A DNA stretch of 64,000 bases from Micromonospora avicenniae (GTDB lineage Bacteria > Actinomycetota > Actinomycetes > Mycobacteriales > Micromonosporaceae). Made by a program: the position numbers and the translations under genes. The stretch covers positions 1 through 64,000 of the forward strand of contig NZ_FTNF01000009.1 of assembly GCF_900156065.1 (NCBI RefSeq), in the 5' to 3' direction. A model generated the notes under the pieces. That model searched no databases. It was not told the DNA's origin and saw only the letters and a program-made list of their open reading frames with translations. Shown here piece by piece: positions 1 through 64,000 of this stretch (position 1 is the first letter of the stretch; each line of letters starts with the position of its first letter).

Positions 1-193
1 GTGGGCAGCCGAAAAGTGAGCGACAGCCCGGGCGCCTCGACCGAAGCCTGGCCGGGCCACGATCGCAGGTCAATGAAACAAGTAGCCGATGAGCGCGGCA
101 GGATGCTGATCGGCACGGTGGAAGAGGCGGGCCGGCGTTCGCCGCTGCGTCACTATGCTGTCGCACCAAGCGCTAGCCGGGGAGGTCTTTGGG
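1..193. other. left edge, no gene supported
   Basis: No reading frame here has convincing codon use or a recognisable product. A TATGCT hexamer at 153-158 is a plausible -10 box for the following gene, whose ribosome binding site is at 181-186. Nothing else seen. Confidence 0.4.
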
Positions 194-694
194 GTGTCAG
201 CGATTGCATCGCTGTACGTGCTCGATCGAGACCGGGTCGTGGAACTGGCCGGTCTGGTCGGCCGGCCGTCATGGTGGGCTCGATTGCCTCGCTCCAGCGC
301 CACCACCGACCAGAACGGTGCGTTCTTTCAGGTACTGGCTAAGCATGCACGCCCAGTGCGGCCCGGGTACGAGTGGTCGGGATACTGCATGCTGGCGGTG
401 GTGGACTATCTACAGCGTCACGGCGTACCGCTGCGGCGCTCGGATCTCAGAGCTGAGTCGTCGGCCATCAACCGGGTCTACGGCGAGACGCTCCTGCTCA
501 CTCCGGTGCACAAGAAATATCTGGGTAAGCTCGCGCCCGACGCGCATCGCGAAGACGAGCTCCGGGCCTACTTCGAGAACAAGCGCCTCGGATTCGAGGA
601 GGCCGGGATGGCGGCCATGGATGGCCTGGAGCTTCTCCACGACACGTTGTCCGGATTGCAGCCGGACGAGGTCCTGCTGCTCAACGTCGGCTGA
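194..694 (+). CDS. hypothetical protein
   Basis: 166 residues, not recognised. The GTG start at 194 is chosen because GGAGGT (181-186) lies 7 nt upstream; an in-frame ATG at 155 has no ribosome binding site. The product is soluble-looking, with a WSGYCML segment near residue 62 and a charged C-terminal half (LRAYFENKRLGFEEAG). No signal peptide, membrane segment or catalytic motif is visible. It stands alone, about 200 nt before the next gene in the same direction. It could be a small actinobacterial family of unknown role. Confidence 0.6.
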   Translation: MSAIASLYVLDRDRVVELAGLVGRPSWWARLPRSSATTDQNGAFFQVLAKHARPVRPGYEWSGYCMLAVVDYLQRHGVPLRRSDLRAESSAINRVYGETLLLTPVHKKYLGKLAPDAHREDELRAYFENKRLGFEEAGMAAMDGLELLHDTLSGLQPDEVLLLNVG

Positions 695-897
695 GGCCCG
701 CCCACTGCAACGCACTCATTTAGCCGCCAACCGCGCGTCACCGACGGTTGCCGTCTGCCGCTGGGCGTCCGGACGTGCCGAGGAATGGATCCCGTGGGCC
801 CATGAAGCTGAACCGCCCTGACGGCATAGTCCGTTGTTCGCAGTCAGCGTGACGGGTGGGATGGCGGCTCGCTGGCCGAATCCTGAAGGGTGTGGTC

Positions 898-1608
898 ATG
901 AATACCGCCTACGTTCTCGTGCATAGTCCGTCGGTCGGGCCCCTGACATGGGCGTCGACAGCGCAGGCACTCGAAGGCTCGGGGGCGGTGGCCATCGTGC
1001 CGTCGCTCCTGGGCGTCGCGGATGCGCGTCCGCCGTTCTGGTGGTCCGTCGCCGAGAAGGTCAGAGCCGCGATCGACCGGCTACCGCCGGACCAAGCCGT
1101 CGTCATCGTGGCGCACAGCAACGCTGGCCTCTTCGTGCCGGTGATCGTAGAAGCAACCTCCCGGCGGATCGTCGGCTGCCTGTTCGTCGATGCGGCGCTG
1201 CCGTCACCTGCCGGACCGACGCCTGTCGCGCCACCTGAGCTGTTGGACTTTCTACGCCCGAAGGTGACCGGCGGCCGGCTTCCGCAATGGACGGCGTGGT
1301 GGGACGAGTCCGACGTCGCGCCGATGTTCCCGGACGCGCAGACGCGCAGAGCTGTGTCGGCCGAACAGCCCCGGCTGCCGCTGAGCTACTACGAGGAACT
1401 CGTTCCCACCCCGGCCGGCTGGGACAACCGGCCGTGCGGCTACCTGCTGTTCGGTCCACCGTATGAGGAGGTCGCCATCGATGCGAGGCAGCGCGGTTGG
1501 GCCGTCGACCACGTTCCGGGCGGGCATCTGCACCAGCTGGTGGACCCACGCGCCGTGACGGACCGCATCATGGCGATGACCCGTGACTGGCGATCCTCGA
1601 CGTCCTGA
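898..1608 (+). CDS. alpha/beta hydrolase
   Basis: 236 residues. ATG at 898 follows GAAGGG (885-890) with 7-nt spacing. The nucleophile elbow reads VIVAHSNAG, a variant of G-x-S-x-G with Ala for the first Gly. The N-terminus (AYVLVHSPSVGPLTW) resembles the oxyanion-hole strand-loop, and a C-terminal GGHLHQLVDP supplies the expected catalytic His. No signal peptide, so it should be a cytosolic serine hydrolase of unknown substrate. No clear operon partner. Confidence 0.75.
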   Translation: MNTAYVLVHSPSVGPLTWASTAQALEGSGAVAIVPSLLGVADARPPFWWSVAEKVRAAIDRLPPDQAVVIVAHSNAGLFVPVIVEATSRRIVGCLFVDAALPSPAGPTPVAPPELLDFLRPKVTGGRLPQWTAWWDESDVAPMFPDAQTRRAVSAEQPRLPLSYYEELVPTPAGWDNRPCGYLLFGPPYEEVAIDARQRGWAVDHVPGGHLHQLVDPRAVTDRIMAMTRDWRSSTS

Positions 1609-1671
1609 GTTCCGACATGATCCGATGCGCGGATCTGCCGCTGGTCGCACGCTCACGCCGATGAGCCGATG

Positions 1672-1983
1672 TTATGGGCCGAACCCGCCGCAAACGTAGG
1701 AGAGGCTTGCGGCCAGTCCCAGTACCCAGCCCGCCACGAGGCCCGACGACGAACCACGGCCGAGGGGGCCGGACAGCGCGACGCAGCCCCACAGCAACAC
1801 CAGCTGCGCAATGCCGTACGTGAATGCGGCAGAGAAGAGTACGCCGAACCTGCCACCGGAATCGAGATCTGCATCCGGGCCGCCGCCAGCGGCAATGGCC
1901 ACGGCAAGCGTGACCCCGAGGGCAACGCCGTGCCCGGCGAGAGCGACAACCGCACCGGCGACCATGGGGCGGGTGAGCTCCAC
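1672..1983 (-). CDS. small membrane protein
   Basis: 103 residues starting GTG at 1983. Three hydrophobic stretches are visible: about residues 8-30 (AGAVVALAGHGVALGVTLAV), 47-70 (FGVLFSAAFTYGIAQLVLLW) and 80-97 (SGLVAGWVLGLAASLSYV), so it should be an integral membrane protein. Family not recognised. It lies downstream of galK on the same strand but is separated from it by a strong hairpin at 2175-2228, so it is probably transcribed on its own. Confidence 0.5.
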   Translation of the reverse strand: MELTRPMVAGAVVALAGHGVALGVTLAVAIAAGGGPDADLDSGGRFGVLFSAAFTYGIAQLVLLWGCVALSGPLGRGSSSGLVAGWVLGLAASLSYVCGGFGP

Positions 1984-2174
1984 CGGCCGAGCATGCCAGA
2001 TACGTCAGCCATCGACGGGAAGCGGGCAACCCGGCGAGCACGTGGCCGGCGGATGCGGTCATGCCCCGATGCGCGTTTCCCGGCGCCGCTCGCCCTGCAC
2101 CAGGTGCTCCACCCGCGTCCCCGTCTCCGTCAGGACCCCGTCCCGCGCCGCAGCCACCCCTAACCTCTCGCGCA

Positions 2175-2228
2175 CTTTCACGGAAAGAGTGGCTGTCCGG
2201 CCCCGGACAGCCACTCTTTCCGTGAAAG
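2175..2228. terminator. perfect 26-bp inverted repeat after galK
   Basis: The arms at 2175-2200 and 2203-2228 are perfectly complementary with a 2-nt spacer. The gene galK on the minus strand ends at 2257, so this is placed as its transcription terminator. No U-tract follows. The outer stem segment TTCACGGAAAGAG recurs in the hairpin downstream of upp (46872-46929), so this is also one copy of a dispersed stem motif. Confidence 0.8.
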
Positions 2229-2256
2229 AGGCGTATGGGGGTGGGGGAGGGAGGGG

Positions 2257-3414
2257 TTAGTCGAGGCGGATGGCGCCGGGGGCGGGGAGGACTGTCACAT
2301 TGCCGGGGGCGGTGAAACCCCGCTCGGCGTACGCGGCGGTGACGGCGGCGGCGACCGAGTCGGCGGCCGCTGCCTCGACGAGGGCGAGGACGCAGCCGCC
2401 GAAGCCACCGCCGGTCATCCGTGCGCCGAGTGCGCCGGCGGCGAGCGCCGCCTCGACCGCGGTGTCGATCTCCGGCACGGTGATCTCGAAGTCGTCGCGC
2501 ATCGAGACGTGCGAGGCGGTGAGCAACGGGCCGATCTCGCGGACCCGGCCGGCGCGCAGCAGCGCCACCGTGTCGAGTACCCGCTGGTCCTCGGTGACCA
2601 CGTGCCGGACCCGGCGGCGGGTCTCCGGGTCGTCGAGGCGGGCGAGCGCGGCGTCGAGCTGGTCGATGGTGACGTCGCGCAGCGCGGGCACACCGAGCAG
2701 CTCGGCACCGGCCTCACAGGACTTGCGCCGGGCCGCGTACTCGCCGTCGGCGTGCCGGTGCGGGGCGTGGCTGTCGATGACCAGCATGGCGAGCCCGGCG
2801 GCTCGCAGGTCGAACGGGATGTGTTCGACGCCCTCGGTGCGGCAGTCGAGGAAGAGCGCGTGCCCGTCGCGGCAGCGGATGGAGGCCGACTGGTCCATGA
2901 TGCCGGTCGGCGCCCCGACGTAGTGGTTCTCGGCGCGTTGCGCGAGCCGGGGCTGCCGGTCGGCGGGCAGGTCGAGGTCGCCAAGGTCGACCAGTGCGGT
3001 CAGCACCGCCGCCTCCAGCGCGGCCGACGAGGAGAGCCCGGCGCCGAGTGGCACGTCGGACGCGATGGCGAGGCGGGCGCCGGGCACGTCGTGACCCGCG
3101 TCGCGCAGGGCCCAGACGACCCCGGCGACGTACGCTCCCCAGCCGGTGACCCGGCCGGGCTCGTCGACCTCGTCGGCGCCGAAGCTGATCGTCTCGCCGG
3201 ACAGCTCCGACCAGACCGTCCAGCGCGCGCCTTCCTGCCGGTCGGCCGCCGCAACCGTACGCAGCGGCAGCGCGAAGGGGAGCACGAAGCCGTCGTTGTA
3301 GTCGGTGTGCTCGCCGATCAGGTTGACCCGGCCGGGTGCCGCCCAGTGACCTGCGGGTGGCTCACCGAACTCCTGACGGAAGCCGGCGGTGGCGCGGTCG
3401 GCGACGTCGGTCAT
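2257..3414 (-). CDS. galK: galactokinase
   Basis: 385 residues; phosphorylates alpha-D-galactose to galactose-1-phosphate in the Leloir pathway. GHMP-kinase features are in order: the galactose-binding signature GRVNLIGEHTDYNDG near residue 28, the glycine-rich ATP loop PLGAGLSSSAALE near 118, and the C-terminal ARMTGGGFGGC motif near 335. ATG at 3414 overlaps the galE stop by 4 nt (ATGA), so the two are translationally coupled. Length is normal for the family. No galT is present in this window, although the uridylyltransferase step is needed between the two enzymes. Confidence 0.95.
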   Translation of the reverse strand: MTDVADRATAGFRQEFGEPPAGHWAAPGRVNLIGEHTDYNDGFVLPFALPLRTVAAADRQEGARWTVWSELSGETISFGADEVDEPGRVTGWGAYVAGVVWALRDAGHDVPGARLAIASDVPLGAGLSSSAALEAAVLTALVDLGDLDLPADRQPRLAQRAENHYVGAPTGIMDQSASIRCRDGHALFLDCRTEGVEHIPFDLRAAGLAMLVIDSHAPHRHADGEYAARRKSCEAGAELLGVPALRDVTIDQLDAALARLDDPETRRRVRHVVTEDQRVLDTVALLRAGRVREIGPLLTASHVSMRDDFEITVPEIDTAVEAALAAGALGARMTGGGFGGCVLALVEAAAADSVAAAVTAAYAERGFTAPGNVTVLPAPGAIRLD

Positions 3415-4394
3415 GCCTGCTCCATGATGTGCGTGCGGTAGAAGGTCCAGGCGTCGCCGACCATGTCGTGCAGGGTCGGCTTCTGCGGCACCCAGCCCAG
3501 CTCCTCGCGGGCCAGCCGGGAGGAGGCCACGAGCTCGGCGGGGTCGCCTTCGCGGCGCGGTGCCATCTCGACCGGCAGGGGATGCCCGGTCACCTCGCGG
3601 ACCACGTCGACCACCTGCCGGTTGGTGAACCCGTTGCCGTTGCCGAGGTTGTAGACCCGGTGCTGGCCGGCGGTGGCGGCGTCCAGCGCGAGCAGGTGGG
3701 CCCGGGCCAGGTCGGCCACGTGGATGTAGTCGCGGACGCAGGTGCCGTCGACGGTCGGGTAGTCGTCGCCGAAGAGCTGGAGCTTCTCCCGCCGGCCGGC
3801 GGCGACGTCCAGCGCGATCGGGATCAGGTGGGTCTCCGGGGCGTGCCGCTCGCCGAGGGCGACGTCGTCGGTGAGGTGCGCGCCCGCCACGTTGAAGTAG
3901 CGCAACGAGACGGCGGCCAGGCCGTGCCCGATCGCCTCGGAGGTGAGCGCCATGTCGACGGCGAGCTTGGTGGCCCCGTACGTGTTGGTCGGCGCCTTCA
4001 CCGCGGTCTCCGGGATCGGCAGCTCCGTCGGATTGCCGTAGACGGCGGCGGTGGAGGAGAAGACCAGGCGGGGGATCCCGGCGGCCCGGACCGCGTCGAT
4101 CAGGGCGAGCGAGCCGACGGTGTTGTTGTGCCAGTAGAGCTCGGGCTTGACCATCGATTCGCCGGCGGCGATGAGGGCGGCGAAGTGCAGTACCCCGTCG
4201 AATCCGGCTTCCCGGGTGAGGATCTGTGCCGCCTCGTGGACGGGCAGGTCGACGTGGGTGGCGTCGGGGGCGAGTGCGACCCGATGGCCGGTGCGCAGGT
4301 CGTCGAGGACGACCACCTCGTGACCGGCGTCGAGCAGCATCCGGGTCACGACGCTGCCGATGTAGCCAGCGCCGCCGGTGACGAGCAGTTTCAC
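3411..4394 (-). CDS. galE: UDP-glucose 4-epimerase
   Basis: 327 residues, a short-chain dehydrogenase-fold epimerase interconverting UDP-glucose and UDP-galactose. The Rossmann motif TGGAGYIGS is at residues 6-14; the active-site FSSTAAVYGN and the YGATK (YxxxK) motif follow. GTG start at 4394 has AGGAGG 7 nt upstream. It is the first gene of a galE-galK operon. An AT-rich stretch near 4490-4535 upstream probably holds the promoter. Confidence 0.95.
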   Translation of the reverse strand: MKLLVTGGAGYIGSVVTRMLLDAGHEVVVLDDLRTGHRVALAPDATHVDLPVHEAAQILTREAGFDGVLHFAALIAAGESMVKPELYWHNNTVGSLALIDAVRAAGIPRLVFSSTAAVYGNPTELPIPETAVKAPTNTYGATKLAVDMALTSEAIGHGLAAVSLRYFNVAGAHLTDDVALGERHAPETHLIPIALDVAAGRREKLQLFGDDYPTVDGTCVRDYIHVADLARAHLLALDAATAGQHRVYNLGNGNGFTNRQVVDVVREVTGHPLPVEMAPRREGDPAELVASSRLAREELGWVPQKPTLHDMVGDAWTFYRTHIMEQA

Positions 4395-4632
4395 GTCGTT
4401 GCCTCCTGCCTGGCCGGCTCGGAACGCGGCCGCTGTCGGTGCACACCCTACGGGCGGGTGGGGTGGCTCGGCCCGTCACGCCGGGCATCGCAATTCCATC
4501 ATAAACTCTCACGATCCAACAGAGTTGAACACGTGCGGATGGTTCGACCAGGGTGCCGCAGGCCGCGGCGGGCCGCAGCGCCGGCCGCGGGAAACCCGGT
4601 GCCGGAACGTCCCGCTGTCTACCATCTCTGAC
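4395..4632. promoter_or_regulatory. divergent promoter region galE / CorC-like gene
   Basis: Region between two divergent genes. It contains a noticeably AT-rich island (about 4486-4535: TTCCATCATAAACTCTC, then CAACAGAGTTGAACACG) in otherwise GC-rich DNA. On the minus strand a TTGGAT and a downstream TTATGAT could serve as -35 and -10 for galE. No operator is assigned. Confidence 0.35.
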
Positions 4633-5658
4633 ATGCGGGAAGCAGGCGGTCCCGAGCACCGGCGACGCACCCGGCGACGGCCGGGGCGCGACCCCGGCCC
4701 GCTCGCCCGGGCCGTGGCCCGGATGGTGGTGCGGGCGGCCGACGCCGCCACGCGTCGGGTCACCGACCTGCTCGGCGCCGGCCCGGCGGCCGGTCGGGAG
4801 CAGATCAGCGAGTCCGACCTGCGTGACCTGGTGGCCGCGAACACCCTGCTCGACGCCGACGAGCGCCGGATCATCGACGAAGTGCTGGTCGCCGGCGCAC
4901 GGCTGATCCGCGAGGTCATGATGCCCCGCACCGAGGTGGTCTTCCTGCCCGCCGGACTGAACATCACCGAGGCGGCGCGACTGGTGCGGGCCGAGCCGCA
5001 CACCCGCTATCCGGTCACCGACGGCACCCACGACGACGTGGTCGGCTTCGTCCACCTGCACGACGTGCTGCTGCGCCCGGACACCGATCCGCGGGTCACC
5101 GTCGGCGAGCTCGTCCGGGAGGTGAAGCGACTGCCCGGCAGCAAACGGGTACTCGCCGCGCTGACCGAGATGCGGCGGGAGGGGCACCACCTGGCGGTGG
5201 TGGTCGACGAGTACGGCGGCACGGCCGGCATCGTCACGCTCGAAGACCTCATCGAGGAGCTGGTCGGCGAGATCCACGACGAGTACGACGCCACCCCGGA
5301 CCCGCTGCACACCGGGCTGCCCGCGGTGGTCGACGGCCGGCTCAACCTCGCCGACTTCGCGGAGCGCACCGGGATCACGCTGCCGCCCGGGCCGTACGAG
5401 ACGGTGGGCGGGTTCGTGATGGCCGTGCTGGGACGGCTGCCGGTCGCCGGTGACGAGGTGCCGGTGGCGCCCGGTCCGAGCGACGCCGGCACCGGTGGAC
5501 CGGGCGACCCGCCCGGCGGCTGGGCGCTGCGGGTGCTGGCCCTGGAGGGACGGCGGGCGGCCCGGATCGCGGTCGCCGCCGCACGACTGCCGGAGCAGCG
5601 GCGTGAGGTGACAGCGCCCACCTCGACCGGCGGAGGCCGACCCGCCGGGCCGTCATGA
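4633..5658 (+). CDS. CBS-domain protein, CorC/HlyC type
   Basis: 341 residues. The segment VREVMMPRTEVVFLP near residue 95 is the hallmark start of the CBS pair in CorC/HlyC proteins; VVVDEYGGTAGIVTLEDL near 195 is the second CBS landmark, followed by a CorC_HlyC-type C-terminal domain. Unlike most actinobacterial relatives there is no DUF21 membrane domain; the N-terminus is Arg-rich and hydrophilic. It is probably a cytosolic or peripheral protein linked to magnesium or metal efflux, by homology only. ATG 4633 has no clear ribosome binding site, so the start is uncertain. Confidence 0.8.
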   Translation: MREAGGPEHRRRTRRRPGRDPGPLARAVARMVVRAADAATRRVTDLLGAGPAAGREQISESDLRDLVAANTLLDADERRIIDEVLVAGARLIREVMMPRTEVVFLPAGLNITEAARLVRAEPHTRYPVTDGTHDDVVGFVHLHDVLLRPDTDPRVTVGELVREVKRLPGSKRVLAALTEMRREGHHLAVVVDEYGGTAGIVTLEDLIEELVGEIHDEYDATPDPLHTGLPAVVDGRLNLADFAERTGITLPPGPYETVGGFVMAVLGRLPVAGDEVPVAPGPSDAGTGGPGDPPGGWALRVLALEGRRAARIAVAAARLPEQRREVTAPTSTGGGRPAGPS

Positions 5659-6717
<1,059 letters not shown>

Positions 6718-6755
6718 CGCCGCGACGCGGCACAGGACTGGGTGGACACGGGCCG

Positions 6756-7331
6756 GTGGCCGGAGAGGTGGCGCGCAGCGTGGATCGCAGGGACGGGGCG
6801 TCCGGGCAGGGTGACCTCATCCAGATCGGGGTAGCTGTCGACATCCCGGAGCCATGGGGTGGTCAGCTGACCCGGCGGCGCGCGGAGGCCGGCGACCCGC
6901 AGGCGGCCGACATCCCCGCGCACGTGACGCTGCTCGGGCCGACCGAGATACCGGCCGCCGCCCTGCCCGCCGTGGAGCGGCACCTGGCCGCGGTCTCGTC
7001 GGCCCACCTGCCGTTCACCCTGCACCTGCGCGGCACCGGCACATTCCGGCCGGTGACCCAGGTGGTCTTCGTGGCGGTGGCCGCCGGGATCAGCGAGTGT
7101 GAACTGCTGGCCGGCGCGATCAGCGCCGCCCCGGAGCTGAATCGGGAGGCACGGTTTCCGTACCACCCGCACGTCACCGTGGCGCAGGACGTCCCGGCCG
7201 AGGCGCTGGACAAGGTCTACGAGGACCTCGCCGACTTCTCGGCCGTGTTCGAGGTGGCGGCCTTCACCCTCTTCCTGCACAGTGGGCAGGCCCGGTGGCA
7301 GCCCCGGCGTGACTTCCGGCTGGGCGGCTGA
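6756..7331 (+). CDS. 2'-5' RNA ligase / 2H phosphoesterase-like protein
   Basis: 191 residues from GTG 6756. The two H-x-T motifs of the 2H superfamily are present (AHVTLLGP near residue 55 and PHVTVAQD near 137). Such proteins cleave cyclic 2',3'-phosphates or ligate RNA ends; the substrate here is not predictable. An alternative GTG at 6780 gives a start closer to the conserved domain with GGAGAGG 11 nt upstream. Located 38 nt after trpS, so co-transcription is plausible. Confidence 0.8.
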   Translation: MAGEVARSVDRRDGASGQGDLIQIGVAVDIPEPWGGQLTRRRAEAGDPQAADIPAHVTLLGPTEIPAAALPAVERHLAAVSSAHLPFTLHLRGTGTFRPVTQVVFVAVAAGISECELLAGAISAAPELNREARFPYHPHVTVAQDVPAEALDKVYEDLADFSAVFEVAAFTLFLHSGQARWQPRRDFRLGG

Positions 7332-7397
7332 CCGACCGCGTGGGCACACGCGCGACGGTTACCCCCACGGCGGGGCGACATCGGCGAGGATGACGGC

Positions 7398-8321
7398 GTG
7401 AACGTGATCGGCCGGGTCGAGGCGAGCATCGACCGCTGGGTGAGCGCCGGCCGCCGCCGGTCCGCGCTCTTCGACCACGTATGGCGCGCCGGCGCCCGCT
7501 ACGCCGAGGTGCTCGGTGGCCGGCTGGCTGCGGCGATCGCCTACTACGGCTTCTTCGCGGTCTTCGCGCTCGCTCTCGTCGTGTACGCCATCTTCGGCGC
7601 GACCCTGAACGACAACAGCGATTTCAGCATGGCCGCGAGCAGGTTCCTCCGGGATAATCTGCCGTTCCTCGACCCGGCGCAGATCGCCAACAGCAGCGGC
7701 ACGGTCGGGGTGATCGGTCTGATCATCCTGACCTTCACGGGGATCGGTTGGATCGAGGCGATCCGCTCCTCCCAGCGACTGATCTACGGGCTCAACCAGC
7801 AACCCGGCAACCTGGTGATCCGCCGGCTGGTGGACATCGGCGTGATGGTCCTCGTCTTCGTGCTGCTCGGCGCCTCGGTGGCGGCCGTCGACGCGCTCGA
7901 GTCGGCGTTGCGCTTCCTGCTGCGCAGCACCGGGTCGCTCGGCCTGACCACGCTGAGCGCGGTACTCAGCGTGGTGGTCAACGCGGTCCTCGCCACGCTG
8001 CTGCTCGTCGCGGTGCCCCGGCTGCGGATGAGCCGTTCGCGACTGCGCCCGGTCGTGCTGCTCGTAGCGGTCGGCATCACTCTGCTCAACACGGTCGGCC
8101 GCTACTACGTCGTACGCACCGAGCACAGCCCCGCGTACACCGTCGTGGCCGGCGCGGTCGGGCTGCTGCTCTACCTCTACCTGCTCAACCAGTTGCTGCT
8201 CTTCGGCGCGGCGCTCGCCGCGACAAGCACCCGGGGACGGGTGGTCGACCTGGCGGCGGGCCCGCCGCCGGCCAACCTCGACGAGCAGATCGATCCCGGC
8301 ACCCCGGGAGGTGCCAGTTGA
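7398..8321 (+). CDS. YihY/BrkB-family membrane protein
   Basis: 307 residues with about six hydrophobic segments (residues 48-68, 100-120, 145-165, 190-212, 222-240, 250-278). The motif AAAIAYYGFFAVFAL near residue 48 is characteristic of the YihY/BrkB (formerly RNase BN) family. Function in the inner membrane is not established. Its TGA stop overlaps a possible TTG start of the GntR regulator (TTGA at 8318-8321), so the two genes may be coupled. Confidence 0.85.
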   Translation: MNVIGRVEASIDRWVSAGRRRSALFDHVWRAGARYAEVLGGRLAAAIAYYGFFAVFALALVVYAIFGATLNDNSDFSMAASRFLRDNLPFLDPAQIANSSGTVGVIGLIILTFTGIGWIEAIRSSQRLIYGLNQQPGNLVIRRLVDIGVMVLVFVLLGASVAAVDALESALRFLLRSTGSLGLTTLSAVLSVVVNAVLATLLLVAVPRLRMSRSRLRPVVLLVAVGITLLNTVGRYYVVRTEHSPAYTVVAGAVGLLLYLYLLNQLLLFGAALAATSTRGRVVDLAAGPPPANLDEQIDPGTPGGAS

Positions 8322-8338
8322 CCAAGCGGGAGGCGGAC

Positions 8339-8707
8339 ATGCTGATCTCGGTCGACCTGGATTCGCCCGTGCCGCCCTACGAGCAGGTGCGCGGCCAGCT
8401 CGCCGAGATGGTCGGGGACGGGCGGCTTCCGGTGGGCACCCGGCTGCCCACGGTGCGGCAGCTCGCCGCGGACCTCAACCTGGCTCCGAACACGGTGGCC
8501 CGGGCGTACCGGGAGTTGGAGGGTGCCGGGCTGCTCGAGACCCGGGGCCGCAACGGCACGTTCGTGGCGCCGGGTCGGGACGACGCGATGGACCGGCTGC
8601 AGCGGTCGGCCGCCGACTACGCCCTCGAGGCCCGCCGGCTCGGTGTGCCGCCCGGTACGGCGCTGGCGCTGGTCCGGGCCGCCCTGGACGCGTCCCGCCC
8701 CGGCTGA
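8339..8707 (+). CDS. GntR-family regulator, YtrA type
   Basis: 122 residues. The winged-helix domain begins at SPVPPYEQVRGQLAEMV; LPTVRQLAADLNLAPNTVAR contains the recognition helix. The effector region is only about 40 residues long, as in YtrA-type regulators that usually control ABC transporters. ATG 8339 has GGGAGG 5 nt upstream; an in-frame TTG at 8318 preceded by GGGAGGT would add seven residues and overlap yihY. No ABC transporter is adjacent. Confidence 0.85.
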   Translation: MLISVDLDSPVPPYEQVRGQLAEMVGDGRLPVGTRLPTVRQLAADLNLAPNTVARAYRELEGAGLLETRGRNGTFVAPGRDDAMDRLQRSAADYALEARRLGVPPGTALALVRAALDASRPG

Positions 8708-8766
8708 GAGACCGTCGGGTAACCCGGCGCGAGCGGGATCGGGCGATTGTTCCACGGCGGCCGGTG

Positions 8767-9231
8767 GTGACGGACCATGATGGGCCGGTGGGGGCACTCG
8801 TGACGTTGGACCTGCCGAGCGATTCGCCGATGCTCGGCCTGCCGTGGATCATCACGTTCGGCCCGCTCGGCGACGCCGACGAGTGGGAGCCGGTGGTCTG
8901 CGGGCCGTACGAACGGCCGCACGCGCTCGCCCTGGCCGAGGCGGTGGTGGCGGAGGAGCAGCTGATGGCGGTGGTCGAGCCGCTGCTGCCGGCGCTCTCC
9001 GCCGAGGAGATCCGCAGCGAGATCGCCGCCGCCCAGATAGCCGCGGCGGACGAGGCCGCGCAGGTCGACGAGGTCGACCTCTACGGCGACTTCGAGGACA
9101 CCATCGACGAGGAGTTGGACGCGGCGGCGGACGAGGTGGGTCGCGGCGAGCCGACCGTGCCACCGACCGAGGCCGAGCTGCGGGCCGGGTTCCGGCGGAT
9201 CGCCGAGATACTGACCGCCAAGGGCTCCTGA
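8767..9231 (+). CDS. hypothetical protein
   Basis: About 154 residues from GTG 8767; GTG 8764 and GTG 8788 are in frame, so the start is uncertain. The N-terminal half has a WIITFGPLGDADEWEPVVCG segment that looks like a folded beta-rich core. The C-terminal half is strongly acidic (QVDEVDLYGDFEDTIDEELD) and helical. Not recognised. It could share the promoter of the upstream GntR gene. Confidence 0.6.
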   Translation: MTDHDGPVGALVTLDLPSDSPMLGLPWIITFGPLGDADEWEPVVCGPYERPHALALAEAVVAEEQLMAVVEPLLPALSAEEIRSEIAAAQIAAADEAAQVDEVDLYGDFEDTIDEELDAAADEVGRGEPTVPPTEAELRAGFRRIAEILTAKGS

Positions 9232-9280
9232 CCGCCGGCGCGGCGCCGAGCGGCGACGTCGTCGCCGGACACGACCGGTG

Positions 9281-9649
9281 TCAGGGCCGGTCCGGCGGGT
9301 GGTTCAGCACGCAGAACTCGTTGCCCTCGGGGTCGGTGAGCACCACGAACGGTTCGTCGCCGGTCTGCCCGACGTCCGCCTGCCGGGCGCCCAGCGAGAC
9401 GAGCCGCCGCACCTCCGCGTCCGCGTCGCCGTCGCTGACCAGGTCGAGGTGAAGGCGGTTCTTGCCCGGTTTGTTAGTGCCCGAGCCCTGCAGCCACATG
9501 GTCGGCCCGGTCCCGGCCGGGTCCGGGAAGAGCTTCGCGCTACCGTCGCCGCCCTGCTCGACGCGGTAGCCGAGCGCGGCGGACCAGAACGCCGCCATGA
9601 GGTCGACGTCCTCGACATCGACGGTGTACTGCGCCACCCGGGCCACCAT
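9281..9649 (-). CDS. VOC / glyoxalase-fold protein
   Basis: 122 residues. A vicinal-oxygen-chelate beta-alpha-beta-beta-beta pattern is visible: ARVAQYTVDVEDVDLMAAFW at the start, NRLHLDLVSDGDADAEVRRL in the middle and the usual end FVVLTDPEGNEFCVLN. Such small proteins act as lyases, resistance proteins or binding proteins; the role is not assignable. ATG at 9649 is preceded by GGAGGT on the minus strand. Convergent with the hypothetical gene that ends at 9231. Confidence 0.8.
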   Translation of the reverse strand: MVARVAQYTVDVEDVDLMAAFWSAALGYRVEQGGDGSAKLFPDPAGTGPTMWLQGSGTNKPGKNRLHLDLVSDGDADAEVRRLVSLGARQADVGQTGDEPFVVLTDPEGNEFCVLNHPPDRP

Positions 9650-9954
9650 GCGCCACCTCCAGTGCGTCCCGCATCTGCCGGGGCGGTGCTCCTCCCGCGA
9701 TGGACCCCCGCGGCCGCCGCCGTATGTCCGGGTTACCCCGAGGGGATCGCGGTGACACACCGCCCACTGTGCCCGCAGGGAAGCACGGCCCGCACCGGTG
9801 AGCGTTCGGCGGTCGCGGGAACGGACGCCGGCGCCCCGCGGAGCGGACTCCGCGAGGCGCCGGCACCACCTCACCCCCACCACAAGGGGTCGGTGCCCCA
9901 GCCGCCCGCCGGCGCGGAGCACGGCGGACGACCAGGTCGCTTTCGGTTACCCGC
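9650..9954. other. intergenic region with no gene
   Basis: 305 bases between the VOC gene start and the 3' end of the alpha-glucosidase gene. Apart from the strong hairpin at 9827-9864 nothing is recognised; reading frames crossing it lack plausible codon use. Confidence 0.5.
9827..9864 (-). terminator. hairpin downstream of alpha-glucosidase
   Basis: A 9-bp outer stem (9827-9835 with 9856-9864), one unpaired C/A position, then a 7-bp inner stem closing a CGGA tetraloop. It lies about 90 nt beyond the minus-strand alpha-glucosidase stop, so it is the probable terminator; no U-tract is present. Confidence 0.65.
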
Positions 9955-11589
9955 TCAGCGCCGTTCGAACCAGGCAGCCGAGTCGACCGGCAGCAGATGA
10001 CCGTCACCCGTGCCGGCGAGCGGTTCGCTCGCGACCACCGGTTCGCCGTACCCGGCGACGTGGGCCGGGACGCCACTGATGTTGACCACGCAGGTCAACT
10101 CGCTGCCGCCCGCGGTGCGGGAGAAGGCCAGCAGGCCCGGCTCGGCCTCCAGCCAGCTGATCCCGGCCCCCTCGGACGCCAGCGCCGGATGGGTACGCCG
10201 GATCCGGAGCGCGTCGCGGTAGAGCTCCAGCGTCGAGCCGGGCACGCCGGTCTGGGCGGCGACCGAGAGCGCCGCCCAGGTGGCCGGGGCCGGTAGCCAG
10301 CTCAGCTCGCACGCTTGCGGCCCGAAGCCGTACGGGGGCAGGTCGCCACCCCACGGGATCGGCACCCGGCAGCCGTCCCGGCTCTCCCCGGTACGCCGGA
10401 ACGCCGGGTCCTGGCGCAGCTCGTCGGGGAGGTCCAGCACCTCGGGCAGGCCCAGCTCCTCGCCCTGATAGACGTACGCGCAGCCGGGCAGCGCGAGCAT
10501 CAGCAGAGCCGCGGCGCGGGCCCGGCGCAGCCCGTCGGGTCCGTCGCCGTAGCGGGTCACGTGCCGCTGCTTGTCGTGGTTGGAGAGCACCCAGGTGGTC
10601 GGCGCGCCGACGATGGCCGCCTCGGCGAGCGCCGTGTCGATCACCTTACGGAACGATTCGGCCGACCAGGTGGCGTCGAGGAAGTCGAAGTTGAACGCCT
10701 GGTGCAGCTCGTTCGGGCCGATGTAGCGGGCCAGCCGCTGCGGCGTCTCGGCCCATGCCTCGGCGACCGCCATCCGGCCGCCGGGGTAGCTGTCCAGAAT
10801 GGGGCGCCAGGCACGGTAGATCTCGTGGACCTCGTCCTGGTCGAAGTAGGGGAGCCGGCCCTTGCCGAGCAGTTCGACCTGACGCCGGCCGGTGGTCATC
10901 GTGCTGAACCCGACGTCGGGCAGCCCCTCGGCCTTGATCATTCCGTGCGCCACGTCGATCCGGAAGCCGTCCACGCCGCGGTCCAGCCAGAACCGCAGGA
11001 TGTCCTCGAACTCGGCGCGCACCTCGGGATTCCGCCAGTCCAGGTCGGGTTGGGCCGGGTCGAACAGGTGCAGGTACCACTGGCCGTCCTCGACCCGGGT
11101 CCAGGCCGGGCCGCCGAAGATGCTCTCCCAGTCGTTGGGCGGAAGCTCGCCGTGCTCACCCCGGCCTTCGGTGAAGAGGTAGCGGGCGCGTTCCGGCGAG
11201 CCCGGTCCGGCGGCGAGCGCCGCGACGAACCAGGGGTGTGCGCTGGAGGTGTGGTTCGGTACCAGGTCGACGATGATCCGCAGTCCGAGGGAGTGCGCGT
11301 CGCCGATCATCGCGTCGAAGTCGGTGAGGGTGCCGAAGCTCGGGTCGACGTCACGGTAGTCGGCCACGTCGTAGCCGCCGTCGATCATCGGTGAGGTGTA
11401 GAAGGGCGTCAGCCAGAGCGCGTCGACCCCGAGGTCGCGCAGGTACGGCAGGTGCTGCCGGATCCCCGCGAGGTCGCCGACCCCGTCACCGTTCGCGTCG
11501 GCGAAGCTGCGGACGTAGACCTGGTAGACGACCGCCGAGCGCCACCAGTCGGGGTCGTCGGTGAGCGGGGTGGGGTGACTGGCGGTCAT
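9955..11589 (-). CDS. GH13 alpha-glucosidase
   Basis: 544 residues, glycoside hydrolase family 13. The catalytic triad is visible: nucleophile D212 in DGFRIDVAH, acid/base E277 in MAVAEAW and D339 in LSNHDK; region I is DLVPNHTS near residue 108. No signal peptide, so it is likely a cytosolic alpha-glucosidase acting on imported maltose, isomaltose or trehalose-like sugars. ATG 11589 was chosen because the reading frame upstream has no homology and runs into the regulator gene. Regulated by the adjacent LacI protein, with an operator-like palindrome at 11693-11704 in its leader. Confidence 0.93.
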
Positions 11590-11692
11590 GGGTGGTCCTC
11601 GTTCCCGGATGCGATGGGGCGGCACCCGGCGCACTCTCGGGCGCGGGCGGTCTGAGCAGGATGCCGCCGGGGTGCTGCAAGAGTCAAGCAAC

Positions 11693-11704
11693 CCTTGCGC
11701 AAGG
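11693..11704. promoter_or_regulatory. LacI-type operator upstream of alpha-glucosidase
   Basis: CCTTGCGCAAGG is a perfect 12-bp palindrome about 104 nt upstream of the alpha-glucosidase ATG, with further TGCAAG and CAAGCA half-sites just to its left (about 11676-11690). CG-centred palindromes are typical LacI-family operators, and the same CTTGC/GCAAG half-sites occur upstream of the adjacent lacI-family gene. Confidence 0.65.
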
Positions 11705-11738
11705 AAGTGGTTCGGCCGCGCCGGCCGCACGGGAGCCG

Positions 11739-12821
11739 TCAGGCCGTCACGGCCAGCGCGGGCGGGGCCGCCCCGCGTCGGGTGGCTCCGCCCGGACCGG
11801 TCGGCGCGGAGGGCGCGACCGCGGTGGAACCCCGGACCACCAGCTCGGGGCGGAACAGGTACTCGGTGTGCGGGGCGCCGTGCCCGTTGATCTCGTCGAC
11901 CAGGGCCCGGACGGCAGCCACGGACATCGCCGTGACCGGCTGCCGCATGGTGGTCAGCGGCGGATCGGTGAACGCCATCAGCGGTGAGTCGTCGTAGCCG
12001 ACCACCGACAGGTCGGCCGGTACGGAAAGGCCGCGCTGCCGGGCCGCCCGGACCGCACCCAACGCCATCAGGTCCGAGCCGCACACCACACCCGTCACAC
12101 CCCGGTCGAGCAGCCGCCCGGCGGCCGCCTCGCCGCCCTCCACGCCGAAGAGGCTCAGCTCGGCGAGCCCGTCCAGTTCGGACTCGGGGAGGCCGGCCAT
12201 CCGGGTCATCGCACTGCGCCAACCGGCGACCTTGCGCCGCGCCGGCACGAAGCGGTCCGGCCCGGTGATCAGGCCGATCCGACGGTGCCCGAGCGCCACC
12301 AGGTGCGCGACGGCCAGCTCGGCGGCCTCTGCGTCGTCGCAGGAGACGAAGGGTGCGGGCACGTCCGGCACGTACCCGTTGATCATCACGATCGGCAGCG
12401 GGCGGGAGATCAGTGCGCGGTACCGGTCGTGGTCGGCTGCGGCATCGGCGTGCAGGCCGGAGACGAACACGATCCCGGAGACCTGGCGATCGAGCAGCAT
12501 CTCGACGTACTCGTCCTCGGTGACCCCGCCCGGGGTCTGGGTGCAGAGCACCGGGGTGAACCCGCTCTGCGCCAGTGTGGACTCGATGACCTGGGCGAAC
12601 GCGGGGAAGATCGGGTTGTCCAGCTCTGGCACCACCAGGCCCACCAGGCCGGCGCTGCGCTTGCGCAGCCGCGCGGGACGTTCGTAGCCGAGTACGTCGA
12701 GGGCGGTGAGGACGGCCTGCCGGGTCTCCTGGGCCACACCGGGACGGTCGTTGAGCACCCGCGACACCGTGGCCTCGCTGACTTCGGCCTGTCGGGCGAT
12801 GTCGGACAGTCGAGCGCGCAT
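11739..12821 (-). CDS. LacI-family transcriptional regulator
   Basis: 360 residues. The N-terminal helix-turn-helix and hinge helix are clear (LSDIARQAEVSEATVSRVLN at residues 4-23), followed by a periplasmic-binding-protein-like sensor domain (VGLVVPELDNPIFPAFAQVI; SVVGYDDSPLMAFTDPPLTT near the C-terminus). It lies immediately upstream of the alpha-glucosidase on the same strand and probably represses it and itself through CTTGC/GCAAG sites. It resembles actinobacterial MalR/Reg1-type maltose repressors by context; the inducer is not proven. Start ATG 12821 fits the family start. Confidence 0.92.
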   Translation of the reverse strand: MRARLSDIARQAEVSEATVSRVLNDRPGVAQETRQAVLTALDVLGYERPARLRKRSAGLVGLVVPELDNPIFPAFAQVIESTLAQSGFTPVLCTQTPGGVTEDEYVEMLLDRQVSGIVFVSGLHADAAADHDRYRALISRPLPIVMINGYVPDVPAPFVSCDDAEAAELAVAHLVALGHRRIGLITGPDRFVPARRKVAGWRSAMTRMAGLPESELDGLAELSLFGVEGGEAAAGRLLDRGVTGVVCGSDLMALGAVRAARQRGLSVPADLSVVGYDDSPLMAFTDPPLTTMRQPVTAMSVAAVRALVDEINGHGAPHTEYLFRPELVVRGSTAVAPSAPTGPGGATRRGAAPPALAVTA

Positions 12822-12842
12822 GGCGGGCACTCTAGCTGACCG

Positions 12843-12866
12843 GCAAGTTCTTGCGGGCTCTGCAAG
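12843..12866. promoter_or_regulatory. overlapping LacI-type operator dyads
   Basis: GCAAG-TT-CTTGC at 12843-12854 and CTTGC-N7-GCAAG at 12850-12866 overlap about 20-45 nt upstream of the lacI-family ATG. They use the half-sites of the 11693-11704 palindrome, which supports autoregulation. Confidence 0.55.
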
Positions 12867-12955
12867 TCCTTTCATACTCTGAAAACCCTTGCCGACGCCT
12901 GCCTCGTCTCCGGGCCCCCTACTACAACGTGTCGTTGATGGGGGAGGATGTGCGC

Positions 12956-13297
12956 GTGGAAGCTTTGAGGCTGATTCTTCTCTACGTCCATCTGATCGGG
13001 TTCGCGTTGCTGCTGGGCGGTTCCCTGGCCCAGTACTTCAGCGGGCGGCTGCGCATCAATGCGGCCATGCTCTGGGGGTCCGTGATTCAACTGGTGACCG
13101 GTATCGGGCTTTCCGCCCCGCTTCGTGACGGTGACGAGCCGGCCCCGGCCAAGCTGGCCACCAAGGGCGTGATCGCGCTGCTGATCTTCGTGATGGTCTT
13201 CTTCTCGCGAAAGCGGGAAACGGTCAACCGTGGCCATTTCCTGGCAATTGTTGGGTTGACCCTGGTCAACGCCGCAGTGGCGGTCTTCTGGCGGTAA
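12956..13297 (+). CDS. small integral membrane protein
   Basis: 113 residues starting at GTG 12956, with GGGGGAGG 8 nt upstream. Four hydrophobic helices are apparent: residues 4-24 (LRLILLYVHLIGFALLLGGS), 35-50, 66-82 (GVIALLIFVMVFFS) and 92-110. It has an LIGFALLLGG core and no catalytic motif. Family not named. It is divergent from the lacI-family gene and sits upstream of the BMP lipoprotein gene, with 256 nt between. Confidence 0.7.
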   Translation: MEALRLILLYVHLIGFALLLGGSLAQYFSGRLRINAAMLWGSVIQLVTGIGLSAPLRDGDEPAPAKLATKGVIALLIFVMVFFSRKRETVNRGHFLAIVGLTLVNAAVAVFWR

Positions 13298-13387
13298 CGT
13301 CGGCCCTGAAGGCCGCTTCAGAACCGGACTTTCATGACGCCAGGGTGCACTGTTACCAGCACGAAGAGTGATCTGCCCCACGCGACG

Positions 13388-13403
13388 GTTACGTAGGGGT
13401 AAC
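13388..13403. promoter_or_regulatory. GTTAC-N6-GTAAC dyad upstream of the BMP gene
   Basis: A perfect 5+5 inverted repeat, GTTAC then six bases then GTAAC, about 150 nt upstream of the BMP lipoprotein start. It could be an operator for the nucleoside transporter operon; the regulator is unknown and none is adjacent. Confidence 0.3.
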
Positions 13404-13553
13404 AGGCACTCAACGGTCGTGCACGATTGGCGGCCGGTGGGTGGGCGCGGGCGTACGCTCCCGTCCGTAACGTGGGACGCCGGCGGCAACAGCGCAGGCC
13501 GGCTCAAGGGCAGCCACCGCACAAGGCGCGGTGTGCGATGGGAAGGAGACGTC

Positions 13554-14639
13554 TTGCGCTCGGTGCGTGGGATGCGGATCGCCTCGATCGTGGCGGCGGG
13601 TGGGCTCGTGCTGAGCGCCGCCGCTTGTGGTGAGGCGCCGGACGAGAACAACGGCGCCGGTGACGCCGGCAAGAAGTTCAGCGCCTGCATGGTGACCGAC
13701 GTCGGCGGCATCGATGACAAGTCGTTCAACGCCTCTGCCTGGCAGGGTCTGAAGGACGCGCAGGCTGCCAACAGCAACATCGACCCCAAGTTCGTGGCGT
13801 CGAAGGCCGAGGCCGACTACGAGCCGAACCTGACGCAGTTCGTGAACCAGAAGTGCGACTTCATCCTGGCCGTCGGTGGCCTGATGGGTGACGCCACCAA
13901 GAAGATCGCGCAGGCGAACCCGAACCAGCAGTTCGGCATCGTCGACGCCGACCCGGGCGTGGACAACATCTTCCCGATGCAGTTCGACACCGCCCAGGCC
14001 GCGTTCCAGGCCGGCTACCTGGCCGCGGGGATGAGCAAGACCGGCAAGGTGGGCACCTACGGTGCGCTGCCGATCCCGCCGGTGACCATCTTCATGGACG
14101 GCTTCGTCGACGGCGTGGCGTACTACAACCAGACCAAGGGCAAGAACGTCCAGGCGCTGGGTTGGGACAAGGCGAGCCAGAAGGGTTCCTTCACCAACGA
14201 CTTCGCCAAGCAGGACGAGGGCAAGAAGGTCTCCGACACGCTGGTCGCCCAGGGTGCCGACATCATCATGCCGGTCGCCGGCGGCTCCGGCCTCGGCACC
14301 ACCGCGGCGGCCAAGGCCTCGAACGGCAAGTACAGCGTCATCTGGGTCGACGTCGACGGCTGCGAGAGCACCCCGGACTGCTCGGCGATCCTGACCACCG
14401 TGGTCAAGAACATTCCGGAGGCCGTCAAGGAGGCCGTGCTGAAGGCCGCCGGTGGCGAGAAGCTCCAGGCCAAGCCGGGCTTCGTCGGCGACCTGGCCAA
14501 CAACGGTGTCTCCATCGCCCCGTTCCACGACTTCGACAGCAAGGTCCCGGCCGAGCTGAAGGCCGAGGTCGAGAAGATCAAGGCGGACATCGCCGCCGGC
14601 ACCATCACCGTCACGTCGAAGGCCCAGCCGACCAAGTGA
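13554..14639 (+). CDS. BMP-family nucleoside-binding lipoprotein
   Basis: 361 residues. The signal peptide runs RSVRGMRIASIVAAGGLVLS and the lipobox LSAAAC places a lipidated Cys near residue 25, so it is anchored outside the membrane. The Bmp signature VTDVGGIDDKSFNASAWQGL follows and the fold continues to residue 350. TTG 13554 is preferred (AAGGAG 5 nt upstream, basic n-region); ATG 13572 is the alternative. It is the substrate-binding protein for the downstream ATPase and two permeases, probably for purine or pyrimidine nucleosides, consistent with the salvage genes that follow. Confidence 0.9.
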   Translation: MRSVRGMRIASIVAAGGLVLSAAACGEAPDENNGAGDAGKKFSACMVTDVGGIDDKSFNASAWQGLKDAQAANSNIDPKFVASKAEADYEPNLTQFVNQKCDFILAVGGLMGDATKKIAQANPNQQFGIVDADPGVDNIFPMQFDTAQAAFQAGYLAAGMSKTGKVGTYGALPIPPVTIFMDGFVDGVAYYNQTKGKNVQALGWDKASQKGSFTNDFAKQDEGKKVSDTLVAQGADIIMPVAGGSGLGTTAAAKASNGKYSVIWVDVDGCESTPDCSAILTTVVKNIPEAVKEAVLKAAGGEKLQAKPGFVGDLANNGVSIAPFHDFDSKVPAELKAEVEKIKADIAAGTITVTSKAQPTK

Positions 14640-14744
14640 CGACCAGCCGTTCCCCCTGGTGAGAACATCGGGGGGCCGGTAGGCAACACGGTAAGAACGA
14701 CCCGGCCGCTCCGGCTCCCGCGGAACCTTCCGTCGGGCCGGGGC

Positions 14745-14772
14745 GGCCGGTCGCGCACGATGGCGACCGGCC
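14745..14772 (+). terminator. hairpin between binding protein and ATPase genes
   Basis: A perfect 10-bp stem, GGCCGGTCGC with GCGACCGGCC, closes an 8-nt loop. It lies about 105 nt after the lipoprotein stop and 70 nt before the ATPase start. No U-tract. It may act as a partial terminator or 3' stabiliser giving more binding protein than transporter. Confidence 0.45.
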
Positions 14773-14843
14773 GGCCCGGCCGTGTCGTCCGGCAGCCGGC
14801 CGGCGGCTAGGCTGCACCATCGCTCGCACTCCGGGAGGTTGCG

Positions 14844-16421
14844 CTGAGACTCGAACTGCGCGGCATCACCAAGCGGTTCGGTGATCTGGTCGCCAACGAC
14901 CACATCGACCTGACGGTGGAGCCTGGTGAGATCCACGCCCTGCTCGGCGAGAACGGCGCGGGCAAGTCGACCCTGATGAACGTGCTCTACGGGCTCTACC
15001 AGCCCGACGAGGGCGAGATCCTGGTCGACGGCGAGCCGTTGAAGCTGCGCGGGCCCTCGGACGCCATCTCGGCCGGCATCGGCATGGTGCACCAGCACTT
15101 CATGCTGGTCCCCGTCTTCACGGTCACCGAGAACATCATGCTGGGCGCCGAGAAGGTTCGCGGCGGCATCTCCGGTTTCCTGGACCGACGGCGCGCCCGC
15201 CGGGAGGTCGTCGAGGTCTCCGAGCGGTACGGGCTGCGCGTCGACCCCGACGCGGTGATCGAGGACCTGCCGGTCGGCATCCAGCAGCGGGTCGAGATCG
15301 TCAAGGCGCTGACCCGGGACGTCGACCTGCTCATCCTGGACGAGCCGACCGCGGTGCTCACCCCGCAGGAGACCGAGGAACTGCTGACGGTCATGCGGTC
15401 GCTCAAGGCGGCCGGCAAGTCGATCGTGTTCATCACCCACAAGCTCGGCGAGGTCAAGGCGATCGCCGACCGGATCACCGTGATCCGGCGCGGCAAGACC
15501 GTCGGCACCGCCTCCCCGGAGGCCAGCCGGGACGAACTGGCCGCGCTGATGGTCGGCCGGAACGTGCGGCTCACGGTGGAGAAGGCCACGGCCAAGCCGG
15601 GCAAGGCGGTACTCGAGGTCGCCGGTCTGGTCGTCGACGACGACCGGCAGATCCGCGCCGTCGACGGGATCGACCTGACCGTGCACGCGGGCGAGGTGCT
15701 CGGCGTGGCCGGTGTGCAGGGCAACGGCCAGACCGAGCTGATCGAGGCGATCATGGGCCTGCGGCCGACGCTCGCCGGTTCGGTGACCCTCGACGGCGAG
15801 CGGGTCGACGGCTGGTCGACCAAGCGGGTGCTCCGCGCCGGCGTCGGCTACGTTCCCGAGGACCGCAGCGTCGACGGACTGGTCAAGGAGTTCAGCGTCG
15901 CGGAGAACCTGGTGCTGGACATCTACGACCGCCCGCCGTTCGCCGGTGGGCTCGCGCTGAAACCGCAGGCCATCGCGACCTCGGCGAAGGAGCGGATCGA
16001 GCAGTTCGACGTCCGTACCTCCTCGGCCAGCATGCCGGTGGGCACCCTCTCCGGCGGCAACCAGCAGAAGGTCATCGTGGCGCGGGAGCTGTCCCGTCCG
16101 CTGAAGCTCCTCATCGCCGCGCAGCCGACCCGCGGCGTCGACGTGGGGTCGATCGAGTTCATCCACAGCCAGGTCATCCACGAGCGGGACATCGGCACCG
16201 CCGTGCTGGTGGTCTCCAGCGAACTGGACGAGGTGCTCGGGCTGGCCGACCGGGTCGCGGTGATGTATCGCGGCCGCATCATCGGCATCGTCGGCCCGGA
16301 CACCCCGCGCGAGGAGATCGGCCTGCTCATGGCAGGTATCACCCCCGAGGCGGCGGCCGACCGGGCCGAGGCCCGGCCGGCGACCGATGACGACGTGCCG
16401 ACCAGCGAGGAAGAGGCATGA
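14844..16421 (+). CDS. nucleoside ABC transporter ATPase, RbsA type
   Basis: 525 residues with two fused ATPase domains. Domain 1 has Walker [10 protein letters not shown] near residue 38 and Walker [12 protein letters not shown]; domain 2 has a degenerate Walker A ([10 protein letters not shown]), signature LSGGNQQK and a Walker B altered to [10 protein letters not shown], as in sugar/nucleoside importers. The conserved start [18 protein letters not shown] can only be included by initiating at CTG 14844: an in-frame stop lies at 14808-14810, and GGGAGG (14833-14838) is 5 nt upstream of the CTG. The next conventional start, GTG 14916, would remove 24 residues of the first domain. Confidence 0.9.
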
Positions 16422-16501
16422 GCAAGCGTCAGCGAGCGAATCATCGACCCAGCGCCACGGTGCGCCAGGCCGGCGCCGAGCGGAGCGAGGTGACGGTGTG
16501 A
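16418..16501 (+). CDS. 27-codon coupling mini-ORF
   Basis: An ATG at 16418 overlaps the ATPase stop (ATGA). The frame runs 27 codons to a TGA at 16499-16501 that overlaps the GTG start of the permease (16498-16500). The peptide is basic and polar (begins [15 protein letters not shown]). It fills the whole gap between the two transporter genes and could keep ribosomes translating from one to the next. The sequence resembles GAGCGAGCGAATC-type spacer DNA that I associate with actinobacteria, so it may be a repeat rather than a selected gene. Confidence 0.4.
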
Positions 16502-17877
16502 GCTCCCCCGATCCGCAGCCCGGGTCGCCGGACAAGGACCCGGCGAGCAAGGCGCAGGCGGCGCAGGACTCGCTCGGCAACACCGAGCAGGCCGAGGACG
16601 CCACCACACCGCAGGCCGGGCCGGCCGGCGCGGCTCCCGATGGCGCGCCGGAGGCGAGGCCCAGCCTCGGGCGGCTGTTCCTGGCGAACCTCTGGGCCGC
16701 GAACACCGTCACGGTCACCGTGCTGTCGCTGGTGCTGGCGATCGTGGTCGGCGCGGTCCTCATGATCATTTCCGATCCGGCGGTCCTGTCGACGTACTCG
16801 TACATCACCGCCCGCCCGTCGGACGCGCTGAACTCGAGCTGGACGCTGGTGAGCGGGGGGTACGCGAACCTCTTCAAGGGTTCGGTCTTCGACCCCGAGG
16901 CGTTCACGGGGTGGCTGAACGGCAGCAACGGCTGGCAGGCGGTCCTCGCCCCGATCTCCGAGACGCTCACCTACACCGCGCCGCTGGTCTTCACCGGCCT
17001 GTCGGTGGCGCTGGCCTTCCGGGGCGGCCTGTTCAACATCGGCGGCCAGGGGCAGGCCACCCTCGGGGTGGTGTTCGCCGCGCTGGCCGGCTTCGCGCTG
17101 CCGCTGCCACCCGGGCTGCACCTGATCGTCGCGCTGCTCGCCGGCGCTCTCGGCGGCGCGATCTGGGGTTTCGTCCCGGGCATCCTCAAGGCGCGCACCG
17201 GCGCCCACGAGGTGATCATCACGATCATGCTCAACTACATCGGGACGTACCTGCTCACGTGGCTGATCGTGCAGAACGGGGTGCAGGACCCGAACCGCAC
17301 CGACGCGATCAGCAAGTCCGTGGACCCGTCCGCGCAACTTCCCCGGCTGCTCGGCGACAACCTGCGCGTGCACGCCGGCATCCTGCTCGCCGTGCTGGCC
17401 ACCTGGGCGGTGGCGTGGCTGCTGAACCGTTCGACGCTCGGCTTTGAGCTGCGGGCCGTGGGCGCCAACCCCGAGGCCGCCCGCACCGCCGGCATCAGCG
17501 TGACCCGGACCTTCGTCCTCATCATGGTCTTCGCCGGGCTCCTCTCCGGCCTGGGTGGCTCGAACATGGTGCTCGGCTCGACCGCCACCGCACTCACCCC
17601 GCAGGTGGTGGCGCAGATCGGCTTCGACGGCATCCTGGTGGCGCTGCTCGGCCGGCTGAAGCCGTGGGGTGTGGCGCTCGCCGCGCTGCTCTTCGGCGCG
17701 CTCCAGGCCGGTGGCAACCGGATGCAGTCGTACTCGGGGATCTCGCTGGAGCTGGTGACCGTGCTCCAGGCGCTGATCGTCATCTTCATCGCCGCGCCGG
17801 CCATGGTGAAGGCGATCTTCCAGCTCCGGGCCGCACGGGCTGCCCGGTTGCAGACGAGCCTGGCGAAGGGCTGGTAA
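16498..17877 (+). CDS. nucleoside ABC transporter permease 1
   Basis: 459 residues, BPD_transp_2/LIV-type permease (YufP-like). The first 60 residues are a hydrophilic Pro/Gln/Ala-rich extension. Hydrophobic helices begin near residue 70 (NLWAANTVTVTVLSLVLAIV); the family motif GLFNIGGQGQATLG lies near 180 and ARTGAHEVIITIMLNYIG near 230. GTG 16498 overlaps the preceding mini-ORF stop. It forms the channel with the second permease, powered by the upstream ATPase. Confidence 0.9.
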   Translation: MSSPDPQPGSPDKDPASKAQAAQDSLGNTEQAEDATTPQAGPAGAAPDGAPEARPSLGRLFLANLWAANTVTVTVLSLVLAIVVGAVLMIISDPAVLSTYSYITARPSDALNSSWTLVSGGYANLFKGSVFDPEAFTGWLNGSNGWQAVLAPISETLTYTAPLVFTGLSVALAFRGGLFNIGGQGQATLGVVFAALAGFALPLPPGLHLIVALLAGALGGAIWGFVPGILKARTGAHEVIITIMLNYIGTYLLTWLIVQNGVQDPNRTDAISKSVDPSAQLPRLLGDNLRVHAGILLAVLATWAVAWLLNRSTLGFELRAVGANPEAARTAGISVTRTFVLIMVFAGLLSGLGGSNMVLGSTATALTPQVVAQIGFDGILVALLGRLKPWGVALAALLFGALQAGGNRMQSYSGISLELVTVLQALIVIFIAAPAMVKAIFQLRAARAARLQTSLAKGW

Positions 17878-17880
17878 CTC

Positions 17881-19161
17881 ATGTCCACCATGGCTGTCCC
17901 CGACGTGGCGGTCGCCGCGGTCGACGAGGGATTCTGGACCCGCAGCCGCAAGGTCGGTCTCGTGCTGGTGGCGCTCGGCCTGCTGGGGGCGTTGCTCTTC
18001 GGCGCGCTCGCCACCGACCAGCAGGCCCGGTTCACGCTCAGCGAGGACGCCGCCGGCACCGCATTGGAGATCAACGGTACGTTCGGCGCGATCCTTTTCG
18101 GCGCCATCGCGCTCGCCGCCGGCGCGGCGCTGCTCGCCGGGCTGCCGAAGCGCTGGTTCCTTCCGGTGCTCGCCGTCGGGCTGGTCGCCTTCGTGCTGTC
18201 GTTCCTCTGCTGGCAGGTCTCCGCCGCTCCGGCCGGCCAGAACTTCATGCCGCTCGTCAACATCATCCGCGGCACGTTCATCCTGGCCCTGCCGCTGATC
18301 TTCGGTGCCCTCGCCGGCGTGCTCTGCGAACGGTCCGGTGTGGTCAACGTGGCCATCGAGGGGCAGCTGCTGATGGGCGCCTTCAGTGGGGCTCTCTTCG
18401 GCAGCATCTCCGGCAACGTCTGGGTCGGCCTGGTCGCCGCTGCGATCGGCGGCGCGTTCATCTCCCTGCTGCTGGCCGTCTTCTCGATCCGCTACCTGGT
18501 CGACCAGACGGTCATGGGGATCGTGCTGAACCTGCTCGCGGTGGGTGTCACCGGCTTCCTCTACGAGCGGCTCATGCAGACCAACGCGGAGCGGTACAAC
18601 AGCGCCCCCCGGTTCAGCAACTGGGAGATCCCGCTGCTCAAGGACATCCCGGTGCTCGGCCCGGCGCTGTTCCGCAGCAACATCTTCCTCTACCTCGGGC
18701 TGCTGCTGGTCCTGGTGATCCACATCGGGCTCTTCCGCACCCGGTGGGGCCTGCGTACCCGCTCGGTCGGCGAGCACCCGATCGCGGCCGACACCCTCGG
18801 CGTACGCGTGCTGCGGCTGCGCTACCGCAACGTGCTGCTGGCCGGTGTGGTCGCCGGCATCGGTGGCGCTTCCTACACGCTGGCGCTCTACTCGTTCACC
18901 AAGAACATGATCGGCGGCAAGGGCTTCATCGCCCTGGCCGCGCTGATCTTCGGGCGGTGGAATCCGACCGGCGCGCTGCTCGCCGCGCTCTTCTTCGGCT
19001 TCGCCGACCAGCTCGCCACGTACCTGGGCGCGATCAACAGCGTGATCCCGAGCCAGTTCCTCGCCATGCTGCCCTACCTGGCGACGATCCTGGCCGTGGC
19101 CGGGCTCGTCGGCCGGGTGCGCGCACCGGCCGCCGACGGCAAGCCGTACGTCAAGGGCTGA
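17881..19161 (+). CDS. nucleoside ABC transporter permease 2
   Basis: 426 residues, second LIV-type permease (YufQ-like) with around ten hydrophobic segments. Motifs: CERSGVVNVAIEGQLLMGAF near residue 150 (the NIxxEGQ permease signature) and GGKGFIALAALIFGRWNP near 345. ATG 17881 starts 3 nt after the upstream permease stop, so the genes are co-translated. It is the last gene of the transporter operon; a strong palindrome follows at 19184-19213. Confidence 0.9.
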   Translation: MSTMAVPDVAVAAVDEGFWTRSRKVGLVLVALGLLGALLFGALATDQQARFTLSEDAAGTALEINGTFGAILFGAIALAAGAALLAGLPKRWFLPVLAVGLVAFVLSFLCWQVSAAPAGQNFMPLVNIIRGTFILALPLIFGALAGVLCERSGVVNVAIEGQLLMGAFSGALFGSISGNVWVGLVAAAIGGAFISLLLAVFSIRYLVDQTVMGIVLNLLAVGVTGFLYERLMQTNAERYNSAPRFSNWEIPLLKDIPVLGPALFRSNIFLYLGLLLVLVIHIGLFRTRWGLRTRSVGEHPIAADTLGVRVLRLRYRNVLLAGVVAGIGGASYTLALYSFTKNMIGGKGFIALAALIFGRWNPTGALLAALFFGFADQLATYLGAINSVIPSQFLAMLPYLATILAVAGLVGRVRAPAADGKPYVKG

Positions 19162-19183
19162 GCCCGAGCGTGGGCACGCGGGG

Positions 19184-19213
19184 GCCCGGGACGATCAGCT
19201 GATCGTCCCGGGC
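19184..19213 (+). terminator. terminator of the nucleoside transporter operon
   Basis: A perfect 30-nt palindrome (15 bp per side, GCCCGGGACGATCAG and its complement) begins 22 nt after the permease stop and is followed by CTTTCTC, a short pyrimidine tract. Strong candidate intrinsic-type terminator. Confidence 0.8.
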
Positions 19214-19276
19214 CTTTCTCCAGGCCGGCATGGTCCTCACCGCCTCCCGTCAGCGGCTGTTCGGCACAATGTAGGG

Positions 19277-19981
19277 GTGACGGAGATCGACTGGACGCGG
19301 CTGCGCGCCGCCGCCACCGAGGTGATGCGGCATGCGTACGCCCCATACTCGAAGTTTCCGGTCGGAGCGGCCGGTCTGGTCGACGACGGCCGGGTGGTGG
19401 TCGGCTGCAACGTGGAGAACGCCGCGTACGGGGTGGTGCTCTGCGCCGAGTGCGGTGTCGTCTCCTCGCTGCACGCCACCGGCGGGGGCCGGCTCGTAGC
19501 GCTCTCCTGCGTCGACGCGACCGGGGAGCCGCTGATGCCGTGCGGCCGGTGCCGGCAGCTGCTCTGGGAGAACGGTGGTCCGGAGTGCCTGATCGAGACG
19601 AAGGGGCGCCCGCTGCGGATGGCCGAGCTGCTGCCGCACGCGTTCGGCGTCGAGGACCTGGAGGCGGTGGTCGGGGAGACCCCGCTGCCGGTGGTGCCGG
19701 AGCGGTTGGCCGCCTGGCGCGGCCGGGGCACGGTCTTCGTGCATCCGGATCTCTCCGCCGGCCAGCAGGTCTGGACGGCGTACTGGGAGCGGTCGGCGGG
19801 GGACGACGCGGGGGCCGAAACCGGTGTGCTGGAGGAAGGGCCGAGCTGGGACGACCCGGCCGAGGCGATCACCTGGGGGCTGGCCCGTACACCCCGGGTG
19901 GTGGTGGTCGACGCGAGCGGCACCATCTTCTGGGCGGGCGAGGGCGAGCCGCCGATGGAGATCCCGGTCCGCTGGGGTTGA
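19277..19981 (+). CDS. cdd: cytidine deaminase with C-terminal extension
   Basis: 234 residues; deaminates cytidine and deoxycytidine to uridines. Zinc-site residues C56 and E58 (CAEC), C89 and C92 (PCGRCRQ) and the substrate motif GCNVENAAYG are all present in residues 1-125. Tetrameric Cdds are about 130 residues, so residues 140-234 are an additional domain with a WTAYWERSAGDD segment and an RVVVVDASGTIFWAGEGE end that I do not recognise. GTG 19277 fits the family start. Downstream of the nucleoside transporter and upstream of deoA. Confidence 0.93.
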   Translation: MTEIDWTRLRAAATEVMRHAYAPYSKFPVGAAGLVDDGRVVVGCNVENAAYGVVLCAECGVVSSLHATGGGRLVALSCVDATGEPLMPCGRCRQLLWENGGPECLIETKGRPLRMAELLPHAFGVEDLEAVVGETPLPVVPERLAAWRGRGTVFVHPDLSAGQQVWTAYWERSAGDDAGAETGVLEEGPSWDDPAEAITWGLARTPRVVVVDASGTIFWAGEGEPPMEIPVRWG

Positions 19982-20020
19982 TCGTGGTTCAGCTTCGGAG
20001 CCGGGGCCGGTCGAGCGTGG

Positions 20021-20092
20021 GGATCGGGCCGACCATCACCGGCTCCGGGCGGTCAGGCTTGATCCCTCCGCCGGTGACGGTCGGCCCGATCC
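20021..20092 (-). repeat. 72-nt hairpin element, copy 1
   Basis: Arms 20021-20043 and 20070-20092 pair over 23 bp with one mismatch; the loop is 26 nt (20044-20069). On the minus strand the loop begins GGAGGGATCAAGCC and ends CGCCCGGA, and the mismatch becomes a G.U pair. The loop is identical to that of the element at 42781-42852 although the stems differ. It lies between cdd and deoA. Confidence 0.8.
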
Positions 20093-20192
20093 TCGGTGGT
20101 AGCGGAGCCTGGTCCCCGTCACGGTCGCGAGTGTCCCCGTGGTCGCTGGTACTGGGCCGGTATCGCCATGACAACAAGGAAAGAACTTTCTG

Positions 20193-21473
20193 ATGAGTGC
20201 TCTCACTGCGGTTGATGTCATCCGGACCAAACGGGACGGGGGCGTGCTGTCGGACGACCAGATCGACTGGGTGATGGACGCGTACACCCGGGGGCAGGTC
20301 GCCGACGAGCAGATGTCCGCGCTGGCCATGGCGATCCTGCTCCGCGGCATGACCGGTCCGGAGATCGCCCGGTGGACCGCGGCGATGATCGCGAGCGGCG
20401 AGCGGTTGGATCTCTCCGCCGTCGACCGGCCGACCGTGGACAAGCACTCCACCGGAGGTGTCGGCGACAAGATCACTTTGCCGCTGACCCCGCTGGTGGC
20501 GGCCTGCGGTGCGGCGGTGCCGCAGCTCTCCGGGCGCGGCCTCGGGCACACCGGAGGAACGCTGGACAAGCTCGAGTCGATCCCGGGCTGGCGGGCGACG
20601 CTCACCAACGACGAGTTCATCGGCCAGCTGCGCGACGTGGGAGCGGCGATCTGTGCGGCCGGTGCCGGGCTCGCCCCCGCCGACCGCAAGCTGTACGCGC
20701 TGCGTGACGTGACCGGCACCGTCGAGGCGATCCCGCTGATCGCCAGTTCGATCATGAGCAAGAAGATCGCCGAGGGGACCAGCGCTCTGGTGCTCGACGT
20801 CAAGGTCGGCTCGGGTGCCTTCATGAAGTCCGTCGAGCAGGCCCGCGAGCTGGCCCGCACGATGGTCGAGCTGGGCGGGGCGCACGGGGTGCGGACTGTC
20901 GCGCTGCTCACCGACATGTCCACCCCACTCGGTCTGGCGATCGGCAACGGTGTCGAGGTCGCCGAGTCGGTCGAGGTGCTGGCCGGTGGCGGCCCGACCG
21001 ACGTCCTGGAGCTGACCCTGGCCCTCGCCCGGGAGATGCTCGACGCCGCCGGCCTCAGCGACGCCGACCCGCAGGTGGCGCTCCGCGACGGCCGCGCCAT
21101 GGACGTGTGGCGGGCGATGATCCGCGCCCAGGGCGGCGACCCGGACGCTCCGCTGCCGACCGCTCCGGAGATCGAGACGGTCCGGGCGGAGGCCGACGGC
21201 CACGTCGAAGCGATCGACGCGTACGCCATGGGGGTGGCCGCGTGGCGACTCGGCGCGGGTCGCGCGCGCAAGGAGGACCCGGTGAGTGCCCCGGCCGGTG
21301 TGGTGCTGCACAAGCGGCCCGGCGACCGGGTGCGTGCCGGTGAGACCCTCTACGAGTTGCGGGCCGAGCAGGCCGATCGGATTCCCGCGGCGATGGCCGA
21401 GGCCGCCGGCGCGGTGCGGATCTCCGAGACGCCCCCGGTCGGTCGGCCCCTGGTGATCGAGCGGATCGGCTGA
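20193..21473 (+). CDS. deoA: thymidine phosphorylase
   Basis: 426 residues; converts thymidine or deoxyuridine plus phosphate to base and deoxyribose-1-phosphate. The phosphate-binding signature KHSTGGVGDK near residue 84 and SGRGLGHTGGTLDKLESIPG near 113 are diagnostic of the nucleoside phosphorylase II family; the C-terminal barrel-hammerhead domain (GVVLHKRPGDRVRAGETLYE) is complete. ATG 20193 follows AAGGA by about 12 nt. A 211-nt gap containing the hairpin element separates it from cdd, so it may have its own promoter. Confidence 0.95.
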   Translation: MSALTAVDVIRTKRDGGVLSDDQIDWVMDAYTRGQVADEQMSALAMAILLRGMTGPEIARWTAAMIASGERLDLSAVDRPTVDKHSTGGVGDKITLPLTPLVAACGAAVPQLSGRGLGHTGGTLDKLESIPGWRATLTNDEFIGQLRDVGAAICAAGAGLAPADRKLYALRDVTGTVEAIPLIASSIMSKKIAEGTSALVLDVKVGSGAFMKSVEQARELARTMVELGGAHGVRTVALLTDMSTPLGLAIGNGVEVAESVEVLAGGGPTDVLELTLALAREMLDAAGLSDADPQVALRDGRAMDVWRAMIRAQGGDPDAPLPTAPEIETVRAEADGHVEAIDAYAMGVAAWRLGAGRARKEDPVSAPAGVVLHKRPGDRVRAGETLYELRAEQADRIPAAMAEAAGAVRISETPPVGRPLVIERIG

Positions 21474-21577
21474 CCCGGTATCGGGCGGGCCGGCATGGTG
21501 CCGGTCACCCGGGGTCGCTATTCTGCCTGGCCAGGGGGGATAACCGGCGTTGAGCCGTTGCGAGCAAGGGAACCGCC

Positions 21578-22258
21578 GTGACCGTACCTGCCCCCGACCC
21601 ACGTGAGGTGCGTGAGGCGAGCCTGGACGAGCTGTCCCGGCTGGGCCTGCCGCTGCCGCCGCCGCAGTTTCCGCTGGTGTGGGAACCCGGCGACCAGATC
21701 GAGCTGCGGTCCACCGCGGAGATCGAGGCGCGGATCGCGGTACTGCACCTGATCCTGGCCCGTTGCTTCGGGATGCCGCCGCAGGCCGCGATGAGCTGGT
21801 TGCTCGCCTCGCACCTGGTGGAGAAGGTCACCCCGCCGGAGTGGCAGTTCGTCACCGGCAGCAAGGGGGATCACCGCTCCTTCGTGCTGCACCACGACGC
21901 GCTCTTCTCGCTGGCGTGGGTGCTCGGCCTGACCAAGCTGCTCGACCCGACCCTCCCGGTGGACGAACGGCTGGTCGAGCGGATGCCGGACATCGCCGCC
22001 GGTGAGACCTTCGCCGAGTGGCGGTCCCGGATCCTCGCCGCGCCGCAGCACCCCGCCGACGCGGCCGCCCTGCTCGACCTGCACTACTGCCTGGACTGGG
22101 CGTACCTGGAGGTGGAGCGGAACGGCCGCCGGCCGCCCGGGCTGGTCGACGCCAACGCGATCGGTCAGCGGCGGTGGGCGCTGGAGTGGGCGGTGGTGCT
22201 GCGCGGGCCGTACCACGACGAGCCGCCCGGTTGGGAAGAGGTCGACCTCTCCACCTGA
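21578..22258 (+). CDS. DUF4272 protein
   Basis: 226 residues. The DUF4272-like pattern is visible: an N-terminal IEARIAVLHLILARCFGMPP helix, a central WVLGLTKLLDPTLPVDE motif and the C-terminal QRRWALEWAV ending. Function unknown; no membrane segment or signal. A TATTCT hexamer at about 21520 could be its -10 box. It ends 16 nt from the convergent methyltransferase gene. Confidence 0.8.
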   Translation: MTVPAPDPREVREASLDELSRLGLPLPPPQFPLVWEPGDQIELRSTAEIEARIAVLHLILARCFGMPPQAAMSWLLASHLVEKVTPPEWQFVTGSKGDHRSFVLHHDALFSLAWVLGLTKLLDPTLPVDERLVERMPDIAAGETFAEWRSRILAAPQHPADAAALLDLHYCLDWAYLEVERNGRRPPGLVDANAIGQRRWALEWAVVLRGPYHDEPPGWEEVDLST

Positions 22259-22274
22259 GCCGGACCGGCCGCCG

Positions 22275-23138
22275 TCAGCGCGGCACCGGATGCCACACGC
22301 CGAGCCGGACCGCGACCGTCACCCGTACCGGCTCGGCCACCGCCGCGAGGCGGGCGGCCAGCCCGGCCGGATCGGTGTGCCAGGCACTCGGGCCCATACC
22401 CACCAGTGTGGCCACCTCCGGCCTGGTCAAGGCCAGCTCGCGGCGGTGCACGGTCTCGGTGGCGCAGGTGAAGTGCGTACCCAGGCTGGCAGCCACCCGG
22501 TCCTGCTTGGCCGGATCGACCCGGAGCAGCCCGAGCGGCCCGATCAGCTCGGCTAGGTGGTCCTCCGCGGGCGTCACCACCAGCAGCGCACCGGCTGGGT
22601 CCAGCACCCGGTGGAACTCGGCACCGTGTCGTGGCGCGAAGACGTTCAGCAGCAGGGCGGCGGCACCGTCGGCGACCGGAAGTCGCTGCCAGGTGTCGGC
22701 CAGCGCCGCCGCGACCCGCGGGTCCGCCCGGGCGGCCCGCCGCAGCGCCGGCTTCGAGACGTCGAGCGCCAGGCCGACGGCGTCCGGCAGTGCCGCCAGC
22801 ACCGCGGCGAGGTGCCGGCCGGTGCCGGCGCCGGCATCCACCACCAGGGGATACGCCCCGGCGGCTGGGCCGACCGCGGCCACCGCCGCGTCCGCCAGCG
22901 CCGCCGAGATGAGGTCGTAGTGACCGGCGGCCAGGAAATCGGCCCGGGCGGCCACCATCTCGGCGGTGTCGCCGGGGTGCGGCGCGCGACCGGCCAGCAG
23001 GTTGACGTAGCCCTGCCGGGCCACGTCGAAGCTGTGCCGGCGCGGGCAGCGCAGCGCACGGGCGGTGCCGGCGTGGGTCTCGCTCAGTGGCTCACCACAG
23101 ACCGGGCAGCGGAGCCGCTGGAGGATGCGGGAATCCAT
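22275..23138 (-). CDS. RlmA-type 23S rRNA (guanine-N1) methyltransferase
   Basis: 287 residues. An N-terminal zinc knuckle (C11, C14, C31, H35; LRCPVCGEPLSE then RCPRRHSFDVA) is followed by GYVNLL, characteristic of RlmA, and a SAM-binding VVDAGAGTGRHL near residue 98. RlmA(I) modifies G745 and RlmA(II)/TlrB-type enzymes modify G748, the latter giving resistance to mycinosyl macrolides. Which class this belongs to cannot be decided by eye. It lies among salvage genes on the opposite strand. Confidence 0.85.
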   Translation of the reverse strand: MDSRILQRLRCPVCGEPLSETHAGTARALRCPRRHSFDVARQGYVNLLAGRAPHPGDTAEMVAARADFLAAGHYDLISAALADAAVAAVGPAAGAYPLVVDAGAGTGRHLAAVLAALPDAVGLALDVSKPALRRAARADPRVAAALADTWQRLPVADGAAALLLNVFAPRHGAEFHRVLDPAGALLVVTPAEDHLAELIGPLGLLRVDPAKQDRVAASLGTHFTCATETVHRRELALTRPEVATLVGMGPSAWHTDPAGLAARLAAVAEPVRVTVAVRLGVWHPVPR

Positions 23139-23139
23139 G

Positions 23140-23247
23140 TCAGGCGTCCAGTCGGGTCGGCACCGCGGGTACCCGGCGGTGGTCGTCGTCGCGGTGGGGC
23201 GGGAGCGCGGCGGTGGGCGCTCGGCGATCGGGATCGGGCAGCTCCAC
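23140..23247 (-). CDS. possible 35-residue leader ORF before rlmA
   Basis: GTG 23247 opens a 35-codon frame whose TGA lies 1 nt before the methyltransferase ATG. The minus strand reads TACGGT about 11 nt before the GTG, so the transcript could be leaderless. The peptide is charged and Pro-rich (begins MELPDPDRRAPTAALPPHR). It could be a regulatory leader peptide or spurious; no homology is recognised. Confidence 0.3.
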   Translation of the reverse strand: MELPDPDRRAPTAALPPHRDDDHRRVPAVPTRLDA

Positions 23248-23385
23248 GTCGACTACCGTAGGCCCACCCGTCGCCGAGCAGGCCCGCACCCGGCCGTCCA
23301 GCACAGCCGGACGAACGGAAGGCGGTAGTGCCGGACGCGGCCGGTCCGCGGAATGACGAGGGCCGCGCCGCACTAGGGTCTGGGA

Positions 23386-24471
23386 ATGGTCGCGAACATC
23401 CGGTACGAGGACATCGTCAAGGCCCCGAAGGCGTTGCTGCACGATCATCTGGACGGTGGCCTGCGGCCGGCGACGATCGTCGAGTTGGCCGCGGAGGTGG
23501 GGCACCAGCTGCCCGCCACCGATCCCGAGGAGCTCGGACGCTGGTTCGTGGCGGCGGCCGACTCGGGTTCGCTGGAGCGGTACCTGGAGACCTTCGCGCA
23601 CACCGTGGCCGTGATGCAGACCGCGCCCGCGCTGCGTCGGGTGGCCCGGGAGTGCGCGCTCGACCTGGCCCTCGACGGCGTCGTGTACGCCGAGGTGCGT
23701 TTCGCCCCCGAGCAGCACCTGGAGCGGGACCTCACGCTGGACGAGGTCGTCGAGGCGGTGCTCGCCGGCTTCGCGGAGGGCAGCGCCGAGGCCGCCGCTG
23801 CGGGCAAGCCGATCCGGGTGGGCACGCTGCTCACCGCGATGCGGCACGCCGCCCGCTCGCAGGAGATCGCCGAGCTGGCCGTACGGCACCGGGACGCCGG
23901 GGTGGTGGGTTTCGACATCGCGGGGGCCGAGGCCGGCTTCCCACCCACCCGGCACCTGGACGCCTTCGAGTACCTGCAGCGGGAGAACTTCCACTTCACC
24001 ATCCATGCCGGTGAGGCGTTCGGGTTGCCGTCGATCTGGCAGGCGATCCAGTGGTGCGGGGCGGACCGGCTCGGCCACGGGGTGCGGATCGTGGACGACA
24101 TCAGCACCGAAGGACCGGATCCGGTGCTCGGCCGGCTGGCCGCGTACGTACGGGACAAGCGGATCCCGCTGGAGCTCTGCCCGTCCTCGAACGTGCAGAC
24201 CGGTGCCGCCCCGTCGATCATCGAGCACCCGATCGGTCTGCTGCGTGATCTTCGTTTCCGGGTCACGGTGAACACCGACAACCGGCTCATGAGCGGCACC
24301 TCGATGTCGCGGGAGATGGCGCTGCTGGTGGACGCGTTCGACTACGGCTGGGCCGAGCTGCGGTGGTTCACGATCAACGCGATGAAGAGCGCCTTCATCC
24401 CGTTCGACGAGCGCCTGAAGATCATCGACGAAGTGATCAAGCCCGCCTACGAGCCGCTGTTGCGGGACTGA
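23386..24471 (+). CDS. add: adenosine deaminase
   Basis: 361 residues; hydrolyses adenosine and deoxyadenosine to inosines. Zinc ligands H19 and H21 (HDHLDGG), the [10 protein letters not shown] motif near residue 206 (zinc His plus catalytic Glu), LGHGVRI near 228 and [10 protein letters not shown] near 299 (zinc Asp) are all present. Length is typical. ATG 23386 is well placed. Its 3' end overlaps the convergent uridine kinase-like gene by 25 nt. Confidence 0.95.
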
Positions 24472-25076
24472 TCGGCATGGTACGGGTGGCCGGCGAGCAG
24501 GCCGGCCACCCGGTGCAGCACCTCGCGGCCCCGGGCCGCCTCCGCACCGAGGTTCGTCTGGCGGTGCAGTACCGCCGGTTCTGTGCGCAGCAACGCCAGC
24601 CCTCGTCGTACCAGCACCCGCGGTGCCTTGCGCTGTTCGGAGAGGTCGCGGGCGAGTCGGCGGAAGAAGGTGGCGCTGCGGGGCCGGCGTAGCGCGTACG
24701 CCCCGGCAAGCAGTCCGCGCCGGCGGCACTCTCCGACGATCTCGGCGGCGAAGATCCCTTCGGCCACAAAAAGTGGCGATCCGGCTATGTCAAATGTCCG
24801 GGTGGTCACCCGGCGGTCCGCGTCGATGGAGTAGACGGGGATTTCCGCCTGGCCCTCTCGCGCGAGCCGGGCGATCGCCTCGAGCGCCGCCTCTGCATTC
24901 CAGGACTGTGGTGACTCCCAATCCACCTGGCCGTTTCGTCGCGGCAACGTAGGGTCATCGCCGTCCTTGTAGAAGTCGTCCAAGCACAGCACCGGGAGCC
25001 CGGTTCGCTGCGCTATGTATGACTTTCCGGAGCCGGAAGGGCCGGCCAGTAATACAACACGGTGCGGATGATTCAT
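24447..25076 (-). CDS. uridine kinase-like P-loop protein
   Basis: 209 residues. Walker A GPSGSGKS at residues 12-19, then [16 protein letters not shown], which matches the uridine/phosphoribulokinase substrate loop, and [13 protein letters not shown] near 105. It probably phosphorylates uridine or cytidine, completing pyrimidine salvage; other small-molecule kinases of this fold are possible. ATG 25076. The last 25 nt overlap the 3' end of add on the other strand. Confidence 0.8.
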
Positions 25077-25269
25077 TACCTTGAGTAACTCCGGCCAGAC
25101 GGTGTGCTATCAAAACGCTTCAACATCTCATCACACGGTGGGTGGCGGCCAACCTGGGCTTTCCTCTTGTCGAGCGGCGTGATGGAATCTCGGGGGTCCG
25201 ACCCGCCGGGTCGGTCGCTGGGCGTTGCCCGGGGCAACGCGCGGACGCTGTAATCGCGAGGACGGTGAC

Positions 25270-28200
25270 GTGAGCAAACGGCCGAAGACGGCGGGCTCCT
25301 TCCTGTCGCGGCTGCGCCAGCCGGCCAGTCGACTCCGGGACATGCCGATCTGGTCCAAGCTCGGTCTCATCATGATCGTGCCGACCATCGCCACGGTCGT
25401 GGTGGGCGCCAACGGTCTGGTCGACCACCTGGAGACGCTCAACAATGCCAACCGGGCGGGCGATCTGGCCAACCTCTCCGGCTACTCGGGTGACCTGATC
25501 GACGACCTGCAGGACGAGCGGACCACCGCCGTGCTGTTGCTGGTGTCGCCCCCGGGCCAGGCGAGAGCGCAGTACCAGGAGGCGTACAACCGGGTCAACA
25601 CCCGAGTCGACCAGGCGAAGGGCCCCTACCTGCGGCAGCGCGCGTCGATCGACGGGCTCCCGGGCAGTCTCGAGGGCTTGCTCGACAAGATCGACCGAAG
25701 CCTCACCGACATGCCCGGCATTCGCAGCCAGGTCTACAACGGCAAGCTCCGGCCGGTCGAGGCCACGCAGGCGTACGAGAACGTGATCACCGACCTGCTC
25801 GCCATCCGCGACTCGGCCACCCAGCTCGCCGGTGACAACAACCTGAGTGACCGGATGCGGGCCGCCGCCGCGGTGGCGCGGGAGAAGGAGTTCCTCTCCC
25901 TGCGACGGGTGGTGGTGCACCAGGCACTGGCGCAGAAACAGCTGACTCCGGCCCTGCGCACCGAGTACATCGCCAGCGGCACCGGGCAGGACCAGGCCGC
26001 ACAGAACTTCAAGGCGGTCGCCACCGAGGACGAGGTCCGCTTCCACGACCAGACCATCGCGGGCGGCGACCGGCGCGAGGCCGAGCGCTACGTCGGCTGG
26101 ATCAACGGCAACACCAGCGGCAGCATGGTCGGCGCCCCCTTCGGGCCGGACCAGTGGGACGCGGCCATGGTCGCCAACGCGAAGCTGATCCGGACGGTGG
26201 AGACGAAGCTCGACGGCGACGTGGTCCGCCTGGCCGAGGGCATCCGCTCCGATGTGCAGCGCCAGGTGTTCCTGGAGACCGGCCTCCTGCTGAGCATGCT
26301 CCTGCTGGCCATCCTCTTCGCCTACCTGGTCGCCCGCTCGATGGCCCGTTCGCTGCGTGAGCTGCGTCAGGGCGCCCTCGCCGTGGCCCAGTACGGCCTC
26401 CCGCAGGCCGTGGCCCGGCTGCGTGACCCGCAGGTCACCGGGCAGCTCTCCCCGGTCCAGCTCGCCAACCAGATCGCCGAGCCGCTCCCGGTGCGCAGCA
26501 AGGACGAGTTCGGTCAGGTGACCGAGGCGTTCAACGCCGTCCACCTCGAGGCGGTCCGCACCGCGGCCGAGCAGGCGGCGCTGCGTGCGTCAGTCGCGAC
26601 GATGTTCGTCAACCTGGCCCGCCGGTCGCAGATCCTGGTCGACCGCCTGATCGGGCACCTCGACCGGCTGGAGCGCGGCGAGGAGGACCCGGACCGGCTG
26701 GCCGAGCTGTTCCAGCTCGACCACCTGGCCACCCGGATGCGCCGCAACGACGAGAACCTGCTGGTGCTCGCCGGCGCCGACTCCACCCGTGTGCAGCGGG
26801 AGCCAGCCGCCCTGATCGACGTGCTGCGTGCCGCGCAGTCCGAGGTCGAGCACTACACCCGTATCGAGTTCGGCGTGATCGACCGCGACATCGAGATCGC
26901 CGCGCACGCCGTCAACGACCTGGTCCACCTGGTCGCCGAGCTGTTCGACAACGCCACCGCGTTCTCGCCGCCGGACTCGCAGGTGCAGGTCGAGGCGCGC
27001 CGGGTCGGCGACCGTTCCTCGCTCTACGTCGAGGACCGCGGCATCGGCATCAGCGCGGACCAGCTCCAGGAACTCAACGAGCGACTCGCCACGCCGCCGC
27101 AGGTGGACGTGGCCGTCTCCCGGATGATGGGCCTGGTCGTGGTGGCCCGGCTCGCCTCCCGGCACGGCGTTCGGGTGGAGCTGCGCCCGGGCATCGACCG
27201 TGGCACCGTGGCGGAGGTCATGCTCCCCACCTCGGTGCTGGTGCCTCGCGCGCTCTCCGGTCGGGTGCAGCAGCCCCCGGCGCTGCCGGCCCCGGCCGGC
27301 GGCCCGGCACCGGCCACCCCCACGCCGAGTTTCGGTGCGCTGCCCGCGTTGGGCGTGCGGCAGAGCGAGTCCGGCAACCAGGTCACCCTCGGCGGCCGTG
27401 CCTTCGATCCGGCATCCCGTAACGGATCGGGCACCCCGACGCCGTCCGCTCCGGGACGCGGCATGCCCGCCTGGTCGGACCTCACCGGCGTCGCCCCGAC
27501 CAACGGCAACGGCACATTCACTCCGCGTCCCGCCAACGGCCAGTCGATCGACCCACTGCCGCAGCGTCGGGGCGTCGACGGTGAATCGGGCGACGGCCAG
27601 CCGACGGCCATTCCGCGGCAGCTGCCGAGCAGCCCCGAGGTGACCCCGTACTCGCCGCCGGTCTCCGCGCCGCCGCTGCCACCGGTCTCCGGTGGGCCGG
27701 TGTCCGGATCGCCGGTCTCCGCGCAGCCGTACTCAGGTGCTCCGATCTCGGCCTCGCCGTACGCGGGTCCGCCGGTCTCGGCGCAGCCGTACTCGGCCCC
27801 ACCGGCCACGGCGCAGCCGTATTCGGCGCCGCCGGCCACGGCGCAGCCGTACTCGGCCCCACCGGTCTCGGCGCAGCCCTATTCGGTGCCGCCGGCCGCG
27901 ACGCAGCCGTACTCCGCGCCGCCGGCCGTCGGGCAGCCGCCGGCTCCGCCGGCGAACCCACTGCCGTCCCGGCCCAGCCCGAGCGCCTCGGCGCCGCCGG
28001 CCTGGCCGCCGGTGGCCGACGCGGAGCGGGAGCCGGCCACGCCGCCGGTGCCGGAGCGCCTCGCCGCCGCTCTGGACATGACGACCGAGCTGCCGCGGGT
28101 GCCCCGGCCGGAGGCCCAGCCGGCTACCGCGCCGGCCGCGCCGCCGGCACCCAACCGGCCCGCGCCGGCTCCGCAGGCCCAGAACCAGCAGCGGTACGCG

Positions 28201-28836
28201 GACGAGACGATGGAGCTGCCGATCTTCCGGGAGCTCGAATCGGCCTGGTTCCGTACCCGCCGGCCCGGGCCGGAGGAGGCGGCTGGGGCCGCGAAGCCGG
28301 CGGCGGCGACGAACGGTGCGACGACCCAGCAGCTTGCCGCGGTCGACGCCATCGGTCAGGCCGGCCAGAAGACGACACCCGGGACGACAGGTAACGCACC
28401 GATGGCAGACACACCGACGGCGCGGGAGACCGGGTTGGGCGCGAACGGGGGCAGCCGTCCGACCGCCGCCGAGAGCATGCCCCGCCGTCCCGCACAACAG
28501 AACAACAGCTGGGAGAGCGCTGCCGACGACGGCTGGCGGGCCGCCACGGCAGCCACCGACGTGCCGGTGCGGTCGACCACGCCGACGGGGTTGCCGAAGC
28601 GCACCCCGATGGCGCAGCTCGTGCCGGGCGCGGTGGAGAAGCCGGCCACGTCCGTCCAACGGCGTTCGCCGGAGGCCGTCCGCGGTCTGCTCTCGGCCTA
28701 TCACCGGGGTGTGCAGCGGGGGCGCAGCAACCCCTCGGAGAGCAACCCAACCAACCCGGAGGCGGCTCCGGGGGGGCAGCAATCCTCGCAGTCCGACTCA
28801 GGCCCAGTGGCCGGGAGCGGGCAGAAGGAGCAATAA
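25270..28836 (+). CDS. conservon sensor histidine kinase with nitrate-sensing-like domain
   Basis: 1188 residues. Membrane helix at about 29-49, an extracytoplasmic helical NIT-like domain ([12 protein letters not shown] near 78), second helix about 338-357, a HAMP-like linker, then an atypical kinase core: N box [12 protein letters not shown] at 557, G1 VEDRGIGIS near 588 and G2 [11 protein letters not shown] near 618. There is no classical H box. The remaining roughly 500 residues are Pro/Ala-rich, include seven 30-bp repeats and end with [14 protein letters not shown] at 1107. This is the CvnA architecture of Streptomyces conservons and is followed by the matching roadblock, DUF742 and GTPase genes. 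GTG 25270 is the likely start. Confidence 0.88.
27721..27930 (+). repeat. seven 30-bp tandem repeats in the kinase gene
   Basis: Exactly 30-bp units start at 27721, 27751, 27781, 27811, 27841, 27871 and 27901, most beginning GCGCAGCCGTA. They encode 10-residue units of the type [10 protein letters not shown]. The second unit has diverged most. The tract forms an extended linker and could vary in copy number between strains. Confidence 0.85.
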
Positions 28837-28838
28837 CG

Positions 28839-29243
28839 ATGACTACTACGCAGGATCTCGGTTGGCTTCTCGCCAACTTCGCCGACCGGGTACCGGGGGT
28901 CGCGCACGCGGTCGCCGTCTCCGCGGACGGCCTGCTCCTCGCTGGGTCACGGGATCTCCCGCGTGACCGCGCCGACCAGCTGGCCGCGATCGCGTCCGGC
29001 CTGGTCAGCCTGACCCAGGGCGCGGCCCGTTGCTTCGAGGGAGGCGCGGTGCTGCAGACGGTCGTGGAGATGGACAATGGCTTCCTGTTCCTGATGTCCA
29101 TCTCCGACGGCTCGTCCTTCGCCGTGCTGGCTGCCCGCAGCTCTGATGTGGGGCAGGTCGGCTACGAGATGGCGTTGCTCGTCGACCGGGTGGGCGACGC
29201 GCTCACCCCGGCGCCGCGCGCTGCCGCGGGAATGCTGGGCTGA
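28839..29243 (+). CDS. roadblock/LC7 protein (conservon CvnB type)
   Basis: 134 residues with the roadblock/LC7 fold: [20 protein letters not shown] at the start, [12 protein letters not shown] near residue 27 and an [20 protein letters not shown] helix near 95. In conservons this protein binds the GTPase and may act on its nucleotide cycle. ATG 28839 begins 2 nt after the kinase stop, with AAGGAG just upstream, so the genes are co-translated. Confidence 0.92.
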
Positions 29244-29338
29244 CGTCCTGCTGACCAGAGTCGGCAGGGCAGCAACGACGACGAGAGGGGCTCCACCGAG
29301 TGGAGCCGGTGCCGGGTACGAAGGAGGTGAGCGGCGAC

Positions 29339-29719
29339 ATGTCCGACCGTGACGAACCGACCGGAGCGTTGGTCCGTCCTTACGCCGTGACCCGTGGTCG
29401 TACCCGCCCCCGACTCGACATCGCGCTGGAGGCGCTCGTCGAGACGACGGTGCGCGGCCGGGCCGCTGCTGCCAACGGCAGTGGTGGCCAGGGTCGCGAG
29501 CACCAGTACATCGCCGCGCTGTGTGACGGACGCGTCCAGTCGCTCGCCGAGATCGCGGCGCGGATGCAGCTCCCGCTCGGTGTGGCCCGGGTGCTCATCG
29601 CCGACATGGCGACGGACGGCCTGGTCGCAGTCCACGAGCCGACCATCCTGGACGACTCGGACGACGCGGTGGGCACTGAACTGCTGGAGAGGGTGCTGCG
29701 TGGACTTCGCAGGCTCTGA
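29339..29719 (+). CDS. DUF742 protein (conservon CvnC type)
   Basis: 126 residues. LVRPYAVTRGRTRP followed by a winged-helix-like LAEIAARMQLPLGVARVLIA segment is the DUF742 hallmark. ATG 29339 has AAGGAGGT 10 nt upstream; an in-frame GTG at 29300 with GAGAGGGG upstream would add 13 residues and cannot be excluded. The end of the gene overlaps the GTPase start by 20 nt. Function in the conservon complex is unknown. Confidence 0.9.
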   Translation: MSDRDEPTGALVRPYAVTRGRTRPRLDIALEALVETTVRGRAAAANGSGGQGREHQYIAALCDGRVQSLAEIAARMQLPLGVARVLIADMATDGLVAVHEPTILDDSDDAVGTELLERVLRGLRRL

Positions 29720-30314
29720 CATGTCGCACCGCCCGCCGACCCCGAGCGGGCGCGTGACGTCGGCGAAGATCGTTATCGCCGGCGGATTCGGCGTCGGCAA
29801 GACGACGCTGGTCGGTTCGGTCTCGGAGATCACGCCGCTGACCACGGAGGCGATCATGACCTCCGCCGGTGTGGGTGTCGACGACACCCGGCAGGTGCCG
29901 GGCAAGGCGACGACCACGGTGGCCATGGACTTCGGCCGCATCACCATCGACCGTGACCTGATCCTGTACCTGTTCGGTACGCCGGGTCAGACGCGGTTCT
30001 GGTTCATGTGGGACGAGCTGGTGCGTGGCGCCATCGGCGCTGTCGTGCTGGTGGACACCCGGCGACTGGCCGACTGCTTTGCGGCGATCGACTTCTTCGA
30101 GCACCGGCGGCTGCCGTACCTGGTGGCCATCAACTGCTTCGACGGGATGCAGTACCACGACCCGCAGGACGTCCGCGACGCGCTGGCGATCTCGAGCGAC
30201 GTCCCGGTGGTGGCCTGCGACGCCCGAAACCGGGAGTCGACCAAGCACGTGCTGATCTCGCTGGTCGAGTACGTGCTCACCATGCGGCGCTCCCGCGCGG
30301 TCGCGCCGGCCTGA
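29700..30314 (+). CDS. conservon GTPase (CvnD type)
   Basis: 204 residues. P-loop GGFGVGKTT near residue 29; the G3 motif is GTPGQ and G4 is NCFDG, deviations from DxxG and NKxD that are usual in this family. GTG 29700 is chosen because GGAGAGGG lies 6 nt upstream and it yields the typical MDFAGSD start, while ATG 29721 lacks a good site. It completes a kinase-roadblock-DUF742-GTPase operon that resembles a eukaryotic-like membrane signalling complex in Streptomyces. Confidence 0.93.
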   Translation: MDFAGSDMSHRPPTPSGRVTSAKIVIAGGFGVGKTTLVGSVSEITPLTTEAIMTSAGVGVDDTRQVPGKATTTVAMDFGRITIDRDLILYLFGTPGQTRFWFMWDELVRGAIGAVVLVDTRRLADCFAAIDFFEHRRLPYLVAINCFDGMQYHDPQDVRDALAISSDVPVVACDARNRESTKHVLISLVEYVLTMRRSRAVAPA

Positions 30315-30330
30315 CCGGCAACCGTCGACG

Positions 30331-30360
30331 CGCCCGGTGCGGCTGAGGCCGCGCCGGGCG
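30331..30360 (+). terminator. terminator after the conservon operon
   Basis: A 13-bp stem (30331-30343 with 30348-30360) including one U.G pair closes a TGAG tetraloop, 17 nt after the GTPase stop. TTCGTCGCTCTTGG follows. Confidence 0.75.
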
Positions 30361-30534
30361 TTCGTCGCTCTTGGCGGTGGTGACGGCTGACCCGGCCCTC
30401 ACCTCGCCGGGACGAGGCCAGGTGCCGTGGATCGTGGCTGTCGAGGGCGCATCCAGCCGGCGACGGCGATTGCCCGCGGCCAGGCCGCCTGCGAGAGGCT
30501 GGGGCGCCGCCACGAGCGCGCCGCTGGCAAGCGA

Positions 30535-30584
30535 AGAGCCCCTGCTCCGATCCGGCCGACCGGCCGGGCCCGAGCAGGGGCTCT
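30535..30584. terminator. bidirectional hairpin between convergent genes
   Basis: AGAGCCCCTGCTC (30535-30547) pairs perfectly with 30572-30584; the 24-nt loop contains a nested GGCCGACCGGCC-type hairpin. It lies 16 nt beyond the stop of the minus-strand gene that ends at 30600 and probably terminates that gene. Confidence 0.7.
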
Positions 30585-30599
30585 GGTGCTGCGGAGACG

Positions 30600-32927
30600 T
30601 CAGGAACGGTAGCCGGCGGAGCGGTACTCGTACTCCCGATCGTCGTCGCGGTCACCGTGGTCACGGCTGAAGTCCCAGCCCCCGGCGGCCTCGCGGCCCG
30701 GACGGCCACCGACCGCGAAACCGCCGATCTCCTGACCGCGACGCCAGCCGCGGAAGTATCCGGTGGTGTTCTCCGCCAGGCTCGCGGCGTCCCGGACGAT
30801 CCGGAGCGGACGCTCCTCCCGGAGCGGTGAGCCGGGCACCAGATTCGCCTGCGGCACCCGCTTGGGCAACCCGGCCCTGGTCTCCGAGCCGACCGCGGGA
30901 CGGGCGGCCTGTTCGGCCGCCTGCCATCCGGTGTCGGCGAGGCTCGACCAGTCCAGGTCGGACTCGTCGTTGTGCCCGACGAACCAGGCGGACTTCGCCT
31001 GCGCGAAGATCAGCAGATCGCCGTCGCCGCTCTCGTCGGCCACCGGCGGTGGCCGGTGCTCGACCGGCGGCGGTGGCCGGTGCTCCACGGGCGGGCGCTC
31101 GGTACGGGCGGCCGGGCGGCCACCCCGACCGGAGTCGGCCGTGTCGACCAGGCGCAGCGGCGGCGTCTCCAGCTGCGGGTCGGTGTTCTCGCGCAGCGCA
31201 CGGTCGGCCAGCGGTGGTGGCTCGACGAGCCGCAGCATCGGCGGCTCCTGAGGCAGATCGTCGGCGAGCCACGGCGGGGTGACCCGTCCCTCGCCCGCTC
31301 CGGGGTCGGTCGGCGCGTCGACGCCGCGCCCGCCCCCGTACGGGTAGGTGACCGGGTTGTCCGCCGAGCTGTCGGCCGGGTCCTCCGGGTTGTTCACCAG
31401 CGGCCAGTTCGCCCGCGAGCCGGGCGGGGCGGACTCCTGGTCCGCCCGCGGGGCGGGCACCGGGACGCTCAGATCGGTGGCGCTGAACCCGCCCGTGGGC
31501 GGCCCCGCGTCCCCGTTGGTCTTCGGGCGGGGCGGAATCACGGTGCGTTGCCGTTCCGCCCGGGCGCTCTGGATCGCGGCGGTGGTCAGCGTGGGCCGGA
31601 AGGGCTCGCCGGCCTCGGCAGGTGGCACCTTGCCGCGCTGTGCGGGAGCGATCGGGGTGATCCCGGGCGGCGGGGGCGGTGGCGCGGAGACGGGCCGGTT
31701 GGTGGGCGCGTCGATCTGGCTCGCTGCGGGCTCGGCACGAACGGGCGGCGCGGACACCGGTGGCCCGGACACCGCGGCCGGCGTCACCGGTGCGGGGGCG
31801 ACCGGTGGTGGCGCGACCGGTTCCGGCGCGACCGGTGGCGGCCCGAGCGGTCGCGGAGGCAGCGGCGGGCTGCCGGCGGAGACCGGCTCGGGACGGCTGC
31901 GCCGGCCGCCGGAGGGCGTGGGCTCGGTCGTGGTCGGGCGGATGGCGCGCAGGCCGCTGGTGTTGCCCGTGAGGCCGGCCAGTTCACCGACGGGCTCACC
32001 GCGCCGGGCCGCGGCCCGCCGACCGGGGGCCGGGGCAGGCGTGGTGACCCGGGAGTTGAGTGCGCCCACCAGCGCGTCGCATCCCGCGTCGCAGGCCCGG
32101 ACCGAGGCCACCGCCTGCCTGACGGTTTCCGCCACCGCCGAGGTGAGGGCGCGGTTGACCGTGGCGCGCCGGGGCGTCTCGGAGATGGCGACCCGTAGTG
32201 CGGTCACCGCCTCGTCGATCTCCTTCTCGTCGGCGATGCCGTCGGCCACGAGGTGCGCGGCGATGGCCTCCGCGGCGACCGACACCTCCCGGCCGTGGGC
32301 GACCGCGCCGCCGAGCATGCTCGGCTCGGGCAGGGCGTCCAGCACGGCCAGCGGCACCGGCTCGGCCGGATCGGGGTACGCGCGCAGCGCGGCCGGGTAG
32401 AGCTCCCGGAGCACCTCGCGCAGCGCCACGGCGGCGGAGTGCCGCCCGGTGGCCAGCGCGGCGTGCGCGGCGAGGACCTGCTTGTAGCCCGCGAGGTCCC
32501 GGGGGGCGGGGAGGGTCACGGCGGAGAGTGCGCCGGCCTGCAGCGCTCGGGCGAGGCCGACGGCCCGCCGTTCCGCCGGCGGCGACTGCATCTCCTCCAG
32601 CGAGTCGTCGTCGGCGAACCGCTCGGCAAAGTCGTCGACCGAGTCGTCGTCGGCGATCGCGAGGGGGCGACCGGCCGCGCTGAGCAGTGAGGTGACGGTG
32701 TGGTCGTCGCTGTCGGCGGCGATCGCCGCACCGCTCGGCCCGCCCGACCGCTCGACGAGCAGCGCGACCAGCTGGGCGTAGCCGGCCGGGTCGTCGCCGA
32801 TCTCGCAGACAAGCAGCAGACGGCCTGCGTCATCGACCACAGCGGACGTCAGCGTCGAGCCGGCCGAGGCCGGTCGGTCGGCCGGATCCGCCGAGGCTAG
32901 ACCGCAGTACACGCGCACGAGCGCCAC
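30600..32927 (-). CDS. IS110-transposase-like protein fused to a conservon-kinase-like tail
   Basis: 775 residues. The N-terminal 180 residues resemble the DEDD/IS110 transposase family (VRVYCGLASAD; SAVVDDAGRLLLVCEIGDDP; LATGRHSAAVALREVLRELY), but the acidic positions expected at GID and AIE read GLA and AIA, so catalysis is unlikely. The middle is Pro-rich and disordered. The tail shares four motifs in order with the neighbouring sensor kinase: SAWF at 646, DTGWQAA, GLPKRVPQANLVPG at 686 and YFRGWRRG. GTG 32927 has GGAGGAGG 7-8 nt upstream. Upstream in the same operon is the acidic protein. Probably an exapted protein in the conservon network; the role is unknown. Confidence 0.7.
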   Translation of the reverse strand: MALVRVYCGLASADPADRPASAGSTLTSAVVDDAGRLLLVCEIGDDPAGYAQLVALLVERSGGPSGAAIAADSDDHTVTSLLSAAGRPLAIADDDSVDDFAERFADDDSLEEMQSPPAERRAVGLARALQAGALSAVTLPAPRDLAGYKQVLAAHAALATGRHSAAVALREVLRELYPAALRAYPDPAEPVPLAVLDALPEPSMLGGAVAHGREVSVAAEAIAAHLVADGIADEKEIDEAVTALRVAISETPRRATVNRALTSAVAETVRQAVASVRACDAGCDALVGALNSRVTTPAPAPGRRAAARRGEPVGELAGLTGNTSGLRAIRPTTTEPTPSGGRRSRPEPVSAGSPPLPPRPLGPPPVAPEPVAPPPVAPAPVTPAAVSGPPVSAPPVRAEPAASQIDAPTNRPVSAPPPPPPGITPIAPAQRGKVPPAEAGEPFRPTLTTAAIQSARAERQRTVIPPRPKTNGDAGPPTGGFSATDLSVPVPAPRADQESAPPGSRANWPLVNNPEDPADSSADNPVTYPYGGGRGVDAPTDPGAGEGRVTPPWLADDLPQEPPMLRLVEPPPLADRALRENTDPQLETPPLRLVDTADSGRGGRPAARTERPPVEHRPPPPVEHRPPPVADESGDGDLLIFAQAKSAWFVGHNDESDLDWSSLADTGWQAAEQAARPAVGSETRAGLPKRVPQANLVPGSPLREERPLRIVRDAASLAENTTGYFRGWRRGQEIGGFAVGGRPGREAAGGWDFSRDHGDRDDDREYEYRSAGYRS

Positions 32928-32989
32928 AGCGTCGTCCTCCTCCCGGGACAGGTGTTCCTCTGCCAGTGACTGATGCTCCCCGGTAAGGG

Positions 32990-33898
32990 TCAGTCGCGCC
33001 AGTCCACTACCGCAGAGATCTTCCCGACAATGGTGCGCCAACCGAGACTTGCGGTTTGTGCCCCGATTTTCTTGAGTCGCCGTCGGCCGAGGAAACCACC
33101 GACTCCGCCGTTGACCGAGGCCCGCAGCGCCTCGTCCAGGTCATCGAGGCTGGAGCCGGCGGAGAGCATGTCGAGTACGGCCGGTAGGCGCAGGGCGTAC
33201 GACAGGTCACGGGCGACCTCGCCGGCCTCGATCAGCAGCGTCGGATCCCACGTGTCGTGCCCGCCGCGGAGGTTCTCCACCACCAGGTCGAGCTCGTAGG
33301 TGTCCTCGTCCAGCGGGGCGATGTCGGCCGGCTCGACCCGTTCGGACAGTTCTTGCCAACTGTCCAGTTGGGACAGATCGTTGGGCGCACCGGATCGGAT
33401 GAAACTGACCAGGGACTCGGGAGTCTTGAACAGCAGCAGCCGCCCCTTGTGGGTGAGGAAGGCGGGGACCTCCTCGTCGTTCGCCTCCTCGGCCGCGGCC
33501 TCCTCCTCGTCGGGCTCATCGGCGTCGGCGGCACGCCCGCGCTCGTCCTCCTCGTCGCTCGCGGCGAACTCGTCGGCCACGTCCTCGTCGAGGATGACGA
33601 CGGTCTCGTCGTCCTCCTCCTCGATCACCTGGCGTCGGGCGAGGAACGGGTCGTCCTGGTCCCGCTCGGTGACGTCGGTCGGAGTCAGTTCCCGTGCCGG
33701 CCGGTACGCGCGCAGGGTGAAGCCGGTGCCGGCGGGGAGGGCGATCTCCACCGGGTCGATGCCGACCTTCTCCCACAGCGACCGGTCGACGTTCGCCGAA
33801 GGGCGATCGGTGCCGACCTCCTCCGGCTCGACCGGCTCAGTGGTGTCGTCGAGCTCGGGCTCGTCGGCGTCGGGCCGTTGAGGCGACTGGCGGGCCAC
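32990..33898 (-). CDS. acidic protein of unknown function
   Basis: 302 residues. A disordered acidic N-terminus (DEPELDDTTEPVEPEEVG) precedes DRSLWEKVGIDPVEIALPAG, then a second Asp/Glu-rich tract (VADEFAASDEEDERG), then a folded C-terminal half containing FLTHKGRLLLFKTPESLVSF and ending VVDWRD. GTG 33898 has GGAGG 5 nt upstream. It lies 62 nt before the transposase-like gene on the same strand, so the two are probably co-transcribed. Family not recognised. Confidence 0.7.
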   Translation of the reverse strand: MARQSPQRPDADEPELDDTTEPVEPEEVGTDRPSANVDRSLWEKVGIDPVEIALPAGTGFTLRAYRPARELTPTDVTERDQDDPFLARRQVIEEEDDETVVILDEDVADEFAASDEEDERGRAADADEPDEEEAAAEEANDEEVPAFLTHKGRLLLFKTPESLVSFIRSGAPNDLSQLDSWQELSERVEPADIAPLDEDTYELDLVVENLRGGHDTWDPTLLIEAGEVARDLSYALRLPAVLDMLSAGSSLDDLDEALRASVNGGVGGFLGRRRLKKIGAQTASLGWRTIVGKISAVVDWRD

Positions 33899-34050
33899 GC
33901 TGACCTCCGTGTGCTTCGGGCTGCCCACTTCCGGCGCTGCGGCCGGTGAGTGACTCTGGGCACATACCCTAGTGGGCCGCTCCGGAACACCGGTGGCCGC
34001 ACCCCGGTGCGCCCATCGCCGTTCCCGGTGGCGGTCCGGTCCGCAGACAA

Positions 34051-34063
34051 GTAGCGTAACTAC
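34051..34063. promoter_or_regulatory. GTAG-N5-CTAC dyad at the padR start
   Basis: GTAGCGTAACTAC ends 2 nt before the padR-family ATG. It could be the autoregulatory operator, and TAGCGT inside it could be a -10 box for a leaderless transcript. The half-sites resemble those near blaI and cydA, perhaps by chance. Confidence 0.35.
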
Positions 34064-34065
34064 AC

Positions 34066-34407
34066 ATGAAGGCCCAGGCGCTGCACGGACACCTCGACGC
34101 CCTGCTGCTGGCGGTGCTGGAGGGGGGAGCACTGCACGGCTACGCCATCATCGAGGCACTTCGCGCCCGCAGTGACGGCAATCTCGATCTGCCGACCGGC
34201 ACGATCTATCCCGCTCTGCGGCGGTTGGAGCGCGCCGGGCACGTCGCCAGTGCCTGGAGCACGGTCAACGGCCGGGAGCGGCGCACCTATCAGCTCACCG
34301 ACGCCGGGCATCGGGCTCTGGCGGGGGAGCGTGCCGGCTGGCACGAGTTCAGCGCGACCGTCGGTCGGTTTCTCGACCCCGGCGCGGCGCCCACCGCGCC
34401 GGCGTGA
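34066..34407 (+). CDS. PadR-family transcriptional regulator
   Basis: 113 residues. The PadR winged helix is clear: LDALLLAVLEGGALHGYAII, then DLPTGTIYPALRRLERAGHV and the wing GRERRTYQLTDAG. No long C-terminal dimerisation domain, as in the short PadR class. ATG 34066 has no ribosome binding site and may be on a leaderless transcript. Such regulators often sit beside the permease-like gene they control; here that candidate (34536-35207) is convergent. Confidence 0.9.
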   Translation: MKAQALHGHLDALLLAVLEGGALHGYAIIEALRARSDGNLDLPTGTIYPALRRLERAGHVASAWSTVNGRERRTYQLTDAGHRALAGERAGWHEFSATVGRFLDPGAAPTAPA

Positions 34408-34535
34408 CGAGACCGGCCGATGCGGTCGGGCGTCCAGCGTGGCGCAGGTCGGGACGGACCGGAGCGCCGCAGTGACGGGTGCCCGGCGTGGCCTGGGGGC
34501 CGGGACGGTCGAAGCGCCGCAGTGGCGGGCGGACC

Positions 34536-35207
34536 TCAGCGGACCGCGAGCACCCAGCCTCGGGCGGCCCGGCCGAGCCAGAGGTAGCCGGCACTCGCCA
34601 GCACCGACCCGATGATCATCGGTGGCCAGGTGAGCGCAGCGTCCCAGAGGTCGATCGACCAGGCGAAGAGACCGGCCCCGGTCAGTACGCCGAGCGCCAG
34701 CGAACCGGTGAGCCCGGCGCCGACCAGCCGGACGAGCACGGCGAGGCCGGGATTGGCCGACCGAGCGGCCACCCTCACCAGCAGCAGCGCGGCCGCCGCG
34801 ATGACGAACGCGGCCAGCCAGAGCCAGTGCACCGACGCGGAGAGGAGCCGGTAGCCGGCCGGGGGCCGGGGGCCGTCGCTCCAGCTCGACCCGCGCCAGG
34901 TCAGATCCCCGGCGACGACGATCACCGAGGCGACCGCGAGCACCCGTAACGACAGCCCGCGCAGCGCCGCCACCGCGAGCTCGGCCTGCCAGGCCGGCAA
35001 CAGCTGCGCCGGGCTGCCGAACTCGGTCACCGCACGCCGTTCGGCCTCCGCCGGCGGGAACCCTTCCGCGCGGTACGCCTCGACCGCGTCGAGCAGCCCG
35101 TGCCGAGCCTCGGTCAGCAGGTCGGCCTTCACCCGGGCCGGCCCGCGCAGCAACCCGGCCAGGTCCCGCAGGTGGTCCTCCACCAGGATCTCGTGGCAGC
35201 GCGGCAT
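34536..35207 (-). CDS. permease-prefix-like membrane protein
   Basis: 223 residues. The N-terminal 85 residues form a soluble helical segment (DLAGLLRGPARVKADLLTEA; EAERRAVTEFGSPAQLLPAW) typical of the permease prefix/DUF1700-like module found next to PadR genes. Four hydrophobic helices follow from about residue 85. ATG 35207. Convergent with the PadR gene, which may regulate it. Function unknown. Confidence 0.75.
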   Translation of the reverse strand: MPRCHEILVEDHLRDLAGLLRGPARVKADLLTEARHGLLDAVEAYRAEGFPPAEAERRAVTEFGSPAQLLPAWQAELAVAALRGLSLRVLAVASVIVVAGDLTWRGSSWSDGPRPPAGYRLLSASVHWLWLAAFVIAAAALLLVRVAARSANPGLAVLVRLVGAGLTGSLALGVLTGAGLFAWSIDLWDAALTWPPMIIGSVLASAGYLWLGRAARGWVLAVR

Positions 35208-35275
35208 GAGGCCACCCTGCCACGTCCGGCGCTTTCGTGCTGTCCGGTAATACCCTGGTCCGACCCGGAGAACGG

Positions 35276-37231
35276 TCAGGGGGCCAGAGCGAGGTAGCCG
35301 CGTTCAGCGGCCTCCTGGAGCAGCCACTGGTCCTGGTACCAGCCGGGGATGGCGACCAGTTCCGCGTGCCGGCCGCGTTGCACCACCCGGCCGGCGTCGA
35401 GCACCACGATCTCGTCCAACCCGGCCAGCCCGGTGAGCCGGTGGCTGATGAGCAGCACCGAGTGCCCGGCGGGCGTGGCGGCCAGCGCCGAGGCGAGCAC
35501 CGCGTCGGCGGCCGTCGGATCCAGCCCTTCGGTGGGCTCGTCCAGCAGCAGCACCGGCGGTGCGGCCAGCAGCGCCCGGGCCAGCGCCAAGCGCTGCCGC
35601 TGTCCACCGGAGAGCTGCCCACCCTCCTCGCCGACCACCGTGTCCCAGCCGGCGGGCTGGTCGCGTACCCAGTCGAGCAGGCCGGCAGCGGCGGTCGCCG
35701 CGACCAGCTCGTCCTCGTCCGCGCCCGACCGGCCGAGCAGCAGGTTCTCCCGGACCGTGGCGTGGAAGACGTACGCCTCGGCGAGCAGCCCGCCGATCAG
35801 CCCCGGCAACTCGTCCTCCGGGTACGTCGTCACGTCGCGTCCGCCGACGGTCACCTGCCCCCCGCTGGGGCGTACGGCGCCGGTCAGGACGGCGGCCAGC
35901 GTGCTCTTGCCGGCGCCGCTCGGGCCGACCACCGCGATCCGCCGGCCGGCCGGCAGTTCGAGGTTCACCCGGTCGAGCGCGGGCGCGGCGCCCGGCCGGT
36001 ACCGGACCGTCACCTCGTCGAGCCGGATGTCGTGCCCGCGGTCGACCAGGTCCGACGTGGTGTCGGGCAGTGGTGCGGCGGGGCGGCCCACCGCGGTGTC
36101 GCCGAGCAGGACGGCCACCCGGGTCAGGCCGGCGCCGAGCTGGGTGCGTTGCCGGGCCGCCCCGACCAGTGCCAACGCGATCTCGACGGCGCTCAGGGTG
36201 CCCACGGCCAGCACGCCGACGAGTACGCCGGGCACGCCCGCGGACAGCGCGACGAGCACCACCGCGGCGGCGGTGAGCCCGGCGACCAGGGTGCCGACGG
36301 CGTCCACCGCGAACCCGGCGGCGGCGAGGCGACGTTCCAGCCGGGCCAGCCGGGTGGCGCGTCCGGTGGCGGCCCGCAGCGCCGAACCGGTGGCACCGAA
36401 CGCGGCGAGGTCGGCGGCGCCGTGGGTCAGGTCGATCGCGTCGGCGGCCAGCGCGCCGCGCAGTGGTGCCAGCTCGGCGGCACTGCGCCGGGTCAGCGTG
36501 GTGGCCAGGACGGGCAGGGCCAGCCCGGCGACGAGCAACCCGACCGCGAGCACCCCCGCGGCGGGCGGCGAGATGAACGCGGCCCCGCCCACCGCGACCA
36601 GGCTGACCAGCACCGCGGCCGCGCCCGGCACGAGTACCCGCAGCAGCAGGTCCTGGACCGCCTCCACGTCGGAGACCAGCCGGCTCAGCGCGTCGCCGCT
36701 GCGGGGTGGAGCGGTGCGGCGGGCGGCGAGCGTGGCGAACACCCGGGCCCGTACGTCGGTGATCATCCGCAGTACGGCGTCGTGCCCGGCCAGTCGTTCG
36801 GTGTAGCGGAACACGCCCCGGCTGATCGCGAGCGCACGCACGGCGACGATGGCGACGGTGAGCCGGTCCAGCGTTGGCCGCCCGGCGGCGCTCATCAGCA
36901 GCCAGGTCGCGGTCGCCATCAGGGCCAGCGCGGCGAACTCGGTGGCTGCGGCGAGCAGCCCGGCGCCGACCAGGCGGCCCAGGTACGGCCGGGCCAGGCG
37001 CAGTACCGCCCGCTCGGCGGCACCCGTCCGGACACCGGGACCGGGGCGCTCGGCCGTCCCGGCGGTCGGGTCGATCGCGGCGGGACCGGCGATGTCGAAC
37101 TCCGCCGGAACGGCCACACCGGCGGCGGCGGCGGGGCCGAGCGCGCCGGCCCTGGCGACGTCGACCTCGGCTGCGCCGTCCGGGGCGGGGCCGGCGGTAC
37201 CGGGTGCGGGCTCGCGCGGCGCGGTGCTCAT
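35276..37231 (-). CDS. cydC: heterodimeric ABC transporter subunit CydC
   Basis: 651 residues. After an 80-residue Ala/Pro-rich extension the membrane domain starts near 85, and the ATPase domain has Walker A GPSGAGKST, signature LSGGQRQR and Walker B VLLLDEPTEGLD. CydDC exports cysteine/glutathione or handles heme and is needed to assemble cytochrome bd. ATG 37231 overlaps the cydD stop (ATGA), the last link of a cydABDC operon. The N-terminal extension is longer than in E. coli CydC (about 573 residues). Confidence 0.92.
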   Translation of the reverse strand: MSTAPREPAPGTAGPAPDGAAEVDVARAGALGPAAAAGVAVPAEFDIAGPAAIDPTAGTAERPGPGVRTGAAERAVLRLARPYLGRLVGAGLLAAATEFAALALMATATWLLMSAAGRPTLDRLTVAIVAVRALAISRGVFRYTERLAGHDAVLRMITDVRARVFATLAARRTAPPRSGDALSRLVSDVEAVQDLLLRVLVPGAAAVLVSLVAVGGAAFISPPAAGVLAVGLLVAGLALPVLATTLTRRSAAELAPLRGALAADAIDLTHGAADLAAFGATGSALRAATGRATRLARLERRLAAAGFAVDAVGTLVAGLTAAAVVLVALSAGVPGVLVGVLAVGTLSAVEIALALVGAARQRTQLGAGLTRVAVLLGDTAVGRPAAPLPDTTSDLVDRGHDIRLDEVTVRYRPGAAPALDRVNLELPAGRRIAVVGPSGAGKSTLAAVLTGAVRPSGGQVTVGGRDVTTYPEDELPGLIGGLLAEAYVFHATVRENLLLGRSGADEDELVAATAAAGLLDWVRDQPAGWDTVVGEEGGQLSGGQRQRLALARALLAAPPVLLLDEPTEGLDPTAADAVLASALAATPAGHSVLLISHRLTGLAGLDEIVVLDAGRVVQRGRHAELVAIPGWYQDQWLLQEAAERGYLALAP

Positions 37232-38904
37232 CAGGAGGCCTCCCCGGTCGGTACGGGGCTCAGTTCGGTGACCCGGCCGTCCTCGATCCGCAGGATCCGG
37301 TCGGCGTCGGAGAGCAGTGCGGGGCGGTGCGCCACCAGCAGTGCCGTCCGCCCGGCCACCAGCCGGTGGGTGGCGGCCAGCACCACCGCCTCGGAGGCAC
37401 TGTCCAGCCGTGCGGTCGGCTCGTCGAGCAGCACCACAGGCGCGTCCCGGAGGAAGGCCCGGGCCAGTGCCACCCGCTGCCGCTGCCCGCTGGACAGGCC
37501 GTGCCCGCGTTCGCCGAGCACCGTGCCGAGCCCGTCGGGAAGGCCGGCGACCACCTCGTCCAGCGCGGCGTCGTGGACCGCTTCGGCGAGCGCCGCGTCC
37601 GGGGTGTCCGGGGCGCCGAGGCGAATGTTGTCGGCCAGCGAGGCGGCGAAGAGGTGGGCGCGCTGCGGGACCCAGGCGAGCTGGCGGCGCCAGGCGTCCA
37701 GGTCGACGTCGGCCAGATCCACGCCGCCGACCGTGACCCGGCCACTGGTCGGGGTCACGAAGCCGAGCAGGAGCCCCAGCAGCGTGCTCTTACCGGCGCC
37801 GCTGGGCCCGACCACGGCGATCTTCTCGCCCGGCCGTACGGTCAGCGTCACGTCGCGCAGCGCGACGGTCCGCTCGTACGCCACGGTCACCGACTCGAAC
37901 CGGATCTCGCCGCGCCCGTCCGGAACGATGCGGCTCTCCGATGCGGGCGAGGTGGGCGCGCCCGCCTCCACCCCGAACGCGTCGTTCAGCGCCGTGAGCC
38001 CCTCCTGGCTGGCGTGGAACCGGCTGCCCGCGGCCCGCAGCGGCAGGTACGCCTCCGGGGTCAGCAGCAGCACCAGCAGCGCGGTCTGCAGGGCGATTCC
38101 GCCACCGAGCAGCCGGATGCCGACCGGCACCGCCACCAGCGCCACCGAGAGGGTCGCCACCAGCTCCAGCACCAGGGCGGAGAGGAAGGCGATGCGCAGC
38201 GTACGCATGGTGGCGACCCGGTGCCCGTCGGCCATCCGGCGTACGACACCGACCTGCGCCCGGGCGCGGCCGAAGGCGCGCAGGGTGGGCAGCCCGGCGA
38301 CCATGTCGAGGAAGTGACCGCCGAGCAGCGAGAGGCGGCGCCACTGACGTTCCGTGGCCGCTTGAGCCTGCCAGCCGAGCAGTGCTCCGAAGATCGGGAT
38401 CAGCGGCAGCGTCAGCGCGATGATCACTGCCGAACTCCAGTCGGCGAGCCCGATCCGGGCGAGTACGGCCAGCGGAACGGTGACGCTGAGCACCAACTGC
38501 GGGAGGTACCCGGTGAAGTAGGCGTCCAGCGCGTCGAGTCCGCGTCCGGCCAGCGTGGCGAGCTGCCCGGCCCGCTGCCCGGCGACCCAGCCCGGCCCGT
38601 TGCGGCCGACGGCGGCGAGCAGGTCGGCGCGGAGCGCGGCCTTGACGGTCGCGGCGACCCGGGCGGCGACGGTGCCTTGCGCCCACACCAACAGCGCGCG
38701 GGCCGCGACGGTGGCGGCGAAGCCGGCCAGCGCGGGGCGGTCCAGCCGCCCGTCGAACGCCGTGGCGAGCAGGGCGGCCAACGTGGTCGCCTGCGCGACG
38801 ACCAGCCCAGCCGCGAGCGCACCCAGCAGGGCGAGCAGGGCGAGATCGCGGCGGGCCGCGGGGACCCGACGCAGCAGACGTGGGTCGAAGGGGCGGCGGT
38901 TCAC
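37231..38904 (-). CDS. cydD: heterodimeric ABC transporter subunit CydD
   Basis: 557 residues; partner of CydC. Six-helix membrane domain, Walker A GPSGAGKST and Walker B VVLLDEPTARLD; the signature reads LSSGQRQR instead of LSGGQ. GTG 38904 overlaps the cydB stop by 4 nt (GTGA) and begins MNRRPFDPRLLRR, matching the domain start. Longer upstream readings of this frame are antisense-like and rejected. The heterodimer is required for functional cytochrome bd assembly. Confidence 0.92.
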   Translation of the reverse strand: MNRRPFDPRLLRRVPAARRDLALLALLGALAAGLVVAQATTLAALLATAFDGRLDRPALAGFAATVAARALLVWAQGTVAARVAATVKAALRADLLAAVGRNGPGWVAGQRAGQLATLAGRGLDALDAYFTGYLPQLVLSVTVPLAVLARIGLADWSSAVIIALTLPLIPIFGALLGWQAQAATERQWRRLSLLGGHFLDMVAGLPTLRAFGRARAQVGVVRRMADGHRVATMRTLRIAFLSALVLELVATLSVALVAVPVGIRLLGGGIALQTALLVLLLTPEAYLPLRAAGSRFHASQEGLTALNDAFGVEAGAPTSPASESRIVPDGRGEIRFESVTVAYERTVALRDVTLTVRPGEKIAVVGPSGAGKSTLLGLLLGFVTPTSGRVTVGGVDLADVDLDAWRRQLAWVPQRAHLFAASLADNIRLGAPDTPDAALAEAVHDAALDEVVAGLPDGLGTVLGERGHGLSSGQRQRVALARAFLRDAPVVLLDEPTARLDSASEAVVLAATHRLVAGRTALLVAHRPALLSDADRILRIEDGRVTELSPVPTGEAS

Positions 38905-39908
38905 CAGTACACCGGTGCTCTGCCGTCCGTCCGTCCCCGGAACACCCACCAACACATCAGTTGGAAGCCTAGTAGGGCCGGCAGGAGCGGCATCGCGAGC
39001 CAGCCGAGCAGGCGCAAGGTCGGTGCGCTGGCGGCGGCGTCGGCCACGGTCAGCGACGCGCCCGGGTCGGTCGTGGAGACCAGCACGTAGGGCCAGAGGG
39101 TCGCGCCGACCAGCGCCACCGGCAGCGCGAGGGCCACCGCAGTGGCGGTGAAGGCCACACCCGCGCGCCCGCGGGTGAGCGCCGCGCGGGCGACCACCAG
39201 CGCCGCGACCAGCAGCACCGGCAGCAGTACACCCGCCAGCGGCTGCTGCGCGGTCGCCCGTACGCGTTCGGAGAGGAGGCCGACGACGGTGGCCACGCCG
39301 ATCGCGGCGAGCGCCACCGGGAGCAGCCGGCGGGCCAGCCGACCGGTTCGGGCGGCGTCGTCGGCCGGCAGCCGGAGCGTGAGGAAGGTCGCACCGTGCG
39401 CCGCCACCAGCGCGACCATGGCCAGTCCGGCGGTGGCCGCGAACGGGGTGACGAGGTGGGTCAGCCCGACGACGTGCCCGTCGGTGTCGCGCGGTACGCC
39501 CTGGAGCAGCCCGGCGAGCAGAGCCCCCCAGCCGAGGGCGGCGAGCGCGCTGCCGACGACCACCACCCGGTCCCACCGGGCGCGGACCCGCTCGTGGGCG
39601 GGCCGGCTGCGCAGCTGCACCCCGGCGGTCACCAGGATCACCCCGGCGAGCGCGCCCAGCACCGCCGGGTAGAAGCCGGAGAGCAGTTCGCCCTCCAGCA
39701 CGGGGAAGGCGCCGAACAGGATGCCCACGGCCGCCACCAGCCAGACCTCGTTGCCGAGGAAGAACGGGCCGACGGCGTTGAGCGCCGCGCGGCGCCGGCC
39801 GGGGTCGGCGTTGCGGGCGAGCGAGAGGCCGACGCCGTAGTCGTAGCCGCCGAGCACCAGGTAGGTGCCGAAGAAGAGGCCGAGCAGGACGTACCAGATG
39901 AGTTCCAC
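38901..39908 (-). CDS. cydB: cytochrome bd oxidase subunit II
   Basis: 335 residues with about nine hydrophobic helices. The N-terminus IWYVLLGLFFGTYLVLGGYD is the CydB hallmark, followed by AVGPFFLGNEVWLVAAVGIL. It forms the quinol oxidase with CydA, reducing oxygen to water with high affinity. ATG 39908; 9 nt after the cydA stop. Its own stop overlaps the cydD start. Confidence 0.95.
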   Translation of the reverse strand: MELIWYVLLGLFFGTYLVLGGYDYGVGLSLARNADPGRRRAALNAVGPFFLGNEVWLVAAVGILFGAFPVLEGELLSGFYPAVLGALAGVILVTAGVQLRSRPAHERVRARWDRVVVVGSALAALGWGALLAGLLQGVPRDTDGHVVGLTHLVTPFAATAGLAMVALVAAHGATFLTLRLPADDAARTGRLARRLLPVALAAIGVATVVGLLSERVRATAQQPLAGVLLPVLLVAALVVARAALTRGRAGVAFTATAVALALPVALVGATLWPYVLVSTTDPGASLTVADAAASAPTLRLLGWLAMPLLPALLGFQLMCWWVFRGRTDGRAPVYW

Positions 39909-39917
39909 GTCAGCTCC

Positions 39918-41165
39918 TCACGTGAAGGCAGGCTCGGTACGGAGGTGGATCGATTGCCCCGGCGGGCGGCCGAGGGCCGGGTCCTGCGCTCCGCGAGCGG
40001 CGTGCCGGGCGATGAGCACCCAGTTGGTGACGGCGAGCGTGCCGAGCAGCAGGCTGAAACCGATCAGCGAGGTGAGCATGACCGGGGCGCCGACGGGTGA
40101 GACCGCCTGGTCGACGGGGAGCAGTCCGTACGCGACCCAGGGCTGGCGGCCGACCTCGCGCGCGATCCAGCCGAGGATCGTCGCGACGAACGGCAGCGGG
40201 AGGGCGAGCAGCAGCAGCCAGAGCGGGAAGCGCAGCCGGATGATCCAGTCACGCCAGAGCAGCGGCACCAGCAGCCAGAGCGCGCCGAGGGTGAGCCCGA
40301 TCGTGATCATGAAGCCGAGCCCGGCGCTGGCCAGCGCCGGAGGCGTGTAGTCGCCGGGGCCGAAGCGGGCGGTCCACTCGCCGATCATGGCCTGGGCCTC
40401 GTCGCCGCCGCCGAACTTCGTGGGCTGCACGGCACCGACCGGACCGAACTGGGCGAAACCGAAGCCCTGCACCAGCGTGATCGACAGTGCTGCGGTGACC
40501 AGCCCGATCCGCAGCGCGGTGCGGTGCAGCGCGTGGTCGGGAGTGCGGCGGATCAGGTGCCCGGCGCTGACCGCCGCCATCAGCATCCCGCCGACCAGCA
40601 GTGCCGCCGAGACCACGTGCCCGAAGGCCATGGTGAGGGTGGGGTTGCCGAGCAGCGCCGGGAAGTCGGTGAGGTGCGCGACGCCGTCGCGGACCTCGTA
40701 GCCGACGGGGTTCTGCAACCAGGAGTTGGCCACCAGGATCCAGAACGCCGAGGCGTACGCGGTCAGCGCCACGCCCCAGAGCAGCGCGAGGTGTACGCCG
40801 CGCCGCAGCCGGTGCCATCCGAAGATCCACATGCCGAGGAACGTGGATTCGAGGAAGAAGGCGACGAGCGTTTCGATCGCCAGGGGAGCGCCGAAGACGT
40901 TGCCGACGTAGCGCGACAGCCCGCTCCAGTTCAGGCCGAACTGGAACTCCATGACGATGCCGGTGGCGATGCCGAGCACGTAGTTGATCACGTAGAGCTG
41001 GCCCCAGAACCGGGTGAGTCGCTCGTACTTCTGCTTGCCGGTGATCACCCATGCCGTCTGGAGGCCGACCAGCAGGGTGACCAGGCCGAGCGTGACGATC
41101 ACGAAGAGGAAGTGGATCGAGGTCGTGGTGGCGAACTGCAGTCGGGCGAGGAGCAGGGTGTCCAT
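39918..41165 (-). CDS. cydA: cytochrome bd oxidase subunit I
   Basis: 415 residues. LARLQFATTTSIHFLFVIVT carries the heme ligand His (residue 18); TLTMAFGHVVSAALLVGG holds the second axial His; IETLVAFFLESTFLGMWIFG has the conserved Glu; REVGRQPWVAYGLL is the GRQPW motif. The quinol loop is short, as in actinobacterial CydA (E. coli has 522 residues). ATG 41165 with GGAG 7 nt upstream is preferred to an in-frame TTG at 41177. Three TAC/GTA dyads lie just upstream, and blaI and an M56 peptidase gene precede it on the same strand. Confidence 0.96.
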   Translation of the reverse strand: MDTLLLARLQFATTTSIHFLFVIVTLGLVTLLVGLQTAWVITGKQKYERLTRFWGQLYVINYVLGIATGIVMEFQFGLNWSGLSRYVGNVFGAPLAIETLVAFFLESTFLGMWIFGWHRLRRGVHLALLWGVALTAYASAFWILVANSWLQNPVGYEVRDGVAHLTDFPALLGNPTLTMAFGHVVSAALLVGGMLMAAVSAGHLIRRTPDHALHRTALRIGLVTAALSITLVQGFGFAQFGPVGAVQPTKFGGGDEAQAMIGEWTARFGPGDYTPPALASAGLGFMITIGLTLGALWLLVPLLWRDWIIRLRFPLWLLLLALPLPFVATILGWIAREVGRQPWVAYGLLPVDQAVSPVGAPVMLTSLIGFSLLLGTLAVTNWVLIARHAARGAQDPALGRPPGQSIHLRTEPAFT

Positions 41166-41210
41166 CCGGCACTCCAACGAGTTGACTCGCTTTTCGTAGC
41201 GAGCCTACAC

Positions 41211-41274
41211 GTAGTTTTACTACCTATAACTACTACGCCTTGTCGTAGTCAACTATACGACAGGGCGTAGTAGT
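41211..41274. promoter_or_regulatory. three BlaI-like operator dyads upstream of cydA
   Basis: Within about 110 nt upstream of the cydA ATG: GTAGT-N3-ACTAC (41211-41223, perfect), ACTACG-N6-CGTAGT (41232-41249, perfect) and ACTATACG-N6-CGTAGTAGT (41253-41274 region, imperfect). BlaI/MecI repressors bind TAC...GTA dyads. The blaI gene two genes upstream has a comparable dyad in its own leader. Confidence 0.65.
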
Positions 41275-41289
41275 GGTTGTGGAGGCAGA

Positions 41290-42195
41290 TCAGCTCAGGA
41301 AGAGCGAGATGGGGAGCATGACCAACGTCGACGCGACGGCCAGCGCGGTGACCACGATCAGCCGGCGGGGCTCGTCCACGACCAGCAGCCGCTGCACCCG
41401 GACGTCAAGGTCACGATCGCCCAGGCCGAGCGCGCCGGCCGGGGTGATCCGGTGCCCGGCGGTCGCGAAGCGGCGCAGCGCGCCGGCCAGCGGAGCCTCG
41501 GCGTGCAGCTCACGGGCCTTGTCGTCGGCCCGCATCTCGACCAGCAGGGCGACCCGCTCGTGAGCTTGGCGCACCCACCGGAGCCAGGGCAGGGCCCGGC
41601 CGAGCGCGGTGAACGGCAGCAGCACCAGATCGTGCCGCTCCTGGGCGTGCGCCCGTTCGTGCGTGAGCACCGCGTCCAGTTCGGCGGGGTCCAGCAGGCT
41701 CAGCGTTCCCGCGCTCACCACCACCCGCGGCTTCACCCCCGGCAGGCAGTACGCCGCCGCGCTGGGGTGGTCGAGCACGAGTGCGCCGGGCACGGCCGGG
41801 TCGTCCCGGGCCACCAGGGCGAGCAGGTCCCGGTGCCGGCGTTGGGCGCGCAGGGCGGCGTGGGTGCTGCGTACGGTCGTGGTCAGCAGCACCGCGCCGA
41901 TCCCGAAGCCGATGCCCACCCAGCTCAGGTGCAGCGCGTTGACCCCGGCGGGGAGCCGGTTGTGCAGCAGGTCGTCGAAGAGGGCGACCAGCCCGCTGCC
42001 GGGGGGAAGGTCGTAGGCGCTCACCCCGAGGGCGATCGGCAGACCCATCGCGGAGAGGCCGAGCGCCAGACCCACCGCCTGCCAGCAGACGATCGCCACC
42101 CGGGGGCTTTGCCACGGCCAGGTCGAGCGGGCCAGCACCTGGGCGGTCACCCAGCAGGCCAGGATCGTCAGGGAGAAGTGCAGGGCGTACGCCAC
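41290..42195 (-). CDS. M56-family membrane metallopeptidase (BlaR1-like)
   Basis: 301 residues. About four membrane helices and the zinc-peptidase motif HERAH (HExxH) in DAVLTHERAHAQERHDLVLL. It lacks the extracellular penicillin-binding sensor domain of BlaR1/MecR1, so the signal it senses is unknown. It starts GTG 42195, 10 nt after the blaI stop, as in classical blaI-blaR pairs where the peptidase relieves repression by BlaI. It is followed by cydABDC. Confidence 0.88.
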   Translation of the reverse strand: MAYALHFSLTILACWVTAQVLARSTWPWQSPRVAIVCWQAVGLALGLSAMGLPIALGVSAYDLPPGSGLVALFDDLLHNRLPAGVNALHLSWVGIGFGIGAVLLTTTVRSTHAALRAQRRHRDLLALVARDDPAVPGALVLDHPSAAAYCLPGVKPRVVVSAGTLSLLDPAELDAVLTHERAHAQERHDLVLLPFTALGRALPWLRWVRQAHERVALLVEMRADDKARELHAEAPLAGALRRFATAGHRITPAGALGLGDRDLDVRVQRLLVVDEPRRLIVVTALAVASTLVMLPISLFLS

Positions 42196-42205
42196 GGCCG
42201 CCGCC

Positions 42206-42697
42206 CTACCTGTCCGCTGGCTCGTCAGCCGAGGTCGGGCGGTCGGCCCTCGTGCTGGTCGGCGCCTCGACCCGATCGGCCAACGCGCCGGCCCGCCCGG
42301 CCCCGCCTGTCGCGTGCTCGACCGGCGACACCCCCGTGGCCTCGGCGGAGAGAGCGGCGCGGAGCACTTCGGCCTCCGTGCCGGTCACCGAGCGGGCGAA
42401 GCGCACCAGCGCCGCGTCCCGGCTGCCGCCGAGGTCGAGCGCGTCGAGCATGAGCTGGGCGATGTGCGCCTCGCGGCTGGCCGCGGCCCGGTAGCGCCAG
42501 GCCCGCCCCTCCCGCTGGCGCTGCACCATGCCCTTGCCGGCCAGCCGGTCCAGCACCGTCATCACGGTGGTGTAGGCCAGCTCCCGGCCGGCCAGCGCGT
42601 CGGCGACCTCGCGCACGGTCACACCGTCGGACGTGCTCGGGACCGAGTCCCACAGCACGTCCATCACCGCACGTTCGAGATCACCGAGCCGAGTCAC
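42206..42697 (-). CDS. blaI: BlaI/MecI-family repressor
   Basis: 163 residues. The winged helix is clear: RLGDLERAVMDVLWDS, VTVREVADALAGRELAYTTV, VLDRLAGKGMVQRQREGRAW. The dimerisation helices follow, and the last 40 residues are a low-complexity tail. GTG 42697 has only a weak site (CAGG). A CTACC-N3-GGTAG dyad at 42707-42719 directly precedes it, consistent with autoregulation. Probable targets are its own operon and cydABDC. Confidence 0.9.
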   Translation of the reverse strand: MTRLGDLERAVMDVLWDSVPSTSDGVTVREVADALAGRELAYTTVMTVLDRLAGKGMVQRQREGRAWRYRAAASREAHIAQLMLDALDLGGSRDAALVRFARSVTGTEAEVLRAALSAEATGVSPVEHATGGAGRAGALADRVEAPTSTRADRPTSADEPADR

Positions 42698-42706
42698 ACC
42701 TGAATC

Positions 42707-42719
42707 CTACCCCCGGTAG
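42707..42719. promoter_or_regulatory. BlaI-like dyad at the blaI start
   Basis: CTACC-N3-GGTAG, perfect, 9 nt upstream of the blaI GTG; an extra TAG follows. Same N3 geometry as the first cydA dyad. Likely autorepression site. Confidence 0.55.
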
Positions 42720-42780
42720 TAGACCCCTCCCACGGCAGTCGCCCCTGAGCTGACCCCTCCCACGGACCGCGACCGGAACA

Positions 42781-42852
42781 GGTTTCCGGGGGAGCCCGCC
42801 CACGGAGGGATCAAGCCTGACCGCCCGGAGTGGGTGGGCTCCCCCGGAAACC
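42781..42852 (+). repeat. 72-nt hairpin element, copy 2
   Basis: Arms 42781-42803 and 42830-42852 pair over 23 bp with one G.U (plus-strand RNA); the loop 42804-42829 is 26 nt, beginning GGAGGGATCAAGCC and ending CGCCCGGA. The loop is identical to that at 20044-20069 read on the minus strand, but the stem sequence is unrelated. It lies between the aldehyde dehydrogenase-like gene end and blaI. Confidence 0.8.
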
Positions 42853-42868
42853 CGGCGGTGACCCGCGA

Positions 42869-43693
42869 TCACACCCCCTTCGGATGCCAGACCGTCTTCG
42901 TCTCCAGCAGCGTGGTCATCCGGGTCACTCCGGGGTCCGCGAACCAGTCGTGGTCGGCCGGCGCCGGCCTGAGCACCCGCTTCAGGTTCTCCGCGGCCTT
43001 GATCTCCAGCTCTGCCGCCAGCCCCGCGTCAGCCACGCCGGTCAGGTCGATGGCGTTGACGTCCATGTGCGCGGCGAGCGTCGGCACCGTCTCGCTGATC
43101 TTCCCGGTGAGGAGGTTGACCACCCCGCCGGGCAGATCCGAGGTGGCCAGCACCTCGGCCAGGGTGATCGCCGCCAGCGGCTCCGCGGGCGAGGCCGCCA
43201 CCACGACGGTGTTGCCGGAGACGATGGCCGGGGCGATCACGCTGACCAGCCCGAGCAGCGCCGGCCGCTCCGGGGCGACCACGGCCACCACGCCCGTCGG
43301 CTCCGGCGCGGAGATGTTGAAGTAGGGGCCCGCGACGGGATTCGCCCCGCCGTACACCTGGGCGAGCTTGTCGGACCAGCCGGCGTACCAGACCCAGCGG
43401 TCGATCGCCGCGTCCACCTCCTCGCCCGGCACGCCCAGCGCCACGAACTGTTCCCGCCGGCCCTCCAGCATCTCGGCGACGCGGTAGAGGACCTGACCCC
43501 GGTTGTACGCGGTCGCGCCGGCCCACCCCTTCACGGCGGCGCGGGCGGCGACCACTGCGTCGCGCGCGTCCTTGCGGGAGGAGAGGGCGACGTTGGCGTC
43601 CTGCACGATGTACGACCGTCCCGACTCGCTGCGCGGGAACTTCCCGCCGATGTAGAGCTTGTACGTCTTGCGTACCGCGACCCGCTCAGACAT
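42869..43693 (-). CDS. truncated aldehyde dehydrogenase-family protein
   Basis: 274 residues. It has the N-terminal strand (YKLYIGGKFPRSESGRSY) and most of the NAD-binding domain (GVVAVVAPERPALLGLVSVI; GNTVVVAASPAEPLAAITLA), but the catalytic-Cys domain is missing: after VNLLTGKISETVPTLAAH it jumps to a short end, TTLLETKTVWHPKGV. Ordinary family members are 470-500 residues. Start 43693 overlaps the 3' end of the full-length dehydrogenase gene by 8 nt. Codon use is normal, so it looks like a maintained short form rather than a decayed gene, perhaps a partner subunit. Confidence 0.8.
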   Translation of the reverse strand: MSERVAVRKTYKLYIGGKFPRSESGRSYIVQDANVALSSRKDARDAVVAARAAVKGWAGATAYNRGQVLYRVAEMLEGRREQFVALGVPGEEVDAAIDRWVWYAGWSDKLAQVYGGANPVAGPYFNISAPEPTGVVAVVAPERPALLGLVSVIAPAIVSGNTVVVAASPAEPLAAITLAEVLATSDLPGGVVNLLTGKISETVPTLAAHMDVNAIDLTGVADAGLAAELEIKAAENLKRVLRPAPADHDWFADPGVTRMTTLLETKTVWHPKGV

Positions 43694-45116
43694 TGAGGTA
43701 CGCCTCCAGCCCGTGCCGGCCGCCCTCGCGACCGTAGCCCGACTCCTTGTAGCCGCCGAAGGGCGAGGTGGGGTCGAACTTGTTGAACGTGTTGGCCCAG
43801 ACCACCCCGGCGCGCAACCGGTCGGCCATCCAGAGGATCCGGGAGCCCTTGTCGGTCCAGATTCCGGCCGACAGCCCGTACGGGGTGTTGTTCGCCTTCT
43901 CCACCGCCTCGGCCGGGGTACGGAAGGTCAGCACGGACAGCACCGGTCCGAAGATCTCCTCGCGGGCGATCCGGTGCGCCTGGGTGACCCCGGTGAAGAT
44001 GGTCGGGGCGAACCAGAAGCCCCGGTCCGGCAGCTCGCACGGGGGCGACCAGCGCTCGGTGCCCTCGGCCGCGCCCGCGTCCGAGAGTTCCTTGATCCGG
44101 GCCAGCTGCGCCGCGGAGTTGATCGCACCGATGTCGGTGTTCTTGTCCAACGGGTCGCCGAGGCGCAGCTGGGCCATCCGCCGCTTCAGCGACTCCAGCA
44201 CCCGGTCGGCGACCGACTCCTGGACGAGCAGGCGGGAGCCGGCGCAGCAGACGTGCCCCTGGTTGAAGAAGATGCCGTTGACGATGCCCTCGACGGCCTG
44301 GTCGATCGGCGCGTCGTCGAAGACGATGTTGGCGGCCTTGCCGCCCAGTTCCAGGGTGAGCTTCTTGCGGCTGCCGGCGACCGACCGGGCGATCGCCCGG
44401 CCGACCTCGGTCGAGCCGGTGAAGGCGACCTTGTCCACGCCCGGGTGCTCGACCAGCGCCCGGCCCGTCTCGCCGGCGCCGGTGACGATGTTGACCACGC
44501 CCGGCGGGAGGTCGGCCTGCTGGCAGATCTCGGCGAAGAGCAGCGCGGTGAGCGGCGTCGTCTCCGCCGGCTTCAGCACCACCGTGTTGCCGGCGGCCAG
44601 CGCCGGGGCGATCTTCCAGGCCAGCATCAACAGCGGGAAGTTCCACGGGATGACCTGCGCGGCCACGCCGAGGGGTTGCGGGTCCGGACCGAAGCCCGCG
44701 TAGGGCAGCTTGTCGGCCCAGCCGGCGTAGTAGAAGAAGTGCGCGGCGACCAACGGCAGGTCGACGTCGCGGGACTCCTTGATCGGCTTGCCGTTGTCCA
44801 GCGACTCCAGGACGGCCAGCTCGCGGGAGCGCTCCTGGATGATCCGGGCGATCCGGAACAGGTACTTGGCCCGGTCCTGGCCCGGCATCGGGCCCCACAC
44901 CTTCTCGTACGCCGTCCGGGCCGCCCGGACCGCGCGGTCGACGTCGCCGGAGCCGGCCTCGGCGATCTCGGCGAGCACCTCCTCGGTGGCCGGGTTGATC
45001 GACTTGAAGCTGCCGCCGTCGGACGGGTCGACGAACTTGCCGTCGATGAAGAGTCCGTACGCGGGCTTGATGTCCACCACCGAGCGGGACTCGGGGGCGG
45101 GGGCGTATTCGAACAT
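43686..45116 (-). CDS. aldehyde dehydrogenase
   Basis: 476 residues, NAD(P)-dependent. IPWNFPLLMLAWKIAPALAA near residue 155, AFTGSTEVGRAIARSVAG near 225, catalytic Glu in LTLELGGKAANIVFDD and catalytic Cys in FFNQGHVCCAGSRLLV are all present. It lies 5 nt after deoC on the same strand, so it may oxidise the acetaldehyde that DeoC releases; that substrate is inferred from context only. Confidence 0.92.
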   Translation of the reverse strand: MFEYAPAPESRSVVDIKPAYGLFIDGKFVDPSDGGSFKSINPATEEVLAEIAEAGSGDVDRAVRAARTAYEKVWGPMPGQDRAKYLFRIARIIQERSRELAVLESLDNGKPIKESRDVDLPLVAAHFFYYAGWADKLPYAGFGPDPQPLGVAAQVIPWNFPLLMLAWKIAPALAAGNTVVLKPAETTPLTALLFAEICQQADLPPGVVNIVTGAGETGRALVEHPGVDKVAFTGSTEVGRAIARSVAGSRKKLTLELGGKAANIVFDDAPIDQAVEGIVNGIFFNQGHVCCAGSRLLVQESVADRVLESLKRRMAQLRLGDPLDKNTDIGAINSAAQLARIKELSDAGAAEGTERWSPPCELPDRGFWFAPTIFTGVTQAHRIAREEIFGPVLSVLTFRTPAEAVEKANNTPYGLSAGIWTDKGSRILWMADRLRAGVVWANTFNKFDPTSPFGGYKESGYGREGGRHGLEAYLNV

Positions 45117-45121
45117 CGCGC

Positions 45122-46081
45122 TCAGTCCAGGGTGAAGTAGTCGGGACCGGCGTAGACACCGGTCGTCAGCTTGGTGCGCTGCATCAGCAGGTCGTTCAGG
45201 AGACTGGACGCGCCGAACCGGAACCAGTCCGGGTCGAGCCAGTCCGGGCCGACGGTCTCGTTCACCATCACCAGGTACTTGATCGCGTCCTTGGTGGTGC
45301 GGATCCCGCCGGCGGGCTTCACACCCACCTGCCGCCCGGTGGCGGCGCGGAAGTCGCGTACCGCCTCCAGCATCACCAGGGTCACCGGCGGGGTGGCGGC
45401 CACCGGAACCTTGCCGGTGGAGGTCTTGATGAAGTCGCCGCCCGCCAGCATGGCCAGCCAGGAGGCGCGTCGCACGTTGTCGTACGTCGCCAGCTCGCCG
45501 GTCTCCAGGATCACCTTGAGGTGGGCGTCCCCGCAGGCCTCCTTGGTGGCGACGATCTCGTCGTACACCTCCTTGTAGCGGCCGGCCAGGAACGCGCTCC
45601 GGTTGATCACCATGTCGATCTCGTCGGCGCCGGCCTCGACGGCGGCCCGGGTGTCGGCGAGCTTGACGTCGAGGGGCGCCTGGCCGGACGGGAAGGCGGT
45701 CGCGACGCTGGCCAGGTGCACCTTGCTGCCCTTCAGCACCTCGGCGACGTACGGGACCATCGCCGGGTAGACGCAGACCGCGCCCACGTGCGGGCAGGAC
45801 GGGTCGGCCGGATCGGGGCGCAACGCCTTGGCGGCCAGCGCCCGCACCTTGCCCGGGGTGTCCGCGCCCTCCAGGGTCGTGAGGTCGACCATCCGGATCG
45901 CCAGGTCGATCGCCTGGGCCTTGGCGGTGGTCTTGATGGAGCGGGTGCCGAGTTGTGCCGCCCGCTGCTCCGCGCCGACCTGGTCCACGCCGGGCAGGCC
46001 GTGCAGGAAGGTCCGCAGAGCGGTCTCGGATCGTCCCAGCTCGGAGAGGTCCGACCGGGCCGACGTCGCTGTCGCCGTCAT
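45122..46081 (-). CDS. deoC: deoxyribose-phosphate aldolase
   Basis: 319 residues; cleaves 2-deoxyribose-5-phosphate to acetaldehyde and glyceraldehyde-3-phosphate. Class I aldolase residues: EIDMVIN with D156, LKVILETGEL, Schiff-base K219 in DFIKTSTGK and GVKPAGGIR. ATG 46081 is chosen; an in-frame ATG at 46099 would add six residues. First gene of a deoC-ALDH-ALDH-like operon, divergent from upp across 143 nt. Confidence 0.94.
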   Translation of the reverse strand: MTATATSARSDLSELGRSETALRTFLHGLPGVDQVGAEQRAAQLGTRSIKTTAKAQAIDLAIRMVDLTTLEGADTPGKVRALAAKALRPDPADPSCPHVGAVCVYPAMVPYVAEVLKGSKVHLASVATAFPSGQAPLDVKLADTRAAVEAGADEIDMVINRSAFLAGRYKEVYDEIVATKEACGDAHLKVILETGELATYDNVRRASWLAMLAGGDFIKTSTGKVPVAATPPVTLVMLEAVRDFRAATGRQVGVKPAGGIRTTKDAIKYLVMVNETVGPDWLDPDWFRFGASSLLNDLLMQRTKLTTGVYAGPDYFTLD

Positions 46082-46224
46082 GCCAGGAAGTCTACGCATC
46101 CATCGACACGGTGATCTTGGTCACGTTCGACGGTGCCGGCGAGCGCTCGCTGCGGGTGAGCGGCGTCGCCCCGCTCGCCCGCACCCGCACGCCAGGGCCC
46201 GGCCGTTCGGTAGGTTGAGCGATC
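46082..46224. promoter_or_regulatory. deoC/upp divergent promoter region
   Basis: 143 bases between two divergent salvage genes, so both promoters should lie here. No clear -10/-35 pair or operator could be assigned by eye. Confidence 0.35.
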
Positions 46225-46857
46225 GTGGATGTACACGTCATTGACCACCCGCTGGCGCAGTCCCGGCTGACCGCCATGCGGGACGAGCGCACCGACTCCG
46301 CCTCCTTCCGGGCGGCGCTGCACGAACTCACCACCATGCTGGTGTACGAGGCGGCGCGCTCCTTCCCGGTCGAGCGGTACGACATCCGGACGCCGGTGAC
46401 CGGCACCGAGGGAACCCGGCTGGCGAACCCGCCGCTGCTGGTGCCGGTGCTGCGGGCCGGCCTAGGCATGGCCGACGCCGCGCTGGGCCTGCTGCCCGAG
46501 TCCTCGATGGGCTTCGTCGGGCTGGCCCGGGACGAGAAGACGTTCGAGCCGCGCGCGTACATGGAGTCGCTGCCCCGCGACCTGACCGGCCTGCCGGTGC
46601 TGGTGCTGGATCCCATGCTCGCGACCGGCGGGTCGCTGGAGCACTGCTGCCGCCTGCTGGCCGACCGCGGCTGCACCGACATCACCGTGCTCTGCGTGCT
46701 CGCCGCGCCGGCCGGCATCGAACGGCTGCAACGCTCCGGTCTGCCGATGCGACTGGTCACCGCCTCGATCGACGAGGGTCTCAACGACCGCAAGTTCATC
46801 ATTCCGGGCCTCGGCGACGCCGGCGACCGCCAGTTCGGCGGCATGCCCCGCTTCTGA
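46225..46857 (+). CDS. upp: uracil phosphoribosyltransferase
   Basis: 210 residues; converts uracil and PRPP to UMP. The PRPP loop [17 protein letters not shown] near residue 130, [13 protein letters not shown] near 72 and the C-terminal uracil-binding [10 protein letters not shown] are present. GTG 46225 agrees with the family N-terminus. Followed by a 26-bp-stem hairpin at 46872-46929. Confidence 0.95.
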
Positions 46858-46871
46858 CCCGCTCCGCCCCA

Positions 46872-46929
46872 CTCGTTCACGGAAAGAGGGCTCATTCCTC
46901 GCAGAATGGGCCCTCTTTCCGTGAACGAG
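46872..46929 (+). terminator. upp terminator, TTCACGGAAAGAG stem family
   Basis: Arms 46872-46897 and 46904-46929 pair over 26 bp with one U.G (plus strand); 6-nt loop. It starts 14 nt after the upp stop. The outer stem shares TTCACGGAAAGAG with the hairpin at 2175-2228. Confidence 0.8.
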
Positions 46930-47033
46930 CGCTTACCCGTCGAGGCGGGTGGCCACCGGTCGACAGGCCGTCCCGCCCCGGCCGGTGACTTTCCGCCTGG
47001 TCGCCGGTAACGATCCGCCCCGCAACCGACACA

Positions 47034-47055
47034 TACCTGGTGTCCGTGTCAGGTA
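47034..47055. promoter_or_regulatory. TACCTG-N10-CAGGTA dyad before the sigma gene
   Basis: A perfect 6+6 inverted repeat ending 8 nt before the ribosome binding site AGGAG (47064-47068). It could be an operator or an mRNA hairpin controlling translation. Its flanks include GACAC and GTGTC. Confidence 0.35.
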
Positions 47056-47075
47056 CTGCGGTCAGGAGATCGATA

Positions 47076-47615
47076 TTGAAACCGGTGAGCGAGCGGGGCG
47101 AGGACTGGTTCACCAAGCTCTACGCCGCGCGCTACCCGGACATCGTCAGATATGGCATGCGTCGGCTTCCCGATGCCGACTCGGCGGCCGAACTCGCCCA
47201 GGACGTGTTCGTCGTCGTCTGGCGGCGGCGCGGCGAGGTGCCTGAGCGCGCCCTTCCGTGGCTCTACGCCGTCGCGCGTCACGTCGTGGCGAACCGGTGG
47301 CGGTCCCGGCGCGGCGGTCCGAGCCTGCTCACGCTCGCCGAGGCGGACCACGTGCCGGCACGAATCGTCGAGCCCGACGCCGTCGCGCCGGTGCTCGACC
47401 TGCACCGGGCGCTGCGCAGGCTGCCCGAATTCGACCAGGAGATCCTCCGGCTGGTCGGCTGGGAGGACCTGAGCGTCGCCGATGCCGCCGTCGCCCTGGG
47501 GTGCACCCGGTCCGCGGCCGCCGTGCGGCTCCATCGGGCCCGGCGCCGACTGCGCTCCGCCCTCACCACCCCCGCCCCCGCTCGAGGCGTCAGGCCGGCG
47601 TCCACCCATGTCTGA
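47076..47615 (+). CDS. ECF-type RNA polymerase sigma factor
   Basis: 179 residues from TTG 47076, which has AGGAG exactly 7 nt upstream; GTG 47040 lacks a site. Region 2: DWFTKLYAARYPDIVRYGMR and ELAQDVFVVVWRRRGEVPER. Region 4: LRRLPEFDQEILRLVGWEDL then AVALGCTRSAAAVRLHRARR. Anchored promoter specificity is unknown. The next gene, encoding a single-pass membrane protein, follows after 10 nt and could be its anti-sigma factor or target. Confidence 0.9.
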   Translation: MKPVSERGEDWFTKLYAARYPDIVRYGMRRLPDADSAAELAQDVFVVVWRRRGEVPERALPWLYAVARHVVANRWRSRRGGPSLLTLAEADHVPARIVEPDAVAPVLDLHRALRRLPEFDQEILRLVGWEDLSVADAAVALGCTRSAAAVRLHRARRRLRSALTTPAPARGVRPASTHV

Positions 47616-47625
47616 GAGGAGCAGC

Positions 47626-48666
47626 ATGCACACCAAGCAGCAGGTCCGAGAGCTCATGGGCCCGGCCGACCCGGCGCGTGACGCCGTCGTACCCCCGTCA
47701 CCCCTGACCGCCCACGACCTGATCCTCCGGGCAGAGGACGCGACGGCCACGCCGGGTGGGCCGGCGCGGCGGGCCGCGTCCCGGCGCAACGTGCTTGTCG
47801 GCGCGGCCGCCGCGTTGACCGTGCTCGGGCCCGCCGGGGTGGCACAGGTGCTCCGGAACGGAGCGTCCACCGGAACCGCGCCCGCGCACCCGGTCACCGG
47901 GACCGTGCTCGAGCCGGTGGCCTACGAGGTCCCTGCGGGCGAACCGGCCGGGCCGTATCTACGGGCGCTCGCCGCCCGCCTCGTGGACGCCCCGCAAGAC
48001 GCGAGCGGCGGCCGTTACTCGTACTGGCACACCAAGTCCTGGGGCGGCTCGGCGACGATGTCGCCCGAGGGCCACATGATGAGCGACGTGCGGGAGAGGC
48101 GTGAATTTGTGGCAGACGACGGCCGCCGGTGGCAGGAAGACAAGCCCCTGGGCGTCGAGTTCCCCGACACGGCGTCCCGGGAATACTGGTCCACGCGCCT
48201 GCGGTCGCCCAGTGCCGACCCCTCGGCCACCCGGCCGCCACAAGGGATCCGTGAGATCCCGCCGGACCCGGTGGACCGGCGGTTGCCGGCCGACCGGGCG
48301 GAACTCGCCCGCTGGCTCCGGACCGACCGGCCGGCGGGCGAACTGGTCATGCGCACGTACCAGCTCTACAGCAGCTACCTCGTGCCACGGCGGACTCGGG
48401 CCGACCTCCTCACCATACTGGCGGAGAAGCCCGGCTTCGTGTGGCATGGGAAGGTCGTCGACCGGGCCGGCCGCCGGGGCGTCGCCGTCACCGCCGACCT
48501 CGTCCCGCCGCCGGGAGAGCGCCTGCAGCGGGCGCAGATGTTGCTGGTCTTCGACCCGTCGACCGGCGAACTGCTCGCCTACGAATACCTGGAGACGGCA
48601 CCGAACCGGCGCGTGCTGCACTACCTGCTCATGCTCGAGGCCCGTCGCACCGACACGGTGAACTGA
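47626..48666 (+). CDS. sigma-associated membrane protein (CU044_5270-like)
   Basis: 346 residues. A membrane helix lies at about 55-76 (NVLVGAAAALTVLGPAGVAQ), leaving a short cytosolic N-terminus and a large outer domain with GGRYSYWHTKSWGG and a LVFDPSTGELLAYEYL ending. It resembles the actinobacterial CU044_5270 family, which is coupled to ECF sigma genes. ATG 47626 has GAGAGGA 5 nt upstream; ATG 47608 overlaps the sigma stop but lacks a site. Possibly an anti-sigma factor; no zinc-binding HxxxCxxC motif is seen. Confidence 0.75.
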   Translation: MHTKQQVRELMGPADPARDAVVPPSPLTAHDLILRAEDATATPGGPARRAASRRNVLVGAAAALTVLGPAGVAQVLRNGASTGTAPAHPVTGTVLEPVAYEVPAGEPAGPYLRALAARLVDAPQDASGGRYSYWHTKSWGGSATMSPEGHMMSDVRERREFVADDGRRWQEDKPLGVEFPDTASREYWSTRLRSPSADPSATRPPQGIREIPPDPVDRRLPADRAELARWLRTDRPAGELVMRTYQLYSSYLVPRRTRADLLTILAEKPGFVWHGKVVDRAGRRGVAVTADLVPPPGERLQRAQMLLVFDPSTGELLAYEYLETAPNRRVLHYLLMLEARRTDTVN

Positions 48667-48680
48667 CCGCTCAGCCTGCG

Positions 48681-48722
48681 GCGATGACGAGGCGCCCGGG
48701 CGCGGCGGCGTCTCGTCATCGC
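48681..48722 (+). terminator. terminator after the sigma operon
   Basis: GCGATGACGAG (48681-48691) pairs with 48712-48722; the 20-nt loop contains the palindrome GCGCCCGGGCGC. It starts 15 nt after the membrane-protein stop. Confidence 0.7.
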
Positions 48723-48766
48723 GCAGTGGGTGCGTGGGGTGCGTGGACCGGATAGCGTCTGCGGCC

Positions 48767-49444
48767 ATGACTGGTGTTGCGCTCGCCGAAGAGTTGCTCC
48801 TCCTCGCGTACGACGACGAGACGGGCAAGGCGACCATGCCGCGGATCAGCCTCGACCTGGGGATGGCCGCGGCGGTGCTGATCGAGTTGGCTCTCGCGGG
48901 CCGGATCGCGTTCACCGACGGGAACCTGACCGCGGTCGATCCGACGCCCACCGGGGAGCCGGTCGCCGACGATGTGCTCGTCCGGATCGCCGGGGACAGC
49001 CCGCACACCCCGTCCTCCTGGGTGCAGCGGCTCCGGCACGGCTTGCGCGACCGGATCCTGGGTGACCTGTGCAGCCAGGGTGTGGTCCGGGACGTGGACG
49101 AGACCGAGCTGGGCTTCATCCACGTACACCGCTACCCGGTGGTCGACGCCTCCGTCGAAGCCGACACCCGACGCCGGCTGGCCGACGCGCTCACCAGCGG
49201 CCTGGCCCCCGACGAGCGGACCGCCGCGCTGGCCACGCTGGTCGCCGTGCTGCGCATGGAGTCCGCGCTCGGGCTGAGCGACGGAGCCGCCGAGAGCGCC
49301 CGGCACCGGCTGGCGGAGATCGCCAGCGGCGCCGGCTTCTCCGGCGAGGTCAGCCTGGACGACTCCGTGGTCCGCCCCTCGGTGGGTCTGGTGGTAGCCG
49401 CGCTGGCCCAAGCGGTGGACGCCGCCCTCGGCCCCCGCCGCTGA
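48767..49444 (+). CDS. GPP34/GOLPH3-like protein
   Basis: 225 residues. ALAEELLLLAYDDETGKATM followed by LGMAAAVLIELALAGRIAFT is the GPP34 (GOLPH3/Vps74) signature; the rest is helical. Eukaryotic members bind phosphatidylinositol-4-phosphate at the Golgi; the bacterial role is unknown, though membrane association is likely. ATG 48767. Bacterial copies are common in actinobacteria and are usually single genes, as here. Confidence 0.85.
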   Translation: MTGVALAEELLLLAYDDETGKATMPRISLDLGMAAAVLIELALAGRIAFTDGNLTAVDPTPTGEPVADDVLVRIAGDSPHTPSSWVQRLRHGLRDRILGDLCSQGVVRDVDETELGFIHVHRYPVVDASVEADTRRRLADALTSGLAPDERTAALATLVAVLRMESALGLSDGAAESARHRLAEIASGAGFSGEVSLDDSVVRPSVGLVVAALAQAVDAALGPRR

Positions 49445-49449
49445 ACCCG

Positions 49450-49509
49450 GTTGATCAAGAGCTTCGCGTCAGGTTCTCCGCGTTTCCTGACGCAAAGCTC
49501 TTGATCAAC
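49450..49509 (-). terminator. 24-bp-stem hairpin between GPP34 and mutase genes
   Basis: Arms 49450-49473 and 49486-49509 (outer part GTTGATCAAGAGCTT) pair with one mismatch that is G.U on the minus-strand RNA; 12-nt loop. It lies 16 nt beyond the phospho-sugar mutase stop and 5 nt after the GPP34 stop, serving both converging genes. Confidence 0.75.
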
Positions 49510-49525
49510 ACGTGCCAGGGTGGGG

Positions 49526-51193
49526 TCAGAGGTTGAGGGCGGTGGCGATCTCGGTGCGGAGGCGGGTGACCGCCTGCTGCGCGCGCTCGCGGGCCGTGGC
49601 GACGTCGCCGCCCGTGACCGGCTCCACCACCTCCAGGTACGCCTTCAGCTTCGGCTCGGTGCCGGACGGACGGATCACCACCCGGGCGGTGGCCGTACGC
49701 AGGATCACGACGTCCGCCTCGGGGAGCAGGTCCTCGGTCGTGTCGACCGGGTGCCCGAGCAGGGTGGTCGGCGTCGCCGCCCGGATCCGGGCCATCGCGT
49801 CGGCGATCTGCCGCAGGTCGTCCACCCGCACCGAGAGCTGGTCGGTGTGGTGCACGCCGAACTCGGCGGCCAGCTCGTCGAGCCGGTCGGTGAGGGTGCG
49901 CCCCTGCGCCTTCAGCCCGGCGGCCAGTTCGGCGACGGTCAGCGCGGCGCTGATCCCGTCCTTGTCACGGACCAGGTCGGGCGCGACGCAGTAGCCGAGC
50001 GCCTCCTCGTACCCGAAGACCAGCGGCACCGATCCGCCACCGGCGCGGACGATCCACTTGAACCCGGTCAGCGTCTCGTCGTACGGCAACCCCCGCGCGG
50101 CGCACATCGCCCGCAGCAGTGACGATGACACGATCGTGGTGGCGTAGAGCCCGGTCACCCCGCGACGCATGAGGTGGTCGGCGAGCAGCACGCCCACCTC
50201 GTCACCGCGGAGCATCCGCCAGCCGGATCCGCCGTCGCGTACCGCCACCGCGCAGCGGTCCGCGTCCGGGTCGTTGGCGATGGCGATGTCCGCGCCGGTC
50301 GCTTCGGCGAGCGCCACCAGCAGGTCCACCGCGCCCGGCTCCTCCGGGTTGGGGAAGGAGACGGTGGGGAAGGCCGGGTCCGGCTCGGCCTGCTCGGGCA
50401 CGATGCCCGGCACCGGGAAGCCGGCCCGGGCGAAGGCCGCGGTCAGGACGGCCCCGCCCACCCCGTGCAGCGGGGTGTACGCCACGGAGAGCTCCCGGGA
50501 CCCGTCCGGCGCGATCACCGAGGCGACCTGTTGCACGTAGGACGCCACCAGGTCGTCGCCGAGCACCTGGCCTGCCGGGCCGAGCGGCACCTCGGTCAGC
50601 GGACCGACGGCCCGGATGGCGGCCTCGATCCCGGCGTCGGCCGGGGGCACGATCTGGGCGCCGGCGCCCAGCGTCCCGCCCAACTGGGCGCCCAGGTACA
50701 CCTTGTAGCCGTTGTCCTGGGGCGGATTGTGGCTGGCGGTGACCATCACCCCGGCCACCGCGTCGAGCCGGCGCACCGCGTACGCGAGCACGGGCGTCGG
50801 CAGCGGGCGGGGCAGCAGCAGCGCCGGACGTCCCGCCCCGGTGGCGACCTGGGCGGTGCGCTCGGCGAATTCGCGGGAACCGTGCCGGGCGTCGTACCCG
50901 ATCACCAGCGGACCGGTGCCGCCCTGGGCGGCGAGCCAGCCGACCAGCCCGGCGGCCGCCTGGGTGACCACCGCCAGGTTCATGCCGTTCGGGCCGGCGC
51001 GCAGCGGCCCGCGCAGGCCGGCGGTGCCGAAGGTCAGTGGACCGGCGAACCGGTCGGCGAGGTCCGGGGCGCTCGTCGGCAGCCGGTCGAGGACCGCCTG
51101 GAGCTCGGCGCGGCTGGCCGGGTCCGGATCGTCGTCGAGCCAGCGCCGGGCTTGCTCGCGAATGTCGTCGATGTCAGTGGTGTCCGCCGGCAT
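49526..51193 (-). CDS. phospho-sugar mutase (PmmB-like)
   Basis: 555 residues of the alpha-D-phosphohexomutase superfamily. The phospho-Ser loop is VMVTASHNPPQDNGYK near residue 153, the metal loop DPDADRCAV near 312, the sugar loop FGYEEALGY near 395 and the phosphate loop RPSGTEPKLK near 512. The large size and sequence resemble Rv3308 (PmmB). Given neighbouring deoA and deoC, a phosphopentomutase-like role is possible; glucose- or mannose-phosphate mutase activity is equally compatible. ATG 51193 is assumed; GTG 51208 is in frame. Confidence 0.88.
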   Translation of the reverse strand: MPADTTDIDDIREQARRWLDDDPDPASRAELQAVLDRLPTSAPDLADRFAGPLTFGTAGLRGPLRAGPNGMNLAVVTQAAAGLVGWLAAQGGTGPLVIGYDARHGSREFAERTAQVATGAGRPALLLPRPLPTPVLAYAVRRLDAVAGVMVTASHNPPQDNGYKVYLGAQLGGTLGAGAQIVPPADAGIEAAIRAVGPLTEVPLGPAGQVLGDDLVASYVQQVASVIAPDGSRELSVAYTPLHGVGGAVLTAAFARAGFPVPGIVPEQAEPDPAFPTVSFPNPEEPGAVDLLVALAEATGADIAIANDPDADRCAVAVRDGGSGWRMLRGDEVGVLLADHLMRRGVTGLYATTIVSSSLLRAMCAARGLPYDETLTGFKWIVRAGGGSVPLVFGYEEALGYCVAPDLVRDKDGISAALTVAELAAGLKAQGRTLTDRLDELAAEFGVHHTDQLSVRVDDLRQIADAMARIRAATPTTLLGHPVDTTEDLLPEADVVILRTATARVVIRPSGTEPKLKAYLEVVEPVTGGDVATARERAQQAVTRLRTEIATALNL

Positions 51194-51238
51194 GCCTCTT
51201 GATAGCACGCCGGCGGAGCACCGCTGACAGTTCCCTCC

Positions 51239-51354
51239 GGCTCAGCGGGTCACGCCACTCCGAGCCCGAGCCCGGCCCGAGCCCGGCTCAGCGGGTCCCG
51301 CCACTCAGGCCCGAGCCCGGCCCGAGCCCGGCCCGAGCCGGGCCCGACCTCGGC
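51239..51354. repeat. tandem GC-rich direct repeats at the kinase 3' end
   Basis: A 22-bp unit starting GGCTCAGCGGGTC occurs at 51239-51260 and 51285-51306 (one mismatch, period 46 bp), and a third truncated copy, GGCTCAGC, overlaps the kinase stop codon at 51353. Between them lie runs of GAGCCCGGCCC. It looks like successive duplication of the 3' end of the kinase gene. Confidence 0.7.
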
Positions 51355-53409
<2,055 letters not shown>

Positions 53410-53625
53410 AGAAAAGCCACCGGGGGATATCGAGGGGGCTGGGACACAACCTCCCTATCTTGCTTGTTCCGACGCCCGATGCGAAAGCCGACGCTCGGAC
53501 GTTTATCGAAGTCAACGGTGTGTAGGCGGCCGCTCACCTGTGGTCCATCTTCGGGGACTCAGTGTGCGGAACCCCTCACCCAACCCCTCACCCCCGGCCG
53601 TCCCCGGTCGTCCTACCATCCGGGG

Positions 53626-55209
<1,584 letters not shown>

Positions 55210-55224
55210 CCGGCCCCACCGACC

Positions 55225-55255
55225 GCCGCCCGGCACCTGCGCCACGCCGGGCGGC
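55225..55255 (+). terminator. terminator after the mutase gene
   Basis: A 10-bp perfect stem, GCCGCCCGGC with GCCGGGCGGC, and an 11-nt loop, 15 nt after the mutase stop, followed by TGTCGCGTTTTAGC, a weak T-run. Confidence 0.75.
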
Positions 55256-55836
55256 TGTCGCGTTTTAGCTGGTCAGCCACTCGATCGCGGGGTTCTTGGG
55301 GCGCTACAGTCGAGGTGGGTTCACCCCTCGCCCCGCCCCCGGCGCATACGCGCGACGTCGCCGTACCGCTGCGGGTCGCCCCCGGGGCGCCGCTGCCCCG
55401 ACCCGGCACGGCGTGTGCTCGTGGGGTTTGCGGGTACCTCGGCCGGGTGAACGGAACGGACACCCTGTGCGCCCCAGTCGCACGGGCACATGTGAGCGTC
55501 TGTCCGGCTCGTTGCGGAGAGTGGTCGCCTAGTTGGCGGAGTGTATGTTCATCAAGCTGACTAATGCGACAATTCAGAACTAAGGGCCCGGGTAGCCGCG
55601 CTCGAATTCGTGACCGCCGAATCGGTTACGCGTTGTAGGAGGTGATGCGGCAGATGGCGGCGTCCGAACGCGATCTACCTGCTGTGCCGCTGACTTCTGA
55701 GCGCTCTCAGCAGGGCTTTCGTGACGCTGCGCGCTCCGACCACTACCGGAACGAGGTTGCGCAGCGTCACCGGCGGAGGTCTAGGCTGTCTGCTGTTCAT
55801 GATGATCCATCCATCTCTACTGAACGAGAATTCGAC
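55256..55836 (+). promoter_or_regulatory. long intergenic leader upstream of the M20 hydrolase
   Basis: About 580 bases with no supported gene. From about 55540 the base composition drops (TATGTTCATCAAGCTGACT, then AATGCGACAATTCAGAAC). AGGAGGT at 55637-55643 precedes in-frame ATGs at 55645 and 55654, which would extend the M20 protein by about 61 residues, but those codons have an A/T-rich third position unlike any neighbour. It could be a long 5' leader, a small RNA or a short regulatory ORF. Confidence 0.4.
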
Positions 55837-57099
55837 GTGACGAGTGCGTTGACGCTGCCCACTGGCAGCCAGCTGGCGTCGTCCTGGCCGGAGACGCCAT
55901 CCGGGTCCCTACCTCTGCCGTTCGAGCTGGACGATCTCCTCCACCTTCGGATGCCCAGCCTCATCGGCACCCGCCGTCACATTCACGCCCACCCGGAGCT
56001 CTCCGGTCAGGAGTTCGACACCGCGGCGCTGATCGCCCGGGAGCTCACCCTGGCCGGCCTCAACCCGCGACTGCTGCCCAAGGGCAACGGCGTGCTCTGC
56101 GACATCGACGGCCGCCCCGACGGGCCGGTGATCGCCCTGCGTGCCGACATCGACGCGCTGCCGCTGACCGACGTCAAGGACGTGCCGTACCGCTCCACCG
56201 TGGATGGCGTCTGCCACGCGTGCGGGCACGACGTGCACACGACGATCATGCTCGGCGTCGGGATGCTGCTGGGCCAGCTCGCCGAGCGTGGCGAGCTGAA
56301 CGGCCGGGTCCGGCTGATCTTCCAGCCGGCCGAGGAGATCCTGCCCTGCGGCTCGCTGGAGGTCATCGAGGCCGGCGGCCTGGACGACGTGGTGCAGATC
56401 TTCGCCCTGCACTGCGACCCCAACCTGCCGGTCGGCCAGATCGGCCTGCGGGTCGGCCCGATCACCGCCGCCGCGGACAACGTGACAGTCCGGCTCACCG
56501 GGCCCGGCGGGCACACCGCCCGTCCGCACCTGACCGTCGACCTGGTGGACGCGCTCGGCCGGATCATCACCGAGGTGCCCGCCCTGGTCAGCCGCCGGGT
56601 GCCGGCCAACAGCGGGCTGCTGTTGGTCTTCGGCCACGCCTCGGCCGGCACCCGCTACAACGTCATCCCCTCCGAGGCGTGCGCGGCCGGCACCCTGCGG
56701 GTGATGGACCGCGACACCTGGGAACTCGCGCCGAAGATCGTCGGTCAGGTCGTCCGGGACGTGGTCGCCCCCACCGGCGCCACGGTCGACCTGGAGTACC
56801 TGCGCGGTCGTCCGCCGGTCAGCAACGACGCCAAGGCGATCCAGGTCCTCACCGCGGCCACCACGGCCGCGCTCGGGCCCGAGGGCGTCGCGGAGACCCC
56901 GCAGAGCATGGGCGGCGAGGACTTCTCCTGGTACCTGGAGTACGTCCCCGGTGCGCTCGCCCGGCTCGGCGTCGGCCGGTCGGGACCCAACGTCGACCTG
57001 CACCGCGCCTCGTTCGACGTGGACGAGCGGGCGATCCCCGCCGGCGTACGCGTCATGGTGCAGACCGCGTTGCGGGCACTGGAGGCTGCGGCCCACTGA
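55837..57099 (+). CDS. M20-family amidohydrolase
   Basis: 420 residues from GTG 55837. TRRHIHAHPELSGQEFDTAA, the metal motif VCHACGHDVHTTIMLG and FQPAEEILPCGSLEVIEAGG (catalytic Glu) mark the AmiA/HipO-like peptidase family M20. It hydrolyses an N-acyl or carbamoyl bond in an amino acid derivative; substrate unknown. The start is set by the family length and by loss of coding-type third positions before it. Corresponds in position to amiA1/amiB1 near lpdA and pmmB in M. tuberculosis. Its 3' end overlaps the DUF4349 gene by 47 nt. Confidence 0.88.
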   Translation: MTSALTLPTGSQLASSWPETPSGSLPLPFELDDLLHLRMPSLIGTRRHIHAHPELSGQEFDTAALIARELTLAGLNPRLLPKGNGVLCDIDGRPDGPVIALRADIDALPLTDVKDVPYRSTVDGVCHACGHDVHTTIMLGVGMLLGQLAERGELNGRVRLIFQPAEEILPCGSLEVIEAGGLDDVVQIFALHCDPNLPVGQIGLRVGPITAAADNVTVRLTGPGGHTARPHLTVDLVDALGRIITEVPALVSRRVPANSGLLLVFGHASAGTRYNVIPSEACAAGTLRVMDRDTWELAPKIVGQVVRDVVAPTGATVDLEYLRGRPPVSNDAKAIQVLTAATTAALGPEGVAETPQSMGGEDFSWYLEYVPGALARLGVGRSGPNVDLHRASFDVDERAIPAGVRVMVQTALRALEAAAH

Positions 57100-58069
57100 C
57101 CTGCGGTGGCTGCGGCCCACTGACCTGCGGTGGCTGCGGCCCGCCGACCGGCGGAGGTGGCGGCGCGCCGACCGGTGCCGCCGGCGGGTTCCGCCGCCGC
57201 CGTCGGCGCAGCAGCACGAGCAGCGCCGCCAGCGGTACGCCGAGCACCACCAGCCACGGCAACAGCGCGCCGAGCACGGTCAGCAGGAGGGTCATCGAGG
57301 ACAGGAAGACCTTCCAGCCACCGCGCAGCCCGGTCATGAAGCCGAGGTCGGTCGACTCGTCCGCCGTGCTCACGTCCCGCCCGAGCAGCGTGAGCGTGAT
57401 CGTGGACAGTGCGGTCAGGTCGGCCAGCCGGCGCTTCTTCGCCTCCAGCGAGGCCAGGTCCGCCTCCCGCTTGGCCAGCTCGCCCTCCAGCGACACCAGG
57501 TCGCTGATGGTGGTCGCCCGGGCCAGCAGCTTCCGGCCGCTGTCCACCCGGGCGCGTTGAGTGGCGATCCGCGCGTCCAGGTCCACGGTCTCCTCTGTGA
57601 CGTCCTCGGTACGGATCTCCCGCCGCTCCTGCCGGCCCAGCTTGGCGAGTTCGTCGACGATCCCGGTGAAACGCGCCGCCGGCACCCGCAGACTCAACTC
57701 GGCCCGCGCGTCGGCGTCGACGCTGCTCCGCTGGTCGCCGCCGACGAAGCCGCCCGCCGCGGTGACCGCCGCGACGGCGTCACGTGCCGCCTTGTCCACA
57801 TCGTCCACCCGTACCAGCATCGTTCCGGTGTAGATGATCGAGCGCTGGTCCACCCGCAGGTCCGGGGCGCCCGCGCCGGCGGGGCCGGGTGCGCCGGCCT
57901 CCCCGGGTACGCCCGCACGGGCCGGGGGCGGCGCCGCCCCCGCGTCCGCCGCACCGGCAGCCGAGCCGGCCTCATCGGTTCCGTCGGCGGCGCTGCACCC
58001 GCCGGCTGCCAGGCTCGCCACCAGCACCGCCACCAGGACCCCCCGACGCCGTCTGCTCCGTACGTCCAT
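57053..58069 (-). CDS. DUF4349 lipoprotein
   Basis: 338 residues. Signal RRRRGVLVAVLVASLAAGGC with the lipidated Cys at about residue 25, then a Gly/Ala/Pro linker. DUF4349 core: QRSIIYTGTMLVRVDDVDKA near 75 and a coiled coil (ISDLVSLEGELAKREADLAS) near 190. A membrane helix (LTVLGALLPWLVVLGVPLAA) near 275 precedes an RRRRRR stop and a Pro-rich tail with repeated GPQPPQVS. The topology of lipid anchor plus C-terminal helix is typical of the family. It overlaps the 3' end of the M20 gene. Confidence 0.85.
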   Translation of the reverse strand: MDVRSRRRRGVLVAVLVASLAAGGCSAADGTDEAGSAAGAADAGAAPPPARAGVPGEAGAPGPAGAGAPDLRVDQRSIIYTGTMLVRVDDVDKAARDAVAAVTAAGGFVGGDQRSSVDADARAELSLRVPAARFTGIVDELAKLGRQERREIRTEDVTEETVDLDARIATQRARVDSGRKLLARATTISDLVSLEGELAKREADLASLEAKKRRLADLTALSTITLTLLGRDVSTADESTDLGFMTGLRGGWKVFLSSMTLLLTVLGALLPWLVVLGVPLAALLVLLRRRRRRNPPAAPVGAPPPPPVGGPQPPQVSGPQPPQVSGPQPPVPATRSAP

Positions 58070-58181
58070 CTCCGCTCCCCTCCGCTCGCCCGATGGGCGA
58101 TACCTCGGACGTGGCGCGCCAGCACGCCGGTTCCGGCAGACTGCGCTGAGGACATCACGATTCGATAATCGAGGAGTCACG

Positions 58182-58808
58182 ATGCAGCTCACCAAGTACG
58201 CCCACTCCTGCCTCCGGGTGGAGCACGACGGGGGAGTGCTCGTCATCGACCCCGGTGTGTTCAGCGACCCCGTGGCGCTGGACGGGGCGGACGCGGTGCT
58301 GATCACCCACGAACATCCGGACCACCTGAACGTCGAGGCGGTCACCCGCCAGCTCGACCGGCGTCCCGCCCCGGTGTACGGGCCGGCTTCGCTCTCCGCG
58401 GCCCTCGGCGACGCGGCCGAGGCGCTGCGGGCGGTCCAGCCGGGCGAGTCGTTCACGGCCGCCGGGGTGGCCGTCCGCGCGTACGGCGGTCAGCATGCCG
58501 TGATCCACCCGGACATCCCGGTGGTGGAGAACGTGGGCTACCTGATCAACGACGTGGTCTACCACCCGGGGGACGCACTGGTGGTGCCGGACCTCCCGGT
58601 CGACACCCTCTTCGCGCCGATCCACGCCGCCTGGTCGAAGTTCTCCGAGGTGGTGGACTTCATCCGGGCGGTCGCGCCGCGCCGGGTGTACGCACTGCAC
58701 GACGCGCTGCTCAACGACAACGGGTACGGCCTGCTCGACCGCCAGTACGCGGCGCTGTCGCAGACGGACTACCGGCGGCTGGAACCCGGTACCCGGCTGG
58801 ACGCCTGA
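58182..58808 (+). CDS. MBL-fold metal-dependent hydrolase
   Basis: 208 residues, UlaG-like metallo-beta-lactamase fold. The zinc motif HEHPDH lies in VLITHEHPDHLN near residue 43, with H in GGQHAVIHPD and HD in ALHDALLND later. Substrate unknown. ATG 58182 has GAGGAG 5 nt upstream. Followed 4 nt later by the coiled-coil gene, so they form an operon. Confidence 0.88.
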   Translation: MQLTKYAHSCLRVEHDGGVLVIDPGVFSDPVALDGADAVLITHEHPDHLNVEAVTRQLDRRPAPVYGPASLSAALGDAAEALRAVQPGESFTAAGVAVRAYGGQHAVIHPDIPVVENVGYLINDVVYHPGDALVVPDLPVDTLFAPIHAAWSKFSEVVDFIRAVAPRRVYALHDALLNDNGYGLLDRQYAALSQTDYRRLEPGTRLDA

Positions 58809-58812
58809 GGCG

Positions 58813-59778
58813 ATGCCCGGCCCCTCGCCCGAGCTGGTCCAGCAGCTCTACAGCACGCCTCCCGACCGGTTCGTGGCCGCCCGGGACGCGGCCGTCGCGC
58901 AGGCGCGCAAGGCGGGTGACCCGGGGACCGCCCGTCAGATCGCCCGCCTGCGCCGTCCCACCGTGGCCGCCTGGCTGGTGAACCTGCTCGCCATCCGCCG
59001 CCCCGAGCTGGTCGCCGACCTGGTGCAGCTCGCCGAGGCGATGCGCTCGGCCCAGCGGGAACTGCGCGGTCCGCGGCTGCGGGAACTCTCCGCGCAGCGG
59101 CGCACGGTGGTCGGAGCGCTCCTCGCCGAGGTTCGCAAGCTGGCCGCGGAGGAGGCCGGCGCCCCGCCGGCCGGGAAGCTGCCGCTGACCGAGGTGGAGG
59201 CGACCTTGACCGCGGCGCTCTCCGACAGCGAGGTGGCCGAGCAGGTACGCGCCGGACGGCTGCTCCGGGCGGCCAGCTACGCCGGCTTCGGTGAAGTGCC
59301 CCGCCCGCAACTGCGCCTGGTCACCGGCGGTGAGGACGAGGAGGAGGAGGAACGGCGGCGACGGGAGGCCGGTCGAGCCCCCGCCCAACGCGCGCCCGGC
59401 GGACGGGAGGCCGAGCGGGCCGCGGAACGGGCCGAGCGTAAGGCGCGGGCCGAGCGGGCACGGCAGCGCCGGGCGTTGGAACGCGAGCTGGCGAAGGCGC
59501 GCGCCGACCAGGACCGGGCCGAGTCGGAGCTGGCGGACGCGACCGAGGTCGAACACGACGGCGCGGCGGCGCTCGACGAGATCGAGACCGAGCTGGCCGA
59601 ACTGGAACGGCGGCGGGCGGTCGCCGAGCAGGAGCTGAGCCGGGCCAAGCTGGCCCGCCGCGCAGCGGAGCGGGCGCTGACCGCGGCCCGGCGGCGCGCC
59701 GGCGAGGTAGAGGCGGCCGTGGAGGCACTGGACGCCGAGGACGGGGATTCCAGCACGGGCAGCGACGAGGCAGACTGA
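58813..59778 (+). CDS. coiled-coil protein
   Basis: 321 residues. The N-terminal 150 residues are helical (LVQQLYSTPPDRFVAARDAA; RPTVAAWLVNLLAIRRPELV). From about 175 it is a long Arg/Glu/Ala coiled coil (EEEERRRREAGRAPAQRAPG; ELAELERRRAVAEQELSRAK) ending in an acidic tail. No catalytic motif. It begins 4 nt after the MBL gene. Its role is unknown; structural or nucleic-acid-binding functions are possible. Confidence 0.75.
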   Translation: MPGPSPELVQQLYSTPPDRFVAARDAAVAQARKAGDPGTARQIARLRRPTVAAWLVNLLAIRRPELVADLVQLAEAMRSAQRELRGPRLRELSAQRRTVVGALLAEVRKLAAEEAGAPPAGKLPLTEVEATLTAALSDSEVAEQVRAGRLLRAASYAGFGEVPRPQLRLVTGGEDEEEEERRRREAGRAPAQRAPGGREAERAAERAERKARAERARQRRALERELAKARADQDRAESELADATEVEHDGAAALDEIETELAELERRRAVAEQELSRAKLARRAAERALTAARRRAGEVEAAVEALDAEDGDSSTGSDEAD

Positions 59779-59836
59779 CGTCGATGGACTTTCGTGTGGT
59801 GCGGGCGGGACGCTCCGGCGCGCGTGGGCGGGCCCG

Positions 59837-60598
59837 ATGACCCCGGAGCAGATCGCCGCGGCCAGCAAGCCCCTGGTGCTGGAACTGGGCGACGCCTTCG
59901 GCCGCTGCCCGGTGACGTTGCGTCGGGCCCGGCTGCTCGGCATCTCCGGCTGGGCCTTCTACGTCGCGGGTCGAGCCGGCGCCCTCGGTGACGTACGGGC
60001 CGAGACGGTGGCCGCCACCCTCGGCTTCCTCGCGCCGGACGCGGTGGCGGACGGCTGGGACGGGGCGGCGCGCACGGTCCGGCCGTCCGAGGTGGCCGCC
60101 GCGATGCTCGCCGAGTGCTGCCGGTGGGGTTCGCAGCACCTGGACGACCTACCCCGGGTCGACCGGCTCGTCGGGCTGCTCGAACGGGCGGTCCACGCCG
60201 CGGACGGCAGCGGCATGCCGCTCTTCGCCGCCTGGCGGGCGATACCAGTGCCGCACCGCGCCGCCGGGGCCCGCGCCGCGGCGGCGTTACGTCTGCTCCG
60301 GGAGTACTTCACGGGTGCGTACCTGCTCGCCGTCCGGGCCGGGGGGATGACCCCGCTCGAGGCGGTGCTCAGCGGGCCGGAGGGGGAGGCGGGCGCGATG
60401 GCGTGCGGCTGGCCGCCGCCGTACCCGGCTGTGGGTCCGCTGGTCCGGCGGCGGCTCTGGGCCGAGGCGGTGACCCACCGGCTGGCCGCGCCGGCGTTCG
60501 CCGCGCTCGGGCCGGTCGACGGCACCGAGCTGGTGGAGCTGCTGGCCGCCACCCGCGCGCACCTCGGCGCGGTGGCCCGCGCGCATCCTGCGGCCTGA
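59837..60598 (+). CDS. SCO6745-family protein
   Basis: 253 residues, all-helical, soluble. Matches the SCO6745 pattern: ARLLGISGWAFYVAGRAGAL with VRAETVAATLGFLAPDAV near residue 55, and PHRAAGARAAAALRLLREYF near 140. The family is actinobacterial and often described as helix-turn-helix-like; function unproven. It follows the coiled-coil gene by 58 nt. Confidence 0.7.
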   Translation: MTPEQIAAASKPLVLELGDAFGRCPVTLRRARLLGISGWAFYVAGRAGALGDVRAETVAATLGFLAPDAVADGWDGAARTVRPSEVAAAMLAECCRWGSQHLDDLPRVDRLVGLLERAVHAADGSGMPLFAAWRAIPVPHRAAGARAAAALRLLREYFTGAYLLAVRAGGMTPLEAVLSGPEGEAGAMACGWPPPYPAVGPLVRRRLWAEAVTHRLAAPAFAALGPVDGTELVELLAATRAHLGAVARAHPAA

Positions 60599-60740
60599 GC
60601 GCTACCGGGGGTGGGACGGCGATCTCGCGTCTCGACGCGCACCCGCCCGGCCCGCGCCTCGGCGTCGGGCGAGAAGCAGCGCGACGTTCGAGGTCGTAAA
60701 TGGGCGGCGTGGGCGAACCGGCTCTGCCAGGATCGGCGGC

Positions 60741-61724
60741 GTGACCCTTCCCGCTGGTTGGAGCGCGCGCCGGCCCACCCTCGACGACGTGCCCGCGATC
60801 CTCGCGGTGGTGCACGCCGCGGACACCTTCGCCGTCGGCTACCCGGACTTCGACGCCGCCGACGTCGAGGCTGCGCTGAGCGGCCCGTACGTCGACCCGT
60901 CCCGCGACTCCTGGCTGGCGCTCGACCCGGACGGCCACGTGGTCGGCTGGACGAGCATCGACAACCCGACCGGCACCGGCCGGGAGTTCGTGGACGTCTA
61001 CGTCGACCCGGAGCGGGGCAGGCAGCTACGCGGGTCGCTGCTGGCCCGCCAGCTCGACCGGGTCGCGGAGCGCGCCGCCGAACGGTCATTGCCGGCGCTC
61101 ACCGTGCGGTGTGCGGCCTTCGAGCCGGAGCGGGACTGGGCGCGGGTCCTGCGCGACACCGGTTTCACCCTGGCGAAACGTTACGTCCGCATGCACCGCT
61201 CGCTGGCCGACCTGCCCGCTGAGCCGCCCTCGCCGCCCGGTGTGGCGGTCCGCCCGGTCGATCCCGACGACGAACTGGACCTGCGCGAGTTCCACCGGAT
61301 CTTCGACACCGCCTTCCGGGACACGCCCGACTACGAGCCGCTCGGGTACGCCGAGTGGCGCAAGAAGGTCACCCAGCACGGCACCAGCTGGGACGAGTGG
61401 TTCGTCGCGGAGGTCGACGGGGTGGCGGTCGGCGCGCTGCAATCCTCCGACCAGGCGCTCGACCAGGACGAGGGTTTCGTGCGGAGCCTCTCCGTGCTGC
61501 CCGGATTCCGGCGGCGGGGGGTGGGGGCCGCGCTGCTGCGCCGGGCGTTCAGCCGGTACGCCGAGAAGGGGCGCGCCTCCGCCGGTCTGGGCGTGGACCT
61601 GACCAACCCGACCACGCCGCTGTCCCTCTACCGCTCCGTGGGCCTGCGGGAGACCCGCTGGACCGACATGTACGAGCTGGTCGTGCCGGCCGCGTCGACG
61701 AGCGCGGCGTCGAAGGTCGGTTGA
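60741..61724 (+). CDS. tandem GNAT acetyltransferase
   Basis: 327 residues with two GNAT domains, about 1-155 and 165-320. The second has the acetyl-CoA loop SVLPGFRRRGVGAALLRRAF and SLYRSVGLRETRW; the first domain is degenerate (VDVYVDPERGRQLRGSLLAR). The arrangement resembles mycothiol synthase MshD and related enzymes, but the key MshD identity cannot be asserted. GTG 60741. A hairpin terminator follows. Confidence 0.82.
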   Translation: MTLPAGWSARRPTLDDVPAILAVVHAADTFAVGYPDFDAADVEAALSGPYVDPSRDSWLALDPDGHVVGWTSIDNPTGTGREFVDVYVDPERGRQLRGSLLARQLDRVAERAAERSLPALTVRCAAFEPERDWARVLRDTGFTLAKRYVRMHRSLADLPAEPPSPPGVAVRPVDPDDELDLREFHRIFDTAFRDTPDYEPLGYAEWRKKVTQHGTSWDEWFVAEVDGVAVGALQSSDQALDQDEGFVRSLSVLPGFRRRGVGAALLRRAFSRYAEKGRASAGLGVDLTNPTTPLSLYRSVGLRETRWTDMYELVVPAASTSAASKVG

Positions 61725-61730
61725 CGTCCC

Positions 61731-61751
61731 GCCGGACGACTTCCGTCCGGC
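61731..61751 (+). terminator. hairpin after the GNAT gene
   Basis: GCCGGACG and CGTCCGGC form an 8-bp perfect stem with a 5-nt loop, starting 6 nt after the stop; no U-tract. Confidence 0.6.
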
Positions 61752-61848
61752 ACCGGTTCCGCTCGAATGTGTGATCGGCGACCCCTCCGCGCAGCCCGGA
61801 CGGTGGAGCGTACGGGCGCGGTAGCAGACTGGTGGGGTGCGACCTACG

Positions 61849-62304
61849 TTACGCCGAGGCGGTGCCGGTGGGGCGGGAGCGCAGCTCGGAGACGTAGTCG
61901 TCCGGCGCCCCGGCCTTCTCCGCAGCGGTCGCGATCTCCGACAGGTACCACGAGGTCGGCAGTCCGCCCTCGTAGCCGTCGAAGACGTAGATCCACGCGG
62001 TCACGTCGCCGTCGAGCGTCGAGACGCGGACGTGCAGCTTGCGGTACGTGCCGGAGGTCACACCCTCGATCTCGTCGAGCTGGGCGGCGTCGTACGGGTG
62101 GATGTCGTAGAGCGCCACGAAGACCCGGTCGCCGGGGGATTCGACGAGGGTGCTCACCGCGCCTTCCCAGCCGATGACGTCCTCGCCGGCGAAGGTCAGC
62201 CGCCAGCCTTCCAGCCAGCCGGTGCCCACCATGGGCGAATGCGGGCAGTAGGCGCGCATCCGACCGGGGTCGAGGTTTGAGCCGTAGGCGGCGTGAAGAC
62301 GCAC
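61849..62304 (-). CDS. gamma-glutamylcyclotransferase-like protein
   Basis: 151 residues. The GGCT fold signature YGSNL is at residues 7-11, followed by RMRAYCPHSPMVGTGWLEGW; DEIEGVTSGTYRKL contains the probable catalytic Glu. Members cyclise gamma-glutamyl amines to 5-oxoproline or release amines; substrate unknown. GTG 62304. Divergent from lpdA and convergent with the GNAT gene. Confidence 0.85.
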   Translation of the reverse strand: MRLHAAYGSNLDPGRMRAYCPHSPMVGTGWLEGWRLTFAGEDVIGWEGAVSTLVESPGDRVFVALYDIHPYDAAQLDEIEGVTSGTYRKLHVRVSTLDGDVTAWIYVFDGYEGGLPTSWYLSEIATAAEKAGAPDDYVSELRSRPTGTASA

Positions 62305-62410
62305 GGCGATGACGATAGCCCGGCGGACGGGTGGGGGAGAATACGACGGTGCGTGTCGGACGCGTTCAGGAGAAGAAAGTCACTGTGAGCATCGACGAGG
62401 GGCGAGTGCG

Positions 62411-63814
62411 GTGAGCCGGATCGTGATCATCGGGGGCGGGCCGGCCGGCTACGAGGCGGCGCTGGTCGCCGCACAGCTGGACGCCGACGTCACCGTGGTG
62501 GAGGCCGAGGGCGCCGGCGGGGCCTGTGTGCTGTCCGACTGCGTACCGTCGAAGACCTTCATCGCGAGTTCCGAGGTGGTGACCGGCTACCGGGACACCG
62601 AGGAGTTCGGGGTGCACTCGGACGGGCTGGAGGCGGTCACCGTCGACGCGACGGCAGTGCACCAGCGGGTGAAGCGGCTCGCGCTCGCCCAGTCGGCCGA
62701 CGTTCACGCCAAGCTGCTCAAGGCCGGCGTCACCTTCGTGGCCGGCACCGCCCGCCTGGGGGAGGACATGCTCGGTCACACGCACCGCGTGGTGGTCAGC
62801 CCCGCCGACGGCGCCGCCGACTACACGATCGACGCCACCACGGTCCTGATCGCGACCGGCGCCACCCCGCGCCAACTGCCGACGGCCCTCCCGGACGGCG
62901 AGCGGATCCTCACCTGGCGGCAGGTGTACGACCTGCCCGAGCTGCCCGAGCACCTGATCGTGGTCGGCTCCGGTGTGACCGGCGCCGAGTTCGCCAGCGC
63001 GTACCTCGGGATGGGCGTCGAGGTCACCCTGGTGTCCAGCCGGGACCGGGTCATGCCGCAGGAGGACGCCGACGCGGCGCAGGCGATCGAGCGGGTCTTC
63101 CGCGCCCGGGGCATGAGCATCCTGAACAACTCCCGCGCCGACGCGGTCCGTCGCACCGACACCGGCGTCGAGGTCGAGCTCTCCGACGGTCGCAAGGTGT
63201 ACGGCTCGCACGCGCTGATCACGGTCGGCTCGATCCCCAACACCGCCGACCTCGGCCTCGCCGAGTACGGCGTCGAGCTGGGCCGGGGCGGCTACGTGAG
63301 AGTCGACCGGGTGTCCCGGACCAACGTGCCCGGCATCTACGCCGCCGGCGACTGCACCGGCGTGCTCGCGCTGGCCAGCGTCGCGGCCATGCAGGGCCGG
63401 ATCGCGATGTGGCACGCGCTCGGCGAGGCGGTCCGCCCGCTGCGGCTGCGGACCGTCGCCGCGAACGCCTTCACCTCGCCCGAGCTGGCCACCGTGGGCG
63501 TCTCGCAGAACGAGGTGGACGCCGGCACGGTCCCGGCCCGGCAGGTGATGCTGCCGCTGGCGGGCAACGCCCGGGCCAAGATGGACGACCTGGCGGACGG
63601 CTTCGTGAAGCTCTTCTGCCGACCGGCCAGCGGGCAGGTGATCGGCGGTGTGGTGGTGGCGCCCAAGGCGAGCGAGCTGATCCTGCCGATCACCATGGCG
63701 GTGGAGAACAACCTCACCGTCAACGAGCTGGCCCAGACGATCACCATCTACCCGAGCCTCTCCGGATCGATCACCGAGTCGGCCCGCCAGCTCATGCTCC
63801 ACGAACTGGAGTGA
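62411..63814 (+). CDS. lpdA: LpdA-type flavoprotein, NAD(P)H-quinone dehydrogenase
   Basis: 467 residues. FAD Rossmann motif VIIGGGPAGYEAAL, NAD(P) motif VVGSGVTGAEFASA and a second FAD motif GIYAAGDCTG. The redox site GGACVLSDCVPSKT keeps C39 and C44, but the C-terminal region reads TIYPSLSGSITES where lipoamide dehydrogenases have the His-Glu pair. This pattern matches M. tuberculosis LpdA (Rv3303c), a quinone reductase rather than a true dihydrolipoamide dehydrogenase. GTG 62411 with GAGGGG upstream is the start; longer upstream readings are non-homologous. Confidence 0.9.
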   Translation: MSRIVIIGGGPAGYEAALVAAQLDADVTVVEAEGAGGACVLSDCVPSKTFIASSEVVTGYRDTEEFGVHSDGLEAVTVDATAVHQRVKRLALAQSADVHAKLLKAGVTFVAGTARLGEDMLGHTHRVVVSPADGAADYTIDATTVLIATGATPRQLPTALPDGERILTWRQVYDLPELPEHLIVVGSGVTGAEFASAYLGMGVEVTLVSSRDRVMPQEDADAAQAIERVFRARGMSILNNSRADAVRRTDTGVEVELSDGRKVYGSHALITVGSIPNTADLGLAEYGVELGRGGYVRVDRVSRTNVPGIYAAGDCTGVLALASVAAMQGRIAMWHALGEAVRPLRLRTVAANAFTSPELATVGVSQNEVDAGTVPARQVMLPLAGNARAKMDDLADGFVKLFCRPASGQVIGGVVVAPKASELILPITMAVENNLTVNELAQTITIYPSLSGSITESARQLMLHELE

Positions 63815-64000
63815 CTGCCGCTTCTGCCGGCCGTACCCCGGCCGGCGTACGCGGCCGTGCGGTCGTGGCCCTCCGCCGAGGCGCCACGACCGCCTGATCT
63901 CCGCCGTCCGGCGAGCCCGTGACCACCAGGGCGAAGATGGTGAGCACGGCGACCTCGGCCAGGATCAGCAGGCGCTCCACCAGCCCGATGAGCACGCGGT
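63792..64000 (-). CDS. 3' fragment of a membrane-protein gene (edge of window)
   Basis: A minus-strand frame open to the right edge ends at 63792. It encodes one hydrophobic helix (ERLLILAEVAVLTIFALVV) followed by an Arg/Pro/Ala-rich tail. The real start lies outside, although an ATG at 63995 also exists. The stop overlaps the end of lpdA by 23 nt, and the 63859-63893 hairpin lies inside, so the true 3' end is doubtful. Confidence 0.35.
   Translation of the reverse strand, partial: RVLIGLVERLLILAEVAVLTIFALVVTGSPDGGDQAVVAPRRRATTARPRTPAGVRPAEAAVTPVRGA
63859..63893. terminator. hairpin downstream of lpdA
   Basis: GCGGTCGTGGC (63859-63869) pairs perfectly with 63883-63893 across a 13-nt loop. 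A GGCCG/CGGCC repeat at about 63828-63844 lies just before. Probable terminator for lpdA and possibly for the gene entering from the right. Confidence 0.6.

Follow-up and report, generated by a model that had tools for sequence, protein, structure and literature searches.

A dispersed family of REPIN-like palindromes, probable bidirectional terminators, at gene ends in Micromonospora

Intrinsic (factor-independent) terminators include a U-tract-free kind proposed for actinobacteria, and in Neisseria, Haemophilus and the Pasteurellaceae inverted pairs of uptake sequences double as terminators, the uptake words themselves being mostly solitary and very numerous. REPs are described as short palindromes found many times in intergenic DNA, chiefly past gene ends and where neighbouring ORFs converge or point the same way (PMC3733652), and REPINs as two conserved inverted ends around a variable centre that fold into a hairpin (PMC3116915). 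Several families are described per genome, with hairpin or three-hairpin folding (PMC3733652, PMC3116915). The word Actinobacteria is absent from the main text of PMC3733652, and a search of the mostly open-access literature, on repeats in Micromonospora and on bidirectional terminators in actinobacteria, found no description of such an element.

Two hairpins in the window, that is, the whole 64-kb stretch of DNA analysed here, follow galK and upp, and they belong to one dispersed family, called family A, of REP/REPIN-like palindromes that probably (we put the chance near 0.7) have spread between gene ends and act as bidirectional terminators without a U-tract. As in the published accounts of REPs, family A consists of many dispersed intergenic palindromes, mostly after genes, and as in those of REPINs its inverted arms are conserved and its tips variable (mean pairwise identity among 30 copies of the same genome 0.93 for arms, 0.59 for tips and 0.41 for flanks). 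It differs from the REP/REPIN plan given there in lacking the unpaired GTAG/CGTC end tag and in forming a nearly continuous long palindrome of fixed 50-nt length. With intrinsic terminators it shares a strong hairpin tens of nucleotides past the stop codon, also between convergent genes, but the U-tract is missing and the stem sequence is common to unrelated genes and species. With paired uptake sequences it shares a word set in inverted pairs after genes, whereas solitary words are scarce, copies are far fewer and the exact word is absent from most congeners. Thus the kind is known, dispersed palindromic repeats at gene ends; what is unusual is that family A seems to supply and replace bidirectional terminators, and to do so in lineage-specific versions.

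The hairpins after galK and upp

The galK hairpin (Table 1) carries the arms TTCACGGAAAGAG and CTCTTTCCGTGAA around a variable tip, its core lying about 30 nt from the galK stop codon; the upp hairpin, which has the variant GAGGGC adjoining the arm, has its core 18 nt from the stop. An initial annotation had described the first as a perfect 26-bp stem and the second as a 26-bp stem with one U.G, and so they are: positions 2175-2200 and 2203-2228 are complementary at 26/26 with a loop of 2 nt, and 46872-46897 and 46904-46929 at 25/26 with a loop of 6 nt, the exception being T/G. The annotation also placed a shared 13 bp outermost in both stems; the common 13-mer stands, its outermost position does not, since the galK stem extends 2 bp and the upp stem 4 bp beyond it. 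The (T)GGCT read after the 13-mer involves no inserted T: the two sequences have T and G in register there, and further differences come after. The two hairpins align gap-free, both spanning 50 nt from TTC to GAA. Within the window TTCACGGAAAGAG occurs at 2177-2189 (+), 2214-2226 (-), 46876-46888 (+) and 46913-46925 (-), and allowing up to two mismatches adds no further match in the 64 kb, for which shuffles expect 0.39.

Table 1. Features at the two gene ends of the window that carry family A palindromes.
Feature	Position	Strand	Detail
Family A palindrome after galK	2173..2230 (2175-2228 arms)	.	50-nt core 2177-2226
galK hairpin with outer, partly paired extension	2160..2243	.	RNA fold
galK, galactokinase	2257..3414	-	Pfam GalKase_gal_bdg, GHMP_kinases_N/C
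Family A palindrome after upp	46872..46929	.	50-nt core 46876-46925
upp, uracil phosphoribosyltransferase	46225..46857	+	Pfam UPRTase

Covariance model R1 scores the galK palindrome at 82.4 bits (+) and 81.9 bits (-) and the upp palindrome at 73.4 and 72.5 bits, each of these copies being itself included in the model's alignment. Both fold strongly as RNA on either strand, with z between -7.6 and -10.8: the extended galK hairpin reaches -63.8 kcal/mol (z -10.8) on the plus and -56.2 kcal/mol (z -9.8) on the minus strand, and the upp palindrome has z -8.7 (+) and -7.6 (-). Rfam gave no match in the window at curated thresholds, and below threshold only generic hairpin matches, mostly to miRNA models.

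On the side of the galK element away from galK, 695-2174 holds no confident gene call, an unusually long stretch in which ORFs 856-1608 and 1669-2163 are without Pfam match. The galK copy is counted as convergent below, an assignment that is not established, since the gene facing galK is a weak call of 101 aa at a distance of 1482 nt; several relatives seemingly have a convergent gene close after galK. The upp element is followed by an ECF-type sigma factor gene at 47085-47615 (+; Pfam Sigma70_r2, Sigma70_r4_2). Around many copies, for example at 2140-2260, C-rich runs (CCACCCC) stand to the left after the stop and G-rich runs (GGGGTGGGG) to the right; because such runs flank other hairpin families too, they seem to be a property of these gene ends.

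Copies in the genome and across the genus

In the 6.82-Mb genome to which the window belongs (63 contigs), TTCACGGAAAGAG with at most one mismatch occurs at 61 places and its reversed control at 1, an excess that bears out the earlier view that two independent terminators would not be expected to share such a stem. In 23 of 24 inverted pairs the arms start exactly 37 nt apart, which makes a 50-nt element, and in the remaining pair 38 nt apart. After two of the 36 loci taken (L041 and L065) were dropped as single arms without a hairpin, 34 elements remained, and the covariance model at E <=0.001 finds at least 78 matches, about 39 places if each was matched on both strands; all covariance-model counts given here are lower bounds, as 150 candidates were scored per genome. 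Family A therefore comprises some 34 to 39 copies in this genome, fixed-length palindromes scattered just after genes. With genes called by a simple codon-usage caller trained on the window, 33 of the 34 elements are found no further than 100 nt past a called stop (median 30 nt), compared with 29.7% of random intergenic 50-mers; 21 stand between convergent genes, one (L054) between divergent genes and 12 between tandem genes, each of the 12 within 100 nt past the stop of the upstream gene. The genome-wide count relative to stop codons that the initial annotation had proposed thus yields further copies, almost all just 3' of stop codons. Because there are so many and nearly all are so placed, neither coincidence nor a single duplication explains them, and this reading, which the presence of family A in many species also contradicts, can be given a negligible chance. 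No two of these copies are nearly identical outside the element, the closest flanks agreeing at 0.61, and the comparison thus caught no recent event of copying. In G011, two family A copies (C32:530756-530805 and C33:58948-58997) share the same 50 nt in opposite orientations, which may reflect recent copying or a repeat in the assembly.

Family A is confined to Micromonospora, one unrelated look-alike aside. Public genomes scanned for exact matches to TTCACGGAAAG-N28-CTTTCCGTGAA yielded 94 stretches, and 79 of the 80 listed were Micromonospora; a stretch on an 'uncultured Planctomyces' contig (L073) was set aside as an unrelated look-alike, with a GC of 0.556, a different interior and no resemblance to the Micromonospora loci compared. 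Of 160 species genomes, 45 carry the exact 13-mer, at 1 to 94 places each (controls 0 or 1); strict paired elements were seen in 6 of 61 genomes, and at least one covariance-model match in all 30 chosen genomes (range 1 to 135, as lower bounds). For a sister word, GGAAGTAGTGGC, controls count about equally high, so its genus-wide count is uninformative.

That an inverted pair of a shared word lies after genes is also what would be expected if family A were paired DNA-uptake sequences doubling as terminators, as in Neisseria and the Pasteurellaceae. This model was rejected because the word is mostly paired (48 of its 61 places) and amounts to a few dozen elements in 6.8 Mb, which makes it a very improbable account. 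Somewhat less improbable, though still quite doubtful, is the reading that family A is a genuine REPIN and that a RAYT (Y1 tyrosine transposase) moves it. Family A has the plan described for such elements, with conserved inverted ends, a variable centre, a location after genes and the same hairpin or three-hairpin folding (PMC3733652, PMC3116915), but the GTAG/CGTC end tag is absent: near 32 elements CGTC occurs once on the left and three times on the right, GACG once, CTAC once and GTAG never. The transposase profile (Y1_Tnp, PF01797) matches in 13 of 30 genomes and in E. coli, taken as a control, but was not found in five (G065, G169, G135, G129 and G100) of the nine genomes, several of them draft assemblies, with at least 31 exact arm copies; the sole match in the genome of the window lies on contig C38, which has no motif place. 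Because the tag is absent and the transposase was not found in these five high-copy genomes, membership of the REPINs is not claimed for family A.

Stem variation, inherited sites and arm dialects

The element is a 50-nt palindrome, or 58-64 nt with its outer pairs, whose stem tips vary by compensatory substitution and whose arms mostly hold. Changes on both sides of a pair are seen at 19 of 30 pairs in 32 copies from the window's genome and at 22 of 27 pairs in 57 copies that include orthologues; in either set, 0 of 500 shuffles reach the observed counts of changed pairs, changed cells or covariation score, and sliding the pairing partners lowers every covariation measure. Outside the core, a C four bases away is invariant in 57/57 copies and pairs with G in 54, the three positions between being variable. 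No U-tract follows the hairpin in 30 elements (mean 1.8 T in 10 nt, largest 4), and in 11 tandem copies wobble pairs outnumber A/C mismatches by 10 to 6, a margin too slight to argue for or against a role as RNA.

Many copies are evidently inherited in place, since 21 pairs of an element from the window's genome with one from another species, found with a pattern fixing the outer 11 bp, match on both flanks and cover 16 of the 34 elements. Gene ends were also compared independently of the motif, at upp and galK in 30 loci each, taken by protein similarity from 61 genomes (27 for galK, three loci cut by contig ends being left out), and at pepA and pstB in 30 chosen genomes, these two genes being named provisionally, from a reading of their sequences. 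By one automatic criterion family A occupies 17/30 pepA, 5/30 pstB, 4/30 upp and 7/27 galK sites, one of the seven galK elements being of the sister type. By eye, other hairpins fill the same slots: the GATCAAGAGG family after galK in nine species, and elsewhere GGGGCCCC...AACGC, GATCTTGCAGTT...GCAAGATC or plain GC-rich hairpins.

After pepA, seven species have a GC-rich hairpin only (CGGGGCG...CGCCCCG), four (G118, G116, G076 and G090) have this hairpin and then family A after it, and others, including the genome of the window, have family A without the GC-rich hairpin. The simplest order starts with the GC-rich hairpin alone, followed by the arrival of family A and, in some lines, by loss of the older hairpin; the comparison showed neither a target duplication, as would mark a MITE, nor an exact insertion border. 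In a tree from the pepA and pstB coding sequences, most of the genomes with family A at pepA group in one large clade and some fall outside it. At the pepA ends of G076, G122, G129 and G116 (L288, L290, L307 and L310, respectively), an upstream extension like CCAAGATCCGCGCA precedes the arm and recalls AAGATCGTGCTCG before the galK copy of G090; these extensions perhaps represent a longer ancestral element. The upp copies of four species (among them L228, L229 and the window copy at 46872-46929) have GAGGGC beside the arm in place of GAGTGGC, which marks these copies as inherited there, and a near relative, G016, has no element at its upp end.

Arms differ between lineages. The model finds 10 elements in 800 kb of G118, none further than 53 nt from a stop. 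Four of them have TTCAGAGAAAG as arm sequence, mostly with corresponding changes in the opposite arm, and a related form is seen in the galK copy of G118; this genome yields at least 126 model matches versus 16 exact arms. In 1.25 Mb of the window's genome, both arms are exactly TTCACGGAAAGAG in 7 of 11 copies. To a large extent, then, arm sequence goes with the lineage. Over 33 rows from sites chosen independently of the motif, the Spearman correlation with exact copy number is 0.71 for arm identity, and tip identity shows none (0.08), a comparison in which genomes of another dialect score low by construction, since copies were counted with the exact consensus 13-mer, so that dialects and decay are inseparable.

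Conserved arms might alternatively be binding sites of a DNA- or RNA-binding protein, on which separate terminators converged under selection and without copying. At orthologous ends tips diverge while arms are often exact, several arm positions are invariant in 57/57 copies, and each arm holds, by sequence reading, a small dyad, CTTTC-ACG-GAAAG, all of which such a protein could account for. Against it stand the G118 dialect, the fixed 50-nt length, the paucity of isolated half-sites (13 of the 61 motif places lack a partner, mostly where one arm of the element is degraded) and the likeness of tips at non-orthologous ends well above that of flanks, as copying predicts. Convergence on a protein site is accordingly unlikely, if the least unlikely of the alternatives to copying dispersal; the latter is the most likely origin in view of the shared arms, related tips, dialects and addition beside an older terminator.

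Proposed spread between gene ends, and other hairpin families

The terminator label fits the position and structure of family A, and we infer that transcription termination or 3'-end protection is its most likely role from that position, the two-way geometry, the hairpin strength and the maintained pairing. Transcribed from either side, an element would give a hairpin of at least 20 bp at which transcription of one or two genes would end, or which would fix and protect the 3' end of their RNA. Copies would spread from site to site within a lineage, as REP/REPIN repeats do, landing beside older terminators or replacing them; after landing, the tip would drift under selection for pairing and the arms would remain as in the source copies of that lineage. 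Such movement between gene ends would explain why unrelated terminators share a sequence.

A broader proposal, held tentatively and at somewhat less than even odds, is that these are selfish-repeat terminators: in each lineage a few long-palindrome families (family A, GTTGATCAAGAG and others) would invade gene ends, displace inherited terminators and be kept alike by copying of a non-Y1 kind, so that terminators in the genus would evolve by dispersal and dialects and not gene by gene. Were this so, gene ends in a large antibiotic-producing genus would be colonised by terminator-replacing repeats, terminator evolution could be traced site by site over about 160 sequenced species, and natural, strong two-way terminator candidates would be at hand for actinobacterial engineering. 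It would also raise the question of which agent copies REPIN-like elements in genomes where a RAYT was looked for and not found.

A census of 1.25 Mb places strong hairpins mainly between convergent genes, at 1.53 per kb, as against 0.39 and 0.35 per kb in tandem gaps, 0.09 in divergent gaps and 0.003 within genes. Because k-mer clustering merged unrelated hairpins (43 in one cluster), families were counted by motif, and the 88 census hairpins divide into 8 of family A, 14 with GATCA(A/T)GAGG, 5 with TGATACC, 1 of the sister GGAAGTAGTGGC type and 60 others. Between convergent genes of the window, at 49450-49509, a hairpin GTTGATCAAGAG.../...CTCTTGATCAAC represents another repeated gene-end family, that of the 14 census hairpins, which by eye recurs at the galK end of nine other species. 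A third family, TGATACC(T/C)NAGNGGCAT...ATGCC...GGTATCA, has AT-rich loops and the five census copies; it was seen in L183, L171 and other stretches of the window's genome, on contig C23 at 435301-435346, 215454-215497 and 512175-512212.

Follow-up and report, generated by a model that had tools for sequence, protein, structure and literature searches.

The two intergenic hairpins found in the window, the whole 64,000-nt stretch of Micromonospora avicenniae DNA that was analysed, belong to a family of small DNA elements that is apparently undescribed so far. The members have a nearly invariant core in the loop and a stem whose sequence varies but stays paired, and they fold under selection on one strand, which is usually antisense to the gene that they adjoin. 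There is good support for the existence of the family, and the mechanism that we infer for it, a one-way boundary at the ends of genes, is put forward tentatively.

The hairpins of the window and their relatives

A first-pass annotation of the window had described both hairpins, and they exist where it placed them, with the geometry and the identical, oppositely oriented loops that it gave (Table 1). Both are 72 nt long, with 23 stem pairs each around the 26-nt loop GGAGGGATCAAGCCTGACCGCCCGGA. Each stem departs once from perfect pairing, and when read in the orientation of the loop the departure is a G.U pair. The number of matches to the loop expected by chance, estimated from dinucleotide shuffles of the window, is 0. 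The folding z-scores of the two copies range from -5.8 to -7.8, and the predicted hairpin is very stable on either strand. No other conserved loop stands out among the long hairpins of the same DNA. The longest perfect stem of the window, a 25-bp hairpin with the loop GCCC at 2175-2228, looks like an ordinary strong terminator.

The 26 nt are not an open loop: they fold by themselves into a GGG/CCC and a UCA/UGA helix, and covariation in other copies backs both. In the core of copy 1 the pairs are 1-20, 2-19 and 3-18, followed by 5-14, 6-13 and 7-12, and AGCC forms the tip. Pair 1-20 changes from G-C to A-U in some copies, pair 6-13 from C-G to G-C in Trueperella and in an Actinomycetaceae MAG, and pair 7-12 from A-U to G-C in the genome of the window itself.

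Table 1. The two copies of the element in the window and their neighbours; gene names were read from the translations.
Feature	Position	Strand	Remark
Copy 1, whole hairpin	20021..20092	- (core strand)	Covariance model R1, 80.0 bits
Copy 1, stem arms	20021-20043 + 20070-20092		
Copy 1, conserved 26-nt loop GGAGGGATCAAGCCTGACCGCCCGGA	20044..20069	-	
Copy 1, near-invariant 20-nt core	20047..20066	-	
G/T-rich spacer from cdd stop codon to copy 1	19982..20020	+	
Cytidine deaminase-like gene (cdd)	19277..19981	+	3' end adjoins copy 1, core antisense
Thymidine phosphorylase-like gene (deoA)	20193..21473	+	Downstream neighbour of copy 1
Copy 2, whole hairpin	42781..42852	+ (core strand)	Covariance model R1, 81.4 bits
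Copy 2, conserved 26-nt loop	42804..42829	+	Same sequence as copy 1
Copy 2, near-invariant 20-nt core	42807..42826	+	
Spacer from copy 2 hairpin to stop codon of aldehyde dehydrogenase-like gene	42853..42868		
Aldehyde dehydrogenase-like gene	42869..43693	-	3' end adjoins copy 2, core antisense
BlaI/MecI-like regulator gene	42206..42697	-	Downstream neighbour of copy 2

The genome of the window contains seven copies by pattern search and eight by the covariance model, the eighth being a diverged copy at C23:195536-195596. Among GTDB genomes at least 119 stretches carry the 20-nt core GGGATCAAGCCTGACCGCCC, mostly in Micromonosporaceae. In this family 204 of 355 genomes have a match, with at most 31 copies per genome, and a reversed-pattern control in the same 355 genomes stays near zero. 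Presence is patchy among genomes. Pattern matches sampled across the phylum are at background level, and the covariance model finds none in 294 genomes of the phylum outside this genus. Trueperella bonasi has five exact and three variant copies, and one Actinomycetaceae MAG has four exact and two variant ones, with unrelated stem sequences in both genomes; 197 other genomes of the order of T. bonasi lack the element. In the MAG, loci L472-L474 show a second core type, AGGG(C/A)TTCAAGCCTGACG(A/G)ACC, with the same style of stem. Only TCAAGCCTGAC is common to both core types, which makes the apical hairpin the most conserved part.

No Rfam family matches above its gathering score, and a permissive search returns only sub-threshold matches, mostly to microRNA hairpins. 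Neither the sequence nor a description of the element was found in the open literature searched.

Fixed core, paired stems and strand polarity

The exact core is present in 249 of 271 non-redundant copies. Almost all copies have a stem, with a modal length of 24 bp, and in the main there are no loop copies without inverted repeats, one of two signs of an ordinary dispersed repeat that the annotation had named. Among 42 divergent copies, 98.7% of the pair cells hold standard pairs, and the compensatory changes that were looked for affect both sides of 17 of the 18 stem pairs. The stem covariation score is 0.705 against 0.151 after shuffling, and 0 of 500 shuffles reach it; slid controls are 34-48% paired. 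The covarying helices exceed the control, as is asked of a structured cis-RNA, and the pairing shows that the stem is selected as a stem. At orthologous sites the loop has diverged by 0-0.5% and the stem by 5-19%, and the flanks can no longer be aligned. The loop is therefore constrained in place, which agrees with the claim that it is the constrained part.

A chance origin is rejected by the shuffled window, by the folding z-scores and by the stem covariation. An inert, decaying repeat that has no function would fit the patchy presence and the losses by deletion; against it stand the near-identity of loops whose stems and flanks have diverged and a covariation that shuffling never matches. 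Chance and inert decay are together extremely improbable.

The two stems of the window look unrelated as a pair, as the annotation stated. Across the 249 copies the statement fails: a diffuse consensus is visible (GG at the outer end, ...CCCGC/CCGGC or CCCAC at the inner end, and a closing C-G in 99%), and the stems group in families that are common to orthologues and to copies within one genome. Identical stems, the second sign of an ordinary repeat, are in the main not seen, since stems differ widely, and yet these families exist. The copies are not independent inventions. Duplication, which the annotation had excluded, is back in place in view of stem families within and between genomes, inherited orthologues, and insertions and remnants in one gene. 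The element is both selected as a hairpin and dispersed as a repeat.

Folding is selected on the core strand. The departures from pairing were counted after the removal of related copies by average linkage. On the core strand there are 71 G.U against 21 A.C departures (p=1.6e-7), so that the strand picked by the annotation is the one with the stabler mismatches, and 27 G.A against 9 C.U (p=0.004); G.G and C.C do not differ. The strand bias remains without the three hottest positions (p=0.009). A mutation bias linked to transcription is disfavoured as the cause of this polarity. Such a bias would call for the opposite of the G/T-rich flanks seen on the mRNA strand. The G.U:A.C counts, which are similar whether the context is tandem (31:7) or convergent (34:4), also argue against it, as does the persistence of the polarity in Actinomycetaceae (13 against 3, part of these copies sharing ancestry) despite the mixed gene orientation of the copies there. 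The apical pair 5-14 behaves differently: its changes give wobble pairs on the mRNA strand and no pairing on the core strand, and consequently the inner loop has no consistent polarity. Where the stem is perfect, folding is slightly better on the mRNA strand than on the core strand.

Dispersal and comparison with known repeats

In several species a MidA-like methyltransferase gene contains two in-frame copies in opposite orientations. Elsewhere this gene has one copy, remnants from internal deletion, or sites that apparently were never occupied. In-frame insertion into coding sequence, a trait of Rickettsia palindromic elements (RPE), is found at these two sites and is rare among the copies. 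With its flanks, the inserted unit seems to measure about 110 nt. In the MidA-like gene of the genome of the window (L002, 2080-2160) the 3' arm and the next ~48 nt are tandemly duplicated and the frame is kept. The cdd-deoA hairpin occurs in about 20 Micromonospora species and is cleanly missing from others. Related genomes thus show insertion polymorphism, a trait of MITE, at both the MidA-like gene and the cdd-deoA site. At the hairpin site of the cdd-deoA region, two species (L181 and L184) carry a different insert with a common palindromic stretch, GGAAATAGTGCCC...GGGGACTACTTCC, which may represent a further family of small repeats. Head-to-tail copies with a period of 59-111 bp, in which neighbours share or lose an arm, occur in L477, L479, L480 and L358 and suggest that the element slips or duplicates locally.

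No target-site duplication was established, the sites being too diverged to define edges, and no parent IS was found for the element. Viral contigs contain one match to the 20-mer core and 65 matches to the relaxed 17-mer; all of them lack a flanking stem, and blastn against plasmids and phages gives partial, weak matches only. A phage or plasmid origin was rejected on these results. The Y1 transposase domain PF01797 occurs in 9 of 30 genomes. The genome of the window has one such gene (G000:C38:40546-40911), which is not near any copy found.

In a mobile element acting as single-stranded DNA, in the manner of REP/REPIN, IS200/IS605 or attC, a transposase or recombinase would act on the folded core strand, and selection on mobility would maintain the folding. 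Such an origin would explain dispersal, insertion polymorphism and strand-specific folding, and the motifs that recur at the foot of the hairpin on the core strand (GACCAC 5', GCAACC 3') also favour it. A precedent exists in TnpA-REP (RAYT) proteins, which read the REP hairpin as single-stranded DNA, on one strand, through its loop and stem irregularities (PMC8266576). Nevertheless, selection through mobility alone does not account for a loop that is conserved at old sites of vertical descent, where the stems stay site-specific. Moreover, Y1 transposases are missing from most genomes that are rich in copies, two genomes without copies have them, and phages and plasmids yielded no copies. This origin of the selected folding is distinctly unlikely.

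Usually the stem of a bacterial palindromic repeat is conserved and its loop drifts. The element reverses this pattern, and its fixed loop and free stem, together with its orientation rule, set it apart from the known palindromic repeats. It works most like the small ones (RPE, REP, SPRITE). RPE are small palindromic repeats found between genes and in frame in protein-coding sequence (PMC10969869, PMC2229807). The element is likewise small, palindromic, dispersed between and inside genes and capable of in-frame insertion. RPE differ in being ~105-150 bp long and reported mainly inside genes, and the element differs from them in its fixed loop, its compensating stems and, as a rule, its placement in one orientation behind stop codons. 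With REP/REPIN it shares the form of a short hairpin between genes. Unlike them, it conserves the loop and not the stem, has 7-30 copies and not hundreds, and is not co-distributed with a Y1 gene. Flank logos show no GTAG-like or other fixed tetranucleotide at the hairpin foot, and membership of REP/RAYT was rejected on both the foot and the Y1 distribution. MITE-type repeats (Correia/NEMIS, RUP, SPRITE) are small, non-autonomous long hairpins; NEMIS RNA is a proposed RNase III substrate, and SPRITE are terminator-like by name. The element is also small and folds as a long hairpin, but its stems are not conserved terminal inverted repeats.

Three other systems share some traits. The cyanobacterial SDR4-6 of Nostoc are tiny dispersed elements of 21-27 nt whose common structure, as here, is kept by compensatory changes; they have no known orientation rule 3' of genes. 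Integron attC sites lie directly behind a stop codon in fixed orientation, have a variable stem and are folded on the strand antisense to the gene. Their conserved R boxes are in the stem, whereas the element conserves the loop, and the genes upstream of it are housekeeping genes of the chromosome whose synteny is conserved, which argues against integron cassettes. The eukaryotic IRE, a protein-bound RNA hairpin, has the same fixed loop and free but paired stem; unlike the IRE, the element has a gene set without a theme, and its binding protein is only putative.

Gene ends and a possible one-way boundary

By our own codon-usage caller, whose gene calls are approximate, the adjoining upstream gene in Micromonosporaceae lies on the anti-core strand, so that the core is antisense to it, in 194 of 223 cases, and the stem follows the stop codon at a median of 21 nt. 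Convergent intergenic regions are enriched (89/163 against 56/246 controls, p=7e-11). In 81 of the 89 convergent cases the element adjoins the gene antisense to the core, and the stop of the converging gene is a median of 129 nt away. Close pairs run core-minus then core-plus because two convergent genes each carry one element. The aldehyde dehydrogenase-like site of copy 2 is common to eight species. In Actinomycetaceae, about half of the copies occupy the 5' region of a gene instead, with the core in the sense direction. One T. bonasi copy (L350, 1460-1720) lies directly before a TATAGT box, a riboswitch-like stretch, by eye presumably a TPP riboswitch, and a transporter-like gene.

On the core strand the flanks are poor in U and rich in C and A, which sets them apart from ordinary 3' UTRs. 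The motif GGTTGC occurs in 56 of the 249 upstream flanks; among control 3' UTRs, 7 of 245 have it. The G/T-rich spacer at copy 1 is an instance of this element-specific composition, which is found family-wide. As in intrinsic terminators, a GC-rich hairpin stands just behind the stop codon. No U-tract lies directly 3' of the hairpin on either strand in the 249 copies, the longest T run in 12 nt being 0-2 in 233 of them on the mRNA strand and in 248 on the core strand; a plain intrinsic terminator was therefore rejected. High-GC actinobacterial terminators often have no U-tracts. No promoter motif was found on the core strand. A depletion of TANNNT relative to mononucleotide shuffles was set aside, as TA is rare in this DNA.

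An element acting in the sense direction, in the 3' UTR of the adjoining gene's mRNA, might be an exonuclease barrier, a U-less terminator or a binding site that marks a regulon; E. coli REP elements serve as 3' exonuclease barriers or U-less terminators. The position just behind the stop codon, the fixed orientation to the upstream gene and the stability on both strands agree with it, as do the slightly better folding of the mRNA strand in perfect stems and the 5-14 changes that keep pairing on that strand only. The stem departures, on the other hand, favour the opposite strand, and a simple barrier or terminator has no need of an invariant loop. The 183 upstream proteins fall into 84 unrelated clusters with no visible functional theme, and a regulon by gene function was rejected for that reason. 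The sense reading is, on balance, fairly unlikely. A site at which a protein binds double-stranded or cruciform DNA, concerned for instance with topology or chromosome organisation between convergent genes, would suit the convergent enrichment, the invariant core and the irrelevance of transcription direction in Actinomycetaceae. It would neither be expected to produce a strand-polar spectrum of mismatches nor need compensatory stem changes, and is highly unlikely.

The reading that we prefer, possible though less likely than not, is a dispersed, strand-specific boundary hairpin whose RNA form halts transcription into a gene and whose core is read by a factor. The fixed loop and the fixed orientation behind stop codons suggest that the loop is probably read by a cellular factor. 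This putative factor, probably encoded on the chromosome, would bind the single-stranded, folded core strand via the apical loop. Less certainly, the working form would be RNA made in the core direction, either readthrough of the converging gene or an antisense RNA. Such RNA would fold at the edge of the gene, and the hairpin would stop or trim transcription there, giving a one-way boundary. The Actinomycetaceae copies that are core-sense in front of a gene would also act as a barrier. We infer that this boundary is the most economical role.

Several observations count against the boundary: the opposite orientation of the two copies inside the MidA-like gene, the wobble of pair 5-14 on the mRNA strand, and the convergent enrichment, which may reflect avoidance of promoter regions. 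As no promoter motif was found on the core strand and no U-tract on either strand, RNA in the core direction is hypothetical, and elements in tandem contexts are unlikely to act by intrinsic termination. The broader claim, that this is a new kind of mobile hairpin, in which a core on the antisense strand is read by a dedicated factor and stops antisense or convergent transcription at gene ends in Micromonosporaceae and some Actinomycetaceae, is somewhat unlikely as a whole.

That the loop is under strong selection at old chromosomal sites implies the existence of a specific, so far undescribed reader. The approximately 270 sites are a testable set for how high-GC actinobacteria mark the ends of transcription units. 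Micromonospora and Actinoplanes are genera used for antibiotic production, and the elements may serve as compact insulators.
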